A DNA stretch of 64,000 nucleotides from Gilliamella mensalis (lineage in GTDB: Bacteria; Pseudomonadota; Gammaproteobacteria; Enterobacterales; Orbaceae). This document shows positions 1 to 64,000 of the stretch, piece by piece. The notes below the pieces were generated by a model. It was not told where the DNA came from. It saw nothing but the letters and a program-made list of their open reading frames with translations, and searched no databases. The translations under genes were made by a program, and so were the position numbers. Positions within the stretch are counted from its first letter, which is position 1. The number at the start of each line of letters is the position of its first letter. The stretch lies in NCBI RefSeq assembly GCF_900103085.1, contig NZ_FMWR01000012.1, forward strand, positions 45,987 through 109,986. The letters run 5' to 3'.

Positions 1-147
1 TAAAATCAATGTTCTTTCTGAGCGTTTTTTATTAAAAAAACACTCACCTTCATGGCAATTCTGACTAATTTGTAGGTTTGGTTTCCGTATATTGTTGTTA
101 AGCCGTTATAATAGCGATTATTTGATTTTGGATAAAATAGGACAATT

Positions 148-1110
148 GTGCAAACCTCATTAAAAAAGCCCCAATTACATTGCCGAAACAAACATCACAA
201 TGGTTATGATTTTGCAAACCTCATCAAAGTACTGCCTGAACTGTCTTTATATGTAAAGCAGAATCTATATGGCAATTTGTCGATCGATTTTGCCGATCCG
301 CTGGCGGTTAAAATGTTAAATAAAGCCTTGTTATTTAGGTTTTATCAGGTGAATTATTGGGATATTCCAGATGGTTATTTATGCCCCCCCATTCCTGGTC
401 GAGCGGATTATATTCACTATTTAGCCGATTTATTGGCGCAAGACAATCAAAATAACATTCCGGCAGGTAAGCAAATTCGTGTTTTAGATATCGGTATTGG
501 CGCTAATGTCATTTACCCAATTATTGGACGGGCTGAATATGGCTGGGCGTTTGTCGGTAGCGATATTAATCCTACCGCCATTAAAGCCGCATCGTTAATT
601 TGCCAATCTAATCGTATGTTGAATGGGGCAGTGCAGTGCCGTTTGCAAAAAGACAGTACGGCGATTTTTAAGCATATTATTAAACCTAACGAATTTTACA
701 TGCTAACACTGTGCAATCCGCCTTTCCATGCTTCGGCACAAGATGCGTTAGCAAGTACACGAAAAAAACTAACCAATTTGGGTAAGTTAACCAATCCAAA
801 TCAAAAAGCCGTTCTTAACTTTGGAGGACAACATGCCGAACTGTGGTGTCAAGGTGGTGAAAGTACTTTTATTACTAATATGATTAACGAAAGTGTCGCA
901 TTTAAACATCAATGTTTGTGGTTTACTTCGTTAGTGTCTAAAAAATCCTCATTGGATTTGATAAAAAAACAGCTAGCAGCGGTTAGGGTGACTGATAGTA
1001 AAATTGTGCCCATGGCTCAAGGGCAGAAAGTAAGCCGATTTGTAGCGTGGAGTTTTTTTAGTCAAGAAGATAGACAGAAATGCATAAAAAACACTCAGGT
1101 AGATATTTGA
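148..1110 (+). CDS. rlmF: 23S rRNA (adenine-1618 N6)-methyltransferase RlmF
   Basis: SAM-dependent methyltransferase that adds N6-methyl to A1618 of 23S rRNA. The 320-residue protein opens with the family's RN-x-HxxGYDF segment, has a glycine-rich SAM-binding strand (VLDIGIGANVIYP) near residues 112-124, and has the catalytic NPPF motif of N6-adenine methyltransferases at residues 190-193. The start is GTG at 148; no in-frame ATG lies nearby upstream. It stands alone, with about 285 bases before dld. Family identity is clear; the specific target base is taken from the family. Confidence 0.93.
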   Translation: MQTSLKKPQLHCRNKHHNGYDFANLIKVLPELSLYVKQNLYGNLSIDFADPLAVKMLNKALLFRFYQVNYWDIPDGYLCPPIPGRADYIHYLADLLAQDNQNNIPAGKQIRVLDIGIGANVIYPIIGRAEYGWAFVGSDINPTAIKAASLICQSNRMLNGAVQCRLQKDSTAIFKHIIKPNEFYMLTLCNPPFHASAQDALASTRKKLTNLGKLTNPNQKAVLNFGGQHAELWCQGGESTFITNMINESVAFKHQCLWFTSLVSKKSSLDLIKKQLAAVRVTDSKIVPMAQGQKVSRFVAWSFFSQEDRQKCIKNTQVDI

Positions 1111-1395
1111 TTTTATTGAATTTTTTATTTTGTGTTTTCAATGATTTTATAAATAATTCAAAGGTTTGCTATTGATGACTATTCTTTTTTAACGATTGAT
1201 AGTATAAACCTATCTTTGTTGTTTTTATTCATAAATTAGTTTCTTTTTTTTTATATTTAATTGTTTATATTAATAAAATATAACGCCTGTAGTCTCGTTG
1301 CTGGCTAAAAATTGCATAGTAAATTGTAGGTGATTCGATTAAGATGTATTGATTATAAAATCACCAGTACCATTTAACATTGCAAAGGACCCCCT

Positions 1396-3093
1396 ATGAA
1401 TAGCAACAAATCAGCTATATTTATTAAGAAGTTACAAGAAATTGTTGGTGCTAAACACACTTTAACCGATCCAGCGCGCACGTTACCTTACCGCCAAGGG
1501 ATTCGCTTTGGCGAAGGCGATGCGTTAGCTGTTGTTTTACCCGGGACGTTAGTCGAGCAGTGGCTGGTTTTAAAAGCCTGTGTGGAAGCGGATATTATTG
1601 TTATTACTCAATCAGCCAATACGGGGTTAACTGGTGGCTCTACGCCTGATGGTAATGATTATGATCGTCCTATTGTTATTGTCAGTACCCGTCGATTAGA
1701 TGGCATTAAAGTGATTGAAAATGGTGAGCAAGTTGTTTGCTTGCCAGGTAGCACACTCTTTCGTTTAGAAAAGGAATTAAAAAAATATCATCGTGGACCG
1801 CATTCGGTCATTGGCTCATCTTGCATTGGTGCTTCTGTTATGGGAGGGGTCTGTAATAATTCAGGGGGGGCACTTATTCAGCGCGGACCTGCGTATACGC
1901 AAATGGCTGTGTTTGCACAATTAGACCAGCAAGGACAATTGCGCTTAGTGAATCATTTAGGGATTGAACTGGGGGATGATCCAGAAACGATTTTACAGAA
2001 CTTACAAAATCATAACTATACCGATAAAGATATTAGACGAGATGCTGGTTTAGGGCATGATCATCATTATTGTGATCATGTTCGTGAAATTGATGCTAAT
2101 ACGCCTGCTCGCTTTAATGCTGATCCCGCTCGTCATTACGAAGCATCAGGCAGTGCAGGGCGCTTAATGGTTTTTGCAGTGCGTCTTGATACATTCCCGT
2201 TAGAGAAAAAATCAGTTGTATTTTATATTGGCACTAATAATATTGAAGAATTAAATGGTATTCGTCGCCATATTTTAGGGCAGTTTAAAACCTTGCCTGT
2301 GTCGGGCGAATATATGCACCGTGTGGCTTTTGATATTGCCGCTATATATGGAAAACCGACCTTTTTAGCCATTAAAAAGTTAGGTACTGATATGATGCCT
2401 CGTATGTTCGTTTTTAAAAACATTGTTGATCGTGTTACGGCGAAAATTCCATTCTTTCCTAAAAATTTTTCAGATAGGTTTTCTATCTTCGCCTGCAAAT
2501 TTTTACCTAATCATTTACCAAAGTCATTGCGTGATTATCGTGATCGTTATGAACATCATCTTATTTTAAAAATGGCGGATGATGGGATTGCTGAAGCTGA
2601 GGCTTTTTTGAAAGACTATTTTCAAAATAAAAATGGTAATTATTTTTTGTGTAATGAAAAAGAAGCCGAAGCGGCAATGTTACACCGTTTTGCGGCAGCG
2701 GGGGCTGCAACTTCTTACCGAAATGTACATAGCAAAACCGTGGAAAATATTGTTGCATTAGATATTGCACTAAGGCGTAATGATACCGATTGGTTTGAAA
2801 CACTGCCACAAAACATTGATCAAAACTTTATTTACAAAATGTATTATGGGCATTTTTTCTGTTATGTGTTTCATCAAGATTATATTGCTAAAAAAGGAGT
2901 AGATTGCGATAAAGTTAAGGAGGATATTTTAGCATTGCTTGATCAGCGTGGCGCGCAATACCCTGCTGAGCACAATGTGGGGCATTTGTATCACGCCAAT
3001 GCAGATCTGAAAAAATTCTATCAAGAGCTTGATCCCACAAACAGTCTTAATCCGGGCATAGGTAAAACATCTAAGAAGAAAAATTGGACTTAA
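1396..3093 (+). CDS. dld: Quinone-dependent D-lactate dehydrogenase
   Basis: Membrane-peripheral flavoenzyme oxidising D-lactate to pyruvate and passing electrons to quinone. The 565-residue length is close to E. coli Dld. The N-terminal half is a PCMH-type FAD-binding domain with the TQSANTGLTGGSTP segment (about residues 75-88) and the SSCIGASVMGGVCNNSGG stretch. The C-terminal half is the Dld membrane-binding and substrate domain, with the conserved EHNVGHLYHA segment near the end. The purine-rich AAAGGA a few bases before the ATG is a plausible ribosome site. Monocistronic; the strand changes after it, to mutS. Confidence 0.95.
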   Translation: MNSNKSAIFIKKLQEIVGAKHTLTDPARTLPYRQGIRFGEGDALAVVLPGTLVEQWLVLKACVEADIIVITQSANTGLTGGSTPDGNDYDRPIVIVSTRRLDGIKVIENGEQVVCLPGSTLFRLEKELKKYHRGPHSVIGSSCIGASVMGGVCNNSGGALIQRGPAYTQMAVFAQLDQQGQLRLVNHLGIELGDDPETILQNLQNHNYTDKDIRRDAGLGHDHHYCDHVREIDANTPARFNADPARHYEASGSAGRLMVFAVRLDTFPLEKKSVVFYIGTNNIEELNGIRRHILGQFKTLPVSGEYMHRVAFDIAAIYGKPTFLAIKKLGTDMMPRMFVFKNIVDRVTAKIPFFPKNFSDRFSIFACKFLPNHLPKSLRDYRDRYEHHLILKMADDGIAEAEAFLKDYFQNKNGNYFLCNEKEAEAAMLHRFAAAGAATSYRNVHSKTVENIVALDIALRRNDTDWFETLPQNIDQNFIYKMYYGHFFCYVFHQDYIAKKGVDCDKVKEDILALLDQRGAQYPAEHNVGHLYHANADLKKFYQELDPTNSLNPGIGKTSKKKNWT

Positions 3094-3241
3094 TGCATGG
3101 TTGAGTAGCGTTAAATTTTAGACATCAAGTATTGAAATTTAACCACCAGAAAATACTATCTGACGGTATTTTATTGATCAACACCTGTGAATTTTTTTAG
3201 ATGGATAATAACGCGATACAACAGTTATTGCGTTATTAAAA

Positions 3242-5800
3242 TCATAGTAATTTTTTTAATTGATATAACATCTCTAATGCTTGTTTTGGTGTTAAAGCAT
3301 CGGGATCGATCTGTTTTAACGCTTCTTCTACCTCTGACGGTTCAGGCTTGTCGATCAAAGAAAGTTGCGATTTATCAACGCCACTGTTAGCTGACTGTTT
3401 TGATATTATTTCAAGCTCTTTCAATTTTTGTTTAGCTCGTTTTAATACAGCCTTAGGTACACCTGCAAGCCCTGCCACAGCAATACCAAAACTTTTACTT
3501 GCAGCACCTTCAGAAACTTCATGAATAAAAGCAACGTTGTTATCATGTTCAATGGCATCAAAGTGGACGTTATAAACGCCTTGCATATGTTCTGGTAACT
3601 GGGTTAATTCAAAATAATGGGTTGCAAAAAGCGTCATTGATTTTATTTGATTGGCTAAATTCTCAGCACAGGCCCAAGCTAAAGAAAGCCCATCATACGT
3701 TGAAGTGCCTCGACCTATTTCATCCATTAAAACAAGGCTTTGTTCTGTAGCATTATGCATAATGTTGGCCGTTTCGGTCATTTCGACCATAAAGGTAGAA
3801 CGACCAGATGCCAAATCATCAGAGGCACCAATTCGGGTAAAAATGCGATCAACAGGCCCAATTACTGCTTTAGATGCAGGGACAAAACTACCAATATAAG
3901 ACAGTAGTACAATTAAGGCCGCTTGGCGCATATAGGTACTTTTACCACCCATATTTGGGCCAGTAATAATTAACATTCGCCTATTTGGCAATAGTGATAA
4001 TGAATTTGCAATAAATGGTGTTTGCAAAACTTGCTCAATTACCACATGTCGTCCATCTTTAATTTCTATACCGGAATTGGTTGATAGTGTCGGTTTTTGG
4101 TAGTTAAGGGTTAATGCCCGTTCCGCTAGATTGGTAAGCACATCAAGTTCGGCAATAGCCTCAGCGCTGATTTGCATATCGGCTAGATCTGGCATTAATA
4201 GATCAAAAAGCTGTTCGTAAAGTTGCTTTTCAAGTGCTAAGGCTCGCCCTTTAGAGGTGAGTACTTTATCTTCGTACTCTTTAAGCTCAGGGATGATATA
4301 TCGTTCAACATTTTTCAGCGTTTGACGGCGAGTATAATGAATTGGCGCTAAATGGCTTTGTCCGCGACTTATTTGAATATAGTAACCATGCACTGCATTA
4401 AATCCGACTTTTAACGTATCAATGCCAAGTGTTTCACGCTCTCGGATTTCAAGCTGTTCTAAATAATTGGTTGCCCCATCAGCTAAACTTCGCAATTCGT
4501 CTAGTTCTGCATTATACCCGCTGGCGATCACGCCACCATCACGAATAATTACGGGGGGTGCTTCGACAATAGCGCGAGTTAATAGATTGGCGAGGTTTTC
4601 AAATTGATTTATCTTGGCACGCAAGCCAATTAATGCGGGGGAGGTTAGGTAACTCAATAGTTTTTGTAATTGCGGTAGCAGATTATAAGCATCACGCAAA
4701 CGGGCAAAATCACGAGGACGAGCGGTACGCAGTGCCAGCCTTGCTAAAATACGTTCTAAATCACCAATTTGCTTTAATAACGGATTAACATCATCAATAT
4801 AATTTTGTAATTCACTAATCGCTTGTTGTCGATTTTGTAATATTGCCAAATTACGGATTGGTGAGTGCAACCAACGTTTAAGCATTCGGCTACCCATTGG
4901 TGTTTGGGTTTTATCAAGAATTTCAGCAACAGTATTTTGTGTTCCACCCGTTAGGTTTTCGGTGATTTCCAAATTACGGCGAGTTGCAGCATCTAGCACG
5001 ACAAAGTCAATTGTCGATTGCTTAATAATGGAACGTATATGGGGCAGAGCGGTGCGCTGGGTATCTTTAACATATTGTAATAAGCAACCTGCTGCACATA
5101 GTGCATAATTGCACGTATCTACACCAAATCCAACTAAATCATTGGTGCCAAATTGCAAATTAAGCTGTTGTTTTGCCGTTTCAAGATCAAAGTCCCATTG
5201 TGGACGACGGCGCAGACCATGGCGATGTTCAATTAATGGCATGGATTGAAATTCTTCGGGATATAGCAATTCAACAGGGCTTGTACGTTGCAGTTCAGCT
5301 TGCATTGCTTCGAAGTTATCACATTCAAAAACATAAAAGCGACCAGAACTAATATCAAGTGTGGCATAACCATAATGGTTTTTATGTTGCCAGATTGAGG
5401 CAAGTAAATTATCTTTGCGATCTTCTAGTAATAATTCGTCACTGACTGTGCCCGGAGTAACAATACGAACAACTTTACGTTCAACTGGCCCTTTGGTTGT
5501 TGCTGGATCGCCTATTTGTTCACAAATAGCCACCGATTCACCCAGTGAGATTAACTTGGCTAAATAACTTTCAACCGCATGATACGGCACCCCCGCCATA
5601 GGAATCGGTTCACCATTTGACGAGCCACGCTTTGTGAGCGAAATATCTAAAAGCTGCGAGGCACGCTTGGCATCATCATAAAACATCTCATAAAAATCAC
5701 CCATGCGATAAAAAAGCAAAATATCAGGGTTTTCAGCTTTAAGTTTTAAATACTGTTGCATCATTGGTGTGTGGTTAGTTAAGTTTTCGTCTTTAATCAT
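3242..5800 (-). CDS. mutS: DNA mismatch repair protein MutS
   Basis: Recognises mismatches and small loops and starts methyl-directed repair with MutL. At 852 residues it has the usual MutS layout. Mismatch-binding domain I carries the [11 protein letters not shown] motif near the N-terminus (Phe-x-Glu reader). Connector, lever and clamp domains follow. The C-terminal ABC ATPase has Walker [10 protein letters not shown] from residue 614 and the [12 protein letters not shown] Walker B/signature segment. The start at 5800 fits the family N-terminus ([12 protein letters not shown]), though the ribosome site in front is weak. Intact, so the strain should not be a mutS mutator. Confidence 0.97.
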
Positions 5801-6011
5801 GGTGATATTTCTATATATTGTTTTATTTCAATTGGTTATTATTTAATGCTTATCTTATTAAGTATCATCAATTCTCATAAAATCACACTTAAACGCAATT
5901 ATTGGTATGACTAAAAGTATGAATTAATGGTTTTTGTGGTATAACTAACTGGTCATACTAATGTGACTGATCCATTATAACCGATTATTGTTTTGTAGCA
6001 GAGGCAATTTT

Positions 6012-6487
6012 ATGTCAACAACCGAACAAAAGGTGTTATCTTACCAAGCCATACTCAAGATGAAACCTAATGATAAAGCACTAACCGATATTAAAGAAAA
6101 CAGGGGTTGAGTGTTCAAAAACAGGAACAAGAAACGACAGCTTTTACTATACAAGCTATGATCGATCTAATTATGTCTATTTATTCATATTCCCCATTAC
6201 ATGTAAACCACTATATCAAAAGAAATTAACCGAATATAATTGGTGTTTATGAAGAGATAATGGAATGCTAAATATACCACATTGGTCACCTCATGATTTA
6301 CGACGCATTGTACGCACAGGATTATCTCGATTACAATGTCCGAGTGAGGTCGCTACGGCTGTATTAGGGCATTCACGTAAAGGTATTGAAGGTACTTATT
6401 CTATATAGTTATGATAATGAGTGTAGAGAATGGTTACAAAAGTGGGGCGATTATTTAGATGAATTACTGCAAAATTCAAAGTAAGAA
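6012..6487 (+). pseudogene. Tyrosine integrase remnant
   Basis: Broken phage/island integrase. From ATG 6012 the frame reads like an integrase N-terminal arm-binding domain (MKPNDKALTDIKENRG) and hits a stop; a second frame then continues with CSKTGTRND..FYYTSYDR. From 6265 a third piece encodes the C-terminal catalytic part: HDLRR (catalytic Arg), GHS (His) and GTY (Tyr nucleophile), followed by a one-base frameshift near 6400 after which YDNECREWLQKWGDYLD resumes. Most of the usual roughly 400 residues between the two ends is gone. Relic of a mobile element that also brought the Fic gene. Confidence 0.8.
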
Positions 6488-6499
6488 AGGATATTTATA

Positions 6500-7194
6500 A
6501 TGAGCAAATATTCATCACCTTATAATATTACGCCTGCAATTGTAAATTCTATTTCTGAAATAAGTGAATTATTAGGGCATTGGTCTACAACAGGTAAGCT
6601 TGCATCACCACAACTACGTAAAGAAAACCGTATCAGAACTATTCAAGCATCTTTAGCAATTGAGCATAATAGTTTATCCATAGAACAAGTTACCGCTATT
6701 ATGGATGGTAAGCATGTTTTAGTTCCTGTGGCGATGTTCAGGAAGTTCGTAATGCAATACTTGCTTATGAAAGACTTCTACAATGGAATAGTGGCAATAT
6801 AAAACATTTTCAACAAGCACATAAGCTACTTACTAAAGGTTTAGTTGAATATTCAGTGAATTGGCGTAGTTGTGGTGTTGGGATCTATCGAAAAAATCAG
6901 CTTATTCATATGGCTCCTCAGGCTGATCGTGTACCAATATTAATGCAGTCGTTTTTTGATTGGTTACATCAGACAGATATTCATCCTTTAATTAAAATTA
7001 CTCAAACAGCTAAAAATATATTAAAGATACTAAAAAATGATTCAACTGCAACTATCACCGATCTATCAGCACAATTAGGTGTGAGCACTAGAACGATTGA
7101 ACGTAATCTCAAACAGCTTCAGGAGCAAGGATTATTAAAACGTTTAGGTAGTGCGACTAAAGCTGGTTATTGGAGTGTTGTTTCTTTAGAATAA
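6500..7194 (+). pseudogene. Fic-family protein pseudogene, catalytic core deleted
   Basis: Remnant of a Fic domain protein (enzymes that AMPylate or otherwise modify protein side chains). The N-terminal part (SPYNITPAIVNSISEISELLG, RKENRIRTIQASLAIE) and a C-terminal winged-helix (TITDLSAQLGVSTRTIERNLKQLQ) are recognisable. A frameshift near 6730 moves the frame to DVQEVRNAILAYERLLQWN, which then runs to 7194. The text passes straight from DWLHQTDIHPLIK to TAKNILKILKN, so the segment that normally holds the HPFxxGNGR active site has been deleted. The inhibitory-helix-like SLAIEHNSLS (usually EGN) is also altered. It cannot be active. Confidence 0.8.
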
Positions 7195-7221
7195 TTAATG
7201 TAGCTGCCATATCTGATACTT

Positions 7222-7297
7222 ATGATAAGGCATCAGTTTTGTGTTTTATGTATATTCATTACCGTCGTTTATTCAAAATAACAGTAAATAACGCGAG
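7222..7297. repeat. Dispersed repeat, copy A
   Basis: About 75 bases matching 54636-54706 with a few substitutions and small gaps. Shared blocks include TTTATGTATATTCA and ACGCGAG. An imperfect dyad (TTACCGT at 7259-7265 with ACAGTAA at 7281-7287) sits inside. Lies just after the Fic remnant. Confidence 0.6.
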
Positions 7298-7329
7298 AAT
7301 ATTTCGTTGTGTTTTATTTATCAATTAAT

Positions 7330-7369
7330 TGGAAATTAAACGCAGTCTTACTCATATTAAGTAAGACTG
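7330..7369 (-). terminator. Probable terminator of fabA
   Basis: Perfect 9-bp stem (CAGTCTTAC at 7343-7351 with GTAAGACTG at 7361-7369, 9-base loop), 15 bases beyond the fabA stop. It is followed on the minus strand by a modest T-rich stretch. Confidence 0.55.
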
Positions 7370-7383
7370 ACAAGAGGTAGTGA

Positions 7384-7905
7384 TTAAAAAGCGTTGGTAT
7401 CTTTGAATAAACCTACTTTTAAATCAGATGCTTGGTAAATTAGTTTTCCATCAACAAAAACTTCACCATCACCAATACCCATAATCAATTTACGATTAAT
7501 TACGCGTTTAAAATGGATTTTATAAGTCACTTTTTTATTGGTTGGTAATACTTGTCCGGTGAATTTAACCTCACCAACACCTAAAGCTCGTCCTTTACCT
7601 TTGCCGCCAATCCAACCTAAATAAAATCCCACTAGTTGCCACATAGCGTCAAGTCCAAGGCAGCCAGGCATAACTGGATCGTTTTTAAAATGACATTTAA
7701 AAAACCATAAATCAGAATTAATATCAAGTTCTGCCTCGACAAAACCTTTGCCAAAATTACCACCGCTTTCATTCATATCGATAACACGATCCATCATTAA
7801 CATTAAATCAGATGGTAATGGTGGTCCATCGTGGCCAAATAGTTCATTATTTCCTGATTTAATTAAATCAGCTTTATCGTACGATGATTTACGTTCAAAT
7901 GTCAT
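7384..7905 (-). CDS. fabA: 3-hydroxydecanoyl-ACP dehydratase/isomerase FabA
   Basis: Bifunctional dehydratase and trans-2/cis-3 isomerase that introduces the double bond for unsaturated fatty acids. The 173-residue hot-dog fold protein has the active-site [20 protein letters not shown] segment with the catalytic His and Asp. It lies downstream of lonH on the same strand, the order seen in E. coli (ycbZ-fabA), with a gap of about 115 bases that may hold its own promoter. Complete. Confidence 0.97.
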
Positions 7906-8021
7906 AAAAAAACCTTTTATTTTATGTAAATTAAAACATGTTTTGAAAAATTAAAAGTTACCTAGCGTCCTTTTTTATTCCATAATGAATAAAATTTTGG
8001 ACTAAAGTTTATTGGGTATTG

Positions 8022-9794
8022 TTACTTTTTGCAATATTTTTGCCATTTACTTAGCCAACTATCTTGTTTTTTGTCTTGTAATAATGCCGCTTGCATACGC
8101 GCATGAATTAATTGGTAAAGGTTGATACTACTTTTATCTTTATAAGGAATCCCCGTGAGCAAATAAAGCGCATCGGCAATATGTTCAACTGTCCAGATTG
8201 AAAACTTCTGTTGTTCGATAGCTTCAATAACTTCATCACTTAAACTTAAATGGCGCTGATTTGTGGCGGGTATGATTACTCCTTGTGCACCTGTTAAACC
8301 TTGATGCTGACAAACAGCAAAAAATCCTTCAATTTTTTCATTCACTCCACCAATTGCTTGAACATGACCAAATTGATCCACTGAACCAGTTATAGCTAAT
8401 TGCTGATCGATAGGTTGCTGGGATAACGCGCTAATGATTGCACAAAGCCCTGCCAGCGAAGCACTGTCACCATCAATTTCGTTGTAGGACTGTTCAAATA
8501 CTAAAGAAGTTGAAAAAGGTAATTGGTGATGAATCGCAAATTCCGACATAATAAATGCTTGCATTATCATCATGCCTTTTGAATGAATGTTGCCGGCTAA
8601 TTCTGTTTTGCGTTCAATATCAATTAGCTCACCATCGCCAAAATGGATAAGGCAACTTAAACGTGTTGGTTCACCGATAGCCCTTGGATGTCCCGGGTAT
8701 TCAATGACTGATAAGCCATTTATTTGACCAACGACTTGATCTTTAGTGTTAATCATTATCTGATTGCTAAAAATCTCATCGTGTAGTCGCTCGTGCAAAT
8801 AATTTTCTTGCCATGATTTTTGTTTTATAGCCGTTGTGATCGCTGATTCGTCAATTACACTATTTTTCATAAAATGAGTCGCATTGACTAATAGCGAATT
8901 AATCCAGTCGACCGAAAGTGGTAGGTAATATTGATCACCAGTATAGCGTGTTGCTTCTTTGTAAATTTTTGCAAAAGCTGAGGTATCAATATCGGGTAAT
9001 TGCTGTTTATGGGCAATAAATTTTAAATAGTTAATCCAGTGTTCAAATTGTTCGGGTGCTTTGATCTGTAATTCATTTTCAAATTCAGTATAAATAGATG
9101 TTGAATAAAATTCAGGTTCGAAATCTTGTAATTCGGCTAAACTTAATCTATCCCCGACCAAAATGACACGTAAATCAAGTGGCATAGGCGGAATAGATAA
9201 AGGTAAAGGATGAGATTCATCAGCTGAAATCCACTCAAATTCTTGTTTTATTACCATTTGCTTTAGCTTTGTCCATAGCGATGGTTGGCTAAGGAGAGAG
9301 CGAAGACCTAAAATTAAAACGCCACCATTAGCACGATGAACCAGTCCTGCTTGTAATTTTATTGGACCATTTTCTGGTTGTCTAACACAACCAAAAAGTT
9401 TTTCAGCATCAATAGAAGATGCAAATAAACAATTATCTTGAGCTGCAAAATTATCTTGTTTGCTTTTTGCTTCGGTTAGTGTAATTTTGTTTTCACTAAA
9501 AAAATAACTGTAACCCAGTGGGGATGAAGGTAAATCACATTTAATGGCATGCTGGAATAAATCAAAAAAGAGTTCGCTTTCAGATGCCTTAAGCAACATA
9601 AAACGTGGACTATAACATACTCTTTTGTTGGGACATAATAGTGACAAGGCAGAGGCGACACGAGGTTGCCACATAAGTAAATGTTCTGATTTTTCTGACG
9701 CTAATACTGTTGAAGTATTAGTTGTGTTTCTGTGTTTAGAAAAATAAGATAAATCAGGTTGGATCTGTTGTGCGTTGAGTTGTGTAATGGCCAA
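8022..9794 (-). CDS. lonH: Lon-like protease LonH (YcbZ)
   Basis: Lon-family Ser-Lys protease related to E. coli YcbZ. The 590-residue protein has an N-terminal degenerate AAA-type region (LVHRANGGVLILGLRSLL) and a C-terminal Lon protease domain. The catalytic Ser is in NEIDGDSASLAGLCA and the catalytic Lys in GGVNEKIEGFF. No canonical Walker A was found, consistent with the YcbZ subgroup. Upstream neighbour of fabA. Substrates are not evident from sequence. Confidence 0.88.
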   Translation of the reverse strand: MAITQLNAQQIQPDLSYFSKHRNTTNTSTVLASEKSEHLLMWQPRVASALSLLCPNKRVCYSPRFMLLKASESELFFDLFQHAIKCDLPSSPLGYSYFFSENKITLTEAKSKQDNFAAQDNCLFASSIDAEKLFGCVRQPENGPIKLQAGLVHRANGGVLILGLRSLLSQPSLWTKLKQMVIKQEFEWISADESHPLPLSIPPMPLDLRVILVGDRLSLAELQDFEPEFYSTSIYTEFENELQIKAPEQFEHWINYLKFIAHKQQLPDIDTSAFAKIYKEATRYTGDQYYLPLSVDWINSLLVNATHFMKNSVIDESAITTAIKQKSWQENYLHERLHDEIFSNQIMINTKDQVVGQINGLSVIEYPGHPRAIGEPTRLSCLIHFGDGELIDIERKTELAGNIHSKGMMIMQAFIMSEFAIHHQLPFSTSLVFEQSYNEIDGDSASLAGLCAIISALSQQPIDQQLAITGSVDQFGHVQAIGGVNEKIEGFFAVCQHQGLTGAQGVIIPATNQRHLSLSDEVIEAIEQQKFSIWTVEHIADALYLLTGIPYKDKSSINLYQLIHARMQAALLQDKKQDSWLSKWQKYCKK

Positions 9795-9983
9795 AATTAT
9801 TGTCTTTTTGTTAGCTTATTTCATCTTGAAATTATAACAAGTATCCGATGTATCGCCAACAGATTACCAAAATCTTTATGCTAACGAATAAAAAAATTAC
9901 AGAAAGATTTTTTAAAATCAGGTAAACTAAGCCAAACCCTATTGTTTATTTAACTTCACTATCACCATTATCAACGACTAAAC

Positions 9984-11756
9984 ATGCTCAAAATCAAAAA
10001 TACTTACTTCAAAGATGATCGTACCTTGCAAATTGTTAGCTGGGGACATTGGTTTACGTTGTTTAATATTTTTGTTGTAATTTTGCTTGGTAGTCAATAT
10101 TTACTTATTGCAGATTGGCCTCGTACTTTTATGGGGCGGTTTTATGCAATTATCAGTGCAATTGGTCATTTTAGTTATTTGACTTTTGTCGCTTATCTAA
10201 TTTTACTTTTTCCGTTAAGTTTTTTTATTCATTCGTGTCGATGGCAAAGAATTATTGCAACTGTTTTTGCAACAGTCGGTCTTTCATTACTGATTATTGA
10301 TATTGAAGTTTTTTCGCATTTTAGAATGCATCTGAATTTGTCGATTTGGCAAGTATTTTCTTCGCAAAAAGTTTCTTATTTAAGTACGATATTTATTGCC
10401 ATTCCCTTTATTTTATTAATTGAGATTTTATTTTCGGTTTGGAGCTGGAAAAAACTACGTAGCTTAAGTAAACGCAAACGCTATGCAAAACCAATAGTGA
10501 TTTTTTTTATTGTTTGCTTTATTGCCTCGCATTTGATTCATAGCTGGGCTGATGCTAATTTTTATCGACCCATTACCATGCAACGCTCAAGCCTTCCGCT
10601 TTCTTATCCTTTAACTGCTCGCCATTTTCTTGAACGTTACGGTTTTATGAAAGAAAATGATTATCACGATCGTGTTGCTCAGGAAGGAAATCCTTTTGCG
10701 ATGGCAATTGAGTATCCGCTGGGGCGTATGAGTTATGTTCAGTCATCAATAAAAAATAATGTGTTAATGATAGTTATTGATGGATGGAATACTAACTTGT
10801 TATCTAAGAATATGTTGAATTTAAAGGCATTTTCTCAAAATAATATTACCTTTACTAATCATTATGGTGCAAGTAATCAGTCATATTTGAATGAATTTTC
10901 ATTGTTTTATGGATTAGATCCAAATTACTACAATAGTATTTTGGTTGGACATAAACCGTCTGTATTGCTCGAGGTTGTGACTAAACAGCATTACAATTTG
11001 GGGTTATTTTCAACAGGTGGTTTTGCAGAACCTTTATATCGTTCTGCGTTGCTATCTAACTTTTCAATCCCTGAGCCTAAAAGACAGTCTAATAAACAAA
11101 TAACCGAAAACTGGATGAAGTGGCATGAAGCACAAAATAGCCTTGATAATCATGCGCCTTTATTTTCTATCATCCAGTATTCGTTGGGTGATAAAAATAG
11201 AAATGTTTCGATTTCCACCCTCCAATCTGAAGCTAAAAAATTAGATCAGTATATTGCATCATTAATTGCTTATTTAAAATTAGCTAAGGCTTATGATGAG
11301 ACGGTTATTATCATTACTGGTACGAATGATATTAAAATTGATAAAGCAAAAAAAATAGCACTGCGCAACACTGGTAGTGATTTTAACCGTGAATCATTAA
11401 AAGTACCATTGATTGTGTCATGGCCTAATAAAGAAAGTGCTCAAATAACGCAAGCAACCTCACAAACTGATATTATGCTTACATTAATGCAAGATGTATT
11501 TCATGTGACTACGCCACCACAGCAATATAGTCAAGGTAGGAATCTATTTAAGCGAAAATTTAGACCATGGCTCGTTGCGGGTGATGAAAATACCATTGCA
11601 GCAATTTATGATGATAAAACAGTGGTTCTAGATGCCTTTGGTCGTTCTAAGATTTATGATTCTAATGGTAAATTACAAAAAGGCGAAAAAATCAGCTTGC
11701 CGGTCTTTTTACAAATAGTCACTGAAAATCGCCGTTTTATGGTCGTAGATAATTGA
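9984..11756 (+). CDS. yejM: Inner-membrane alkaline-phosphatase-fold protein YejM (PbgA/LapC)
   Basis: 590-residue inner-membrane protein with about five transmembrane helices in the first 190 residues, then a periplasmic alkaline-phosphatase/sulfatase-like domain (LMIVIDGWNTN, SLFYGLDPN). In enteric bacteria this protein senses periplasmic-leaflet LPS and controls LpxC turnover through LapB. Length and domain order match E. coli YejM (586 residues). Its usual partner yejK is also in the window (62189) but not adjacent. Function assigned from family knowledge. Confidence 0.9.
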   Translation: MLKIKNTYFKDDRTLQIVSWGHWFTLFNIFVVILLGSQYLLIADWPRTFMGRFYAIISAIGHFSYLTFVAYLILLFPLSFFIHSCRWQRIIATVFATVGLSLLIIDIEVFSHFRMHLNLSIWQVFSSQKVSYLSTIFIAIPFILLIEILFSVWSWKKLRSLSKRKRYAKPIVIFFIVCFIASHLIHSWADANFYRPITMQRSSLPLSYPLTARHFLERYGFMKENDYHDRVAQEGNPFAMAIEYPLGRMSYVQSSIKNNVLMIVIDGWNTNLLSKNMLNLKAFSQNNITFTNHYGASNQSYLNEFSLFYGLDPNYYNSILVGHKPSVLLEVVTKQHYNLGLFSTGGFAEPLYRSALLSNFSIPEPKRQSNKQITENWMKWHEAQNSLDNHAPLFSIIQYSLGDKNRNVSISTLQSEAKKLDQYIASLIAYLKLAKAYDETVIIITGTNDIKIDKAKKIALRNTGSDFNRESLKVPLIVSWPNKESAQITQATSQTDIMLTLMQDVFHVTTPPQQYSQGRNLFKRKFRPWLVAGDENTIAAIYDDKTVVLDAFGRSKIYDSNGKLQKGEKISLPVFLQIVTENRRFMVVDN

Positions 11757-11772
11757 TTTAGCTTTTGAGTAG

Positions 11773-11809
11773 AACAATAAAAAAGAGGTGAAGATTACTT
11801 CACCTCTTT
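11773..11809 (-). terminator. lipA terminator overlapping its stop codon
   Basis: Perfect 12-bp stem (11782-11793 with 11798-11809) with a 4-base loop, followed on the minus strand by a T run (11773-11781). The lipA stop codon (11795-11797) is in the loop, so the last lipA codons form one arm of the terminator. Confidence 0.8.
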
Positions 11810-12754
11810 ACCCATTGCCTGTAAATCAGCATGATAAGATGAACGTACAAATGGTCCACAAGCTGCATGGGTAAAGCCCATATTTAATGCTGTTTGCTTC
11901 AATTCTTCAAATTCTTGTGGTGACACATAACGTTCAACCGGTAAATGATATTTACTTGGTTGCAAATATTGACCTAGCGTCAACATAGTTACACCATGAC
12001 TACGTAAATCTTTTAATACTTGAATTAACTCTTCGTTTGTTTCACCTAGCCCAACCATCAATCCGGATTTTGTAGGAATTTGAGGGTGTCGAGCTTTAAA
12101 CGCTGCCAGTAATTTGAGTGATCCTTCATAGTTAGCTCCAGGGCGGATCTTTTTATATAAACGTGGGATATTTTCTAAGTTATGATTAAACACATCAGGT
12201 GGATTAGCACTTAACACTTCAATTGCTTCATCAATACAGCCACGAAAGTCGGGAGTGAGTGTCTCAACTTTTATATTGGGGTTTAAGGTGCGGATTTCTT
12301 GAGTACAAGAGGCAAAATGACTGGCACCACCGTCTTTTAAATCATCCCTATCTACAGAAGTAATAACAACATAGCGTAACTTCATCTCTTGAATTGTTTT
12401 AGCTAGTTTTATGGGTTCTTCTCGATCGGGTGGTAATGGTCTGCCATGCGCAACATCACAAAATGGACAACGGCGAGTACAAATATCGCCTAAAATCATA
12501 AAAGTGGCTGTACCATGGTTAAAGCATTCAGCTAAATTGGGACAAGAGGCTTCTTCACAAACTGAATGCAAGCCATGTTTACGCATGGTGTTTTTGATAT
12601 GCGCAATATTATCAGAGTGAGCAGATAATTTAATTCGCATCCATTCAGGTTTTTTAAGTGGCGCTGCATCTTCTAATGTGATTGTTGGGATTAAGCGTGT
12701 TTTATCTGCATCACGATATTTTGAGCTTCTGATTATTGTTTCATTATTTTGCAT
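11795..12754 (-). CDS. lipA: Lipoyl synthase LipA
   Basis: Radical-SAM enzyme that inserts two sulfurs into octanoyl-protein to make lipoyl groups. The 319-residue protein carries the auxiliary-cluster motif C-x4-C-x5-C ([12 protein letters not shown]) and the radical-SAM CTRRCPFC motif. It follows lipB on the same strand with about 10 bases between. Its client in this window is the E2 subunit AceF, which has two lipoyl domains. Complete and typical in length. Confidence 0.97.
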
Positions 12755-12764
12755 ATTTGGTATC

Positions 12765-13403
12765 TTAATACGTAGGTAGATGATTAATAAAATTATCGGT
12801 TAATAGTTGTTTGATTTCGTTACGATCAATGTTTAAGACATAGTCTTTTAATTGTGTCATTTGTAATCCAGCATAACCACAAGGGTTAATGTTATTGAAC
12901 GGGGCAAGATCCATATCAATATTTAAGGCTAGTCCATGTAGGGTGCAACCTCGATTTATATGTAAACCAAGCGAACAAATTTTTTTATGATCAATATACA
13001 CACCTGGAGCGTCTGCTTTTGTGTAAGCTATGATACCATAGTGTGCTAAAGTTTGGATGACACTATTTTCTAAAAAGCTCACTATATCGCGAATACCAAT
13101 ATGGCGTCTTCTTAAATCAATTAGGATATACATGATTTGTTGACCGGGGGCATGATAAGTAATTTGACCGCCGCGATCAGTTTGAATAACTGGAATATCG
13201 GTATGATTTAATAAATGTTCCGCTTTACCCACTTTACCTTGGGTAAATACAGGTTGATGTTCTACTAACCAAATTTCATCAACTGTTTGTTCATGACGAT
13301 TTTGGGTAAAGTCATGCATAGCTTGATAAGTTTGCATATAGGGAACAATATGTAGGTCTTGGATGATGACATTATTCATGCTCATAGTATTGCTTATTGT
13401 CAT
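12765..13403 (-). CDS. lipB: Octanoyltransferase LipB
   Basis: Moves octanoyl from acyl carrier protein to lipoyl domains, the step before LipA. Family motifs: [14 protein letters not shown], the catalytic Lys in HKKICSLG, and the catalytic Cys in NPCGYAG. The frame opens with TTG at 13415; ATG codons follow at 13403, 13385 and 13379. None has a strong ribosome site, and alignment by eye with E. coli LipB favours 13385 or 13379, so the N-terminus is uncertain by up to 8 residues. Operon with lipA. Confidence 0.93.
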
Positions 13404-13748
13404 TGGTATTAACAAAAATTTTATAAATATATATCAGATTTTACTACAATTTGACAACTTGTAGATGATTTCGGTATAGACATTCTAGCTATTTTTTTGT
13501 ATTTATTCATTAGTAAAATTTGGTTTTTATCAAATAACTAACACTGTTTTAAATAATACCATTGAAATAGTTGATTAATTTGATAGGAATTAACATGCTT
13601 TTCTAAGCTTTGGTTTGCTTTACTTTTTTTATGAAAATGGCAGACTTATGCAGGTGAAACATCCATAATGCAGAGTTGTAATTTATATAGTTTTTATAGC
13701 TAAGGATAGCAAATACTGCATTTTTTTTAACAAAAAAGAGGATTTTAT
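13404..13748. other. Intergenic region between lipB and aceE
   Basis: About 345 AT-rich bases between divergent genes. It must hold the promoters of lipBA and of the aceEF-lpd operon. No PdhR-type operator (AATTGGT-N3-ACCAATT) was recognised and no pdhR gene precedes aceE. No convincing gene. Confidence 0.5.
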
Positions 13749-16415
13749 ATGTCGGATATGCAAGTGAATGATATCGATCCCATTGAAACACAAGATTGGC
13801 TCAAAAGTCTTGATTCAATTATTCGCGAAGAAGGTATAGAACGTGCACAATATATTATTGAACAGATAGTCAATAAAGCAAGAGATGGTGGTGTGCCATT
13901 ACTTTTTGGTTCATCAACAAGTAATTATATTAATACTATCCCAGTAGAAGAACAACCGGCTTATCCTGGCGATTGGGAAATAGAACGCCGTATTCGTTCA
14001 ATTGTTCGCTGGAATGCAATTATGATGGTGCTAAGAGCATCAAAAAAAGATCTGGAACTAGGTGGTCACATGGCATCATTCCAGTCTGCTGCTACATTTT
14101 ATGAAGTTTGCTTTAACCATTTTTTCCGTGCACGCAACGAAAAAGATGGTGGTGATCTGGTTTATTTCCAAGGGCATATTTCACCAGGTGTTTATTCACG
14201 CGCATTTATTGAAGGACGTTTAACCGAAGAACAACTAGATAATTTCCGTCAAGAAGTGCATGGTAAAGGACTACCTTCTTACCCTCACCCTAAATTATTA
14301 CCTGAATTTTGGCAATTCCCAACAGTATCAATGGGGCTTGGTCCTATTAGTGCTATTTATCAAGCACGTTTTTTAAAATATTTAGAAAATCGTGGACTGA
14401 AAGATACATCTGAACAAACCGTCTATGCTTTCTTAGGTGATGGAGAGATGGATGAGCCTGAATCAAAAGGCGCAATCACCGTTGCAACGCGTGAAAAATT
14501 AGATAATTTGGTATTTGTTATCAACTGTAATTTACAACGATTAGATGGTCCAGTGACCGGTAATGGTAAAATTATTAATGAACTTGAAGGCGTATTTGCT
14601 GGCGCAGGCTGGAATGTGATTAAAGTTCTTTGGGGTGATCGTTGGGATAAATTACTACAAAAAGACAAATCAGGTAAATTAATTCGTCTAATGAATGAAA
14701 CACTTGATGGCGATTATCAAACATTAAAATCAAAAGATGGTGCATATGTACGTGAGCATTTCTTTGGCAAATATCCAGAAACTGCTGAATTAGTTAAAGA
14801 TATGTCTGATGAAGAAATCTTTAGATTAAATCGCGGTGGTCAAGATCCTGCTAAAATGTTTGCTGCATTCCAGCGTGCAAAAGAAACCAAAGATCGCCCA
14901 ACTGTTATTCTTGCTCACACCATTAAAGGTTATGGTATGGGTGCTGCTGCTGAAGCGAAAAATATTGCTCACCAAGTGAAAAAAATGAATATGGATGGAG
15001 TGCGTCATGTGCGTGATTTCTTCAATATTCCTGTAACAGATGAAGCACTTGAAAAATTACCTTATATCAAATTTGAAGAGCACACGCCAGAATACAAATA
15101 TATTCATGAACGTCGTAATGCATTACACGGCTATGTTCCATCAAGATTAACCAAATTCTCTGGTACTGTTTCTATTCCAGCATTAAGTGAATTCTCATCA
15201 CTACTTGAAGCACAATCAAAAGAAATCTCAACAACAATTGCGTTTGTCCGTGCTCTTAACATTATGCTTAAGGATAAAGAATTAGCACCACGCTTAGTAC
15301 CAATTTTGGCTGATGAAGCGCGTACTTTTGGTATGGAAGGCTTATTCCGTCAAATTGGGATTTATAACCCACATGGACAGCAATATACGCCTCAAGATAA
15401 AGAGCAAGTTGCTTATTATCGTGAAGATGAAAAAGGTCAAATTTTACAAGAAGGGATTAATGAATGTGGCGCAACGGCTTCATGGTTAGCTGCTGCAACA
15501 TCGTATAGTACCAATGATTTCCCAATGATTCCATTCTACATTTACTATTCTATGTTTGGTTTCCAACGTATTGGCGATTTAATGTGGGCAGCTGGCGATC
15601 AGCAAGCACGCGGATTTATGATCGGTGGTACATCTGGTCGTACAACATTAAATGGTGAAGGCTTACAACACCAAGATGGTCATAGCCACATTCAATCATT
15701 AACCATACCTAACTGTATCTCATATGATCCTGCTTATGCTTATGAAGTTGCGGTTATTATGCAAGACGGTTTACGTCGTATGTATGGCGAACAAGAAAAC
15801 GTTTACTACTATATTACAACACTCAATGAAAACTATGCACAACCTGCAATGCCAGAAGGTGCAGAAGAAGGCATTCGTCGTGGTATTTATAAACTTGATA
15901 CTGTTGAAGGTCAAAAAGGTAAACCGACTGTTCAGTTATTAGGTTCTGGTTCGATTTTACGTCATGTACGTGATGCGGCTGACATCTTAGCTAAAAACTA
16001 TGGCATTAGTTCTGAAGTTTATAGCGTAACATCATTTACTGAACTTGCTCGTGATGGACAAGATTGTGAACGATACAATATGCTACATCCGAGTGAAACA
16101 CCAAAAGTGCCTTATGTTGCACAAATTATGAATAACAATCCAGCAGTAGTTTCAACTGATTATATGAAAATTTTTGCTGAGCAAATTCGTGGATTTGTAC
16201 CTGCTGAAAGTTATCGAGTGCTTGGTACTGACGGCTTTGGTCGCAGTGATAGCCGTGAAAATTTACGCCATCACTTTGAAGTTGATGCATCTTATGTTGT
16301 AGTTGCAGCATTGGGTGAACTTGCTAAACGTGGTGATATCGAAGTTAGCGTTGTTGAAGAAGCGATCAAAAAATTCGAAATCAATGCTGATAAACTTAAT
16401 CCACGAATTGCATAA
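13749..16415 (+). CDS. aceE: Pyruvate dehydrogenase E1 component
   Basis: Thiamine-diphosphate-dependent homodimeric E1 that decarboxylates pyruvate and acetylates the lipoyl arms of E2. 888 residues, one more than E. coli AceE, and closely similar along its length (GDWEIERRIRSIVRWNA, GHISPGVYSRAF). The ThDP fold shows GDGEMDEPES...NCNLQRLDGP, a GDG-to-NxN metal-binding motif. An AAGAGG ribosome site precedes the ATG. First gene of aceE-aceF-lpd; needs thiamine diphosphate, whose precursor is imported by thiBPQ in this window. Confidence 0.98.
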   Translation: MSDMQVNDIDPIETQDWLKSLDSIIREEGIERAQYIIEQIVNKARDGGVPLLFGSSTSNYINTIPVEEQPAYPGDWEIERRIRSIVRWNAIMMVLRASKKDLELGGHMASFQSAATFYEVCFNHFFRARNEKDGGDLVYFQGHISPGVYSRAFIEGRLTEEQLDNFRQEVHGKGLPSYPHPKLLPEFWQFPTVSMGLGPISAIYQARFLKYLENRGLKDTSEQTVYAFLGDGEMDEPESKGAITVATREKLDNLVFVINCNLQRLDGPVTGNGKIINELEGVFAGAGWNVIKVLWGDRWDKLLQKDKSGKLIRLMNETLDGDYQTLKSKDGAYVREHFFGKYPETAELVKDMSDEEIFRLNRGGQDPAKMFAAFQRAKETKDRPTVILAHTIKGYGMGAAAEAKNIAHQVKKMNMDGVRHVRDFFNIPVTDEALEKLPYIKFEEHTPEYKYIHERRNALHGYVPSRLTKFSGTVSIPALSEFSSLLEAQSKEISTTIAFVRALNIMLKDKELAPRLVPILADEARTFGMEGLFRQIGIYNPHGQQYTPQDKEQVAYYREDEKGQILQEGINECGATASWLAAATSYSTNDFPMIPFYIYYSMFGFQRIGDLMWAAGDQQARGFMIGGTSGRTTLNGEGLQHQDGHSHIQSLTIPNCISYDPAYAYEVAVIMQDGLRRMYGEQENVYYYITTLNENYAQPAMPEGAEEGIRRGIYKLDTVEGQKGKPTVQLLGSGSILRHVRDAADILAKNYGISSEVYSVTSFTELARDGQDCERYNMLHPSETPKVPYVAQIMNNNPAVVSTDYMKIFAEQIRGFVPAESYRVLGTDGFGRSDSRENLRHHFEVDASYVVVAALGELAKRGDIEVSVVEEAIKKFEINADKLNPRIA

Positions 16416-16427
16416 GAGGTTGTTATA

Positions 16428-18023
16428 ATGAGTATTCAAATTAAATTACCCGATATTGGCGGTGATGAAGTCGAAGTGACCGAAATTCTGGTTAATGTTG
16501 GTGACAAAGTTGAAGCTGATCAGTCAATTATGACTGTTGAAGGTGATAAAGCATCAATGGAAATTCCAGCACCACAAGCAGGTATTGTTAAATCTATTTC
16601 GGTAAAAATTGGCGATAAAGTCCAAACCGGTGTAGACATTATGGTATTTGATGAACAAGGTGGTGCAGCGCCTGCAGCTCAAGCACCAGAAGCACCAAAA
16701 GTTGAAGTCGCACCAACGGCTGCTGCCACAAGTCAGACTGTTGATGTCAATGTACCTGATATCGGTGGCGATGAAGTTGAAGTCACCGAACTTTTAGTAA
16801 AAGTTGGCGATACTATATCTGTTGATGACTCGTTAATTACCGTTGAAGGTGATAAAGCGTCAATGGAAGTACCCGCAAGCATTGCTGGCACAGTTAAAAG
16901 TATCACAGTAAAAGTGGGTGATAAAGTAAAAACAGGTTCCAAAATTATGGAATTTGAAACCACAACTAGTGCAGCGCCTGCTACCCAAACAGCACCAGCA
17001 GCTTCAGCACCTGTTGCTGAAAAAGCCGCACCAGCACCTACACCAGCAGCACCTGCTACTACAAAATCAGCGCCTGTATCATCGGGTAATGACTTTGTTG
17101 AAAATGATGCTTATGCGCATGCAACACCATCAGTGCGCCGTTTAGCGCGTGAATTTGGCGTAAATCTCGCTAAAGTTACCGCGACAGGTCCTAAAAACCG
17201 TATTTTACGTGAAGACATTCAAGCGTACGTTAAAAATGCAGTTAAGCAAGTTGAAAGTGGCGCTGCAGGTGGTGCATTGCCAGGTTTATTACCATGGCCA
17301 AAAGTTGATTTTAGCAAATTTGGTGAAGTTGAAAGCCTACCATTAACTAAAATTCAAAAAGTATCAGGTGCAAATTTACACCGTAACTGGGTCATGATTC
17401 CGCATGTGACGGAGTTTGATGAAACCGATATTACTGATTTAGAAGCATTCCGTAAGCAACAAAATGCAGAAGCTGATAAGAAGAAGCTCGACCTTAAGAT
17501 CACACCTTTAGTGTTTATCATGAAAGCGGTAGCTAGCGCATTAGCAGCGTATCCACGCTTTAATAGCTCATTATCTGAAGATGCTCAAACCTTGATTATC
17601 AAAAAATACATTAATATTGGTGTTGCTGTTGATACTCCAAATGGTCTTGTTGTACCAGTGTTTAAAGATGTTGATAAAAAAGGCATTGTTGAACTTTCTC
17701 GAGAACTTGCGGCAATTTCTAAAAAAGCGCGTGAAGGTAAATTGACTGGTAGCGATATGCAAGGTGGCTGTTTCACTATTTCTAGCCTTGGTGGTATTGG
17801 TACAACCTCGTTTACTCCAATTGTTAATGCGCCAGAAGTGGGTATTTTAGGTGTATCTCGTTCTAGCATGAAACCAGTTTGGAATGGTAAAGAGTTTACG
17901 CCACGCTTAATGTTACCTTTATCATTATCCTTTGATCACCGAGTGATTGATGGTGCGGATGGTGCGCGCTTCTTAAGCCATATTGTTAACGTCTTATCCG
18001 ACTTACGTCGTTTAGTGATGTAA
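16428..18023 (+). CDS. aceF: Pyruvate dehydrogenase E2, dihydrolipoyl acetyltransferase
   Basis: Core of the pyruvate dehydrogenase complex. 531 residues with two N-terminal lipoyl domains (modified lysines in GDKAS at K41 and K143), each followed by an Ala/Pro-rich flexible linker. Next come an E1/E3-binding domain ([14 protein letters not shown], about residues 230-265) and the catalytic acetyltransferase domain ending in [10 protein letters not shown], with the catalytic His near residue 504. E. coli has three lipoyl domains and 630 residues, so this is the two-domain form. It follows aceE by 12 bases. Confidence 0.97.
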
Positions 18024-18039
18024 TTAAGGAGATCAAATT

Positions 18040-19464
18040 ATGAGTCAAGATGTTAAAACACAAGTTGTGGTTTTAGGGGCAGGACCAGCGGGTTATTCCG
18101 CTGCGTTCCGCGCGGCAGACCTTGGATTAGATGTTACCCTTGTTGAACGTTATTCAACACTTGGTGGTGTTTGTTTAAATGTAGGCTGTATTCCATCAAA
18201 AGCATTACTGCATGTTGCAAAAGTAATGGATGAAGCAAAATCATTAACTGAACATGGTATCCATTTTGGTGCTCCGAGACTTGAATTAGACAAAGTGCGT
18301 GGCTGGAAAGAAAAAGTCATTAGCCAGTTGACTAACGGGCTTGCTGGCATGGCAAAAATGCGCAAAGTTAATGTGATTCAAGGTGAAGCGCAGTTTACAG
18401 GTAGCCATACCATGGATGTGACCTCTTCAAAAGGCATCACTAAAATTACCTTTGATAATGCCATTATTGCGGCGGGTTCTCGTCCAATTAAGTTACCTTT
18501 TATTCCACATGATGATCCGCGTATTTGGGATTCAACAGATGCCTTAGCGCTAACTACCATTCCTAAAAAATTATTATTAATGGGTGGCGGAATTATTGGT
18601 CTTGAAATGGGTACTGTATACCATGCATTAGGTTCAGAAGTGGATGTGGTTGAAATGTTTGACCAAGTGATCCCAGCTGCTGATAAAGATGTGATTAAAG
18701 TCTTTACTAAGCAGATCCAAAAGAAATTCACTTTACGACTTGAAACCAAAGTGACCACCGTTGAAGCCAAACATGATGCAATTTACGTCACCATGGAAAA
18801 GAAAGACGGCAGCACCGAAACCCATACTTATGATGCGGTATTAGTGGCGATTGGTCGTACACCAAATGGTAAGTTAATTAGTGCAGAAAAAGCTGGCGTT
18901 AATGTCACGGATCGTGGATTTATCGAAGTGGATAAACAGATGCGCACCAACGTACCACACATTTATGCCATTGGTGATATTGTGGGGCAACCAATGCTTG
19001 CGCACAAAGGTGTACACGAAGGTCATGTGGCAGCAGAAGTGATTGCTGGTAAAAAACACTTCTTCGATCCAAAAACTATTCCTTCTATTGCTTATACTGA
19101 ACCTGAAGTGGCTTGGGTGGGCTTAACTGAAAAAGAAGCGAAAGAAAAAGGCATTGATTATGAAGTGTCAATCTTCCCATGGGCTGCATCAGGGCGTGCT
19201 ATTGCTTCAGATTGTTCAGAAGGAATGACAAAACTGATCTTCAATAAAGCAGATAATCGCTTGCTAGGTGGTGCAGTTGTTGGTGTGAATGGCGGTGAAT
19301 TACTAGGTGAAATCACTTTAGCTGTTGAAATGGGCTGTGATGCAGAAGATATTGCATTAACTATCCATGCTCACCCAACATTGCATGAATCAATCGGCTT
19401 AGCTTCTGAAATTTATGAAGGCTCAGTCACCGATTTACCTAATGCCAAGGCAAAGAAAAAGTAG
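18040..19464 (+). CDS. lpd: Dihydrolipoyl dehydrogenase (E3)
   Basis: FAD/NAD disulfide reductase that reoxidises dihydrolipoamide of the pyruvate (and usually 2-oxoglutarate) dehydrogenase complexes. 474 residues. FAD-binding VVLGAGPAGYSAAFRAADLG at the N-terminus, redox-active cysteines in GGVCLNVGCIPSK, NAD-binding GGGIIGLEMG, and the catalytic His-Glu in HAHPTLHES near the C-terminus. Ribosome site AAGGAG 8-9 bases before the ATG. Last gene of the operon, followed by a strong terminator. Confidence 0.98.
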   Translation: MSQDVKTQVVVLGAGPAGYSAAFRAADLGLDVTLVERYSTLGGVCLNVGCIPSKALLHVAKVMDEAKSLTEHGIHFGAPRLELDKVRGWKEKVISQLTNGLAGMAKMRKVNVIQGEAQFTGSHTMDVTSSKGITKITFDNAIIAAGSRPIKLPFIPHDDPRIWDSTDALALTTIPKKLLLMGGGIIGLEMGTVYHALGSEVDVVEMFDQVIPAADKDVIKVFTKQIQKKFTLRLETKVTTVEAKHDAIYVTMEKKDGSTETHTYDAVLVAIGRTPNGKLISAEKAGVNVTDRGFIEVDKQMRTNVPHIYAIGDIVGQPMLAHKGVHEGHVAAEVIAGKKHFFDPKTIPSIAYTEPEVAWVGLTEKEAKEKGIDYEVSIFPWAASGRAIASDCSEGMTKLIFNKADNRLLGGAVVGVNGGELLGEITLAVEMGCDAEDIALTIHAHPTLHESIGLASEIYEGSVTDLPNAKAKKK

Positions 19465-19492
19465 TGACAACAAGTCATTTATTTACTTAATA

Positions 19493-19527
19493 AAATGCCG
19501 TTAGCTCAAACTAACGGCATTTTTATT
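19493..19527 (+). terminator. Terminator of aceEF-lpd operon
   Basis: 12-bp perfect stem (19493-19504 with 19511-19522), 6-base loop, then TTATTT. Lies 28 bases after the lpd stop. Confidence 0.88.
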
Positions 19528-19654
19528 TGTCTTAAAATAAGCTAATTTATTTTTGTCAAAAACTTTCAGGAAATAGTGCGTTTCAGTACAAAAGAAGTTG
19601 AATTAAACGATTAAGTGCAGATCTTAAATAGAGAAAGACCATGGTAAGTTAGTG

Positions 19655-20200
19655 GTTATGTTAACTTCCAAACAACGGGTCTACACCAAAATATTCGCTC
19701 TAGACTGTTTGCCTTAGTAATACAATTGTTCATATATCCAACTATTATTGGCATACTAGTGAATGCAATTATAATAAGTTTCAATATAGCCAAATAGCGC
19801 TTTATTGACTTGTAGCGGTGATTGGTAATAGCAGCCATAAATAATATGGTTTTGAGCGTGTAAAAAAGCTTTCAAGATTGGTGCACCTAAACGTGCTTTA
19901 TGGAACCAATAGTATTTTTTTATGCGTTCTATCAGTGATGTCAGTTTAGCCTGATGCTCCTGCTAGGCAGAATAATAACCTGATAGACTGTGATACTAAT
20001 GCGCAAGCTTTACCGATTGAAAAATTGGCTAAATGTTTTTTTATTTAAGTTTACAGCATCGGCTTAGCGTGTTGATAAATGATAGATGCAACTTGTTTAG
20101 TATTTTATTTACCATTTTTAGCGTTATATTTTTTCTAGCGCAATAGTCCGTTATTGTTCGGTTAAAAGTGCTGATGGCTGGGTTTGTTTAATCAAAACAT
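19655..20200 (-). pseudogene. Decayed IS3-family element (OrfA and OrfB remnants)
   Basis: Reading the minus strand downward from about 20200: an OrfA-like fragment (SALLTEQ, then LKMVNKIL in a shifted frame), the OrfB N-terminus (FSIGKACALVSQS, then SGYYSA..QEHQAKLTSLIERIK and WFHKARLGAP), a jump over the missing DDE core, and the OrfB C-terminus (IIYGCYYQSPLQV, ALFGYIETYYN, then GVDPLFGS and stop near 19659). Several frameshifts and stops separate these. The order and spacing of motifs are those of IS3-family transposases, with a large internal deletion. No terminal inverted repeats could be assigned. The rest of 19528-20417 shows no gene. Confidence 0.72.
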
Positions 20201-20417
20201 TCTAAGGCATCGATCTAATGTTGATTTACCTACGCATCAATGATTAGCTAACCCGTCACCTCATCTGTTTGTTAGCGAGTAGCTAATCATTTTAGCGATA
20301 ATTAATCAATTAAAAGATAAAATACACTTGGGAGTTCCATTGGAGTAAAAGTATACAACAATTATTCAACAGGTGATTGGTCTAAAAAATAGATCCGTTT
20401 TCTGTTGGTGTTGATAC

Positions 20418-20804
20418 TTACGATAATAAAAGTTTTTTGATTATCGACCTATCTTTTTCTTGAAATACTACTTCTAATTGATGTTTTCCATCTTCTTGCC
20501 AATCGCAAATAGCTATATTTAAAATATCTAGATATATTTTTAAGTCTTCAGCAGGAAGCTGAGGAATAATATCATGTACAATAACAATCTTCTTTTGACA
20601 AATCCAATCAAAATCATTTAAACAATCTTCTAAAGCATTCCAATTAAAACCAAAATATCCTGGAAACCATAATAAATAGTAAAGGGATGTTAATAGCTCT
20701 TTGGTATTAGCGATAGAAGGGTTCACTCTGGCAAAAAAAACTTCACCGGTATTATAGGCGACTTTACCATTAATAAATTTAAATGCTAATTGGTTATCTG
20801 TCAT
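20418..20804 (-). CDS. Barstar-family RNase inhibitor (immunity protein)
   Basis: 128-residue cytoplasmic protein. The central FPGYFGFNWNALEDCLNDFDW segment is the barstar helix that plugs the barnase active site; the Asp corresponding to barstar D39 and the following Cys are present, while D35 is Asn, as in many family members. It starts 10 bases after the barnase-like gene on the same strand, the expected toxin then immunity order. It most likely protects the cell from that RNase. Flanked by a decayed IS3 element. Confidence 0.85.
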   Translation of the reverse strand: MTDNQLAFKFINGKVAYNTGEVFFARVNPSIANTKELLTSLYYLLWFPGYFGFNWNALEDCLNDFDWICQKKIVIVHDIIPQLPAEDLKIYLDILNIAICDWQEDGKHQLEVVFQEKDRSIIKKLLLS

Positions 20805-20814
20805 TATATTATTC

Positions 20815-21357
20815 CTACTTTATTCTAATAAATGTTTCATAGTGGTCAAAGGTGTAATATATTTCACCTCCTCGACCAATGATAATTCGTTGAGGTCCTG
20901 GTCCAGAAACATTTTGTGTTGGATGAATATATTCTCGGTAATAGTCTGACGATCTTTTTGGTAAGCTAGGCTGCCCAGTATATGCATCAGGTCTATTTCT
21001 AAAAACAGAACCATCATTCCTATATGGATATTTACCGCCTTTCTGAATTCTGTCAAGGGTTGGTTCTAAATCTATAGTTCCTTTATATATATGACCTGTT
21101 TTAATATCATAGATGGTAGTATTATCAATAAAACGGATAGGGTATTGAGGTTTGGTTGCATCAACAACCGATCGAGCTGTATTTGCATCTATTCTATCAT
21201 GTTGATTTTGTATAACTTGAGTATGGTTTGTATTGTTATGTTCTTGAGTTTGCTCGATGTTATGTTCATCTTGTAAAAGAAAAAATCCACCAAAGATAAT
21301 AATAAGTAGAGCTATTGCTAAGTAAATATCATTTTTTTTAATCTGCTTTGCCATCAT
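20815..21357 (-). CDS. Membrane-anchored barnase-like ribonuclease (candidate toxin)
   Basis: 180 residues: a hydrophobic N-terminal anchor (residues 11-28), a hydrophilic linker of about 60 residues, then a guanyl-specific microbial RNase domain (about residues 92-180: TLDRIQKGGKYPYRNDGSVF, YYREYIHPT, GGEIYYTFDHYETF). Barnase catalytic residues E73, R87 and H102 correspond to E142, R157 and H172. The Arg83 position appears to be Gly/Pro (SGPGPQR), which could lower activity. Start ATG 21357, or the adjacent ATG 21354, which is better spaced from AAGGA. Operon with barstar. Whether it is secreted, delivered to rivals or periplasmic cannot be told. Confidence 0.82.
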   Translation of the reverse strand: MMAKQIKKNDIYLAIALLIIIFGGFFLLQDEHNIEQTQEHNNTNHTQVIQNQHDRIDANTARSVVDATKPQYPIRFIDNTTIYDIKTGHIYKGTIDLEPTLDRIQKGGKYPYRNDGSVFRNRPDAYTGQPSLPKRSSDYYREYIHPTQNVSGPGPQRIIIGRGGEIYYTFDHYETFIRIK

Positions 21358-21889
21358 TTATCCTTATTTCATGTTTTTAATTTTATCATTCCTCAACGGA
21401 ATGACCCTAGTTAATTGTTATTTGTACAATGTTATTTATGCTACAGTGATAGTTCTAAATTATAAATATTAGCGTTATACATTTTTTAATTAAATCTAGG
21501 TAGTAACTAACTGATGTATTGCTGATGTCAATAATTTTGTTCACAGTAATATAAAGCTAGTTTAAGTTTGATCTAACAGTAACTAATTATCCATCTGAAC
21601 AAAATCTCTGCCCGATGATAAAACTAAAGACTATAGTTAACGAAATTGATAAGAATAGAAACGGAGATAGTATAAATTGTTCTAATTAAAACTCAAGAAG
21701 TTAAGATTAAGTTTCTAATATACTGGCTAATTACATATAATATTTCATTTATTCCATCTATTTGCTATATATTGTTTATGTGATGATGCGATATAAGGCT
21801 GATAACTAGCTCAAACTGTATTTTAAAGGAGATTGAGTATATAATGCCCCACAAATTTAATTAATTTCTATCATTTAAAATATATTTTT
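21358..21889 (+). other. Intergenic region upstream of prfA with a mini-ORF
   Basis: About 530 AT-rich bases between the divergent RNase gene and prfA. hemA, which often precedes prfA, is absent here. Near the end, AAAGGAG (21826-21832) precedes ATG-CCC-CAC-AAA-TTT-AAT-TAA (21844-21864), a six-codon ORF ending 25 bases before prfA. prfA itself has no visible Shine-Dalgarno. No other gene seen. Confidence 0.4.
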
Positions 21890-22975
21890 ATGAAATCTTC
21901 AATTATCAGTAAGTTAGAAACGCTACAAGAGCGTTATGAAGAAGTTCAAGCATTGTTGTCTGATGCTTCGGTTATTGCCGATCAAAATCGCTTTCGCACA
22001 CTTTCTAAAGAATATTCACAGTTAACTGGGGTGGTTAAGTGTTTTTCTGATTGGAAGCAAACACAAGAGGATATTGAGACAGCTAAAATGATGCTATCCG
22101 ATCCTGAAATGAGCGAAATGGCGCAAGAGGAATTAAACGAAGCATTAAGTCGAATTGAAGTGCAAGAAAAGCAATTACAAGTGCTATTACTTCCTAAAGA
22201 TCCTAATGACGAATATAACTGTTTTGTCGAAGTGAGAGCGGGAACGGGTGGCGATGAAGCAGCTATTTTTGCTGGTGACTTAGCCCGAATGTATACACGT
22301 TATGCTGAATCACGCAATTGGCGCGTTGAAATTATGAGCGCAAGTGATGGTGAGCATGGTGGCTATAAAGAAGTTATTATGTTAGTCAGTGGTGATGGTG
22401 TTTATGGTCATTTGAAGTTTGAATCGGGTGGGCATCGTGTTCAACGTGTGCCAGAAACAGAATCGCAAGGTCGTATTCATACTTCAGCTTGTACTGTTGC
22501 TGTTTTACCTGAAGTACCTGAAGCCGAAATGCCTGAAATTAATCCAGCTGATTTAAAAATTGATACGTACCGTTCATCCGGAGCCGGTGGTCAGCATGTT
22601 AATACCACTGATTCGGCTATTCGTATTACCCATCTACCGACAGGTATTGTGGTTGAGTGTCAAGATGAGCGATCACAACATAAAAATAGAGCCAAAGCGA
22701 TGTCAGTATTGGCTGCGCGCATTCAAGATGCAGAGTTGCGCAAGCGTCAACAAGAAGAAGCCTCGACAAGACGTAATTTATTAGGGTCGGGCGATCGTTC
22801 AGATAGGATTAGAACCTATAACTATCCACAAGGTCGAGTTACTGATCATCGAATTAACCTAACGCTTTATCGTTTAGATGAAGTGATGGCAGGGAAATTA
22901 GAGATGCTAATCGATCCAATTGTACAAGAATATCAAGCAGATCAACTAGCCGCTTTATCGGAACAAGATGAATGA
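21890..22975 (+). CDS. prfA: Peptide chain release factor 1
   Basis: Reads UAA and UAG and triggers peptide release. 361 residues. The tripeptide anticodon region is PET (in [18 protein letters not shown]. coli has PAT, and the first and third residues are the conserved ones). GGQ is at residues 233-235, the same numbering as E. coli. The start matches the family N-terminus although only AT-rich sequence precedes it. It overlaps prmC by four bases (ATGA), so the factor and the enzyme that methylates its GGQ glutamine are translationally coupled. Confidence 0.97.
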
Positions 22976-23808
22976 CTTATTTACAATGGCTTAAATGCGC
23001 ATCTCAAACGTTAACCGATAGTGAAAGCCCAAAGCGTGATGCTGAAATTTTGCTAAGTTTTGTTACGCAAAAAACGCGAACCTTTTTAATGGCATTTAGC
23101 GAAACATTGCTTACTGATGGTGAGTTAATTGCTTTATCTGAATGTTTAAAACGCCGGCAAAACGGTGAACCTATCGCTTATATTACTGGTGAAAAAGAGT
23201 TTTGGTCTTTAAAGTTTAATGTTTCTAACGCTACATTAATCCCTAGACCTGATACCGAAAAATTAGTCGAATTAGGTTTAGAGTATTTACCTAAAGTGCC
23301 CTGTGAAGTATTGGATCTTGGTACCGGAACCGGTGCGATAGTTATCGCTATGGCAACTGAGCGTCAAGACTGTTTATTTACTGCAATTGAAAAGAATAAA
23401 GATGCGTTAATTTTAGCTCAACAAAATGCAACGCAAATTGGGGTAAATAATGTCTATTTTTTACAAGGTAATTGGTATAGACCAATAAAAAATCGAAAAT
23501 TTTCAATGATTATCAGTAATCCTCCTTATATTGAACCAACCGATATTCACTTATCACAAGGTGATGTGCGTTATGAACCTAGAAGCGCACTCGTTTCTGA
23601 AGATGATGGTTTAGCTGATATTAAACTTATTGTACAAGGTGCAACTAAGCATTTAAACCAATATGGTTGGTTATTGATAGAACATGGTTGGAAACAAGGC
23701 GAGGCAGTGCAAACTATTTTTAAACAACACGGATTTCAATTAGTAGAAACCTTCACCGACTATAGTGGTAATGATAGAGTTACACTTGGTCGCTGGTTTA
23801 AACCTTAA
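22972..23808 (+). CDS. prmC: Release factor glutamine N5-methyltransferase PrmC
   Basis: Methylates the Gln of the GGQ motif in RF1 and RF2. 278 residues: N-terminal helical bundle, then a Rossmann methyltransferase with SAM motif [11 protein letters not shown] and catalytic NPPYIEP. It starts inside the prfA stop (ATGA overlap) and precedes kdsA by 16 bases. The order prfA-prmC-kdsA is that of enterics without the intervening ychQ and ychA genes. Confidence 0.97.
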
Positions 23809-23812
23809 CTAG

Positions 23813-24679
<867 letters not shown>

Positions 24680-24751
24680 AGGTAACATGTTTTTTTAATT
24701 TAAAAGAATATACTATTTTATTGTAAATGACTTATTCTTTTTTATGTCAAT

Positions 24752-24783
24752 AAAAAGAGGAACTTTAGCAATTCCTCTTTTTT
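24752..24783 (+). terminator. Terminator of prfA-prmC-kdsA
   Basis: Perfect 11-bp stem (24752-24762 with 24772-24782), 9-base loop; the 3' arm ends in a T run. Confidence 0.85.
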
Positions 24784-25215
24784 CACTCTACTATTTTACT
24801 TTTCTTATTTTATTTATCATATTTAAATCCATTCTTGTTTTATAACCTAAAGGTTAATATCAATATTCGCATTGTCTTAACAATTAATCTAATATATTTT
24901 TTATTTTTCTAAATAAAAAAAGTTGTGATTTTTATCTTAAAAACAGTATGAAAAATGATTGTTTTGGTGATTTTGATCACGATTTTAGATTGTTTAATTT
25001 GCTAGATAAAATATGTTTATGCATTATGAGGGTACATATTTACAACCTATTTCACAATTGATGAGGTTTTTATTGACCTAAATTGGTTTTAAATATGCCT
25101 AAAAAATAATGTGTCTTCTAAGTTAAATATTAATTTGTACTTTCACTTGCTGATGTGAGTGAAATGTTGATCAATTCAATTGTTAATTAAACGGAATAAT
25201 TTTAGGAAAACAGCG
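24784..25215 (+). other. Long AT-rich leader of chiP
   Basis: About 430 bases with no gene, very AT-rich, holding the CRP-like site listed separately and presumably the chiP promoter. A long 5' leader would leave room for sRNA control of the chitoporin mRNA, as ChiX does in enterics. No ChiX pairing site was identified. Confidence 0.4.
24966..24981. promoter_or_regulatory. CRP-like site upstream of chiP-chb
   Basis: GGTGA-TTTTGA-TCACG: close to the CRP consensus TGTGA-N6-TCACA with the correct spacing, about 235 bases before the chiP start. Fits catabolite control of chitosugar use. Confidence 0.5.
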
Positions 25216-26634
25216 ATGAATACCGATAATGCACAAATAGTACCTCGATCATTTAATTTTTTAACTAAACTGATTTTTTCTGTCTCTGTGTTAATGAGCG
25301 TAACGCCTGTTTATGGTCTTTATGAAAGCAATTTTACAGATGACGCTTCATTAACGGGTAATATCTTTTTTTGGAATCGAGATAGAGAACGAAAAGATAT
25401 TGATACACATAAGTATGAAAAAAATCTAAGACACACCTCGTTCAATACAAATTTAGATTTTAAATCAGGCTATATTGCTGATAGATTTGCAATTGAACTC
25501 GGTGGTTATGGCGCTTGGGAAGTAAGCAATGGTGGTAACGGCCATCCAAATGAAATTGGATTTAGTGGTGCACATACTCGTTGGGATGAAGATTGGAAGA
25601 AAGACGTTAGTGGGCTTAGCTTTTATAAAGCACAAGCGAATTTTAAAATCGATGAGTTATTTTGGCTGAAAGCAGGTTATATTCAACCTTCGGGACAAAC
25701 GTTACTGGCACCACACTGGAGCTTATTACCAGGCACTTATCGTGGATTCGAGTTGGGTTCCACGCTTGATTTTGATACAGCCGGTGTATTATCGATGTCT
25801 TACATGTGGACAGATAAATATAAAGCACCATGGTATAAAAAGCTCTATGAATTCAAACAATGGGGTGCGGGTAAAAAAATTGATTATTTACATTCTGCTG
25901 GCTTGAAGTATGACTTCAAAAATAATTTAGTGCTAGAAAGTGCATTTGGTCAAGCGCACAATTATATGAACCAATTTTTTGGTAAAGTGTCTTATAAAAT
26001 GGACGTGTTTGATCGTCCTCTGACCATGAGTTATCAATTTTATGGTGCTACAGATCAGTCTCATAAAGATAAGGATGTTTATGATGGTTTAGCATGGCTA
26101 CAAGCGGCGACATTAGGTTATCAAGTTGGTCCTGTTGGTCTTCGACTTGAAGGTGTTTGTGTTAAAGCTGAAGGTGAGCAAGGATTCTTTTTACAACGTA
26201 TGACACCTGATTATGCTTCATCAAATGGGCGTTTAGATGTATGGTGGAATTCACGTTCCGACTTTAATGCCAATGGTGAAAAAGCAGTGTTTGTTGAAGT
26301 GACTTATGATTTAAGCCATCTATCTTACTATTTAGCAGGCTGGAAAACAGGTGCTTCTTATGCTTATGGTTGGAACGCAAAACCAAGCACTAATCGACAA
26401 TTCAATCAGAAACAACGTTTGATTGAATCAGCATATAACTTTGATTTAGGGTATACCGTGCAAGAAAGTTGGGCAAAAGATACGGCTTTCCAATTGCACT
26501 ATACCAAATATAACAATCACTCAAATAGTATACCAAGCTGGGGCGGTGGATACGGTAATATCTTCCAAGATGAACGAGATATTAAATTTATTGTCACAAT
26601 TCCATTCACTGTTTTTAGTGCTCAACCAAAATAG
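25216..26634 (+). CDS. chiP: Chitoporin, OprD-family outer-membrane porin
   Basis: Outer-membrane channel for chito-oligosaccharides. About 472 residues from ATG 25216, chosen over upstream TTG 25180 because TTTAGGA lies 8 bases before it and the N-terminus then fits the family. A signal peptide ends near VYGLYES. The rest is beta-strand-rich with OprD-type phrases (GGYGAWEVSN, WLKAGYIQPSGQTLLAPHW, LPGTYRGFELG) and a C-terminal Phe-containing strand. The chitobiase gene follows by 6 bases, which strengthens the substrate assignment. Confidence 0.85.
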   Translation: MNTDNAQIVPRSFNFLTKLIFSVSVLMSVTPVYGLYESNFTDDASLTGNIFFWNRDRERKDIDTHKYEKNLRHTSFNTNLDFKSGYIADRFAIELGGYGAWEVSNGGNGHPNEIGFSGAHTRWDEDWKKDVSGLSFYKAQANFKIDELFWLKAGYIQPSGQTLLAPHWSLLPGTYRGFELGSTLDFDTAGVLSMSYMWTDKYKAPWYKKLYEFKQWGAGKKIDYLHSAGLKYDFKNNLVLESAFGQAHNYMNQFFGKVSYKMDVFDRPLTMSYQFYGATDQSHKDKDVYDGLAWLQAATLGYQVGPVGLRLEGVCVKAEGEQGFFLQRMTPDYASSNGRLDVWWNSRSDFNANGEKAVFVEVTYDLSHLSYYLAGWKTGASYAYGWNAKPSTNRQFNQKQRLIESAYNFDLGYTVQESWAKDTAFQLHYTKYNNHSNSIPSWGGGYGNIFQDERDIKFIVTIPFTVFSAQPK

Positions 26635-26640
26635 GTAAAA

Positions 26641-29322
26641 ATGATGAAAAAGATAAAAACAGCAATATTAGCTACTTCAATTGTTTCTTTGTTAAGTATG
26701 GGAGCAACCCAATCTGTTTTTGCTTCTCAACAAATTGTTGACTCAATGAGTTCACAACTCAATGTGAAATATGAGGTAATAGACAACCAAGCAGGAGCAC
26801 ATGGTGTAAATTGTTCAGCTTTAGGTGCTGATTGGGCAGCTTGTAACAAAGTGCTGATTTCGTTAAAGAATAATGGTCAGGCAATCAAGGACAAAAATTG
26901 GGCTATCTATTTTAATAACATTCGTATGATTTTAGCGGTAAATAATGAACAGTTCAAAATAACCCACATTACTGGCGATCTTCATAAAATCGAGCCAACA
27001 GAAAAATTCACTTCGATTCCAGCTAATGCCACGGTAAATATTCCGGTTATTGGTGAATATTGGATGGTAAGTGAAAGTGATGCCATGCCTCGTTGGTATA
27101 TCACATCAAGTGATGCTACACCAAAAATCATTGATAATACTAATACTGGTTCTGACAATTTATCGGCTTTTGTTGCGCCAATCAGACAACAGTGGAAAAG
27201 AACAACAGATGATCACAATATTCTCATGACTCCTGTTAGCCGTTTTCAGTATAATGATGGTATTAATAAGTTATCTTACCAGTCGCTACGAGGACAAATT
27301 TTACCAACGCCAAGCAAACTGACAATAGGTAAAGAGGATGTTTCCATTGATCATCATGGGGTAAATTTGATCCTTGATGGCTTAAATAAAGATAGTTTAG
27401 CTATTTTGCAAACACAATTTAAGGCGTTAAATATCGCTGTTACGGGGCAAGGCTATAAAATAAAAGCCACAATTAATCCTAAAAAATTTGAGAAAGGACA
27501 ATCGGGCGCTTATCAATTAAATATCAAAAATGATAATACTGTCATCACCGCTTATGACCAAGCAGGGATCTTTTATGCAATCCAATCTATTTTATCAACC
27601 ATTGAAGTGAATCATTCTAATTTGATTCCAACCCTAAATGCTGTTGACTTTCCGCGTTTTGCTTATCGAGGCATTATGCTTGATATTGGTCGTAATTTTA
27701 AATCAAAACAAGCCATATTACGTTTATTAGATCAAATGGCAAAATATAAACTCAATAAGTTTCATTTCCACTTAAGTGATGATGAAGGTTGGCGAATTGA
27801 AATTCCAGGATTACCTGAACTAACCGATATTGGTAGTAAACGCTGCCATGATCTTACTGAACAACATTGTTTATTACCGCAATTAGGTTCGGGTCCCGAA
27901 AGTGATACGAATGGATCAGGATTTTTAACTCGTCAAGATTATATAGAAATTGTAAAATATGCGAAAGCACGCTTTATCGAGGTTATTCCTGAAATTGATA
28001 TGCCCGCTCATGCCAGAGCCGCAATTGTATCAATGGAGGCACGTTATAAACGTTTAGTAGCAGATGGAAAAGAAGCACAAGCTAATGAGTTTCGACTAGT
28101 GGATCCAACCGATACCTCTAATACCACAACAGTACAATTTTATAATCGCTTAAGTTATTTAAATCCTTGTCTTGATTCATCTAAACGTTTTGTGAATAAA
28201 ATTATTGCTGAAATAGCAAAAATGCATATTGAGGCAGGTCAACCGCTTCACACTTGGCATTTTGGTGGCGATGAAGCTAAAAATATTCGTTTAGGCGCAG
28301 GTTATCAAGATCTACAAGTAAAAGATAAAATCGATGCTAAAGGAACGATAGATCAAAGCATAGAAGATCATCCATGGGCAAAATCTCAAGCTTGTCAAAC
28401 CTTTGTGTCAAAAGGAAAGGTAAAAGATATTGAACATTTACCTAGTTATTTTGCACAACAAGTTAGTTCGATAATAAAATCTCATGGCATTAACCATATG
28501 CAGGCATGGCAAGATGGAATGAAATATGCTGAGAATGCAAAATCTTTTGCAGTTGATAAGGTGACTGTTAACTTTTGGGATACATTATATTGGGGGGGAT
28601 TTGATTCTGCAAATGAGTGGTCCAATAAAGGTTATCAAGTGATCATTTCTAATCCTGATTACGTTTATTTAGATATGCCATATGAAGTTAATCCAAAAGA
28701 GAGTGGCTACTATTGGGCAACGCGCTTTAATGATGAACGTAAAATATTTAGTTTTGCACCAAATAATTTGCCACAAAATGCAGAAACCTCGGTTGATCGA
28801 GATGGTAATCCATTTACGGCTAAAGGCACAATGAATTGGTCCGGTGCCTATGGAATATCTGCTCAGATTTGGACTGAAGATATTCGGACAGATAAAAAAA
28901 TGGAATACATGACGTTTCCACGTTTGTTAGCAGTCGCCGAAAGAGCTTGGCATCAAGCTGATTGGGAAGTTGGCTACCAAAAAGATCGTCAATTTGCTCA
29001 GGGAACGACGCATTATGTTGATCAACAAAAGCTACTTAATGATTGGGTTCGGTTTGCAAATTTAGTGGGTCAGCGTGAACTACAAAAACTTGATTTAGCT
29101 AATATAGATTATCGCTTACCCATTCCTGGTGCTAAAATTGAAAACGGTAAATTAGTAGCAAATATTGTATTTCCTGGTTTAACCATTGAATATTCAACCA
29201 ATCAAGGTAAAAATTGGTATCTCTACACTGAACCAGTTGGTATTAGGAAGGGCGAAACAGTCTCTGTTCGTAGTGTATCACCAAATCAAAAAAGAACGAG
29301 CCGTATAGAAGAGTTGAAATAG
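26641..29322 (+). CDS. chb: Chitobiase / beta-N-acetylhexosaminidase (GH20)
   Basis: Hydrolyses chitobiose and longer chitosugars to GlcNAc, probably in the periplasm after entry through ChiP. 893 residues: signal peptide (cleavage near VFA-SQQ), N-terminal CHB/HEX carbohydrate-binding domain (NNGQAIKDKNWAIYF), GH20 domain 2, then the TIM barrel with RGIMLDIGRNFKSKQ and the catalytic Asp-Glu pair in HFGGDEAKN (D544-E545). A C-terminal Ig-like domain follows. Start at 26641 or the adjacent ATG 26644. Operon with chiP. Confidence 0.93.
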   Translation: MMKKIKTAILATSIVSLLSMGATQSVFASQQIVDSMSSQLNVKYEVIDNQAGAHGVNCSALGADWAACNKVLISLKNNGQAIKDKNWAIYFNNIRMILAVNNEQFKITHITGDLHKIEPTEKFTSIPANATVNIPVIGEYWMVSESDAMPRWYITSSDATPKIIDNTNTGSDNLSAFVAPIRQQWKRTTDDHNILMTPVSRFQYNDGINKLSYQSLRGQILPTPSKLTIGKEDVSIDHHGVNLILDGLNKDSLAILQTQFKALNIAVTGQGYKIKATINPKKFEKGQSGAYQLNIKNDNTVITAYDQAGIFYAIQSILSTIEVNHSNLIPTLNAVDFPRFAYRGIMLDIGRNFKSKQAILRLLDQMAKYKLNKFHFHLSDDEGWRIEIPGLPELTDIGSKRCHDLTEQHCLLPQLGSGPESDTNGSGFLTRQDYIEIVKYAKARFIEVIPEIDMPAHARAAIVSMEARYKRLVADGKEAQANEFRLVDPTDTSNTTTVQFYNRLSYLNPCLDSSKRFVNKIIAEIAKMHIEAGQPLHTWHFGGDEAKNIRLGAGYQDLQVKDKIDAKGTIDQSIEDHPWAKSQACQTFVSKGKVKDIEHLPSYFAQQVSSIIKSHGINHMQAWQDGMKYAENAKSFAVDKVTVNFWDTLYWGGFDSANEWSNKGYQVIISNPDYVYLDMPYEVNPKESGYYWATRFNDERKIFSFAPNNLPQNAETSVDRDGNPFTAKGTMNWSGAYGISAQIWTEDIRTDKKMEYMTFPRLLAVAERAWHQADWEVGYQKDRQFAQGTTHYVDQQKLLNDWVRFANLVGQRELQKLDLANIDYRLPIPGAKIENGKLVANIVFPGLTIEYSTNQGKNWYLYTEPVGIRKGETVSVRSVSPNQKRTSRIEELK

Positions 29323-29332
29323 GTTAAGTTAA

Positions 29333-29374
29333 TCAACTATTCTTATCCGTTGTTTAACGGATAAGAATAGTTGA
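29333..29374. repeat. Long perfect hairpin between chb and rraB
   Basis: A 19-bp perfect inverted repeat (29333-29351 with 29356-29374) around a GTTT loop, between convergent genes. No T run follows on either strand, so it is not a textbook intrinsic terminator. It may protect 3' ends or stop transcription both ways. Confidence 0.75.
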
Positions 29375-29397
29375 TAACAAAATAGATTGATAATAAG

Positions 29398-29793
29398 TTA
29401 ATGAAGTGTGTCCATAAGTTCACTATCATCGAAATCGTCATCACTTCCATCTTCAAAATAAGTGCCCCAACCATCATAATTGACGCCAAATTGGGCGGTG
29501 AGGGTAATGATTTCGGCAATTTGAGCATTGATTAATTCAGCATTAAGCGGGCTTTCGGCTATGATATCAAAACCGATAACAACGTTGCCAGCATCATCAA
29601 CATCTTCATCGGGATCGGTTGCTTCATAACCTAACTTATAAGCTTCTACTGCTATTTTTTCTAGTTTATCAAAATTTTGTGATGAAACATGATGTTCAAT
29701 AATATAAAGCGCATGAGGATCGCTACCATCTTCTAACAATTCTTGAATAATAGCGTTAGTATCTTGCTGAGCAAGAATAATTTGATCTTTCAT
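29398..29793 (-). CDS. rraB: RNase E activity regulator RraB
   Basis: Small acidic protein that binds RNase E and modulates degradosome activity. 131 residues from ATG 29793 (an upstream in-frame extension to 29844 is not family-like and would overlap the divergent rnm region). Conserved ELLEDGSDPHALYIIEHH and YDGWGTYFED segments and an Asp-rich tail (DGSDDDFDDSEL), as in E. coli RraB. Divergent from rnm, another RNA-metabolism gene. Confidence 0.93.
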   Translation of the reverse strand: MKDQIILAQQDTNAIIQELLEDGSDPHALYIIEHHVSSQNFDKLEKIAVEAYKLGYEATDPDEDVDDAGNVVIGFDIIAESPLNAELINAQIAEIITLTAQFGVNYDGWGTYFEDGSDDDFDDSELMDTLH

Positions 29794-29863
29794 AATATAC
29801 CTTTTAGTGGTCATGCAAATTGTGTGGTATATTACACGTTTCAAAATAATTTTCGAGAAAAAA

Positions 29864-30697
29864 GTGATCGTTGATTTACATTCTCATACTACGGCATCGG
29901 ATGGTGTTTTAACGCCAAGCGATCTTGTCAAAAGAGCGGTGGATAACCAAATCGATATTTTGGCTATTACCGACCATGACACTGTTAAAGGCTTACTTGA
30001 AGCTCAACAAACAATTGTTAGTGAAAATTTGCCTATCAAATTAGTTTGTGGTGTTGAAATATCAACGGCTTGGAAGAATAACGAAATCCATATTGTGGGA
30101 CTCAATATTGATATTGAGGATACTCAATTATTGACACTGTTATCATCACAAGAGCAAGGACGAATTAATCGAGCGTTGGCAATAAGCCAAAAATTGGCTA
30201 AGGTTAGTATTGAAAATGCTTATCAACAAGCACAACAATTTGCTAAAGGAGACATTGTTTCGCGAGCTCATTTTGCAAGATTTTTAGTTGCTAATGGTTA
30301 TGTTAAGGACATCAAACGCGCATTTAAAAAATACCTAGGTAAAGGGGGGTATGCTTATGTACCTGCAACATGGTGTAGCATTTCTGATGCGGTTAATGCC
30401 ATTCACATGGCCGGAGGGCAAGCGGTGCTTGCGCATCCAAGTCGTTATGATCTAACCTTAACTAAATTGAAATTATTACTGAGTGAATTTAAAGACTGTG
30501 GTGGTGATGCAATTGAGGTTTCGCAAAGCAGGCAAACGCAAGATGATTTACATCAACTAGCTAAATTAGCCAATGAATTCGACATGTTAGCATCGCAAGG
30601 TTCGGATTTTCATGATTTAGTTAATTATTTAGATTTAGGCAAAACAATGCCATTGCCAGGTAGTGTTACGCCAATTTGGCATAATTGGAAATGCTAA
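29864..30697 (+). CDS. rnm: PHP-domain 5'-3' exoribonuclease RNase AM (YciV/TrpH)
   Basis: Trims the 5' ends of rRNAs and short RNAs in E. coli. 277 residues from GTG 29864 (IVDLHSHTTASDG), preferred over an upstream start at 29807 that adds a non-conserved tail. PHP metal ligands are visible: DLHSHTTASDG, ITDHDTVKG, GVEIST, ARFLV, VLAHPSRY and SQGSDFH. First gene of rnm-yciO-rluB, the gene order of enterics (without yciQ). Confidence 0.92.
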   Translation: MIVDLHSHTTASDGVLTPSDLVKRAVDNQIDILAITDHDTVKGLLEAQQTIVSENLPIKLVCGVEISTAWKNNEIHIVGLNIDIEDTQLLTLLSSQEQGRINRALAISQKLAKVSIENAYQQAQQFAKGDIVSRAHFARFLVANGYVKDIKRAFKKYLGKGGYAYVPATWCSISDAVNAIHMAGGQAVLAHPSRYDLTLTKLKLLLSEFKDCGGDAIEVSQSRQTQDDLHQLAKLANEFDMLASQGSDFHDLVNYLDLGKTMPLPGSVTPIWHNWKC

Positions 30698-30787
30698 ATA
30701 AATTAAGACTAAATGACTTTATATTGACGTTTTGCCTAAATATTGATGGCATTGAACTAAACACTAAAAATTGATATAGAATAAATT

Positions 30788-31408
30788 ATGAGCCAAATTT
30801 TTTATATTCACCCAGATAATCCTCAAACCCGATTATTAGATCAAGTTGTTAAAATATTAAATGACGGTGGTGTTATCGCTTTTCCGACCGATTCAGGCTA
30901 TTCATTGGGTTGCTTACTGGATAACAAACATGGCGTTGATCGCATCTGCCAAATTCGTCAGCTGGATAAACATCACAATTTTACTTTAATGTGCCGTGAT
31001 CTTTCTGAGCTATCTTGCTATGCTTTTGTTGATAATACGACTTTTCGATTATTAAAAAATAATACACCGGGAAAATATGTCTTTATTTTACAAGCTAGTA
31101 AAGAGGTGCCACGTCGATTAATGAACGAAAAACGTAAAACCATTGGATTACGTGTACCAGATAATAAAATTGATTTAGCCCTACTTGAATTATTAGGGCA
31201 ACCATTAATGAGCACGACGTTAATTTTACCTAATGATGACCAAGCGCAATCCGATCCCGACGAAATAGAAGATAGAATAGGGCACCAACTTGATGCAATT
31301 GTGCATGGAGGCTATATTGGAGAACAACCCACGACTGTGATTGATTTAACTAATAGCTATCCAGAAATTATTCGTAAAGGAAGTGGAGACACTAAGCCAT
31401 TTGAATAA
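30788..31408 (+). CDS. yciO: YciO, Sua5/YrdC-family protein
   Basis: 206-residue protein of the threonylcarbamoyl-AMP synthase fold (YrdC-like), with the nucleotide-binding segment VIAFPTDSGYSLGC and basic residues IRQLDKHHNFTLMCRDLS. YciO paralogues are widespread, but their role distinct from TsaC is not settled. Sits between rnm and rluB as in E. coli. Complete. Confidence 0.9.
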   Translation: MSQIFYIHPDNPQTRLLDQVVKILNDGGVIAFPTDSGYSLGCLLDNKHGVDRICQIRQLDKHHNFTLMCRDLSELSCYAFVDNTTFRLLKNNTPGKYVFILQASKEVPRRLMNEKRKTIGLRVPDNKIDLALLELLGQPLMSTTLILPNDDQAQSDPDEIEDRIGHQLDAIVHGGYIGEQPTTVIDLTNSYPEIIRKGSGDTKPFE

Positions 31409-31489
31409 ATGACCATTTTTTATTGTCGATATTTAGGCAATAGAGTGAATAGTAAAAATGATACCTGAGAAGGTAACAGCGAGGATAAT

Positions 31490-32494
31490 ATGAAAAATAG
31501 CAGATCTACACACCCACAACGGGGCAATAAGAAAAATAGCATTAAAGCTAAAGAAAGCCAATCTTATGAAAAAACGAAAGCGTCAAGTGCACCAACTGTG
31601 ACACGAAAAACTTCAGTACATGATAATACTGAAAAACTACAAAAAATATTAGCCAATTTAGGTAATGGATCGCGCCGCGAAATTGAAGCCATGATTATGG
31701 CGGGTAAAATCAGTGTAGATGGTAAAATTGCCACTTTAGGTGATCGCGTAGATGTGAATACAAACCCTAAAATACGTATCAACGGGCATTTAGTTCAGAT
31801 TAGAAGCAAAGAGAAAGAAGTTTGTCGCGTGCTCGCTTATTACAAACCGGAAGGTGAAATTTGCTCACGTCATGATCCACAAGGTCGAGCCACTGTTTTT
31901 GAACGTTTGCCTAGGTTAAAAAATGCTCGCTGGGTCAATATTGGTAGACTTGATATTAATACATCAGGTTTATTATTATTTACAACAGATGGTGAATTAG
32001 CTAATCGCTTAATGCATCCAAGGCACGAAATTGAGCGTGAATATGCTGTGCGTGTATTTGGTAATGTGACTGATCAGCAGATTAATCAGCTTCGTAAAGG
32101 AATACAACTAGAAGATGGTCCAGCCTCATTTCAATCGATAAAAGCACAAGGCGGAGATGGGCTTAACCAATGGTTTAATGTCGTAATCACCGAAGGACGT
32201 AATCGCGAAGTGCGCCGTATGTGGGAAGCTATCGAGGTGCAAGTTAGCCGATTATTACGTATTCGTTATGGTAATATCACTTTACCCAAAGGATTATCGC
32301 GTGGAACTTGGATGGAACTGGGCATTGACTCAGTCAATTACTTACGTGAACTAGTCGGTTTACCACCAGAAGCCAAAAGCTTTACAACAAGTTCATCTTC
32401 TGACAAACGAATAGCAAGACCTAAGCGTGTAAAATTCAATCAAAATGCTAGAACTACTCGCCAACGAGTAACTCAAAAAACAACCCGAAAATAG
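31490..32494 (+). CDS. rluB: 23S rRNA pseudouridine(2605) synthase RluB
   Basis: Isomerises U2605 of 23S rRNA. 334 residues: basic N-terminal extension, S4-like RNA-binding domain (EKLQKILANLGNGSRREIEAMI), then the RsuA-type catalytic domain with the catalytic Asp in NIGRLDINTSGLLLFTTDG and GRNREVRRMWEA. The tail is rich in Arg, Lys and Thr, typical for RluB. Ribosome site GAGGATA before ATG 31490. Last gene of the rnm-yciO-rluB group. Confidence 0.93.
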   Translation: MKNSRSTHPQRGNKKNSIKAKESQSYEKTKASSAPTVTRKTSVHDNTEKLQKILANLGNGSRREIEAMIMAGKISVDGKIATLGDRVDVNTNPKIRINGHLVQIRSKEKEVCRVLAYYKPEGEICSRHDPQGRATVFERLPRLKNARWVNIGRLDINTSGLLLFTTDGELANRLMHPRHEIEREYAVRVFGNVTDQQINQLRKGIQLEDGPASFQSIKAQGGDGLNQWFNVVITEGRNREVRRMWEAIEVQVSRLLRIRYGNITLPKGLSRGTWMELGIDSVNYLRELVGLPPEAKSFTTSSSSDKRIARPKRVKFNQNARTTRQRVTQKTTRK

Positions 32495-32505
32495 CTTCCG
32501 TTTTG

Positions 32506-32540
32506 TCACCCTTAAATAAAAAACTTATTTAAGGGTGCTT
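32506..32540 (+). terminator. Probable rluB terminator
   Basis: 13-bp stem (32507-32519 with 32525-32537), 5-base loop, short T-rich tail. Starts 12 bases after the rluB stop. Confidence 0.6.
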
Positions 32541-32767
32541 GTATAACGTATAATTCATCTGTTTTCATACCCAAAATAACCGCACTCATTAACTAATAAA
32601 GATAATTAATTTGTTGCTCAACTTTAGCAAAAAAAGTTAATCAATTAGAGCGAATTTATAATAGACTCACTAACTAGCTTATTAATTAATCAAGCTCAAT
32701 TAATAGCGTTTTCATCAAAATAAATAGATGAACGAGCACAAAACTAAAATGAATTGAAAGGAAAATT

Positions 32768-34156
32768 ATGCGTATAATCATAGCTATTTTTTTTATGTTT
32801 TTATTAACTGCTTGCCATATACGTACAGCAGAAGATGCTTATAAAGAAGGAAAATATTTAGAAAGTATCAACCTATTAGGTGACAGCATTGAGGACAAAG
32901 ACCCTGCAGAATTTGGAAAACAAGATATACAACGACTGCAAAATATAGTCAGTAATGTCATGCAACATTATGAAACAAGCCTTTTAAACACCAATAACTC
33001 GGATTATGCCACACGAATAAAATGCTACGAAAACCTATTAGCCATGAAAATGCGATTAACTGATCGTTTTTATAGCCAAGAAATTAGTTTTTTCGATAAC
33101 AAATATGACACTACTCAATTACAACAAAATATTGCTAAAGAGTACTACAATTATGGCAATTCAATCACTGGCACCGACAGTGAAAGTTATAGAATAAGAG
33201 CCGATTTATATGGAAAAGGGCTTGAGCAATATAACTATAAAAATATTGAAAGTTTGTACAATAATGCCAATACAAAATATATGCAACTTGCGGCTAAAGA
33301 GTATTATGATCAAGGCAAAATGTTAGAACGGCAAGGTAATTATCAAGCGGCAGCCGAGGCATTTAATAACGCATCGGCGGTATATGAACCGCTTGGTAAG
33401 TACAAAGATAGTGATAAACTTTCTATAGATAATGATAGAAAATACTCTACTCAACAAGCAGAGATTGCTTATGAACAAGCACAACAACTAGCAAAGACTG
33501 CAACGCATCGTTATCAATTTCGTGAAATTGCTAAATATTACGCCTCGGCTGCTTCTACTTATCGTCAATACGGATCATTTCGTGATGCAAATTCACAAGC
33601 AGATAAATATACCAAAAAAGGAAAAATTAAAGTTTATTATAATTCTTTAGAGTTAAAATCTTTTGTGTTAGATATCTTAAGTAAGGACTTTATAGAATTT
33701 GTTATTTATCAACCAAGTCAGGCAGATATTACAATCCGAATTACGACAAACGTTGAATTTGCTGATCTTGGGCAATCAGTTAATAATGAAACCAAAACCG
33801 AACAAGTCTTTGATAAATTTGTTGAAGTGTCTGACGAAAACGGCAATAAAAAGCAAGTTAAAACCTACAAAGATCAGCAATTTAATTTAAAAACGGTGAC
33901 ACATAGCAATAAATTAACCTTGACCACTGAAATTGATGTTCATGGCGTCTATAGTTACAGTAAAAAATTTGACATTGTTCAAACATCGGCAAAACATGAT
34001 TATATCTATTCTGGTAATGTGCCCTCTAATTTGCGCAACCATAGTGAAGGAGTGTTGAAAACTAAAGATAGCTTGCTTCAAGCAGCAAAAGAACAGCAAT
34101 TAACCGAACTAAAATCACGGTTTGACGATATTATTAGAGATCTTTCATATTTATAA
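32768..34156 (+). CDS. Putative TPR-like lipoprotein of unknown function
   Basis: 462 residues with a short signal peptide and lipobox LLTAC (lipidated Cys16), so probably anchored in the outer or inner membrane. Residues 20-285 are helical with repeated short motifs (AYKEGKYLESINL, YYDQGKMLERQGNYQAAAEAFNNA, YYASAASTYRQYGSFRDA) that look like TPR/Sel1-type repeats. A beta-rich C-terminal third (about 290-430) follows. I do not recognise a specific family. Ribosome site GGAAAATT before ATG 32768; own terminator downstream. Monocistronic. Confidence 0.75.
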   Translation: MRIIIAIFFMFLLTACHIRTAEDAYKEGKYLESINLLGDSIEDKDPAEFGKQDIQRLQNIVSNVMQHYETSLLNTNNSDYATRIKCYENLLAMKMRLTDRFYSQEISFFDNKYDTTQLQQNIAKEYYNYGNSITGTDSESYRIRADLYGKGLEQYNYKNIESLYNNANTKYMQLAAKEYYDQGKMLERQGNYQAAAEAFNNASAVYEPLGKYKDSDKLSIDNDRKYSTQQAEIAYEQAQQLAKTATHRYQFREIAKYYASAASTYRQYGSFRDANSQADKYTKKGKIKVYYNSLELKSFVLDILSKDFIEFVIYQPSQADITIRITTNVEFADLGQSVNNETKTEQVFDKFVEVSDENGNKKQVKTYKDQQFNLKTVTHSNKLTLTTEIDVHGVYSYSKKFDIVQTSAKHDYIYSGNVPSNLRNHSEGVLKTKDSLLQAAKEQQLTELKSRFDDIIRDLSYL

Positions 34157-34231
34157 CTAATTGAAGTTTATATTTAAATTTTTAGAAAAGATAATCTAAT
34201 CACATCTGTGTGATGCGAAGAAAAATAACAT

Positions 34232-34270
34232 CCCACAAACAACATTATTTTGTTTGTGGGGTTTTTATTT
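34232..34270. terminator. Bidirectional terminator, lipoprotein and amidohydrolase
   Basis: 11-bp stem (34232-34242 with 34250-34260) followed by G-TTTTTATTT on the plus strand. The minus strand also has a T-rich tail, so it may serve both converging genes. Confidence 0.75.
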
Positions 34271-34285
34271 AATAAAGATGATTAG

Positions 34286-35302
34286 CTATTCAAGCCCAAG
34301 CACCATTCGTCCATTTTTGGTTGCTACATTAATTACATTATCTAAATCAGTATAACGACATCCGGTCACTAACAATTTAAGCTCTTCCCACATATTGCCA
34401 GTTGAGAATGGCAACATATAGTCACTAACATTATCTGTACCAATGGCAACAGGAATACCAGCAGCAGCTAGTTCATCAACTGGGGTGAGTGAGTTACGAG
34501 TAGGGCCTTGTTCTTCGCGGCGTGGGCTATCGATCCAAGCAAAAGGGCAGGCAATGACCATCATTTTGGCTTCTTTCATTTTTTTATAGAGTTTTTGGCG
34601 ATATTCTAAACTGTGGGCTGTGATCGAAATGCTATGAATAGCAACAACGCGACCATGCATACCATGTTCAAGGGTTTTATCGGTAAGCTGTTCCGTTTCG
34701 ATCTCATCTTGGGAATTAAACTGGTCAACATGTACATGCACCATTTTGCCTAATGATTTACCTGTTTGCATTAGTACATCAAGATGTTTAAGTCCCATTC
34801 CTTCACCATGATCGCGCTCATCACGACGTGGTAAACCGCCAATAATATCAACTAAATCAGCACCTTTATCGAACCAATAACGCGCCTGTTTATCGATAAC
34901 GCCTTTGAGTGTTTGATTGACTAATTTTATAGTGATGTCATTTTTATAGGTTTCGCGTGCTCTTAACGCCCCTTTAATTGCTCGTTCTTGAGCGATAGGG
35001 TCAATATCAACAAACGATCCCATTGCACTTACGCCTTGCTCAATCATCCGTTCAACCGCCATACTAAAATGACGATAGTAATCGTCTTCGCTCATTGATG
35101 CTTTGACTTTATCTAATGTATCCCATTTTTCAATTAAGGTCTGTTTTTGATAAACATCAAAACTATCAACCGAAATAGTAAAAGCACGATCGGCATGCAT
35201 ATGTGCATTAACCCATCCGTCATTTTGTTTAATTTTATTCATTAAATAGGCTTTTAAACTTTGGTCTCTTGTGGTTAACAACATATTTTTATGTTCAATC
35301 AT
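34286..35302 (-). CDS. Amidohydrolase-family deaminase/hydrolase
   Basis: 338-residue metal-dependent hydrolase of the cytosine-deaminase-like branch of amidohydrolases. Metal-ligand motifs in order: NAHMHADRAF (HxH), HVHVDQF, IHSIS and GTDNVSDYM. Substrate unknown; E. coli CodA is a distant relative but the length and details differ. No operon partner. Its leader holds a terminator-like hairpin 60 bases before the start, which suggests attenuation. Confidence 0.8.
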   Translation of the reverse strand: MIEHKNMLLTTRDQSLKAYLMNKIKQNDGWVNAHMHADRAFTISVDSFDVYQKQTLIEKWDTLDKVKASMSEDDYYRHFSMAVERMIEQGVSAMGSFVDIDPIAQERAIKGALRARETYKNDITIKLVNQTLKGVIDKQARYWFDKGADLVDIIGGLPRRDERDHGEGMGLKHLDVLMQTGKSLGKMVHVHVDQFNSQDEIETEQLTDKTLEHGMHGRVVAIHSISITAHSLEYRQKLYKKMKEAKMMVIACPFAWIDSPRREEQGPTRNSLTPVDELAAAGIPVAIGTDNVSDYMLPFSTGNMWEELKLLVTGCRYTDLDNVINVATKNGRMVLGLE

Positions 35303-35759
35303 AATGTGCCTCTACAATTTAATCATTTTAAATAAAGTGGATAAAACCGAGCAGAGTAGGCAAAAAAAATCCCCCAAAAAGGAGGATAAAAGAAATATCA
35401 ATAATTTTATTGTTTAGGATTATTGATTTACAAGTGTTCATTGTGCTTACGTCTTGTCGATTAAAAACTGCAAAAATTTTAACCAAAATATTTATAATAG
35501 CAAGCACTATAATTAATAAAATATATAAATAAATGAAATAGTTAAAGTATTATTTTTTAGATTTTCTACTATATAAAAGCATTTTATAAAATGCTAATTA
35601 CCGATAAAAATAAGAATTTAAATGATAACTTATTATTTAATAATAATAATTAAACGTCACAAAAATGAGATTATTCATTTCATTATTCTATTTTAGATTC
35701 TTCGTCATACTAAGCGTATAGTGTGCTAATCAATTATTTTGAAATAGAGGAGAGTTAAT
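35303..35759. other. Divergent intergenic region, amidohydrolase and ygiN-like gene
   Basis: About 455 very AT-rich bases with no gene. Near the left end lies the minus-strand hairpin listed separately. GAAATAGAGGAGAG at 35741-35754 is the ribosome site of the plus-strand gene. Confidence 0.4.
35362..35386 (-). terminator. Terminator-like hairpin in the amidohydrolase leader
   Basis: On the minus strand TCCTCC-TTTTT-GGGGGA forms a 6-bp stem (one G-U) followed by eight T. It is upstream of the amidohydrolase start (35302) with no minus-strand gene before it, so it would end transcription prematurely: an attenuator candidate. Confidence 0.5.
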
Positions 35760-36050
35760 ATGAGTCAATTAAATATTGTAGCTACAATTACCATTAAACC
35801 AGAATTTTATGAGGAATTTCAACCGATATTTAAACGATTAGTCACAGGTAGCAGGGCCGAAACAGGTTGTGTACGCTATGAACTTAATCAAAGCATTGAT
35901 AACCCCAATATCTTTATTGTGATCGAAACATGGGCTTCACAGCAGGCAATTGATTTTCATAATGTAACACCTCATTTTATCGAATTTGCCAATTTTGCTA
36001 AAGATCATGTTGATGGATTAGAGATTAATATTGTTAAACAAATCATGTAA
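35760..36050 (+). CDS. YgiN-like antibiotic-biosynthesis-monooxygenase domain protein
   Basis: 96-residue ferredoxin-like ABM-domain protein: VATITIKPEFYEEFQPIFKRLV, ETGCVRYELNQS, IVIETWASQQAIDFHN. The family includes the quinol monooxygenase YgiN and heme or polyketide oxygenases. Substrate cannot be told from sequence. Strong GAGGAGAG ribosome site. Single gene. Confidence 0.85.
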   Translation: MSQLNIVATITIKPEFYEEFQPIFKRLVTGSRAETGCVRYELNQSIDNPNIFIVIETWASQQAIDFHNVTPHFIEFANFAKDHVDGLEINIVKQIM

Positions 36051-36080
36051 CTTGAAAGTTTAACATACTAAATATATTAG

Positions 36081-36114
36081 CAAAAATGCCACCTATGCAT
36101 TCACAATAGGTGGC
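36081..36114 (-). terminator. argS terminator
   Basis: 9-bp stem (36088-36096 with 36106-36114), followed on the minus strand by ATTTTTG. Lies 8 bases past the argS stop. Confidence 0.75.
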
Positions 36115-36121
36115 GGTTTAA

Positions 36122-37855
36122 CTACATTTTATCAACCGTCTTAATACCTAACATATCAAGACCAATTTTCAGTGTTTTCGCTGTTAAACAAGCCAATTTC
36201 AAGCGGCTTTGCTTCAAGCTTTCGCTGTCGGCCGTTAAAATTGGGCAGTTTTCATAAAAACTTGAAAACAGCGTTGCAATGTCATAAAGATAAGCACAAA
36301 GAACATGTGGTGTACCTTCTCTTGCCACGGTTGAAATAGTTTCGTCAAATTGAATTAAACGAATTGCTAAGGCTCGCTCTTTATCGGTTTCTAAACTAAT
36401 ATTACCTGTTAAGCTTTCTTCGGTAATATTCGATTTTTTAAATATTGATAACACTCTGGTATAAGCATATTGTAAATAAGGTGCGGTATTGCCTTCAAAT
36501 GACAGCATATTATCCCAATCAAAAACATAATCGGTGGTACGATTTTTAGAAAGATCGGCATATTTAACTGCACCAATAGCCACTGCATCGACGATTTCGG
36601 CAAGCTCGCTTTCAGTTACGTCAGGATTTTTGCTACGAATTAATGTTGTCGCACGTTCACAAGCTTCATCTAGCAAATCATTTAATTTTACGGTATCGCC
36701 AGAACGTGTTTTAAATGGTTTACCGTCTTTACCTAGCATCATACCGAACATATGGTGTTCAAGTTTTAAAGATTCTGGCACATAGTCGGCTTTATGAATA
36801 ATTGCCCACACTTGCTCCAAGTGCTGATGTTGGCGAGAATCCGTATAATAAAGGATGCGATCAGCGTGTAATGTTTCGTAACGGTATTTTGCACAAGCAA
36901 TATCGGTTGTTGCATAAAGATAGCCACCATCCCGCTTTTGGATGATAACCCCCATCGGTTCACCTTCTTTGTTTTTATACTCATCTAAAAACACAACTAT
37001 TGCGCCTTCACTTTCAACGGCAAGCCCTTTTTGTTTTAAATCGGCAACAATACCCGGTAGCATACTGTTATAGATGCTTTCGCCCATGGTGTCTTCAACT
37101 GTTAACGTAACATTTAAACGTTTATAAGTGGCAATATTTTGCGTCATGGTAATATCAACCAATTTTCGCCACATATCACGACAATACTCATCACCGCCTT
37201 GCAGCTTGACCACATAATTACGGGCTTTTTCGGCAAACACTTCGTCTTCATCATAATGTTTTTTGGCAGCGCGATAGAAGGATTCTAAATCAGATAGCGC
37301 CATATCATTGGCATGCTCATTTTGCATTTTTTCAAGATACGCAATTAACATACCAAATTGTGTTCCCCAATCACCAACATGGTTAGCACGAATAACGTTA
37401 TGCCCTAAAAAGGATAATAGTCGGACACTAGCATCACCAATAATGGTTGACCGCAAATGCCCAACATGCATCTCTTTTGCAACATTAGGCGCAGAATAAT
37501 CAACCACAATTGTTTGTGATTTTGCAGGTAAAGTAATATTAAGTTTATCACTGTTTATAGCAACTTCGTTTTGTTCAGCAATCCAACTATTTTTCAAAAA
37601 GATATTAATAAAGCCAGGACCGGCAATTTCGATTTTTTCAGCAATATCATCAATATCAAGATGTTGTAAAACCGCCTGAGCAAGATTTCGAGGGGGCATC
37701 CCCATTTTTTTAGCCACAGACATAATGCCATTCGCTTGATAATCACCAAATTGTACTTTAGCTGATTGCTTAATTAGAGCGTCGCAGTTTTTATCTGCAC
37801 CTGCCATAATCATAGCTTGCGAAACACGTTGCGTTAATAATTGTTGAATATTCAC
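36122..37855 (-). CDS. argS: Arginyl-tRNA synthetase
   Basis: Class I synthetase charging tRNA-Arg. 577 residues. N-terminal domain begins [18 protein letters not shown]; the HIGH-type motif is HVGHLRS in [17 protein letters not shown]; the C-terminal anticodon-binding domain ends [16 protein letters not shown], very like E. coli. The start is GTG at 37855, supported by the family N-terminus. Single gene. Confidence 0.97.
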
Positions 37856-38388
37856 ACTAAACCTAACTGATTGTAAGAAAATGCCAATATAATACCGACA
37901 AAGTGTCGGATTGTCACTGTTCGTATAAGCGGAGGGTTCTTTTTAATAAAAAAAGAATGTATAAAATTTAAGTAAAATTGCTACGCTAGCTTAATGATAA
38001 TAGACTTTAATCAAACACTAAATTCTCGCCCGAAAGCCACTTGCTTTCATAACAAAATCATCAAACAAAAATATCAATAAAACCAATTTGATACCTAAGA
38101 TTTTTTATAACGCAAAACACGCTGATTTTTCACAATACCTAAACGTTAACAGTGTTATTTATTCTGTGTCGGAATATGTCTGACAACAGACAATTGAGAT
38201 TAAGTTATTGATAGGCTTAATGGCAAGTTTATATCGGTCTGTTTTTAAGCATTTAGTATGGTAAGGGGATTTGTTGTTAAAAATAATATAAAATCTATAA
38301 AATAATATGATGTTTTTTTAAGCTTTCATTACCTTTTATCTGTTTCGTTATTTACAATCCTCATACTAACCACTACACTAACTTATGT
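37856..38388. other. Intergenic region between argS and the TPP riboswitch
   Basis: About 530 AT-rich bases with promoters for argS (minus) and thiBPQ (plus). Two dyads are visible: CCGACA-AAG-TGTCGG at 37896-37910, about 40 bases before argS, and an imperfect TGTCGGA/TCTGACA pair near 38166. No gene. Confidence 0.4.
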
Positions 38389-38482
38389 TCTCAACGGGGT
38401 GCCCAGTGGGGCTGAGAATGTTAGATAGACTAACGTAACCCGTCGAACCTGAACTGGATCATGCCAGCGGAGGGATTTGAGT
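38389..38482 (+). promoter_or_regulatory. TPP riboswitch (THI element)
   Basis: Conserved blocks in order: CTCAACGGGGTGC, GGGGCTGAGAATG (pyrimidine-sensing helix with CUGAGA), CCCGTCGAACCTGAACTGG, ATGCCAGCGGAGGGA, and closing TTGAG that pairs with the opening CTCAA. It lies about 50 bases before the thiB ATG. When thiamine diphosphate is bound it is expected to repress the importer, in this group usually by hiding the ribosome site. Confidence 0.95.
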
Positions 38483-38533
38483 TATTCCACTTGCTCAAAC
38501 CTTTTGTCTTTTATTGGCTATTTTGGAGGCAAA

Positions 38534-39529
38534 ATGTTTTGTAAAAAATTGTTATTATCTTTATTGTTTTCTGTCCCTTTCTTGGCAAATGCTGCCAATG
38601 TAAAACCTACATTAACTGTTTATACTTATAACTCTTTTATTTCAGAGTGGGGACCGGGGCAAGAGATTGAAAAAGGATTTGAAGCTCAGTGCGACTGCCA
38701 ACTTGAAATTGTTGCATTAGGCGATGGGGTGGCGGTTTTAAATCGAATTCGCCTTGAAGGGAATAGAACCAATGCCGATGTGATCTTAGGGTTAGACAAT
38801 AACCTTTTAGATCAAGCCAAACAGGCAGGTATTGTTATTCCTCATCAAATCAGTAAGCCAAATAATTTAAATACCGACTGGTGGGATAGTAATTTTATGC
38901 CTTATGATTTTGGTTATTTTGCCTTTATTTATGATCAGCAAAAGATTAGTAACCCGCCACGCACTATGCATGAATTAGTTGATAATAAAGCCAATTGGAA
39001 GATTATTTATCAAGATCCAAGAACCAGTACACCTGGCTTAGGTTTATTATTTTGGATAAAGAATATATATGGTGATGATGCGGCATCTGCATGGCAAAAA
39101 ATAGCTAACAATACTGTGACTGTGACCAAAGGTTGGAGCGAAGCTTACGGTCTATTTTTAAAAGGTGAAGCTGATTTTGTGCTTAGTTATAGCACTTCAC
39201 CTGTGGCTCATATTATGAATAATAATGATCATCGTTATACCGCGGCTATTTTTGACGAAGGTCACTATCGACAAGTTGAAGTTGCTGGTATTACCAAATA
39301 CAGTCAGAACCCAGAATTGGCACGTGCTTTTTTAAAATATTTATTAACACCGAATGTTCAACGCCAAATCGCTGAAAAAAACTTCATGTATCCTATAGTC
39401 AATACGCCATTATCCGAAGCTTTTAAAGAGATTAAACCAGTCAATAAAGCACTAGAGTTTGATTCTAAACAGGTTGAACAGAATCAAAAAGCGTGGGTTC
39501 GTGAATGGAAATCTACTATTAGTAAGTAG
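38534..39529 (+). CDS. thiB: Thiamine-binding periplasmic protein ThiB
   Basis: Substrate-binding protein of the thiamine/TMP/TPP ABC importer. 331 residues from ATG 38534, with GGAGG 4 bases before it. A longer frame opening at 38477 would run into the riboswitch. Signal peptide MFCKKLLLSLLFSVPFLANA, then LTVYTYNSFISEWGPGQ and AEADFVLSYSTSPVAH-type binding segments, as in E. coli TbpA. First gene of thiBPQ. Confidence 0.93.
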   Translation: MFCKKLLLSLLFSVPFLANAANVKPTLTVYTYNSFISEWGPGQEIEKGFEAQCDCQLEIVALGDGVAVLNRIRLEGNRTNADVILGLDNNLLDQAKQAGIVIPHQISKPNNLNTDWWDSNFMPYDFGYFAFIYDQQKISNPPRTMHELVDNKANWKIIYQDPRTSTPGLGLLFWIKNIYGDDAASAWQKIANNTVTVTKGWSEAYGLFLKGEADFVLSYSTSPVAHIMNNNDHRYTAAIFDEGHYRQVEVAGITKYSQNPELARAFLKYLLTPNVQRQIAEKNFMYPIVNTPLSEAFKEIKPVNKALEFDSKQVEQNQKAWVREWKSTISK

Positions 39530-39543
39530 TTTTATTTAACCTA

Positions 39544-41121
39544 ATGTTGAAATTAAGAACATTACTTCCAGGTCTTAGCGCTGCAAGCTTCATCTTAATG
39601 GTATTAGGCACAGGGCTATTTGCCCTTGGCTTGGTCGCTATCGAGTCTAATAATTTAACTGTCTATTTTGATAGTTATTTAATGCATGTGATTTGGATAA
39701 CGGTATTTCAAGCAACGCTATCGACACTATTATCTGTCTTATCGGCAATACTAATGGCAAAAGCCTTATCAATGGTCGATTTTTTTGGTAAACGGTTATT
39801 GTTACGCATGATGCCTATTACCTTTATTCTACCCACCCTTGTTGTGGTAACTGGGCTGTTGTCTATTTACGGAAAACATGGCTTATTGGCTTGGATTTTT
39901 GATTGTTTGGATTTACCTTTTATTGATTCTATTTATGGCTTAAAAGGTATATTACTTGCGCATGTGTTTCTTAATTTTCCGTATGCTTGTTGTTTATTTT
40001 ACCAAACCTTAAATAATGTGCCTGTCGCACACAAACAGCTAGCGACACAGTTAAATTTTTCGAGTTTTACTTATTTTAAATTGGTTGAATGGCCACTACT
40101 ACGTCGGCAATTGTTCCCGATGGCATCGCTTATTTTTATGCTTTGTTTTTCGAGTTTTGCTATTGTATTAACGCTTGGTGGTGGGCCCAAATATACCACA
40201 ATTGAAGTGGCTATTTATCAATCTATTCGTGAGTTTGATTTGATACAAGCTGTATTTTTAGCCTGTTTGCAGTTAGTTTGTTGTGTTAGTTTTATGCGGT
40301 TGATGCAAAAAACAAATTATAACAAAAAACTTAGTGCGAATTACGTTAGGCAAAATTATTGTGTGCCTGTTTCGTTTCACTTAACTTTGTTGAGTATCGT
40401 TATTATTGTTATTGGTGGGCTATTTATTGTGTTGCCCATCATCACCATACTTATTGAAGGCATTTATTTTTTTCAGTGGTCGTTTTTTACGGCGGCTTTT
40501 CAACGAGCTGTTATGTTTTCAGTATTAATTGCTTTCGGATCGGCAATAATTGGTATGCTACTTGCTTTATTATTACTTTATACCAATAGCCGATTATTGA
40601 TTAATCAGCAAATACAGTGGAGCAATCGATTAATGTTTGTGGGATCGCTGATTTTAATTGTTCCAAGCATGGCACTGGCATCGGGTCTGTTTTTATTGTT
40701 ATTTCCCTACGCGTATAGTTCTGTATTTGTGTGTGGCTTAATTATGTTGTGTAATGGCTTAATGGCATTACCTTTTGTATTAAAAAATCTTGCCGCACCA
40801 ATGTATGATGTGACCGCACGCTACTGGCAATTAACTCAATCACTCAATATTGATGGTTTGTTGCATTTTTATTTGATTGAATACAAAGCGCTAAAAAAAT
40901 TAATCGTTCGGAGCTTTGCTTTTTCCGCAATATTATCGTTGGGTGATTTTGGTATTATTGCGTTATTTGGTGGGCAGTCCGTGACTACGTTACCCTATTA
41001 TTTATATGAACAAATATCGCATTATTATTATCAAGAAAGCACCGTAACGGCTGCATTATTGTTAATCTTATCTTTTAGTTTACTGGTTGTAATAGATCAT
41101 GATCGAGCTGAATCACATTAA
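39544..41121 (+). CDS. thiP: Thiamine ABC transporter permease ThiP
   Basis: 525-residue inner-membrane protein with two fused permease halves, about twelve hydrophobic helices and two EAA-type cytoplasmic loops (around LNFSSFTYFKLVEWPLLRRQL and LTQSLNIDGLLHFYLIEYKALK). Forms the channel for ThiB-delivered thiamine. Starts 15 bases after thiB and overlaps thiQ by 23 bases, indicating translational coupling. Confidence 0.92.
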   Translation: MLKLRTLLPGLSAASFILMVLGTGLFALGLVAIESNNLTVYFDSYLMHVIWITVFQATLSTLLSVLSAILMAKALSMVDFFGKRLLLRMMPITFILPTLVVVTGLLSIYGKHGLLAWIFDCLDLPFIDSIYGLKGILLAHVFLNFPYACCLFYQTLNNVPVAHKQLATQLNFSSFTYFKLVEWPLLRRQLFPMASLIFMLCFSSFAIVLTLGGGPKYTTIEVAIYQSIREFDLIQAVFLACLQLVCCVSFMRLMQKTNYNKKLSANYVRQNYCVPVSFHLTLLSIVIIVIGGLFIVLPIITILIEGIYFFQWSFFTAAFQRAVMFSVLIAFGSAIIGMLLALLLLYTNSRLLINQQIQWSNRLMFVGSLILIVPSMALASGLFLLLFPYAYSSVFVCGLIMLCNGLMALPFVLKNLAAPMYDVTARYWQLTQSLNIDGLLHFYLIEYKALKKLIVRSFAFSAILSLGDFGIIALFGGQSVTTLPYYLYEQISHYYYQESTVTAALLLILSFSLLVVIDHDRAESH

Positions 41122-41815
41122 TTATCAATATGATAATTTTAAAATACACTTTAATATTGATATACCAGCAAAAGAACGTGTGGTTATTGTTGGGCCTAGT
41201 GGTGCAGGTAAAAGTACTTTATTAAATTTAATTGCTGGATTTATTCATCCAAAATCGGGTGATATCATTCTTAATAAACAATACGCAAATAACTTACTTC
41301 CTGGCAAACGCCCTGTATCAATGTTGTTTCAAGATAACAATTTATTTAGTCACTTAACTGTTGAACAAAATATTGCTTTAGGGCTTAAGCCGTCTTTAAA
41401 GTTAACAGTAGCAGAGCAACAGACTATTTGTGACATTCTAATTCAAGTGGGACTGGATGGATTTGGCAAACGATATCCAGAACAGTTATCAGGTGGGCAA
41501 CGCCAGCGAGTGGCACTTGCGCGTTGTTTAATTCAGCATCGGCCTATTTTATTATTGGATGAGCCTTTTTCAGCGCTTGATCAAGCTTTACGTTATGAAA
41601 TGCTAGCGCTAGTTAATCAAATTTGTGATAAGTTTAATTTAACATTAATGATGATATCGCATTACCTTGATGATTCGCTCAGTTACTTTTCGCGTTGTTT
41701 GGTCGTGGATAATGGGCAGATTGTTTTTAATGATCTGCCAAAACAACTTTTACAACCTAAAAATAATGTTTTTGCAAAATTAATTGGTTTAAAGAACGAA
41801 AAAAATAAGTATTAG
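41099..41815 (+). CDS. thiQ: Thiamine ABC transporter ATPase ThiQ
   Basis: 238-residue ABC ATPase: Walker A GPSGAGKST, Q-loop FQDNN, signature LSGGQRQRVALARCL, Walker B ILLLDEPFSALD, and switch His in MMISHYLDD. Powers ThiBP. Its ATG at 41099 lies inside the end of thiP. Last gene of the TPP-controlled operon. Confidence 0.94.
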   Translation: MIELNHINYQYDNFKIHFNIDIPAKERVVIVGPSGAGKSTLLNLIAGFIHPKSGDIILNKQYANNLLPGKRPVSMLFQDNNLFSHLTVEQNIALGLKPSLKLTVAEQQTICDILIQVGLDGFGKRYPEQLSGGQRQRVALARCLIQHRPILLLDEPFSALDQALRYEMLALVNQICDKFNLTLMMISHYLDDSLSYFSRCLVVDNGQIVFNDLPKQLLQPKNNVFAKLIGLKNEKNKY

Positions 41816-41848
41816 AATTATAGTTGATATTCCTCCTTAAAAATCTAC

Positions 41849-41878
41849 TAATTAAAACTTTTTTACAAATTTTAATTA
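41849..41878. terminator. Weak AT-only hairpin between thiQ and the helicase gene
   Basis: 9-bp A/T-only inverted repeat (41849-41857 with 41870-41878) between converging genes. Possible bidirectional terminator; weak. Confidence 0.3.
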
Positions 41879-41889
41879 ACATCAATGAA

Positions 41890-44800
41890 CTAACTTGGTC
41901 GATGAATCTCTAAAATTTTAAGAGTTTTAGGTTTTTTACCTGGAAGATGTAAAGTTTTTTCATCGTTAACACCAGCTTCAAGTAGTGTCTTTGCCAATGG
42001 GCAACTTTCATTGATAACCCCATTGGAAAAATCATTTTCTCCTTTAATTATCTGTACCGTGATAATATCATTAGGTTTTGAAACATCAATATAATGAACC
42101 AAATCTCCGATTTCTACAACATCAGTTGTTAGATTAATTGGATTATTTTTTTCTAAATTTGTTGCATTTATATCTCTTGGATTGTGTTCTTTTATTTGCT
42201 TTGTGACTATTGTATCTGTAATCTCACTGCCTTTATTTTGATTAGATAATGTAGTTACTTCTCTGTACTCAGTATAGATATTGTTAATTGGAATATTTGT
42301 ATTGCTGGGATAAATGTTATATTCAGTAAGTGTATCTAATAGATCTTTAATAACATCTTTTTTATAACGATTAAATGTTGATGCAAAACATCTCCAAAAT
42401 TTCCAGCCTGCTCGTTCCAAAATCCTTTGTCGACGTATATCGTTAGCCCATTGTTCAGGGCCGTGATATTTATCTCCATCGCACTCAATTGCAAGACGGC
42501 TATCGGATTCTCCTTCAACAACCATGTCAATCCTATATGTACCAACACGGACTTGTGGTATTACACGGTAACCATGCGAGACCAAAATGTCAAACATTTC
42601 TCTTTCAAATGGGGATTCACAAAGTTCACGAAAATTTTCTAATTTTTCTTCATCTTGGATAAAAGGTGTTTTGAAATGTTGTATCAGTTTAGATCGTAAT
42701 TGATCTGCTTTGCTTAATTCATCAATATTAATACTGCGCACTAAATACATACGATCTCTAGCTCGAGAAGCTGCCACGTTAAAGCGTTGTGCAAACGTAT
42801 TTTTTGTTTGTGCTTGAACCTGACCTGGTACAACAACCATTGATAAAAATATAATATCCCTTTCTTTTCCCTGAAAAGTACGAGCATCACCACAAGTGAT
42901 TTTGTATTGCATGATCACTTCTTCTTCTAATCGTTCATTAAGCATTTGCATGATTTTCAATGCTTGATCATTACCTAAAAGTGATACAATACCGATAGTT
43001 CTACCTTTGAAGTTAGGCATTTCTACAATTTTTTGAATTTCATCAACTATAAATTGAGCTTCAGGTAGGTTAATATTATTTTTACGATAACCGTCGGTTA
43101 CATACACATCAATAAGTGGCGGGTCAATACGCTCTGAAACTTTAGGTACACGTAAAGGTTTTAGTTCATTATTGTAAAATTCACGTTTTGAGTATTCGAT
43201 AATTGGTGATACGCAACGGAAATGTTCTCTTAGCATTACAGAACTTTTGGCAAAAACCACCTTAAATAAATCATATATAGATCGCTCTGGTGTCATTTGA
43301 GAACGATAGATATCCACCTGATTTGAAAGAAAACGTGTCATCAAACTTTTAATTTTCTCTTCTTCTAAACCAATACCTTCAGGAGAAACTTGTTTATCGT
43401 CTCCGACTACTAATATTTTTTTTGCCCTTAATATTGCAGATAATGCCATTAGGTCTGATTGGGATGCTTCATCAATGATAACCAAATCAAATTCCCCAAA
43501 ATTAGAAGGCAATGATTCACAAATGCGATAGTGTGGCATAATCCAACAAGGAATAGCATTATTTGCTTTTTCGGCAGCTATTCGTGCATCTCGACGATAT
43601 CGAACTGCACGAACCCCAGTACCTTTTCCTATTTTATTGACTGCTGCTCTATATGCTTCCAACGCGGAACGGACATCAGGTGTGGCATTTTCTGCTATTT
43701 TTAGCCATGTACGTTTATTTACTGCATCTTTGTAAAGATTTGCTAAATCAAGTTCAAGTTCCTCCCGTAGTTTTGATAGCCACTTTAAATCCTTACGTGC
43801 ATCAATTTTATCGATAAAATTAGCTAAACGACATAGACGCCATACTTTATGCCAATTATTTGGAAGTAATTGTTCATGAGTCCCAGCATAGGGCTCATTG
43901 CGTAGTCTTTCAGCCCATTTTTTAGCCCCTGATGCTTCAATCATCTGAGTTACGTTGGAAATTGTCTTGAAATGCTCTGAGAAAGAATGGATCTTGCGGA
44001 GTTTTTCCATTAGCAGAGACCATTTTGCTTGAATGTCATTATTATTGTATTTAGAATTACCTAGATAGTTGTTTAAAAATTCTCTAATCTGTTCGGTAAT
44101 TTCACCTTCACAATCCATAATAGCGTTTAAGAAAGATTCTTTTATCCCCCCCCGAGTTTCTATAAGACGGTATTGTTGTAGATAGTGTTGAAATACAATT
44201 TCAATATGGCTAATCATCTCGTAGGTATAAGGGATTTGTGATGCTTTAGTCCATGAAGAAAATAAATGATTCAATAGTTTTTTTATTTGTGATTCATGAT
44301 CAATAATTAAAGAAATCTTATCGTATAGTTTGATAATTTTTTCTGCTTCAGTTATATCTTCTGGATTGAGAGATAGTTGAGGTAGAAAAAGTTCATTGGC
44401 TAATGTATTCCATCGAATAAGTAGTTCTCTACATGATTTTTTATACTTAATAAATTTAAATATATGTTTCCAGTCCTCAGTAGAAGAAGGCTTTGAACCG
44501 ACAAGAATGATGTTGTTCAATATACGTTTTTGTTCTGTTTTTTTGAACATACCAATCAGTCCGAATGGTTTTTTACCTTGAGATAAGTTGTTAACGGCTT
44601 CTACTAGTTCAATACTCGATTCAAAATTTTCTGTTAATATTACAGGTCTAAGTAAAAATTGCGTACGTGTGCCTAGTATTGTGACGATTTCATTTCTAAG
44701 CTCTAGGAATAAATCTAAAATTTTATTTTTTGAGTTACAACGTAAATATCGTTGCAAATCACTAATCCATGTTTGCTGAACATTGTCAATTTCTTGAAGT

Positions 44801-46842
44801 AACAGTTTTAGACTTGATATTTTTTCAACTGTTATAGCTACTGATTTCATAGCCTCGGGAGTAAAGCGATCTATGTTTGGCACAGTACCATCAGACTCTT
44901 TAGCTTTTAATTCATTTAAAAGTACCAAATCTTGATGAATTTGCAATAGCTTTTCTGATGAGGGAAAGTTATCAATGTTGGGGATATGTTTACTTAGGTA
45001 AGCTAAGTCATCATTTACAGCTTGTCGAGCTTCACGTAATTTTGTAATTTCAGTTTTTCCAAATTGAGGTTTGTAAATAGGCTCAATGGTTAGAATATCT
45101 GTGAACCATTTTATTTCATCTTGATTATCTGCAACCTCTTTAGCAATGTCATTAGGGGTAATGGTTTCTTCATCCATTTGTACATTATTGAGATTTAGAT
45201 TTGCCCAATTTTCTATTTCTTTATCGACTTTGGAAATGCGTGCGTGTAGCGAATCAATTTGCTTGTCAATATCTTCAATTTTTCTACGATAATCTTTTGG
45301 ATCAATTAGAGATATTTTTGTGGAAATTTTTTCAATCGCAAAATCAAATTGTTTTATATCCTCTGCTTCACTGGTCAGTAAGCTGATTGTCAGAGGTCGA
45401 ATGGCTTTAGGGATTTTTTCTTGTAAAACGGTAAGTGCAGGGGATTTCATTGAAGTAACTAACACCCGTTTACCAGATGCAAGATAATGACAGATTACGT
45501 TGGCAATAGTATGTGTTTTCCCTGTTCCTGGGGGACCTTGTACTACTACTCCATTATAAGCTTCTAGCATTTGAATAATTTTAACTTGTTCATCATTATA
45601 AGGCATTGGGAAATATAGCTCTGATACATGAGCAGTATCGAGTTTATTGAAATCGATGCTACCACTAACCATAGATAAACCACGAAATGGAGGTAGAATT
45701 ACTTCTTTATTTTCGGATGAAGGCTCTGTTAACAATGATAACACAACATCTGATAAAGACTCTGAAGAATTGTCACTCAGTTTGTTTTCAAAGCGTTCCA
45801 AATCTTGAATATGCATATTATTTGTACGTGGACGAGCTAATATAACCCAAGTATCAGTAATTACTAAATTTTCTGTCAATTTTGGGAGTGATCTATCATC
45901 TGCAGTGGTTTGTGATGGCCAATAGGTACCAGATGAATCTAAATGCGTGACTGCAGAGTTCAGTAATGGCTTAAAGGTACTTGGATCAAAAGGATTAAGA
46001 ATACCACCTGTCGACTCAAAAAACTTTTTACTTTCTTCTAAAAGTTGAGCTATAGAGGGATTATACATCGATTCATATATATCAACTTCTAATTGTGGTT
46101 TTGATGAACGGGGTCTTATTTCTAAGGACATTGTTGTTTTATTGAGTGAAATTTCTACTAATTGGGTCAATAAAGGATATGTAATATCCCCTGTAGGTAA
46201 CTTCCATAAAGCAATACCTACTCCTAAAACCAACTCCAGCTGTGCATTAGCTAAATTATCTTGTATTTTTTGGGACAACATAAATAGCTCTGAATACAGT
46301 TTTATGCTTTTTCTATTTTCTTTTTCTTTCGTCGCCCACGGTTTCCATTTCTCTTCAATGTATGACTTAAATTGTTCTTTAACTAGTTGTTTATCATCAA
46401 AATCTTTAAATTTTATCGGATGAGAATTAACATCTTCTTCGACTGTTTCATCATTTATAATCGGATTATTTGATGTAATGGTTAGTGCGCCTATATCTAT
46501 AAGTGATTGGCGTATAACGTGATCTTTTATAGATGGTTCTTTGTTGGGTTCTTGAGATAGATCAATCCATATTTTAAGAAGTTTTTTTTCGGGAATTGGT
46601 GGCGGGGTTTCTCGTAATCTATCTATGCAAAACCAAATTTCATCACATTCAACTTTATTACAATTAAAAGTTATTCCTGGCAGCCCTCTAATTTCTTCTT
46701 CCAGAAGACAAAATTCTTTTTTGTGCTGAGAAATATTCTTGACAGGTGATTTATCTAATAAGGCAGTTTGTTTGGTAAACTCAATCAAAGAGGAAAGGCG
46801 CTGATATTGAATGTTTATTGGTTTCATATTGGGTTTTTCCAC
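41890..46842 (-). CDS. Giant Upf1-like SF1 helicase fused to a PD-(D/E)XK nuclease (candidate defence protein)
   Basis: 1650 residues. Residues 1-400 have no recognised motif. The SF1 helicase core has Walker A GPPGTGKT at 436-443, motif II DEASQ at 1124-1128, then GDDKQVSPEG, HFRCVSPI, TFQGKERDIIFLS and, near 1354, NVAASRARDR. A long helical insertion (about 500-1050) separates motifs I and II. Residues 1400-1515 form a Vsr/DUF559-like nuclease: ESPFEREMFDIL, RIDMVVEGE (D1439), AIECDGDKYHG (E1453, D1455), QRILERAGWKFWRCF. A tail of about 130 residues follows. All helicase and nuclease residues look intact. No partner gene; it sits alone between thiQ and dinB. Role in antiphage or plasmid defence is inferred from architecture. 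Confidence 0.82.
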   Translation of the reverse strand: MEKPNMKPINIQYQRLSSLIEFTKQTALLDKSPVKNISQHKKEFCLLEEEIRGLPGITFNCNKVECDEIWFCIDRLRETPPPIPEKKLLKIWIDLSQEPNKEPSIKDHVIRQSLIDIGALTITSNNPIINDETVEEDVNSHPIKFKDFDDKQLVKEQFKSYIEEKWKPWATKEKENRKSIKLYSELFMLSQKIQDNLANAQLELVLGVGIALWKLPTGDITYPLLTQLVEISLNKTTMSLEIRPRSSKPQLEVDIYESMYNPSIAQLLEESKKFFESTGGILNPFDPSTFKPLLNSAVTHLDSSGTYWPSQTTADDRSLPKLTENLVITDTWVILARPRTNNMHIQDLERFENKLSDNSSESLSDVVLSLLTEPSSENKEVILPPFRGLSMVSGSIDFNKLDTAHVSELYFPMPYNDEQVKIIQMLEAYNGVVVQGPPGTGKTHTIANVICHYLASGKRVLVTSMKSPALTVLQEKIPKAIRPLTISLLTSEAEDIKQFDFAIEKISTKISLIDPKDYRRKIEDIDKQIDSLHARISKVDKEIENWANLNLNNVQMDEETITPNDIAKEVADNQDEIKWFTDILTIEPIYKPQFGKTEITKLREARQAVNDDLAYLSKHIPNIDNFPSSEKLLQIHQDLVLLNELKAKESDGTVPNIDRFTPEAMKSVAITVEKISSLKLLLQEIDNVQQTWISDLQRYLRCNSKNKILDLFLELRNEIVTILGTRTQFLLRPVILTENFESSIELVEAVNNLSQGKKPFGLIGMFKKTEQKRILNNIILVGSKPSSTEDWKHIFKFIKYKKSCRELLIRWNTLANELFLPQLSLNPEDITEAEKIIKLYDKISLIIDHESQIKKLLNHLFSSWTKASQIPYTYEMISHIEIVFQHYLQQYRLIETRGGIKESFLNAIMDCEGEITEQIREFLNNYLGNSKYNNNDIQAKWSLLMEKLRKIHSFSEHFKTISNVTQMIEASGAKKWAERLRNEPYAGTHEQLLPNNWHKVWRLCRLANFIDKIDARKDLKWLSKLREELELDLANLYKDAVNKRTWLKIAENATPDVRSALEAYRAAVNKIGKGTGVRAVRYRRDARIAAEKANNAIPCWIMPHYRICESLPSNFGEFDLVIIDEASQSDLMALSAILRAKKILVVGDDKQVSPEGIGLEEEKIKSLMTRFLSNQVDIYRSQMTPERSIYDLFKVVFAKSSVMLREHFRCVSPIIEYSKREFYNNELKPLRVPKVSERIDPPLIDVYVTDGYRKNNINLPEAQFIVDEIQKIVEMPNFKGRTIGIVSLLGNDQALKIMQMLNERLEEEVIMQYKITCGDARTFQGKERDIIFLSMVVVPGQVQAQTKNTFAQRFNVAASRARDRMYLVRSINIDELSKADQLRSKLIQHFKTPFIQDEEKLENFRELCESPFEREMFDILVSHGYRVIPQVRVGTYRIDMVVEGESDSRLAIECDGDKYHGPEQWANDIRRQRILERAGWKFWRCFASTFNRYKKDVIKDLLDTLTEYNIYPSNTNIPINNIYTEYREVTTLSNQNKGSEITDTIVTKQIKEHNPRDINATNLEKNNPINLTTDVVEIGDLVHYIDVSKPNDIITVQIIKGENDFSNGVINESCPLAKTLLEAGVNDEKTLHLPGKKPKTLKILEIHRPS

Positions 46843-47226
46843 GTTGTTTACTCTTTTTTAATAAATTATAAAATTATATTAAAAGCAATTTTTATAATTA
46901 GGGAAATAACTGATTAATGATCGGCATGGAACTTTTATTAATGTATTTTATCTTAATAACTACTGTTAATAAAGTTTGTTCTTTAACCTATTTAGATTGA
47001 AATTTAAAAAAATTTTAATTGAAGTAAATGGTTGTGAGATATCTTTGAATATTAAATACAATATTTAAAATATAATAAATAAATTTTAAAACCTATGTCT
47101 ATTAGAAGTTTAAACAACTCGGTGTTTTCTTACTACTAAGTAATCGCCACAGGTTGTTTACAGAGCTGTTTAAGGTATGATATTGTATATTTATACAGTT
47201 GTATTTTAAGTGTCGTAAATCCGTTT
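46843..47226. other. Divergent intergenic region, helicase gene and dinB
   Basis: About 385 very AT-rich bases holding the promoters of both genes; the LexA box near the right end is listed separately. No gene seen. Confidence 0.4.
47183..47198. promoter_or_regulatory. LexA box upstream of dinB
   Basis: TTGTATATTTATACAG, 15 of 16 positions fitting the CTGT-N8-ACAG SOS box (first C is T), with the alternating TA core. It ends 28 bases before the dinB ATG, so dinB is very probably SOS-induced. Confidence 0.75.
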
Positions 47227-48282
47227 ATGCGAAAAATTATTCATGTTGATATGGATTGTTTTTATGCCGCCGTTGAAATGAGAGACAATCCCCGTTATCG
47301 CAATCTGCCTATTGCAGTAGGCGGCGATCCGCGTAAACGCGGTGTGGTTGCCACTGCCAATTATTTAGCTCGTCAATATGGTATACACAGTGCTATGTCA
47401 ATGGCACAAGCGATTAAACTGTGCCCTAATCTTAAAATTATACCCGGTAGGCATGCGGTGTATAAAGAAGTGTCAAAACAGATCCACCAAATTTTTAGGC
47501 GTTATACTGACTCTATTGAGGCGCTATCGCTCGATGAGGCTTATCTTGATGTGACCGATTGCAAGCTTTGTTATGGTTCGGCTACCTTGATTGCTCAAGA
47601 TATCCGCCAAGCTATTTATAACGAACTTGAATTAACCGCATCGGCTGGTGTTGCTCCACTTAAGTTTCTTGCCAAGATAGCTTCAGATATGAACAAACCT
47701 AATGGCCAATATGTGATAACTCCCGATGAAGTAGACGGCTTTATTGAGGGGCTTCCCTTAAAAAAAATTCCGGGAGTGGGTAAAGTCACTGAAAAAAAAC
47801 TAGCACAATTAGGGCTATTTACATGTAATGATGTTGTTAATTATGATGTTTCTAAATTACTCACTCAATTTGGTAAGTTTGGGCGAATATTATATGAAAG
47901 ATGTCAAGGTATTGATGAGCGCGAAGTGTGTAACGACAGGCAACGTAAATCGGTTGGGGTAGAGCGCACCTTAACTGACGATATTCATAGTTGGGATGAG
48001 TGTTTATTGCAGTTTGACCCATTATTTGAAGAGATAGAAAAACGGTTAAGTAAAGTGCGTGCTGATTTGTCGATCGCTCGGCAGGGTGTCAAATTTAAGT
48101 TTGACGATTTTCAGCTGACAACACAAGAACATGTATGGTCTAAATTAGATAAAGCCGATTTGATTGAACAAGCGCATAAAGTTTGGTTAGAACGACGTAA
48201 TGGTCGTGGTGTTCGGTTAATTGGTTTTCATGTAACGTTAATTGATCCACAAGTTGAAAAACAGTTAATTTTTCCGTTTTAG
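47227..48282 (+). CDS. dinB: DNA polymerase IV
   Basis: Y-family translesion polymerase. 351 residues, as in E. coli. Catalytic acidic residues in IIHVDMDCFYAAVE and in LSLDEAYLDVT; helix-hairpin-helix segment IPGVGKVTEKKLAQLG; little-finger domain follows. It ends with QLIFPF; a C-terminal beta-clamp motif (usually QLxLxL/F) is likely these last residues. SOS control by the LexA box just upstream. Confidence 0.96.
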   Translation: MRKIIHVDMDCFYAAVEMRDNPRYRNLPIAVGGDPRKRGVVATANYLARQYGIHSAMSMAQAIKLCPNLKIIPGRHAVYKEVSKQIHQIFRRYTDSIEALSLDEAYLDVTDCKLCYGSATLIAQDIRQAIYNELELTASAGVAPLKFLAKIASDMNKPNGQYVITPDEVDGFIEGLPLKKIPGVGKVTEKKLAQLGLFTCNDVVNYDVSKLLTQFGKFGRILYERCQGIDEREVCNDRQRKSVGVERTLTDDIHSWDECLLQFDPLFEEIEKRLSKVRADLSIARQGVKFKFDDFQLTTQEHVWSKLDKADLIEQAHKVWLERRNGRGVRLIGFHVTLIDPQVEKQLIFPF

Positions 48283-48304
48283 TTTTTTTTCATTATAAAA
48301 AATG

Positions 48305-48337
48305 AGGATGCAGGCAAAACCTTAATGCATCCTTTTA
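48305..48337. terminator. Terminator between dinB and the 6-phospho-beta-glucosidase gene
   Basis: 8-bp stem (48305-48312 with 48326-48333) followed by TTTAATA on the plus strand. The minus strand also has a T run, so it may stop both convergent genes. Confidence 0.6.
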
Positions 48338-48356
48338 ATATACTGTTAATTGTTAA

Positions 48357-51699
<3,343 letters not shown>

Positions 51700-51741
51700 C
51701 CATAATACTCCTAAAAGCAATTTAGTATGGTTATCTTATAG

Positions 51742-51757
51742 ACAATTTCAAAATTGT
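51742..51757. promoter_or_regulatory. Candidate GntR operator (palindrome)
   Basis: ACAATTT-CA-AAATTGT, a perfect 7+2+7 palindrome in the 175-base divergent gap between the PTS gene and the GntR gene, close to the PTS start. Size and place suit a dimeric GntR/UTRA repressor. Confidence 0.5.
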
Positions 51758-51777
51758 TAATGACCAATTATATTGTT

Positions 51778-51793
51778 TGTGATCTAGATCGAC
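51778..51793. promoter_or_regulatory. CRP-like site in PTS/GntR divergent region
   Basis: TGTGA-TCTAGA-TCGAC: perfect left half and 3 of 5 in the right half of the CRP consensus, with 6-base spacing. Catabolite control of beta-glucoside uptake is plausible. Confidence 0.4.
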
Positions 51794-51875
51794 TTTTTAT
51801 ATCATTTAATTTAAAAGTTAACCTAATCTGTATAAAATAATAGTTAAATTACTTACTCAATAAAAAGATATATAA

Positions 51876-52580
51876 ATGATTAAATATCAAGATGTTGCCA
51901 AAAAAATTAAACAGATGATCTATAAGCAGCAATTAGCTAAAGGCACTCAACTTGCCAATATTGAAGGATTGATTAATCAGTATCAGGTAAGTCGTAGCAC
52001 AATTATTAAAGCGCTCAATTGTCTGGAACGACAAGGTGTTATTTATCAAGTGCAAGGCAGTGGTATTTTTGTTCGTGAACGCAAAAAAAGAGGCTACCTC
52101 AATTTTTTACAAAGTCATGGTTTTACCATTGATTTAGAAGATGTTTATGGCTCATCGACAGTTTTTAATGTCGATATTATCAAGCCTTGTTCCAAAGTGA
52201 AAGAGAATCTACAATGCGATGATCAGGAAGAAGTTTATTTTATTAAACGACTACGTTACGTTGAAGGCAAATTATATGGCTTAGAGCAGTCATACTATCG
52301 CAAAAAACTCATCTGTTATTTAAATAAAGAGATCGTTGAAAATTCAATTTTTAATTATATTCAAGAAAATTATAATATTAATATTGGTTTTTCTGATAAA
52401 TATATGCAAGTAATAAAGCTTGATGCTGAAATGGCGCAATATTTAGGGCTGCAAGCCGGTGAGCCTGCACTTTGTGTTGAAGAAATATTTTATACTTCAT
52501 CAGGTGAACCTTTTGATTTTTCAAAAATCATTTATCATTATGAAAATGCAAGATTTTGCATACAAAATCACTCAAAGTAA
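51876..52580 (+). CDS. GntR-family regulator with UTRA domain
   Basis: 234 residues: N-terminal winged helix-turn-helix (LINQYQVSRSTIIKALNCLERQGVIYQVQGSGIFV) and a C-terminal UTRA ligand domain (YFIKRLRYVEGKLYGLEQSYY, EPALCVEEIFYTSSGEPFDFSKIIYHYEN). Divergent from the beta-glucoside PTS and glucosidase operon, so most likely its repressor, relieved by a phosphosugar. BglG-type antitermination, usual for E. coli bgl, is not seen here. Confidence 0.9.
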   Translation: MIKYQDVAKKIKQMIYKQQLAKGTQLANIEGLINQYQVSRSTIIKALNCLERQGVIYQVQGSGIFVRERKKRGYLNFLQSHGFTIDLEDVYGSSTVFNVDIIKPCSKVKENLQCDDQEEVYFIKRLRYVEGKLYGLEQSYYRKKLICYLNKEIVENSIFNYIQENYNINIGFSDKYMQVIKLDAEMAQYLGLQAGEPALCVEEIFYTSSGEPFDFSKIIYHYENARFCIQNHSK

Positions 52581-52600
52581 GTTTCAGTGATGAGTTATTA

Positions 52601-52638
52601 GGAAGATGAATAAGAAATCGATCATTCATCTTCCTTTA
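52601..52638 (+). terminator. Terminator of the GntR gene
   Basis: Perfect 11-bp stem (52601-52611 with 52624-52634), 12-base loop, then TTTAATT. Starts 21 bases after the stop. Confidence 0.65.
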
Positions 52639-52665
52639 ATTATTAGCGAATTTAACTGTTAACAA

Positions 52666-52863
52666 TTAAATTTCACTACCAACACCCTTAAACTTTTCAA
52701 CCAGTGCGGCGATTTTTTCAAAGACACGGTTCTTTTTAATTAAATATTGAGGATTAAGTGGACTCATTTTAGGTAGAATCTCGTTCAGCTCAGTGCCATT
52801 TTCAGTTGCATACTCTCGCTTTAACGACGAGGTGATATAGCGTTTTGTGATAGCATTAGTCAT
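52666..52863 (-). CDS. Small hypothetical protein
   Basis: 65-residue basic protein beginning [19 protein letters not shown] and containing the protein-like run [20 protein letters not shown] with MSPL at its head. No family recognised and no membrane segment. The ribosome site in front of ATG 52863 is weak (AGCGAT). Located between a metabolic operon and the CRISPR leader. Could be a small regulator or a remnant. Composition looks coding rather than random. Confidence 0.4.
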
Positions 52864-53380
52864 TTTATCGCTAACCGTTATAGGTGCTATATCATAGCTG
52901 ATTTGTTGTTATTTTTCTATCTGCGGGCTTTTTTATTGCTTTATTTTGAATAAATCTAAGGTTAATAATTTCTTCCATTTTTCACGTATCAAAAAAACAT
53001 CGATCTGGTCGCGCTCCTTGATTCTATTACTGATTGAAAGTTGTTGATGAACATTATTTAATATCTTTTAAGAAAAATAGAAAGAAAGTTAATTGATATA
53101 GGCTATTTTTCTATTTATAGGTAGATAAAATTCGAAAACGCTTAACGCTATTTTTAAGGTTTTTATTAAAAATCTAAGCAAATTGGTCTTTTGAGTTTTA
53201 GGTTTGGGTTGTACTACGTCATAATAAAGTCCAAAAACTAAAAACCAGAACCCTTTTTTTTGCCATATTTTAAAAATAAATAAAATCAAATAATTAAAAA
53301 CGTCCTTCAAAAAAGGGTTTTTAAAGTCTAAATAGCTATTTGCCTTTTTACATACAATATTGATAGTATATTAACTTCTA
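52864..53380. other. Region upstream of the CRISPR array including its leader
   Basis: About 515 bases. On the minus strand near 53040-52940, an open stretch reads SNRIKERDQIDVFLIREKW and ends LDLFKIK-stop; it looks coding but has no start, so may be a gene remnant. 53090-53380 is AT-rich with homopolymer runs and serves as the leader. A match to the IHF consensus (WATCAA-N4-TTR) lies at 53284-53296, about 85 bases before repeat 1, fitting the need of I-F adaptation for IHF. No cas gene. Confidence 0.45.
53284..53296 (+). promoter_or_regulatory. IHF-like site in the CRISPR leader
   Basis: AATCAAATAATTA fits the IHF consensus at every fixed position. AT-rich context makes chance matches likely, but the place in the leader is right. 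Confidence 0.4.
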
Positions 53381-54368
53381 GTTCACTGCCGTGTAGGCAG
53401 TTTAGAAACGAATCAGTGAAAGCCGATTTTTGGGCTAAGAGTTCACTGCCGTGTAGGCAGTTTAGAAAAACCTGAAAGAAAAGGGTGCAATAACCGATCA
53501 GTTCACTGCCGTGTAGGCAGTTTAGAAAATGTACATAAAAAAAATAGCGGAGCAGTTTTTGTTCACTGCCGTGTAGGCAGTTTAGAAAAATTGTAAATTG
53601 ATTTTTAGTTGACAGAAATTGTTCACTGCCGTGTAGGCAGTTTAGAAAAAGAAACAGAGTGATTTGTACGCAAATGCGGTGTTCACTGCCGTGTAGGCAG
53701 TTTAGAAACAGGCGGGGATTACGAAACGCTTGATTCTATGGTTCACTGCCGTGTAGGCAGTTTAGAAATCGTACCCATTATTAAAATTGTCATCAATTAC
53801 GTTCACTGCCGTGTAGGCAGTTTAGAAACCTATAGAAACACTTGTATTTTTCTTAATGACGTTCACTGCCGTGTAGGCAGTTTAGAAAGTATTCAAATAC
53901 TAGAAAAGATTTGATTCAACGTTCAATGCCGTGTAGGCAGTTTAGAAATTAACGACAATGTCAGCCGCATTGCCGTTCATGTTCAATGCCGTGTAGGCAG
54001 TTTAGAAAATGCTGGCGTATCTTCGGCATTAGTTGCATTTGTTCAATGCCGTGTAGGCAGTTTAGAAATGCCGCCATTTGAGCTATCCAATAGTGTAACA
54101 GTTCAATGCCGTGTAGGCAGTTTAGAAACTCCATCAATGAACACGTATTGGCGTAATTTAGTTCAATGCCGTGTAGGCAGTTTAGAAAACTCATGTCAAA
54201 TGGCGGATCGGTGAAAATCAGTTCAATGCCGTGTAGGCAGTTTAGAAAGTTCGAATTCTGTAAATGGAATGGCAAAAAATGTTCAATGCCGTGTAGGCAG
54301 TTTAGAAATCTTGCCGAGCATTTTTTGATTGGTTCTCCTGGTTCACTGCCGTGTAGGCAGTTTTAATT
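53381..54368 (+). CRISPR. Orphan type I-F CRISPR array, 17 repeats and 16 spacers
   Basis: 28-base repeats every 60 bases, starting at 53381 and ending with the repeat at 54341; every spacer is exactly 32 bases. The repeat reads GTTCACTGCC-GTGTAGGCAG-TTTAGAAA, with the I-F hairpin CTGCC/GGCAG. Repeats 1-9 have C at position 6, repeats 10-16 (53921-54281) have A, and the last (54341) has C again with a degenerate 3' end (TTTTAATT after position 20), marking the leader-distal end. So the leader lies to the left and transcription is on the plus strand. No cas1, cas2-3 or cas5f-8f genes are in the window; the array must rely on genes elsewhere or be inactive. Confidence 0.97.
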
Positions 54369-54429
54369 AATCACGAAACGGTATAGAATCCTGAATATTT
54401 TTTACAAAAATATAGCCTAAAACGTGACA

Positions 54430-54650
54430 CTTGTGTAACTACTTCATAATGGGCATACAACTTAGTAAAAAATTACGCTGCTTGTTTTTGTGTTGTATAT
54501 GCAATGGGTATCATGTTAGTTAATGCTTAATTAGGTTTTTGGGTATTATCAATGGTTGGATGACTGACCATAACATGTTTAGCCAAATCAATGACGGTTA
54601 TTTTTTCTAGGGTATTATCGCCATAGCACTTGTTGATGATACGGCGATAA
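54430..54650 (-). pseudogene. Possible gene remnant between CRISPR and the DUF262 gene
   Basis: On the minus strand an open stretch reads YRRIINKCYGDNTLEKITV, then DLAKHVMVSHPTIDNTQKPN and stop. After the stop, MIPIAYTTQKQAA and a second stop follow in the same frame. It looks like eroded coding sequence of unknown origin. The gap 54369-54739 otherwise holds only repeat copy B. Confidence 0.3.
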
Positions 54651-54706
54651 TTTTGTTTTATGTATATTCAGTACAGTCGTTTTTTTACTACTGTAACCGA
54701 CGCGAG
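54636..54706. repeat. Dispersed repeat, copy B
   Basis: About 70 bases matching 7222-7297 (shared TTTATGTATATTCA, GTCGTTT, ACGCGAG). A perfect 6-bp dyad TACAGT (54672-54677) with ACTGTA (54690-54695) is at the place of the imperfect dyad in copy A. Confidence 0.6.
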
Positions 54707-54739
54707 TGATTTCTACACATTATATTAGCTGATTGCTCC

Positions 54740-56524
54740 CTATTTTGCCATTTTGAGAGTATCTATCTGTTTCACTGATGTAAAATCTATAGCTAATAAT
54801 TTTTCTAATCGTGCAAGTATCCAATTATACCGATCTTTTAATGCATCTTCATGCCATTGTTGGTTAAACGTTTTTTGATTAAAATCATCTAATACTTTTT
54901 GAGAAAGGCGAAAAGCAGTCGTATTATTAGTATGAGTGCCCTGATATACAATCATTTTGGCATTAAAAGGATTATTACTAGCATCAATGTTCTTTTTACC
55001 ACTTAATAGTGTCAGATTAGCAATACTATGTAACCATCTGTTTTTTACTTCTTCTGTTATATGACTCCATTCGGCAATATTTTTATATTTTTTGGGTAAT
55101 ATATGTTCAAGATGTAAGTCATTATTAAGTTTTAATAAAATAGGATTAGATTGATCGGTTAGATCATACTCAATTAAAATCAAAAGAGGTTTAATCCATG
55201 CTTCTTTATCAACCATATTAGAGGTTAGTTGAGATATTGCTAATTCATAAATCTTTTCAGAATTTAATTTATTTGAAAAGATTGCTTTTAAATAATTGAT
55301 ATGTTTTTTTTCTTTCAGTGCTTTAATAATATTAAAAGAAGTTTGCTTTACTTGCGATAATGTTTTTCCTGCAATCCAATATAAATAATAAAAACGTCTT
55401 AGTTCAAAAACTAATTCATAGAAATCTTTGTAATCTGTTGTAATGGCTGTCATTAATATCGCTTTCCAGTAATTACTCCATCTCAAATATTGGAACGAAT
55501 AAATGTTTTTATCTTTTGAACAATATATTTTTTCATAATAATTAATCACAAATTGTTTTAATGAGGCTATTACTTGATTAGGATCTTGATTTTCGAATAA
55601 GTTTTGTAGTTCTTCAGTGTATGATTTTTTTTGATTTGATCCTAATAAATAATGTGCATAAATAATAAATAAATCATTTAAACTTATATCATCACATTGT
55701 TTAATAAGCTGCTCCATTTCACGCCAATCAGACATAAAACTATCTTCTTTTAATTCTGAAGTAGCTAAATCATCTTTATATTTTTTATAAAGCTTTTCTA
55801 ATAAAAAACTTTTTATTAAGTCAGCAGAAGTTAGATCTAAACCTCTATTATTGAGCACCTGAAATAATTTAATAGCGAAATCACGGCTGGTACAATCAAT
55901 ACGTATAATTTTAACTTGGTAAAACAAGTAATTAATTAACTCACCAAGTTTACTTTCAGGTAAACAATTTAATTTTTCTTTAAAAATTAGTGCTGTATTA
56001 ATAAATTTAAATTTGGGTTCTTGATCATTTTTAATTTGATACTTATATGGAGGCGGTAATATTTTTGTTGCTCCATCGTTTATAATATATGCTTCAAAAT
56101 CAGATTGATGAGAGCTATGGGTGTGTAACCTTAAACGTGAAGCTCGGCTATTAAAAATTATTGCGGAACGAATAATATCAATATTTACAGAAAGGGGATT
56201 TAAATTATCATGTAGATTAAGATTTGGAAAATAATCACGTATAACGCAAAATAGTATCATTAAAGTTGTTAATCTTTGTTGCCCATCAACAACATCAATA
56301 TAAGGGGAATTAGGTTCATCATAAGAATTTGCTGTAATAACAGAGCCTAGAAAGTAATTTGGTACATCATTTTCATATGATTCTAAAATATCGTCCCATA
56401 ACTGTTCAACTTGCTCACTTTCCCATTTATAAGGTCTTTGATACTTCGGTATTTTATAAAGATTTTTTGTATCACCAAATAATTCACTAATCGATAAACT
56501 ACGGGGTTTAAAAGAGTCTTCCAT
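54740..56524 (-). CDS. GmrSD-like DUF262/DUF1524 protein (type IV restriction family)
   Basis: 594 residues. N-terminal DUF262 (ParB/Srx-like NTPase domain): IPKYQRPYKWESEQVEQLWDD and the DGQQR motif at residues 80-84 in VVDGQQRLTTL. C-terminal DUF1524 His-Me-finger nuclease: catalytic His474 in LHLEHILPKKY and the SIANLTLLSGKKNIDASN segment. Single-chain fusions of this kind restrict DNA with modified bases (for example glucosylated hydroxymethylcytosine in GmrSD). Both key motifs are intact. Next to a CRISPR array, so part of a small defence patch. Modification specificity unknown. Confidence 0.85.
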   Translation of the reverse strand: MEDSFKPRSLSISELFGDTKNLYKIPKYQRPYKWESEQVEQLWDDILESYENDVPNYFLGSVITANSYDEPNSPYIDVVDGQQRLTTLMILFCVIRDYFPNLNLHDNLNPLSVNIDIIRSAIIFNSRASRLRLHTHSSHQSDFEAYIINDGATKILPPPYKYQIKNDQEPKFKFINTALIFKEKLNCLPESKLGELINYLFYQVKIIRIDCTSRDFAIKLFQVLNNRGLDLTSADLIKSFLLEKLYKKYKDDLATSELKEDSFMSDWREMEQLIKQCDDISLNDLFIIYAHYLLGSNQKKSYTEELQNLFENQDPNQVIASLKQFVINYYEKIYCSKDKNIYSFQYLRWSNYWKAILMTAITTDYKDFYELVFELRRFYYLYWIAGKTLSQVKQTSFNIIKALKEKKHINYLKAIFSNKLNSEKIYELAISQLTSNMVDKEAWIKPLLILIEYDLTDQSNPILLKLNNDLHLEHILPKKYKNIAEWSHITEEVKNRWLHSIANLTLLSGKKNIDASNNPFNAKMIVYQGTHTNNTTAFRLSQKVLDDFNQKTFNQQWHEDALKDRYNWILARLEKLLAIDFTSVKQIDTLKMAK

Positions 56525-56737
56525 ATTTATACCTACTTATATTTCTGTTTATTTAATTTAAAAACATTTAATAATTAGTTGTTCTAGCAATTTACTTGTT
56601 TTATATAAATTAAATATCATGATTAATAATATTTAAAAGGCTTGATATGATTATTAAATCTAAAAGAATAACATCACTTATTTTTATTTTATTGTGAAAT
56701 ATATACTAATGATAAAAAATAGTTTTTAGATAAAAGT

Positions 56738-56766
56738 TGAAAATAAAAAGCACCTTTCGATGCTTT
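56738..56766 (-). terminator. Probable rph-pyrE terminator
   Basis: 6-bp stem (AAAGCA at 56747-56752 with TGCTTT at 56761-56766), 8-base loop, then TTATTTT on the minus strand, about 28 bases after the pyrE stop. Confidence 0.55.
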
Positions 56767-56794
56767 AGTTTTTATAAAATAGAATAGTAGATTG

Positions 56795-57445
56795 CTAGTA
56801 CTTTATCCCATATTCAGCCCGATAAGCCTCAACTTGTACTACTTGATCTTTTCGTGATGGATCTTGGTAAAGGTATTGGATCAAATCATCAAGCGTGATA
56901 ATTGAAATAACATCACAATGATAGGTTTGTTTAATTTCTTGAATTGCAGATAGTTCACCACGACCTTTTTCTTGACGGTCTAGGCAGATGAGTACACCAG
57001 CGAGTTTAGATTGGTTATCTTCTAATATTCTCATCGATTCCCGAATTGCGGTACCAGCAGTAATAACATCATCAACCAGCATAACGCGTTGCTGATAGAT
57101 CGAACTACCTACTAAGTTACCCCCTTCACCATGGTCTTTGGCTTCTTTGCGATTAAAGCAATAAGGCACATCAATATTATGATGTTCAGAAAGTGCAACA
57201 ACGGTTGATGAAACAATAGGAATACCTTTATAAGCTGGACCAAAAATAACGTCGTATTCTAAGTTGGCATCCATGAGTGCTGCAGCATAAAAACGACCTA
57301 ATAAAGCCAGATCTTTACCGGTATTAAACAGTCCCGCATTAAAAAAATAGGGGCTTTTGCGTCCCGATTTTAAGGTAAATTCACCAAATTTTAATGCTTG
57401 TCTATTTAAAGCAAATTCAATAAATTCACTTTTATATGATTTCAT
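56795..57445 (-). CDS. pyrE: Orotate phosphoribosyltransferase
   Basis: Converts orotate and PRPP to OMP in pyrimidine synthesis. 216 residues with [16 protein letters not shown] at the N-terminus and the PRPP loop [13 protein letters not shown]. Follows rph by 13 bases on the same strand, the conserved rph-pyrE operon. The E. coli pyrE attenuator between the genes is not evident, as the gap is too short. Confidence 0.97.
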
Positions 57446-57458
57446 CGATTTTCTCCAA

Positions 57459-58175
57459 TTAATCTTTTAAGGACTGTTTTTGCGCATCAATAATTGTTGC
57501 GATGCCATTTTTTGCTAATTCTAACAGTTTTAATAATTCGTCATGACTAAATGGTTCGCCTTCGGCGGTACCTTGTATTTCGATGATTCGTCCATCATCT
57601 GTCATAACAACATTCATATCGGTTTGTGCGTTTGAATCTTCTATATATTCCAAATCACAAAGCGCTTCACCTTCAACAATACCGACAGAAACAGCAGCGA
57701 CCAATGATTTAATTGGATTTTGCTTTATTTTACCATCTACAACCATTTTGTTTATTGCATCATTAAGTGCCACACATGCACCGGTAATTGATGCAGTTCG
57801 AGTACCACCATCGGCTTGAATGACATCGCAATCTAACGTGATAGTGTATTCGCCTAATAATTTAAGGTCGATCATGGCACGTAATGAACGGGCAATCAGG
57901 CGTTGAATTTCCATGGTGCGGCCAGTTTGTTTGCCTTTAGCCGCTTCGCGCTGGGTACGTGAATTAGTTGCACGCGGTAACATGCCATATTCAGCCGTTA
58001 CCCAACCTTGATTTTGACCTTTTAAAAAACGCGGTACACTTTCATCAACAGTGGCATTACAAAGTACTTTAGTTTCACCAAATTCAACTAATACAGAACC
58101 TTCTGCATGCTTAGTATAATGACGGGTTATTTTTATAGGGCGGACTTGTTCCGCAGATCGACCAGACGGACGCAT
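57459..58175 (-). CDS. rph: Ribonuclease PH
   Basis: Phosphorolytic 3' exoribonuclease that trims tRNA ends. 238 residues from ATG 58175 ([14 protein letters not shown]), the E. coli length, with GGAG before it; a TTG further up (58187) is less likely. Motifs [22 protein letters not shown] and [17 protein letters not shown]. Full length, unlike the frameshifted rph of E. coli K-12. Operon with pyrE. Confidence 0.97.
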
Positions 58176-58335
58176 GCAATTCTCCAATTGTTACAATTAA
58201 AAAATATCTTTGTGAAATAATTATTTAGAAGGACATCAATAAGGTAAGGTTGATGCTTAGCCTAAGCTAGGAGCGTATTATACAGAATATGTGATACAAT
58301 GCCCAGCAAGTTTTTTACAAATTTAGGACGCTATT

Positions 58336-59202
58336 ATGATTTCCAGTATGACCGCCTATTCAAGAAAAGAGTTAAATCAACCGTGGGGAACGGCCTCATG
58401 GGAACTTCGTTCAGTTAACCAACGCTATTTAGAAACCTATATTCGCCTACCGGAACAGTTCCGATCGCTTGAACCGATGATACGTGAGCGACTCCGTAAA
58501 CGTTTAACTCGTGGTAAAATTGAATGTAATTTACGCTTTGAGTTAGATCCAGCTGCACAGAATCAAGAACTGTCGTTAAATAAAGAGCTTGCCCAGCAAA
58601 TTTTAAATGCTGCTAACTGGATTCAAACAACGCATCAATCAGGTCAAATCAATCCCATTGATGTACTGCGTTGGCCGGGCGTATTATCAGCTAAAGAACA
58701 AAATCTTGACAGCATATCACAAGAAATCCTGACCCTGCTTGACTTCGCTATCGATGAGTTTATAGCCGTTCGCGAGCGTGAGGGTAAAGCACTTAGTGAT
58801 TTAATTGTTAAGCGCTTGGAAGCTATTACTGTAGAAGTCGATAAGATTCGCAATTGGATGCCCCAAATACTGGAATGGCAAAAAGAACGCTTAAATAGCA
58901 AATTGGCTGAAGCTAATATTGAGCTTGATCATTCGCGCCTAGAACAAGAGATAGTAATGGTTGCTCAGCGAATTGATGTTGCCGAGGAGCTTGATCGCCT
59001 GATGACGCATGTTAAAGAAACTTACTCAATCTTAAAGAAAAACGAAGCAATAGGTCGCAGGTTGGATTTTATGATGCAAGAATTTAATCGAGAATCGAAT
59101 ACTATCGCCTCTAAATCAATTAATGCGGATGTAACAGCGAGTGCAATCGAACTTAAAGTACTTATTGAACAGATTAGAGAGCAAGTACAAAATATTGAAT
59201 AA
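58336..59202 (+). CDS. yicC: YicC-family endoribonuclease
   Basis: 288 residues. N-terminal YicC domain (MISSMTAYSRKE, WELRSVNQRYLETYIRLPEQFR) and C-terminal DUF1732 (EAIGRRLDFMMQEFNRESNTIASKS), the most conserved stretch. E. coli YicC is an endoribonuclease affecting sRNA stability and stress growth. Divergent from rph as in enterics. The EamA gene follows 11 bases later. Confidence 0.93.
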   Translation: MISSMTAYSRKELNQPWGTASWELRSVNQRYLETYIRLPEQFRSLEPMIRERLRKRLTRGKIECNLRFELDPAAQNQELSLNKELAQQILNAANWIQTTHQSGQINPIDVLRWPGVLSAKEQNLDSISQEILTLLDFAIDEFIAVREREGKALSDLIVKRLEAITVEVDKIRNWMPQILEWQKERLNSKLAEANIELDHSRLEQEIVMVAQRIDVAEELDRLMTHVKETYSILKKNEAIGRRLDFMMQEFNRESNTIASKSINADVTASAIELKVLIEQIREQVQNIE

Positions 59203-59213
59203 TGGCTTGATTA

Positions 59214-60095
59214 ATGAGTAGATATCTTGGTAGTCTAGCTGTTGTATTAGCTTCTATTTTGTGGGGGACAACTGGCACTGTAGCCACGTTTGCCCCTTCA
59301 CTTTCTTCTTTGTTTATTGGTGCAGTTGCAATGGGGATTGGTGGGATTTTGCAGTGTGTGTTAGCTATCCCACAAATTATCAAAGAGCGTGACTTGTTAA
59401 TTCAACATATTTCTTTTCTTATTGTTGGAGCCGTTGCCGTAATGATTTATCCCTTAGCTTTTTATTCTTCAATGCGATTATCGGGTGTGACAATTGGTAC
59501 AGTTGTCTCTATTGGTTCGGCGCCGATTCTTTCGGCTATAATTGAATATGTGAAAGGTGACTTTCGTTTAACTAGGCGATGGTTCATTGGCGCAATGTTT
59601 GGCATTTTGGGAATGATACTATTGTCTTTTTCAGAAAATCATTCAATAACTATTGAAAATAATCATATTATTTTTGGCATTTTACTTGGTTTAATAGCTG
59701 GATTTACCTATGCTTTATATTCATGGTCAGCGCGTCAATTAATGTTAAAGACAATATCAACCACTTCTGCCATGGGGGCAACCTTTGGATGTGGTGGCAT
59801 ATTATTAATACCGGTCATGGTGCTCACAGGTTCTGGTTTGTTTGATTCATTAACGAATATTTCAGTTTGTGTTTATATGGCATTAATTCCCATGTTCTTG
59901 GGATACCTTTGCTATGGATTTGGTTTATCAAAAATATCTGCTAGTACTGCAACAACTATCACTTTGCTTGAGCCTGTAATAGCGGCAGTTTTAGCTATTT
60001 TGGTGGTGGGTGAAAGGTTGTCTGTAATAGGGTGTAGCGGTATTTTATTTATTCTTATTTGTCTTACTTTAATTACAATTGACATAACTAAGTAA
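59214..60095 (+). CDS. EamA-family (DMT superfamily) transporter
   Basis: 293-residue inner-membrane protein with about ten hydrophobic helices in two EamA repeats (LAVVLASILWGTTGTVATF at the start; GFTYALYSWSARQLMLK at the start of the second half; ITLLEPVIAAVLAILVVGE near the end). Probably exports a metabolite or amino acid; substrate unknown. Starts 11 bases after yicC and may be co-transcribed, an unusual pairing. Confidence 0.85.
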   Translation: MSRYLGSLAVVLASILWGTTGTVATFAPSLSSLFIGAVAMGIGGILQCVLAIPQIIKERDLLIQHISFLIVGAVAVMIYPLAFYSSMRLSGVTIGTVVSIGSAPILSAIIEYVKGDFRLTRRWFIGAMFGILGMILLSFSENHSITIENNHIIFGILLGLIAGFTYALYSWSARQLMLKTISTTSAMGATFGCGGILLIPVMVLTGSGLFDSLTNISVCVYMALIPMFLGYLCYGFGLSKISASTATTITLLEPVIAAVLAILVVGERLSVIGCSGILFILICLTLITIDITK

Positions 60096-60423
60096 GTTAT
60101 CAAAAGTAAGGAAGAGCAAGAAGTAGCATTATGCTTTTTGGTTTTTATTACTCATCACTAAAAATAATCTCTATCGATTGGTCAATTAAACAAGTATTGA
60201 TAAAATTTTAAGTAAAAAAAACAACAATGTTAATATAAAGATATCAATATTACGATCAAATAGAAAAATATGAAAAAGTGATTAATCACAGATTTATTAT
60301 TTCTATTCTAGCTACTTTGTTAATGCTGACATCGATAAAACTTCACTAAAAAATTTACTACCTGATGAAGTCATCCTTTTTAAAATTTTATATTAGCCAC
60401 CCTTATATTAACCATCATTGTAA
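60096..60423. other. Intergenic region between two converging transporter genes
   Basis: About 330 AT-rich bases. No clear terminator. Around 60278-60395 on the plus strand, two frames look faintly coding: INHRFIISILATLLMLTS like a signal peptide, and ADIDKTSLKNLLPDEVILFK in another frame. If real, this is a frameshifted small secreted protein. Confidence 0.3.
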
Positions 60424-61803
60424 TTAATTATCGTGGGTTCTAGTTTTAATTGATTTAAAATACCAAATAAGTACAGTCAACGCGATACCTGCAGATAATA
60501 AATCCGCAATGGGTGATGATGCCCAAACGCCATCAAGCCCAAAGAATAATGGCAAAATATAGAGTGTTGGCAATAAAATGAGGATCTGTCTAGAAAGGCT
60601 AAGTAAAATCGATACTTTTGCCATACCAATGCATTGGAAAAAGCTTGTGGTCACCATTTGAAAACCAATAAAAGCAAAAGAAAGAGTGGTATAGCGTAGT
60701 GCAATGGCTGATATTGAGATTAAATCCTCGTCAGCACTAAATGCACGAACTAAAATATCCGGAATAAAAAATCCAAGAATAAAACCAATACTGGTAATTA
60801 CGGTCGCTACTTTAACGGCATAGAAAAAGGTGGTTTTGACACGCGAATAGTTTTTTGCTCCGTAATTATAACCAATAATCGGTTGCATACCTTGATTAAT
60901 CCCAATAACAATCATAATCACTAATGTGATCAATCGGTTGGCATTGGAATAGCCTGCAATGGCATCATCACTTAAATCGTTAGACAGTGGTGCATAATGT
61001 ACTAATTGCCAGTTGATAAAAACCACCACTATAGAGGCTGCAACCTGCATGGCAAATGGCGACATACCGATTGATATAATTGATTTAACATAAGTCAAGT
61101 TAAGGGTGAAATTTCGCCAATATAGCTTAATATTACTGTGCTTGCTGATAAAGTGTTGCATAACAAATAAGAAGCTAATAAACATGGATAACGTGGTTGC
61201 AAAAGCTGCTCCACGCATTCCCCAGCCTAAACCAATAATAAAAATCGGTGCCAAAATAATATTGGCAATTACACTAATAAACATGGTAACCATTGCTTTA
61301 AATGGATAACCACTGGCGCGCATCATATTGTTATAATTAAACGTTAACGTAATAAAAATACTACCCGGTAAATAAACCTCTAAAAATTCTCGAGCATATA
61401 CATGATTAGTCGCACTAGAGCCGACAAAATGTAAAACGGGATCGACAAAATAGAGCAATAACGCCAAAGTTAAGCCACTTAAAACGGCCGTTAACATAAA
61501 CGATGTGCCCGCGACCTTTTCGGCTTTGTCGTTTTCGCCACGACCTAAAAAAATCGAAATCCGGCTCGCCGAGCCGATACCTACCAGCATACCAATGCCT
61601 GCAGTTAGGTTCATAACTGGCAAAATAATGCCTGCACCACTCAATGCTTCACGACCAATCCAATGGCCAATAAAAATACCGTCAATAATGTTATACAGCG
61701 TATTTACAATTGTGCCAATTACCGCAGGCAGTGCATATTGCCAAAATAGTGAACTGATTTTTTTATTTTTAAAATCATTATAAACATCAAGAGAGTGAGC
61801 CAT
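60424..61803 (-). CDS. MATE-family multidrug/sodium efflux transporter
   Basis: 459 residues, about twelve helices in two six-helix bundles, with MATE phrases PAVIGTIVNTLYNIIDGIFIGHWIGREALSG (first bundle) and INQGMQPIIGYNYGAKNYSRVKTTF (second). Closest in feel to the DinF/MepA-like subgroup. Exports cationic drugs or metabolites using Na+ or H+. Single gene; a dyad lies 48 bases upstream of its start. Confidence 0.92.
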   Translation of the reverse strand: MAHSLDVYNDFKNKKISSLFWQYALPAVIGTIVNTLYNIIDGIFIGHWIGREALSGAGIILPVMNLTAGIGMLVGIGSASRISIFLGRGENDKAEKVAGTSFMLTAVLSGLTLALLLYFVDPVLHFVGSSATNHVYAREFLEVYLPGSIFITLTFNYNNMMRASGYPFKAMVTMFISVIANIILAPIFIIGLGWGMRGAAFATTLSMFISFLFVMQHFISKHSNIKLYWRNFTLNLTYVKSIISIGMSPFAMQVAASIVVVFINWQLVHYAPLSNDLSDDAIAGYSNANRLITLVIMIVIGINQGMQPIIGYNYGAKNYSRVKTTFFYAVKVATVITSIGFILGFFIPDILVRAFSADEDLISISAIALRYTTLSFAFIGFQMVTTSFFQCIGMAKVSILLSLSRQILILLPTLYILPLFFGLDGVWASSPIADLLSAGIALTVLIWYFKSIKTRTHDN

Positions 61804-61837
61804 TGCTTTATTTTTCCGCTGCTAAATATTGTAAAGA

Positions 61838-61868
61838 AGTTTCAGGTAGCTATACGTTTGAGTATAAG
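61838..61868. repeat. 30-base direct repeat, copy 1, with dyad
   Basis: AGTTTCAGGTAGCTATACG followed by TTTGAGTATAAG; matches 62040-62069 at most positions. Contains the dyad TATAC-GTTTGA-GTATA (61851-61866), operator-like, about 50 bases upstream of the MATE start. Confidence 0.6.
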
Positions 61869-62039
61869 ACAGTATCATTATTATTTGAATTATCCATGAT
61901 ATGCTCATGGCTGCGTGTTGGATATATTACCAAAATAATATACTGGATTTACTATTTTTACTTATTTTTAATAATTATCACTTATAGTGATTATCTAAAC
62001 TTTTCTACCATAACTGTATGCAGTTGAATGTTGTCAAAA

Positions 62040-62069
62040 AGTTTCAGGTAACCATGCGTTTGAGTATAA
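62040..62069. repeat. 30-base direct repeat, copy 2
   Basis: AGTTTCAGGTAACCATGCG then TTTGAGTATAA. Same as copy 1 apart from four substitutions that break the left arm of the dyad. Lies about 120 bases before yejK. Confidence 0.6.
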
Positions 62070-62188
62070 ATTTGATGCAATTTAACAGTACTAGTTTAAC
62101 AGACTGTTAAATTGTTAATAGCACTTTTTTGGTGCTTTGATAGAATAACGTCCTTAATGATTATTGCGATCCAATAGGAACCTCACCA

Positions 62189-63193
62189 ATGAGCGTACAA
62201 ATAGAAAAGATCATACTGCATAAATTAATTAGAAAAAGTGACACCGAAATCGAATTACAACTTCGCGAATCAATGTTAGGTAATGAACAAGCCGTTGTTA
62301 ATCTAATCGAAGATATCAACCGCATCTACAACAACAAAAGTAAAGCCTATGGACTATTTAATAGCGATAGCTTATTCGAACAATCACTAAAAGAACTACG
62401 CCTTGGCAATCAAGACTTTTTACATTTTAGCCAAGAATCGACCAAACAACTGCGCAACGAATTGGCTAAATACCCTTTTGCTGAAGGGGGAACGGTTGTA
62501 TTTTGTCAGTACCGTTATTTGGCGGTTGAGTACTTGATTATTGCCGTATTAAATAGTTGTTTGAGTATGCTAGTGAATGAAGATTTAGATATCAGTGAAA
62601 CACAATATTTAGACATTGCTCATGCTGATATTATTGCCCGTATCGATATTACCGAATGGGAAACCCAAGCGGACTCAAAACGTTATTTAACTTTCTTAAA
62701 AGGACGAGTAGGGCGCAAAGTATCTGACTTTTTTATGGACTATTTAGGTGCTAGCGAAGGATTAGATGCAAAAGCGCAAAATAAAACACTGGTTAAAGCG
62801 GTTGATGATTACTGCCAAGAAATGCAATTTGACAAACAAGATAAAACCAGCGCACGCGAAAACGTTTATAACTACTGCCAAGCCCAATTACAAGCAGGTG
62901 AAGAAATTGAACTGAAAAATCTAGCCAACGAACTACCTGCCAGTGTTGACAATAACTTTATTGAATTTATTAAAAACAGTGAATATGATTTAGAAGAAAC
63001 ATTTCCCGTTGATCGCAGTGCACTGCGTCAGCTTAAAAAATTCTCCGGTAGTGGTGGGGGATTAACGTTAAGCTTTGATTCGAATTTATTAGGTGAACGC
63101 ATTAAGTGGGATCCGCAAACTGACTCCCTAGTGATTAAAGGGGTTCCACCTAATTTACGTGATCAGCTACAACGCAATAGCGGTTCCAACTAA
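62189..63193 (+). CDS. yejK: Nucleoid-associated protein YejK (NdpA)
   Basis: 334 residues, one of the nucleoid-associated proteins of gammaproteobacteria (37-kDa family). Conserved IEKIILHKL at the N-terminus, [40 protein letters not shown] and the C-terminal [22 protein letters not shown] segment. Full length. The partner yejM of enterics is at 9984. It precedes nfo by about 30 bases. Confidence 0.95.
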
Positions 63194-63224
63194 TTATCAA
63201 CCAACAACGTTATTAGGACACAAC

Positions 63225-64000
63225 ATGAAATACATTGGTGCACATGTAAGTGCAGCAGGTGGGGTAGACAATGCCCCAATTAACGCTTATCAAATTGGCG
63301 CAACCGCATTTGCGCTATTTACCAAAAATCAACGACAATGGCACGCCAAACCGCTTGAGCCCACAATTATCGACAGCTTCAAAAAACGTTGCGAAAGATA
63401 TGGCTTTACTAGCAAACAGATCTTACCACACGATAGTTATTTAATTAATTTAGGTCACCCAGATCGAGAACAGCTCGACAAATCACGTACCGCCTTTTTA
63501 GACGAAATGCAACGGTGCGAACAGCTAGGGCTGACATTACTTAACTTTCACCCTGGTAGTGACTTAAAACAGATTTCAGTTGATGAATGTTTAGCACGTA
63601 TTGCCGAATCGATTAATATCACACTTGATAAAACACAAAATGTGGTTGCCGTTATTGAAAATACTGCTGGACAAGGATCTAACTTAGGCTATAAATTTGA
63701 ACATCTTGCCCAGATCATTGACCAAGTTGAAGACAAAAGCCGAGTTGGCGTTTGTATTGACACTTGCCACGCCTTTGCTGCTGGCTATGACTTGCGTACT
63801 GAAAAAGCCTGCCAAGAAACCTTTGCCGAATTTGAAAAAATTGTAGGTTTTCAATACTTGCGAGGCATGCACTTAAACGATGCCAAAAGCGAATTTGCCA
63901 GCCATGTCGATCGTCATCATAGCCTAGGCAAAGGCAATATTGGCGAAGCAGCTTTTAAATACATTATGCAAGATCCAAGAATTGATGAAATTCCCCTTAT
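63225..64000 (+). CDS. nfo: Endonuclease IV (partial, runs off the window)
   Basis: AP endonuclease and 3'-repair phosphodiesterase of base-excision repair. ATG at 63225 opens [18 protein letters not shown]; the frame is open to the window end with about 258 of some 280 residues visible. Zinc-ligand segments: [75 protein letters not shown]. No break seen. It follows yejK closely and may be co-transcribed. Confidence 0.95.

What the first reader, a model, noticed from the sequence alone, without database searches (positions are those of the whole stretch)
53921..54308. Seven consecutive I-F repeats with C6A, removing the crRNA hairpin's closing base pair at the Cas6f cut site
Repeats 10-16 read GTTCAATGCC instead of GTTCACTGCC; repeats 1-9 and 17 are normal. 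Counting from the repeat start, position 6 pairs with G20 at the base of the CTGCC/GGCAG stem. In characterised type I-F systems, Cas6f (Csy4) cuts just after G20 and contacts this bottom pair. An A opposite G20 should weaken processing, so seven spacers could be poorly matured, or the local Cas6f may tolerate A6. Because new repeats are copied from the leader-proximal one, a C-A-C block pattern also needs two changes or recombination of two arrays.
Basis: partly seen in the sequence, partly recalled or inferred. Interest (0 to 1): 0.8.

Follow-up and report, generated by a model that had tools for sequence, protein, structure and literature searches.

The report
Gilliamella CRISPR repeats lacking closing pair
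Seven neighbouring repeats in a bee-gut bacterium's CRISPR array carry a letter that opens the base of the RNA hairpin where guide RNAs are cut, and this turns out to be the usual state of another array in the same genus, so the cutting enzyme probably accepts it.

Summary
Observation confirmed: of 17 type I-F repeats (53381-54368), repeats 10-16 have A6 opposite G20; the others have C6. The block touches eight guides (spacers 9-16), not seven. The genome belongs to Gilliamella. This array has no cas genes beside it; the intact I-F cas operon, with one Cas6f, lies on another contig and is followed by an array whose five full repeats are all A6. In the family, 15 of 19 cas-adjacent arrays are A6·G20, all 15 with U21. 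Thirteen distinct A6 repeats can all pair their four-base stem, with two-sided changes at three of four pairs. A6 arrays therefore look like selected, processed hairpins; loss of function is unlikely. In an exact scan of 84,980 species, A6 in this stem occurs outside Gilliamella only as isolated copies. The closest relative's orthologous array has the same end repeat and is all C6, so the block arose locally: C6 to A6 at the leader end, seven acquisitions, then C6 returned. Cleavage itself is untested; most A6 genomes also hold C6 arrays.

The parts
53261..53380 (+). Leader of the array (last 120 nt)
   Evidence: 119 of 120 identical to the leader of the orthologous array in G025, 102-114 of 120-121 in G005, G008, G014, G019, G021, G024
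53381..53888 (+). Repeats 1-9, C6 (canonical C6-G20 pair), with spacers 1-8
   Evidence: Rfam RF01317 43.1 bits each
53889..53920 (+). Spacer 9: its crRNA takes an A6 hairpin at the 3' end
   Evidence: position in the array; crRNA anatomy of a type I-F variant (8-nt 5' tag, 20-nt 3' end, PMC4605320, passages)
53921..54308 (+). Repeats 10-16, A6 block (A opposite G20)
   Evidence: Rfam RF01317 31.0 bits each; weaker fold
53949..53980 (+). Spacer 10: exact match in a viral contig (L085)
   Evidence: 5' flank ACACCT, CC one base further out than expected
54069..54100 (+). Spacer 12: one mismatch to a viral contig (L087), 5' CC flank
54129..54160 (+). Spacer 13: exact match in a viral contig (L086), 5' CC flank
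54309..54340 (+). Spacer 16: crRNA 5' end set by an A6 repeat, 3' hairpin by the C6 end repeat
   Evidence: position in the array
54341..54368 (+). Repeat 17, C6, degenerate 3' end (leader-distal end of the array)
   Evidence: same end repeat in G025
54375..54409 (+). Trailing flank shared with the cas-adjacent array of the same genome and, with one base different, with G025
   Evidence: read directly

Best explanation
The array is an unlinked second array of an ordinary type I-F1 system in Gilliamella. Its guides are cut by the one Cas6f found in the genome, which also serves a cas-adjacent array made only of A6 repeats. A6 opposite G20 is an accepted substrate in this genus: Cas6f is inferred to read the four-base stem (7-10 with 16-19) and G20, without needing a Watson-Crick partner at position 6. 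So the seven A6 repeats most likely yield working crRNAs. The block records array history: the leader-end repeat changed from C6 to A6 after the split from the closest relative seen, was copied into seven repeats during spacer uptake, and was then replaced by C6, most simply by recombination with a C6 array of a relative, less simply by exact reversion. Shown: anatomy, distribution, covariation, polarity from the relative. Inferred: cleavage of A6 by this Cas6f, and the route back to C6.
For: Single Cas6f in the genome with an intact cas1, cas2-3, csy1-4 operon and an adjacent A6-only array. 15 of 19 cas-adjacent arrays in the family are A6. 13 distinct A6 repeats: four-base stem able to pair in 100% of cells, both-side changes at 7-19, 8-18 and 10-16, G20 invariant. 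G023 shows A6 repeats only, within three mismatches of the query. H29, R102, S148, F155 and Y176 (P. aeruginosa numbering) kept in 25 of 25 Cas6f. A6-block spacers match viral contigs, 3 of 6 scanned, two with CC flank. Array of the closest relative all C6 with same leader and end repeat. Blocks of repeat variants also in G012, G021, G014 and Marinomonas.
Against: No cleavage or small-RNA data. The predicted hairpin is 4.1 kcal/mol weaker. In 9 Gilliamella unlinked-array loci, 114 of 114 scanned repeats are C6, so C6 may be preferred there. Of the 13 genomes with the A6 pattern, 10 also hold C6 repeats, so few genomes argue that A6 alone must suffice: G023 (five A6 repeats), and perhaps G030, searched less loosely. 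Arrays can persist and gain spacers without being processed well. In Pectobacterium C6G/G20C abolished binding. The 13 A6 rows were chosen for A6, so A·G at 6·20 is by construction given G20; the rows are related; two of the five covariation measures were reached by 33 and 47 of 500 shuffles. Two diverged A6 repeats fold otherwise as lone strands: G017 into a different helix, G016 with A6-U21 and G20 bulged.
Confidence: 0.75

Rival explanations
1. A6 weakens Cas6f binding and cutting, so spacers 9-16 and the cas-adjacent array are poorly matured; return to C6 at the leader end was favoured for that reason.
For: Weaker fold; C6G/G20C abolishes binding in Pectobacterium; G20A and C18A repeat mutants are non-functional there (PMC3630108, passages); 114 of 114 scanned repeats in 9 unlinked-array loci of the genus are C6.
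Against: A6 in 15 of 19 cas-adjacent arrays with compensated stems; the same paper warns against assuming defective processing from repeat mutations, since G1A, A13U and C18A/G8U were functional.
Confidence: 0.17
2. Origin by exchange with the cas-adjacent A6 array of the same genome, in place of a point mutation.
For: That array is A6; both arrays share a trailing flank; linked switches at positions 1 and 13 in G012 suggest exchange between repeat types in this genus.
Against: The block keeps G1 and G13 of the unlinked array, whereas the cas-adjacent repeat has C1 and A13; only position 6 would have moved, a very short tract. No spacer of this array was found, up to 6 mismatches, in the 21 loci compared.
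Confidence: 0.2
3. The A6 letters are sequencing or assembly errors.
For: Draft genome in 44 contigs.
Against: Seven copies between unique spacers carry the same letter, and the combination G1-A6-G13 is not that of the genome's other array, so mixing of reads would not simply make it.
Confidence: 0.02
4. The array is an inactive relic.
For: No cas genes beside it; degenerate end repeat.
Against: Sixteen of 17 repeats intact except for position 6, leader conserved in seven relatives, spacers with viral matches in both blocks, intact cas operon elsewhere.
Confidence: 0.05

Closest known systems
Type I-F1 CRISPR-Cas (P. aeruginosa, Pectobacterium atrosepticum) and its 28-nt repeat, Rfam RF01317
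   Same: 28-nt repeat, 32-nt spacers, cas1, cas2-3, csy1-4, five-base loop, G20 and the 3' end AGAAA
   Different: Position 6 is A in the cas-adjacent array and in seven repeats here, leaving a four-base stem with A opposite G20; position 21 is U, not C
Cas6f/Csy4 endoribonuclease
   Same: TIGR02563 match at 151 bits; H29, R102, S148, F155, Y176 kept
   Different: By alignment, Q104 is N in 21 of 25 family members (H in G005, R in G041, Q in G037 and G042); R118 is A in 22 of 25 (V in G034) and R119 is Q in 23 of 25; two extra residues after position 106 except in G037 and G042
Engineered repeat mutants in P. atrosepticum (C6G/G20C in RacrIF1, PMC10651486; G20A, C18A, C18A/G8U, PMC3630108)
   Same: Changes at or near the base of the same hairpin
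   Different: Here the change is natural, keeps G20, and is common in a genus

Membership tests
Type I-F1 CRISPR-Cas system | cas1, cas2-3 fusion and csy1-4 present in the genome | tested here: met
   Six proteins of L018 over the NCBIfam cut-offs TIGR03637, TIGR02562, TIGR02564, TIGR02565, TIGR02566, TIGR02563
Type I-F1 CRISPR-Cas system | 28-nt repeat with five-base-pair stem including C6-G20 | tested here: not met
   Met by repeats 1-9 and by the stem of repeat 17; not met by repeats 10-16, nor by the five repeats of the cas-adjacent array. The system's membership rests on its genes.
Cas6f/Csy4 family | Family profile match and catalytic residues | tested here: met
Cas6f/Csy4 family | Cuts its own repeat after G20 | not testable with these tools
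   needs RNA or protein experiments
Type I-F3 (transposon-associated) with atypical repeats | No cas1 or cas2-3; tns genes present | tested here: not met
   cas1 and cas2-3 are present; tns genes were not searched for; the definition is recalled

The most novel reading that the evidence does not exclude
Gilliamella Cas6f has moved to a four-base stem with an open base: A6 opposite G20 together with U21 and N104. One enzyme serves two repeat classes in one cell, A6 beside the cas genes and C6 in the unlinked array, and cuts them at different rates, so array identity sets guide dosage. In C6-U21 repeats the helix is predicted to run through the cut site (A5-U21), so A6 might even be the better substrate. 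The focal array, with both classes presumably in one transcript, would be a natural internal control.
Probability: 0.25. Interest if true: 0.7.

Novelty: new variant of a known kind. Interest (0 to 1): 0.42.

Why it matters
The base pair at the cut site is described as crucial in a characterised type I-F system (PMC10651486, passages). A bee-gut genus that drops it in its cas-adjacent array shows, if confirmed, how repeat and nuclease can drift together, and gives a paired substrate set (A6 and C6 with otherwise identical letters in one array) for measuring what this base pair does. It also warns against reading natural repeat variants as broken.

Tried and rejected
Poor processing as the default reading: moved to a rival after the cas-adjacent array was found to be A6. 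A claim that G009 and G012 rely on A6 alone: dropped when a looser search found C6 arrays with other stems. A6 pairing with U21 over a bulged G20: predicted probability only 0.05 and 0.09 for the two repeats of this genome, so not adopted for them; it is, however, the minimum-energy fold of the G016 repeat. A residue switch in Cas6f that tracks A6 exactly: N104 also occurs in G028, whose cas-adjacent array is C6, so it marks the lineage more than the letter. The Cas6f tree needs three changes of the A6/C6 label, with modest support and long outgroup branches, so I did not use it for the history of A6. Structure prediction was not run. Literature: searches were aimed at Gilliamella or Orbaceae; one search found no paper, searches listed 12 of 38 and 12 of 447; some searches were aimed at Csy4, repeats or arrays. 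Nothing in those listings (titles and starts of abstracts) that I recognised reports A6 repeats in Gilliamella; that is a limited search. Passages were seen of PMC10651486, PMC4605320, PMC3630108 and PMC9602844. Key Csy4 papers tried by id were not held, so Csy4 contacts of R102, Q104 and F155 are recalled.

Full report
What is there. The window holds a 17-repeat array at 53381-54368, plus strand, 28-nt repeats and 32-nt spacers in exact 60-base steps. Repeats 1-9 have C6, repeats 10-16 have A6, and repeat 17 has C6 and a decayed 3' end, which with the conserved leader on the left fixes the direction: repeat 1 is leader-proximal. All 17 are found by Rfam RF01317: 43.1 bits for repeats 1-9, 31.0 for the A6 copies and 28.8 for repeat 17, the last two under the gathering score of 35. 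No cas gene was seen among the flanking proteins tested; the nearest are a GntR-type regulator (51876-52580) and a GmrSD-type nuclease (54740-56524).

Where the enzyme is. The window's genome (2.28 Mb in 44 contigs) has one Cas6f match, on contig C15, in an intact type I-F operon: cas1, cas2-3, csy1, csy2, csy3, csy4, all six over the NCBIfam cut-offs. Starting 137 bases after the csy4 stop codon lies a second array of five full repeats, CTTCAATGCCGTATAGGCAGTTTAGAAA, all A6. So within this genome A6 is the regular state of the cas-adjacent array, and C6 that of the unlinked array apart from the block. The two arrays share a trailing flank.

How common A6 is. In the family search 44 genomes were held, 25 with Cas6f. 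Of the 25 Cas6f loci, 19 show an array just downstream: A6·G20 in 15 (G000, G001, G008, G009, G012, G014, G016, G017, G018, G019, G021, G023, G024, G027, G030; G001 is of another genus) and C6-G20 in four (G005, G028, G037, G042); six show none within the 1.5 kb read. In G027 the first array is A6 and a further one in the same stretch is C6. In G025 the cas-adjacent leader is interrupted by sequence that looks like a transposase gene, and in G020 no array follows the leader remnant (my reading). All 15 A6 arrays have U21; G005 has C6 with U21, the other three C6 with C21. An exact scan of 84,980 species genomes for the A6 form of the common stem gave 17 stretches: 10 are Gilliamella, with 2-36 copies each; seven are other organisms, where A6 is isolated: six sit among C6 repeats (Alkalimonas two copies, the others one each) and the seventh, an Acidobacteria MAG, has no second repeat nearby. 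The window's own genome may be left out of that scan, and diverged stems are not covered by it. In 394 genomes of the order, 10 had this A6 pattern, all of this genus. In a sample of 203 genomes of the class, 11 had repeats of this stem; in the ten others every listed repeat was C6, and every listed repeat but one had C21 (only the first places of each genome are listed).

Are A6 repeats under selection as RNA? Thirteen distinct A6 repeats were aligned. The stem 7-10 with 16-19 can pair in 100% of cells, with changes on both sides at 7-19 (UA, GC, AU), 8-18 (GC, GU, AU) and 10-16 (CG, UA). No shuffle of 500 reached the observed covariation score or the share of paired cells; two cruder measures (pairs with two-sided change, further pair types) were reached by 33 and 47 of 500, and the tool warns that related rows can beat shuffles without structure. 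The rows were chosen for A6, so A·G at 6·20 in 13 of 13 is by construction once G20 is invariant; the invariance of G20 and the compensated stem are the results. As lone strands, the G017 repeat folds best into a different helix and the G016 repeat extends its stem through A6-U21 with G20 bulged, so the common stem is what they share, not always the lowest fold. Taken together this says that A6 hairpins are kept as hairpins, which is hard to explain if they are not processed. Against this, 10 of the 13 genomes with the A6 pattern also carry C6 repeats, including G009 and G012, which I first took to be A6 only and which have C6 arrays with a CCGCC/GGCGG stem. G023 shows only A6 within three mismatches. 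G030 shows A6 and one G6 repeat, and G011, which has no Cas6f match, shows A6 only, but these two were not searched with mismatches.

The enzyme. Cas6f of the family keeps H29, R102, S148, F155 and Y176 in 25 of 25 and has N in place of Q104 in 21 of 25 (H in G005, R in G041, Q in G037 and G042). R118 is A in 22 of 25 and R119 is Q in 23 of 25, and there are two extra residues after position 106 except in G037 and G042 (by alignment). By recall, R102 and Q104 contact G20 and A19 in P. aeruginosa Csy4. N104 also occurs in G028, whose cas-adjacent array is C6, so it is at most permissive.

What is known of this base pair. In P. atrosepticum, C6G/G20C in a repeat-like phage RNA abolished Cas6f binding (PMC10651486, passages). 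G20A and C18A in the repeat abolished targeting, C18A/G8U restored it, and G1A and A13U were harmless; the authors caution against assuming defective processing from repeat mutations (PMC3630108, passages). None of the passages read tests A6 alone. Folding here predicts a drop from -9.8 to -5.7 kcal/mol. In this lineage the C6 repeat also forms A5-U21 (0.92), which a C21 repeat cannot, so the cut site would lie inside the helix; A6 removes that. Which form the local enzyme prefers cannot be told from folding.

How the block arose. The unlinked array is orthologous by its leader in seven relatives (102-119 identical positions of 120-121: G005, G008, G014, G019, G021, G024, G025); G018, G036, G034 and G001 match less (71-91 of 125-137), hardly better than the genome's own cas-adjacent leader (83 of 134). 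In the seven, 96 of 96 scanned repeats are C6; with G018 and G036 it is 114 of 114 in nine loci. A further locus of G034 gave one C6 and one degenerate A6 repeat, another of G034 gave none, and G001 (another genus) gave 17 of 17 C6; the scan drops most degenerate repeats. The array of G025, the closest relative seen (leader 119 of 120; joined with G000 in the Cas6f tree at 98/73), has the same end repeat and eight C6 repeats. So C6 is the likely starting state and A6 arose in this lineage. Copying of the leader-end repeat explains the run of seven; the return to C6 needs exact reversion or recombination with a C6 array. Blocks of repeat variants are ordinary in the genus: G021 has nine GGTAG repeats then five GGCAG, G014 has three plus five plus two, and G012 shows G1-A13 x17, C1-G13 x2, G1-A13 x2, C1-A13 x2 and a degenerate end repeat, in which two sites switch together and back, which favours exchange. 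Marinomonas sp. MED121 alternates A5 and C5 in blocks.

Are the A6 spacers real immunity? Of six A6-block spacers scanned by 24-base exact patterns, three hit viral contigs: spacer 10 with 0, spacer 12 with 1 and spacer 13 with 0 mismatches over 32 bases; 12 and 13 have the 5' CC flank expected for type I-F (protospacer-GG on the other strand, PMC3630108), spacer 10 has CC one base further out; spacers 11, 14 and 16 had no hit. Of two C6 spacers, spacer 2 hit two contigs with a CC flank and spacer 6 none. No repeat family resembling a CRISPR array was listed in L085 and L086, so those two matches are targets, not arrays. The A6 block was thus filled by ordinary acquisition.

Verdict. The consequence drawn first, poor maturation, is unlikely, because A6 is the usual state of the cas-adjacent array in this genus. 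The block is a record of array history in a system that already tolerates A6. The wider pattern, a type I-F lineage without the closing pair at the Cas6f cut site in its cas-adjacent array, is the part worth testing.

Noticed in passing
window 41890-46842, minus strand: A 1650-residue protein with AAA_11/AAA_12 helicase parts, an MTES_1575 nuclease domain and a GreA/GreB C-terminal domain; resembles anti-phage ProA and Hhe models below their cut-offs and PADLOC PDC-S37.
   Followed up: partly
window 54740-56524, minus strand: GmrSD-type nuclease (PF03235, PF07510) directly after the array; PADLOC HEC-06 model 174 bits.
   Followed up: partly
L033 (G025), 1000-1520 minus strand: The leader of the cas-adjacent array of the closest relative is interrupted by sequence that reads like a transposase gene, and no array follows in the stretch read.
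   Followed up: partly
L055 (Marinomonas sp. MED121): A long I-F array alternates between A5 and C5 repeats in blocks, with three steps of 196 bases between listed repeats where 60 is usual.
   Followed up: no
G009:C32, G009:C74, G012:C13:258785-258871: Further repeats with TTCACCGCC...GGCGG stems, a third repeat class in the genus.
   Followed up: no
L034 (G016), about 2760-2890: A run of CCAG tetranucleotide repeats downstream of csy4.
   Followed up: no
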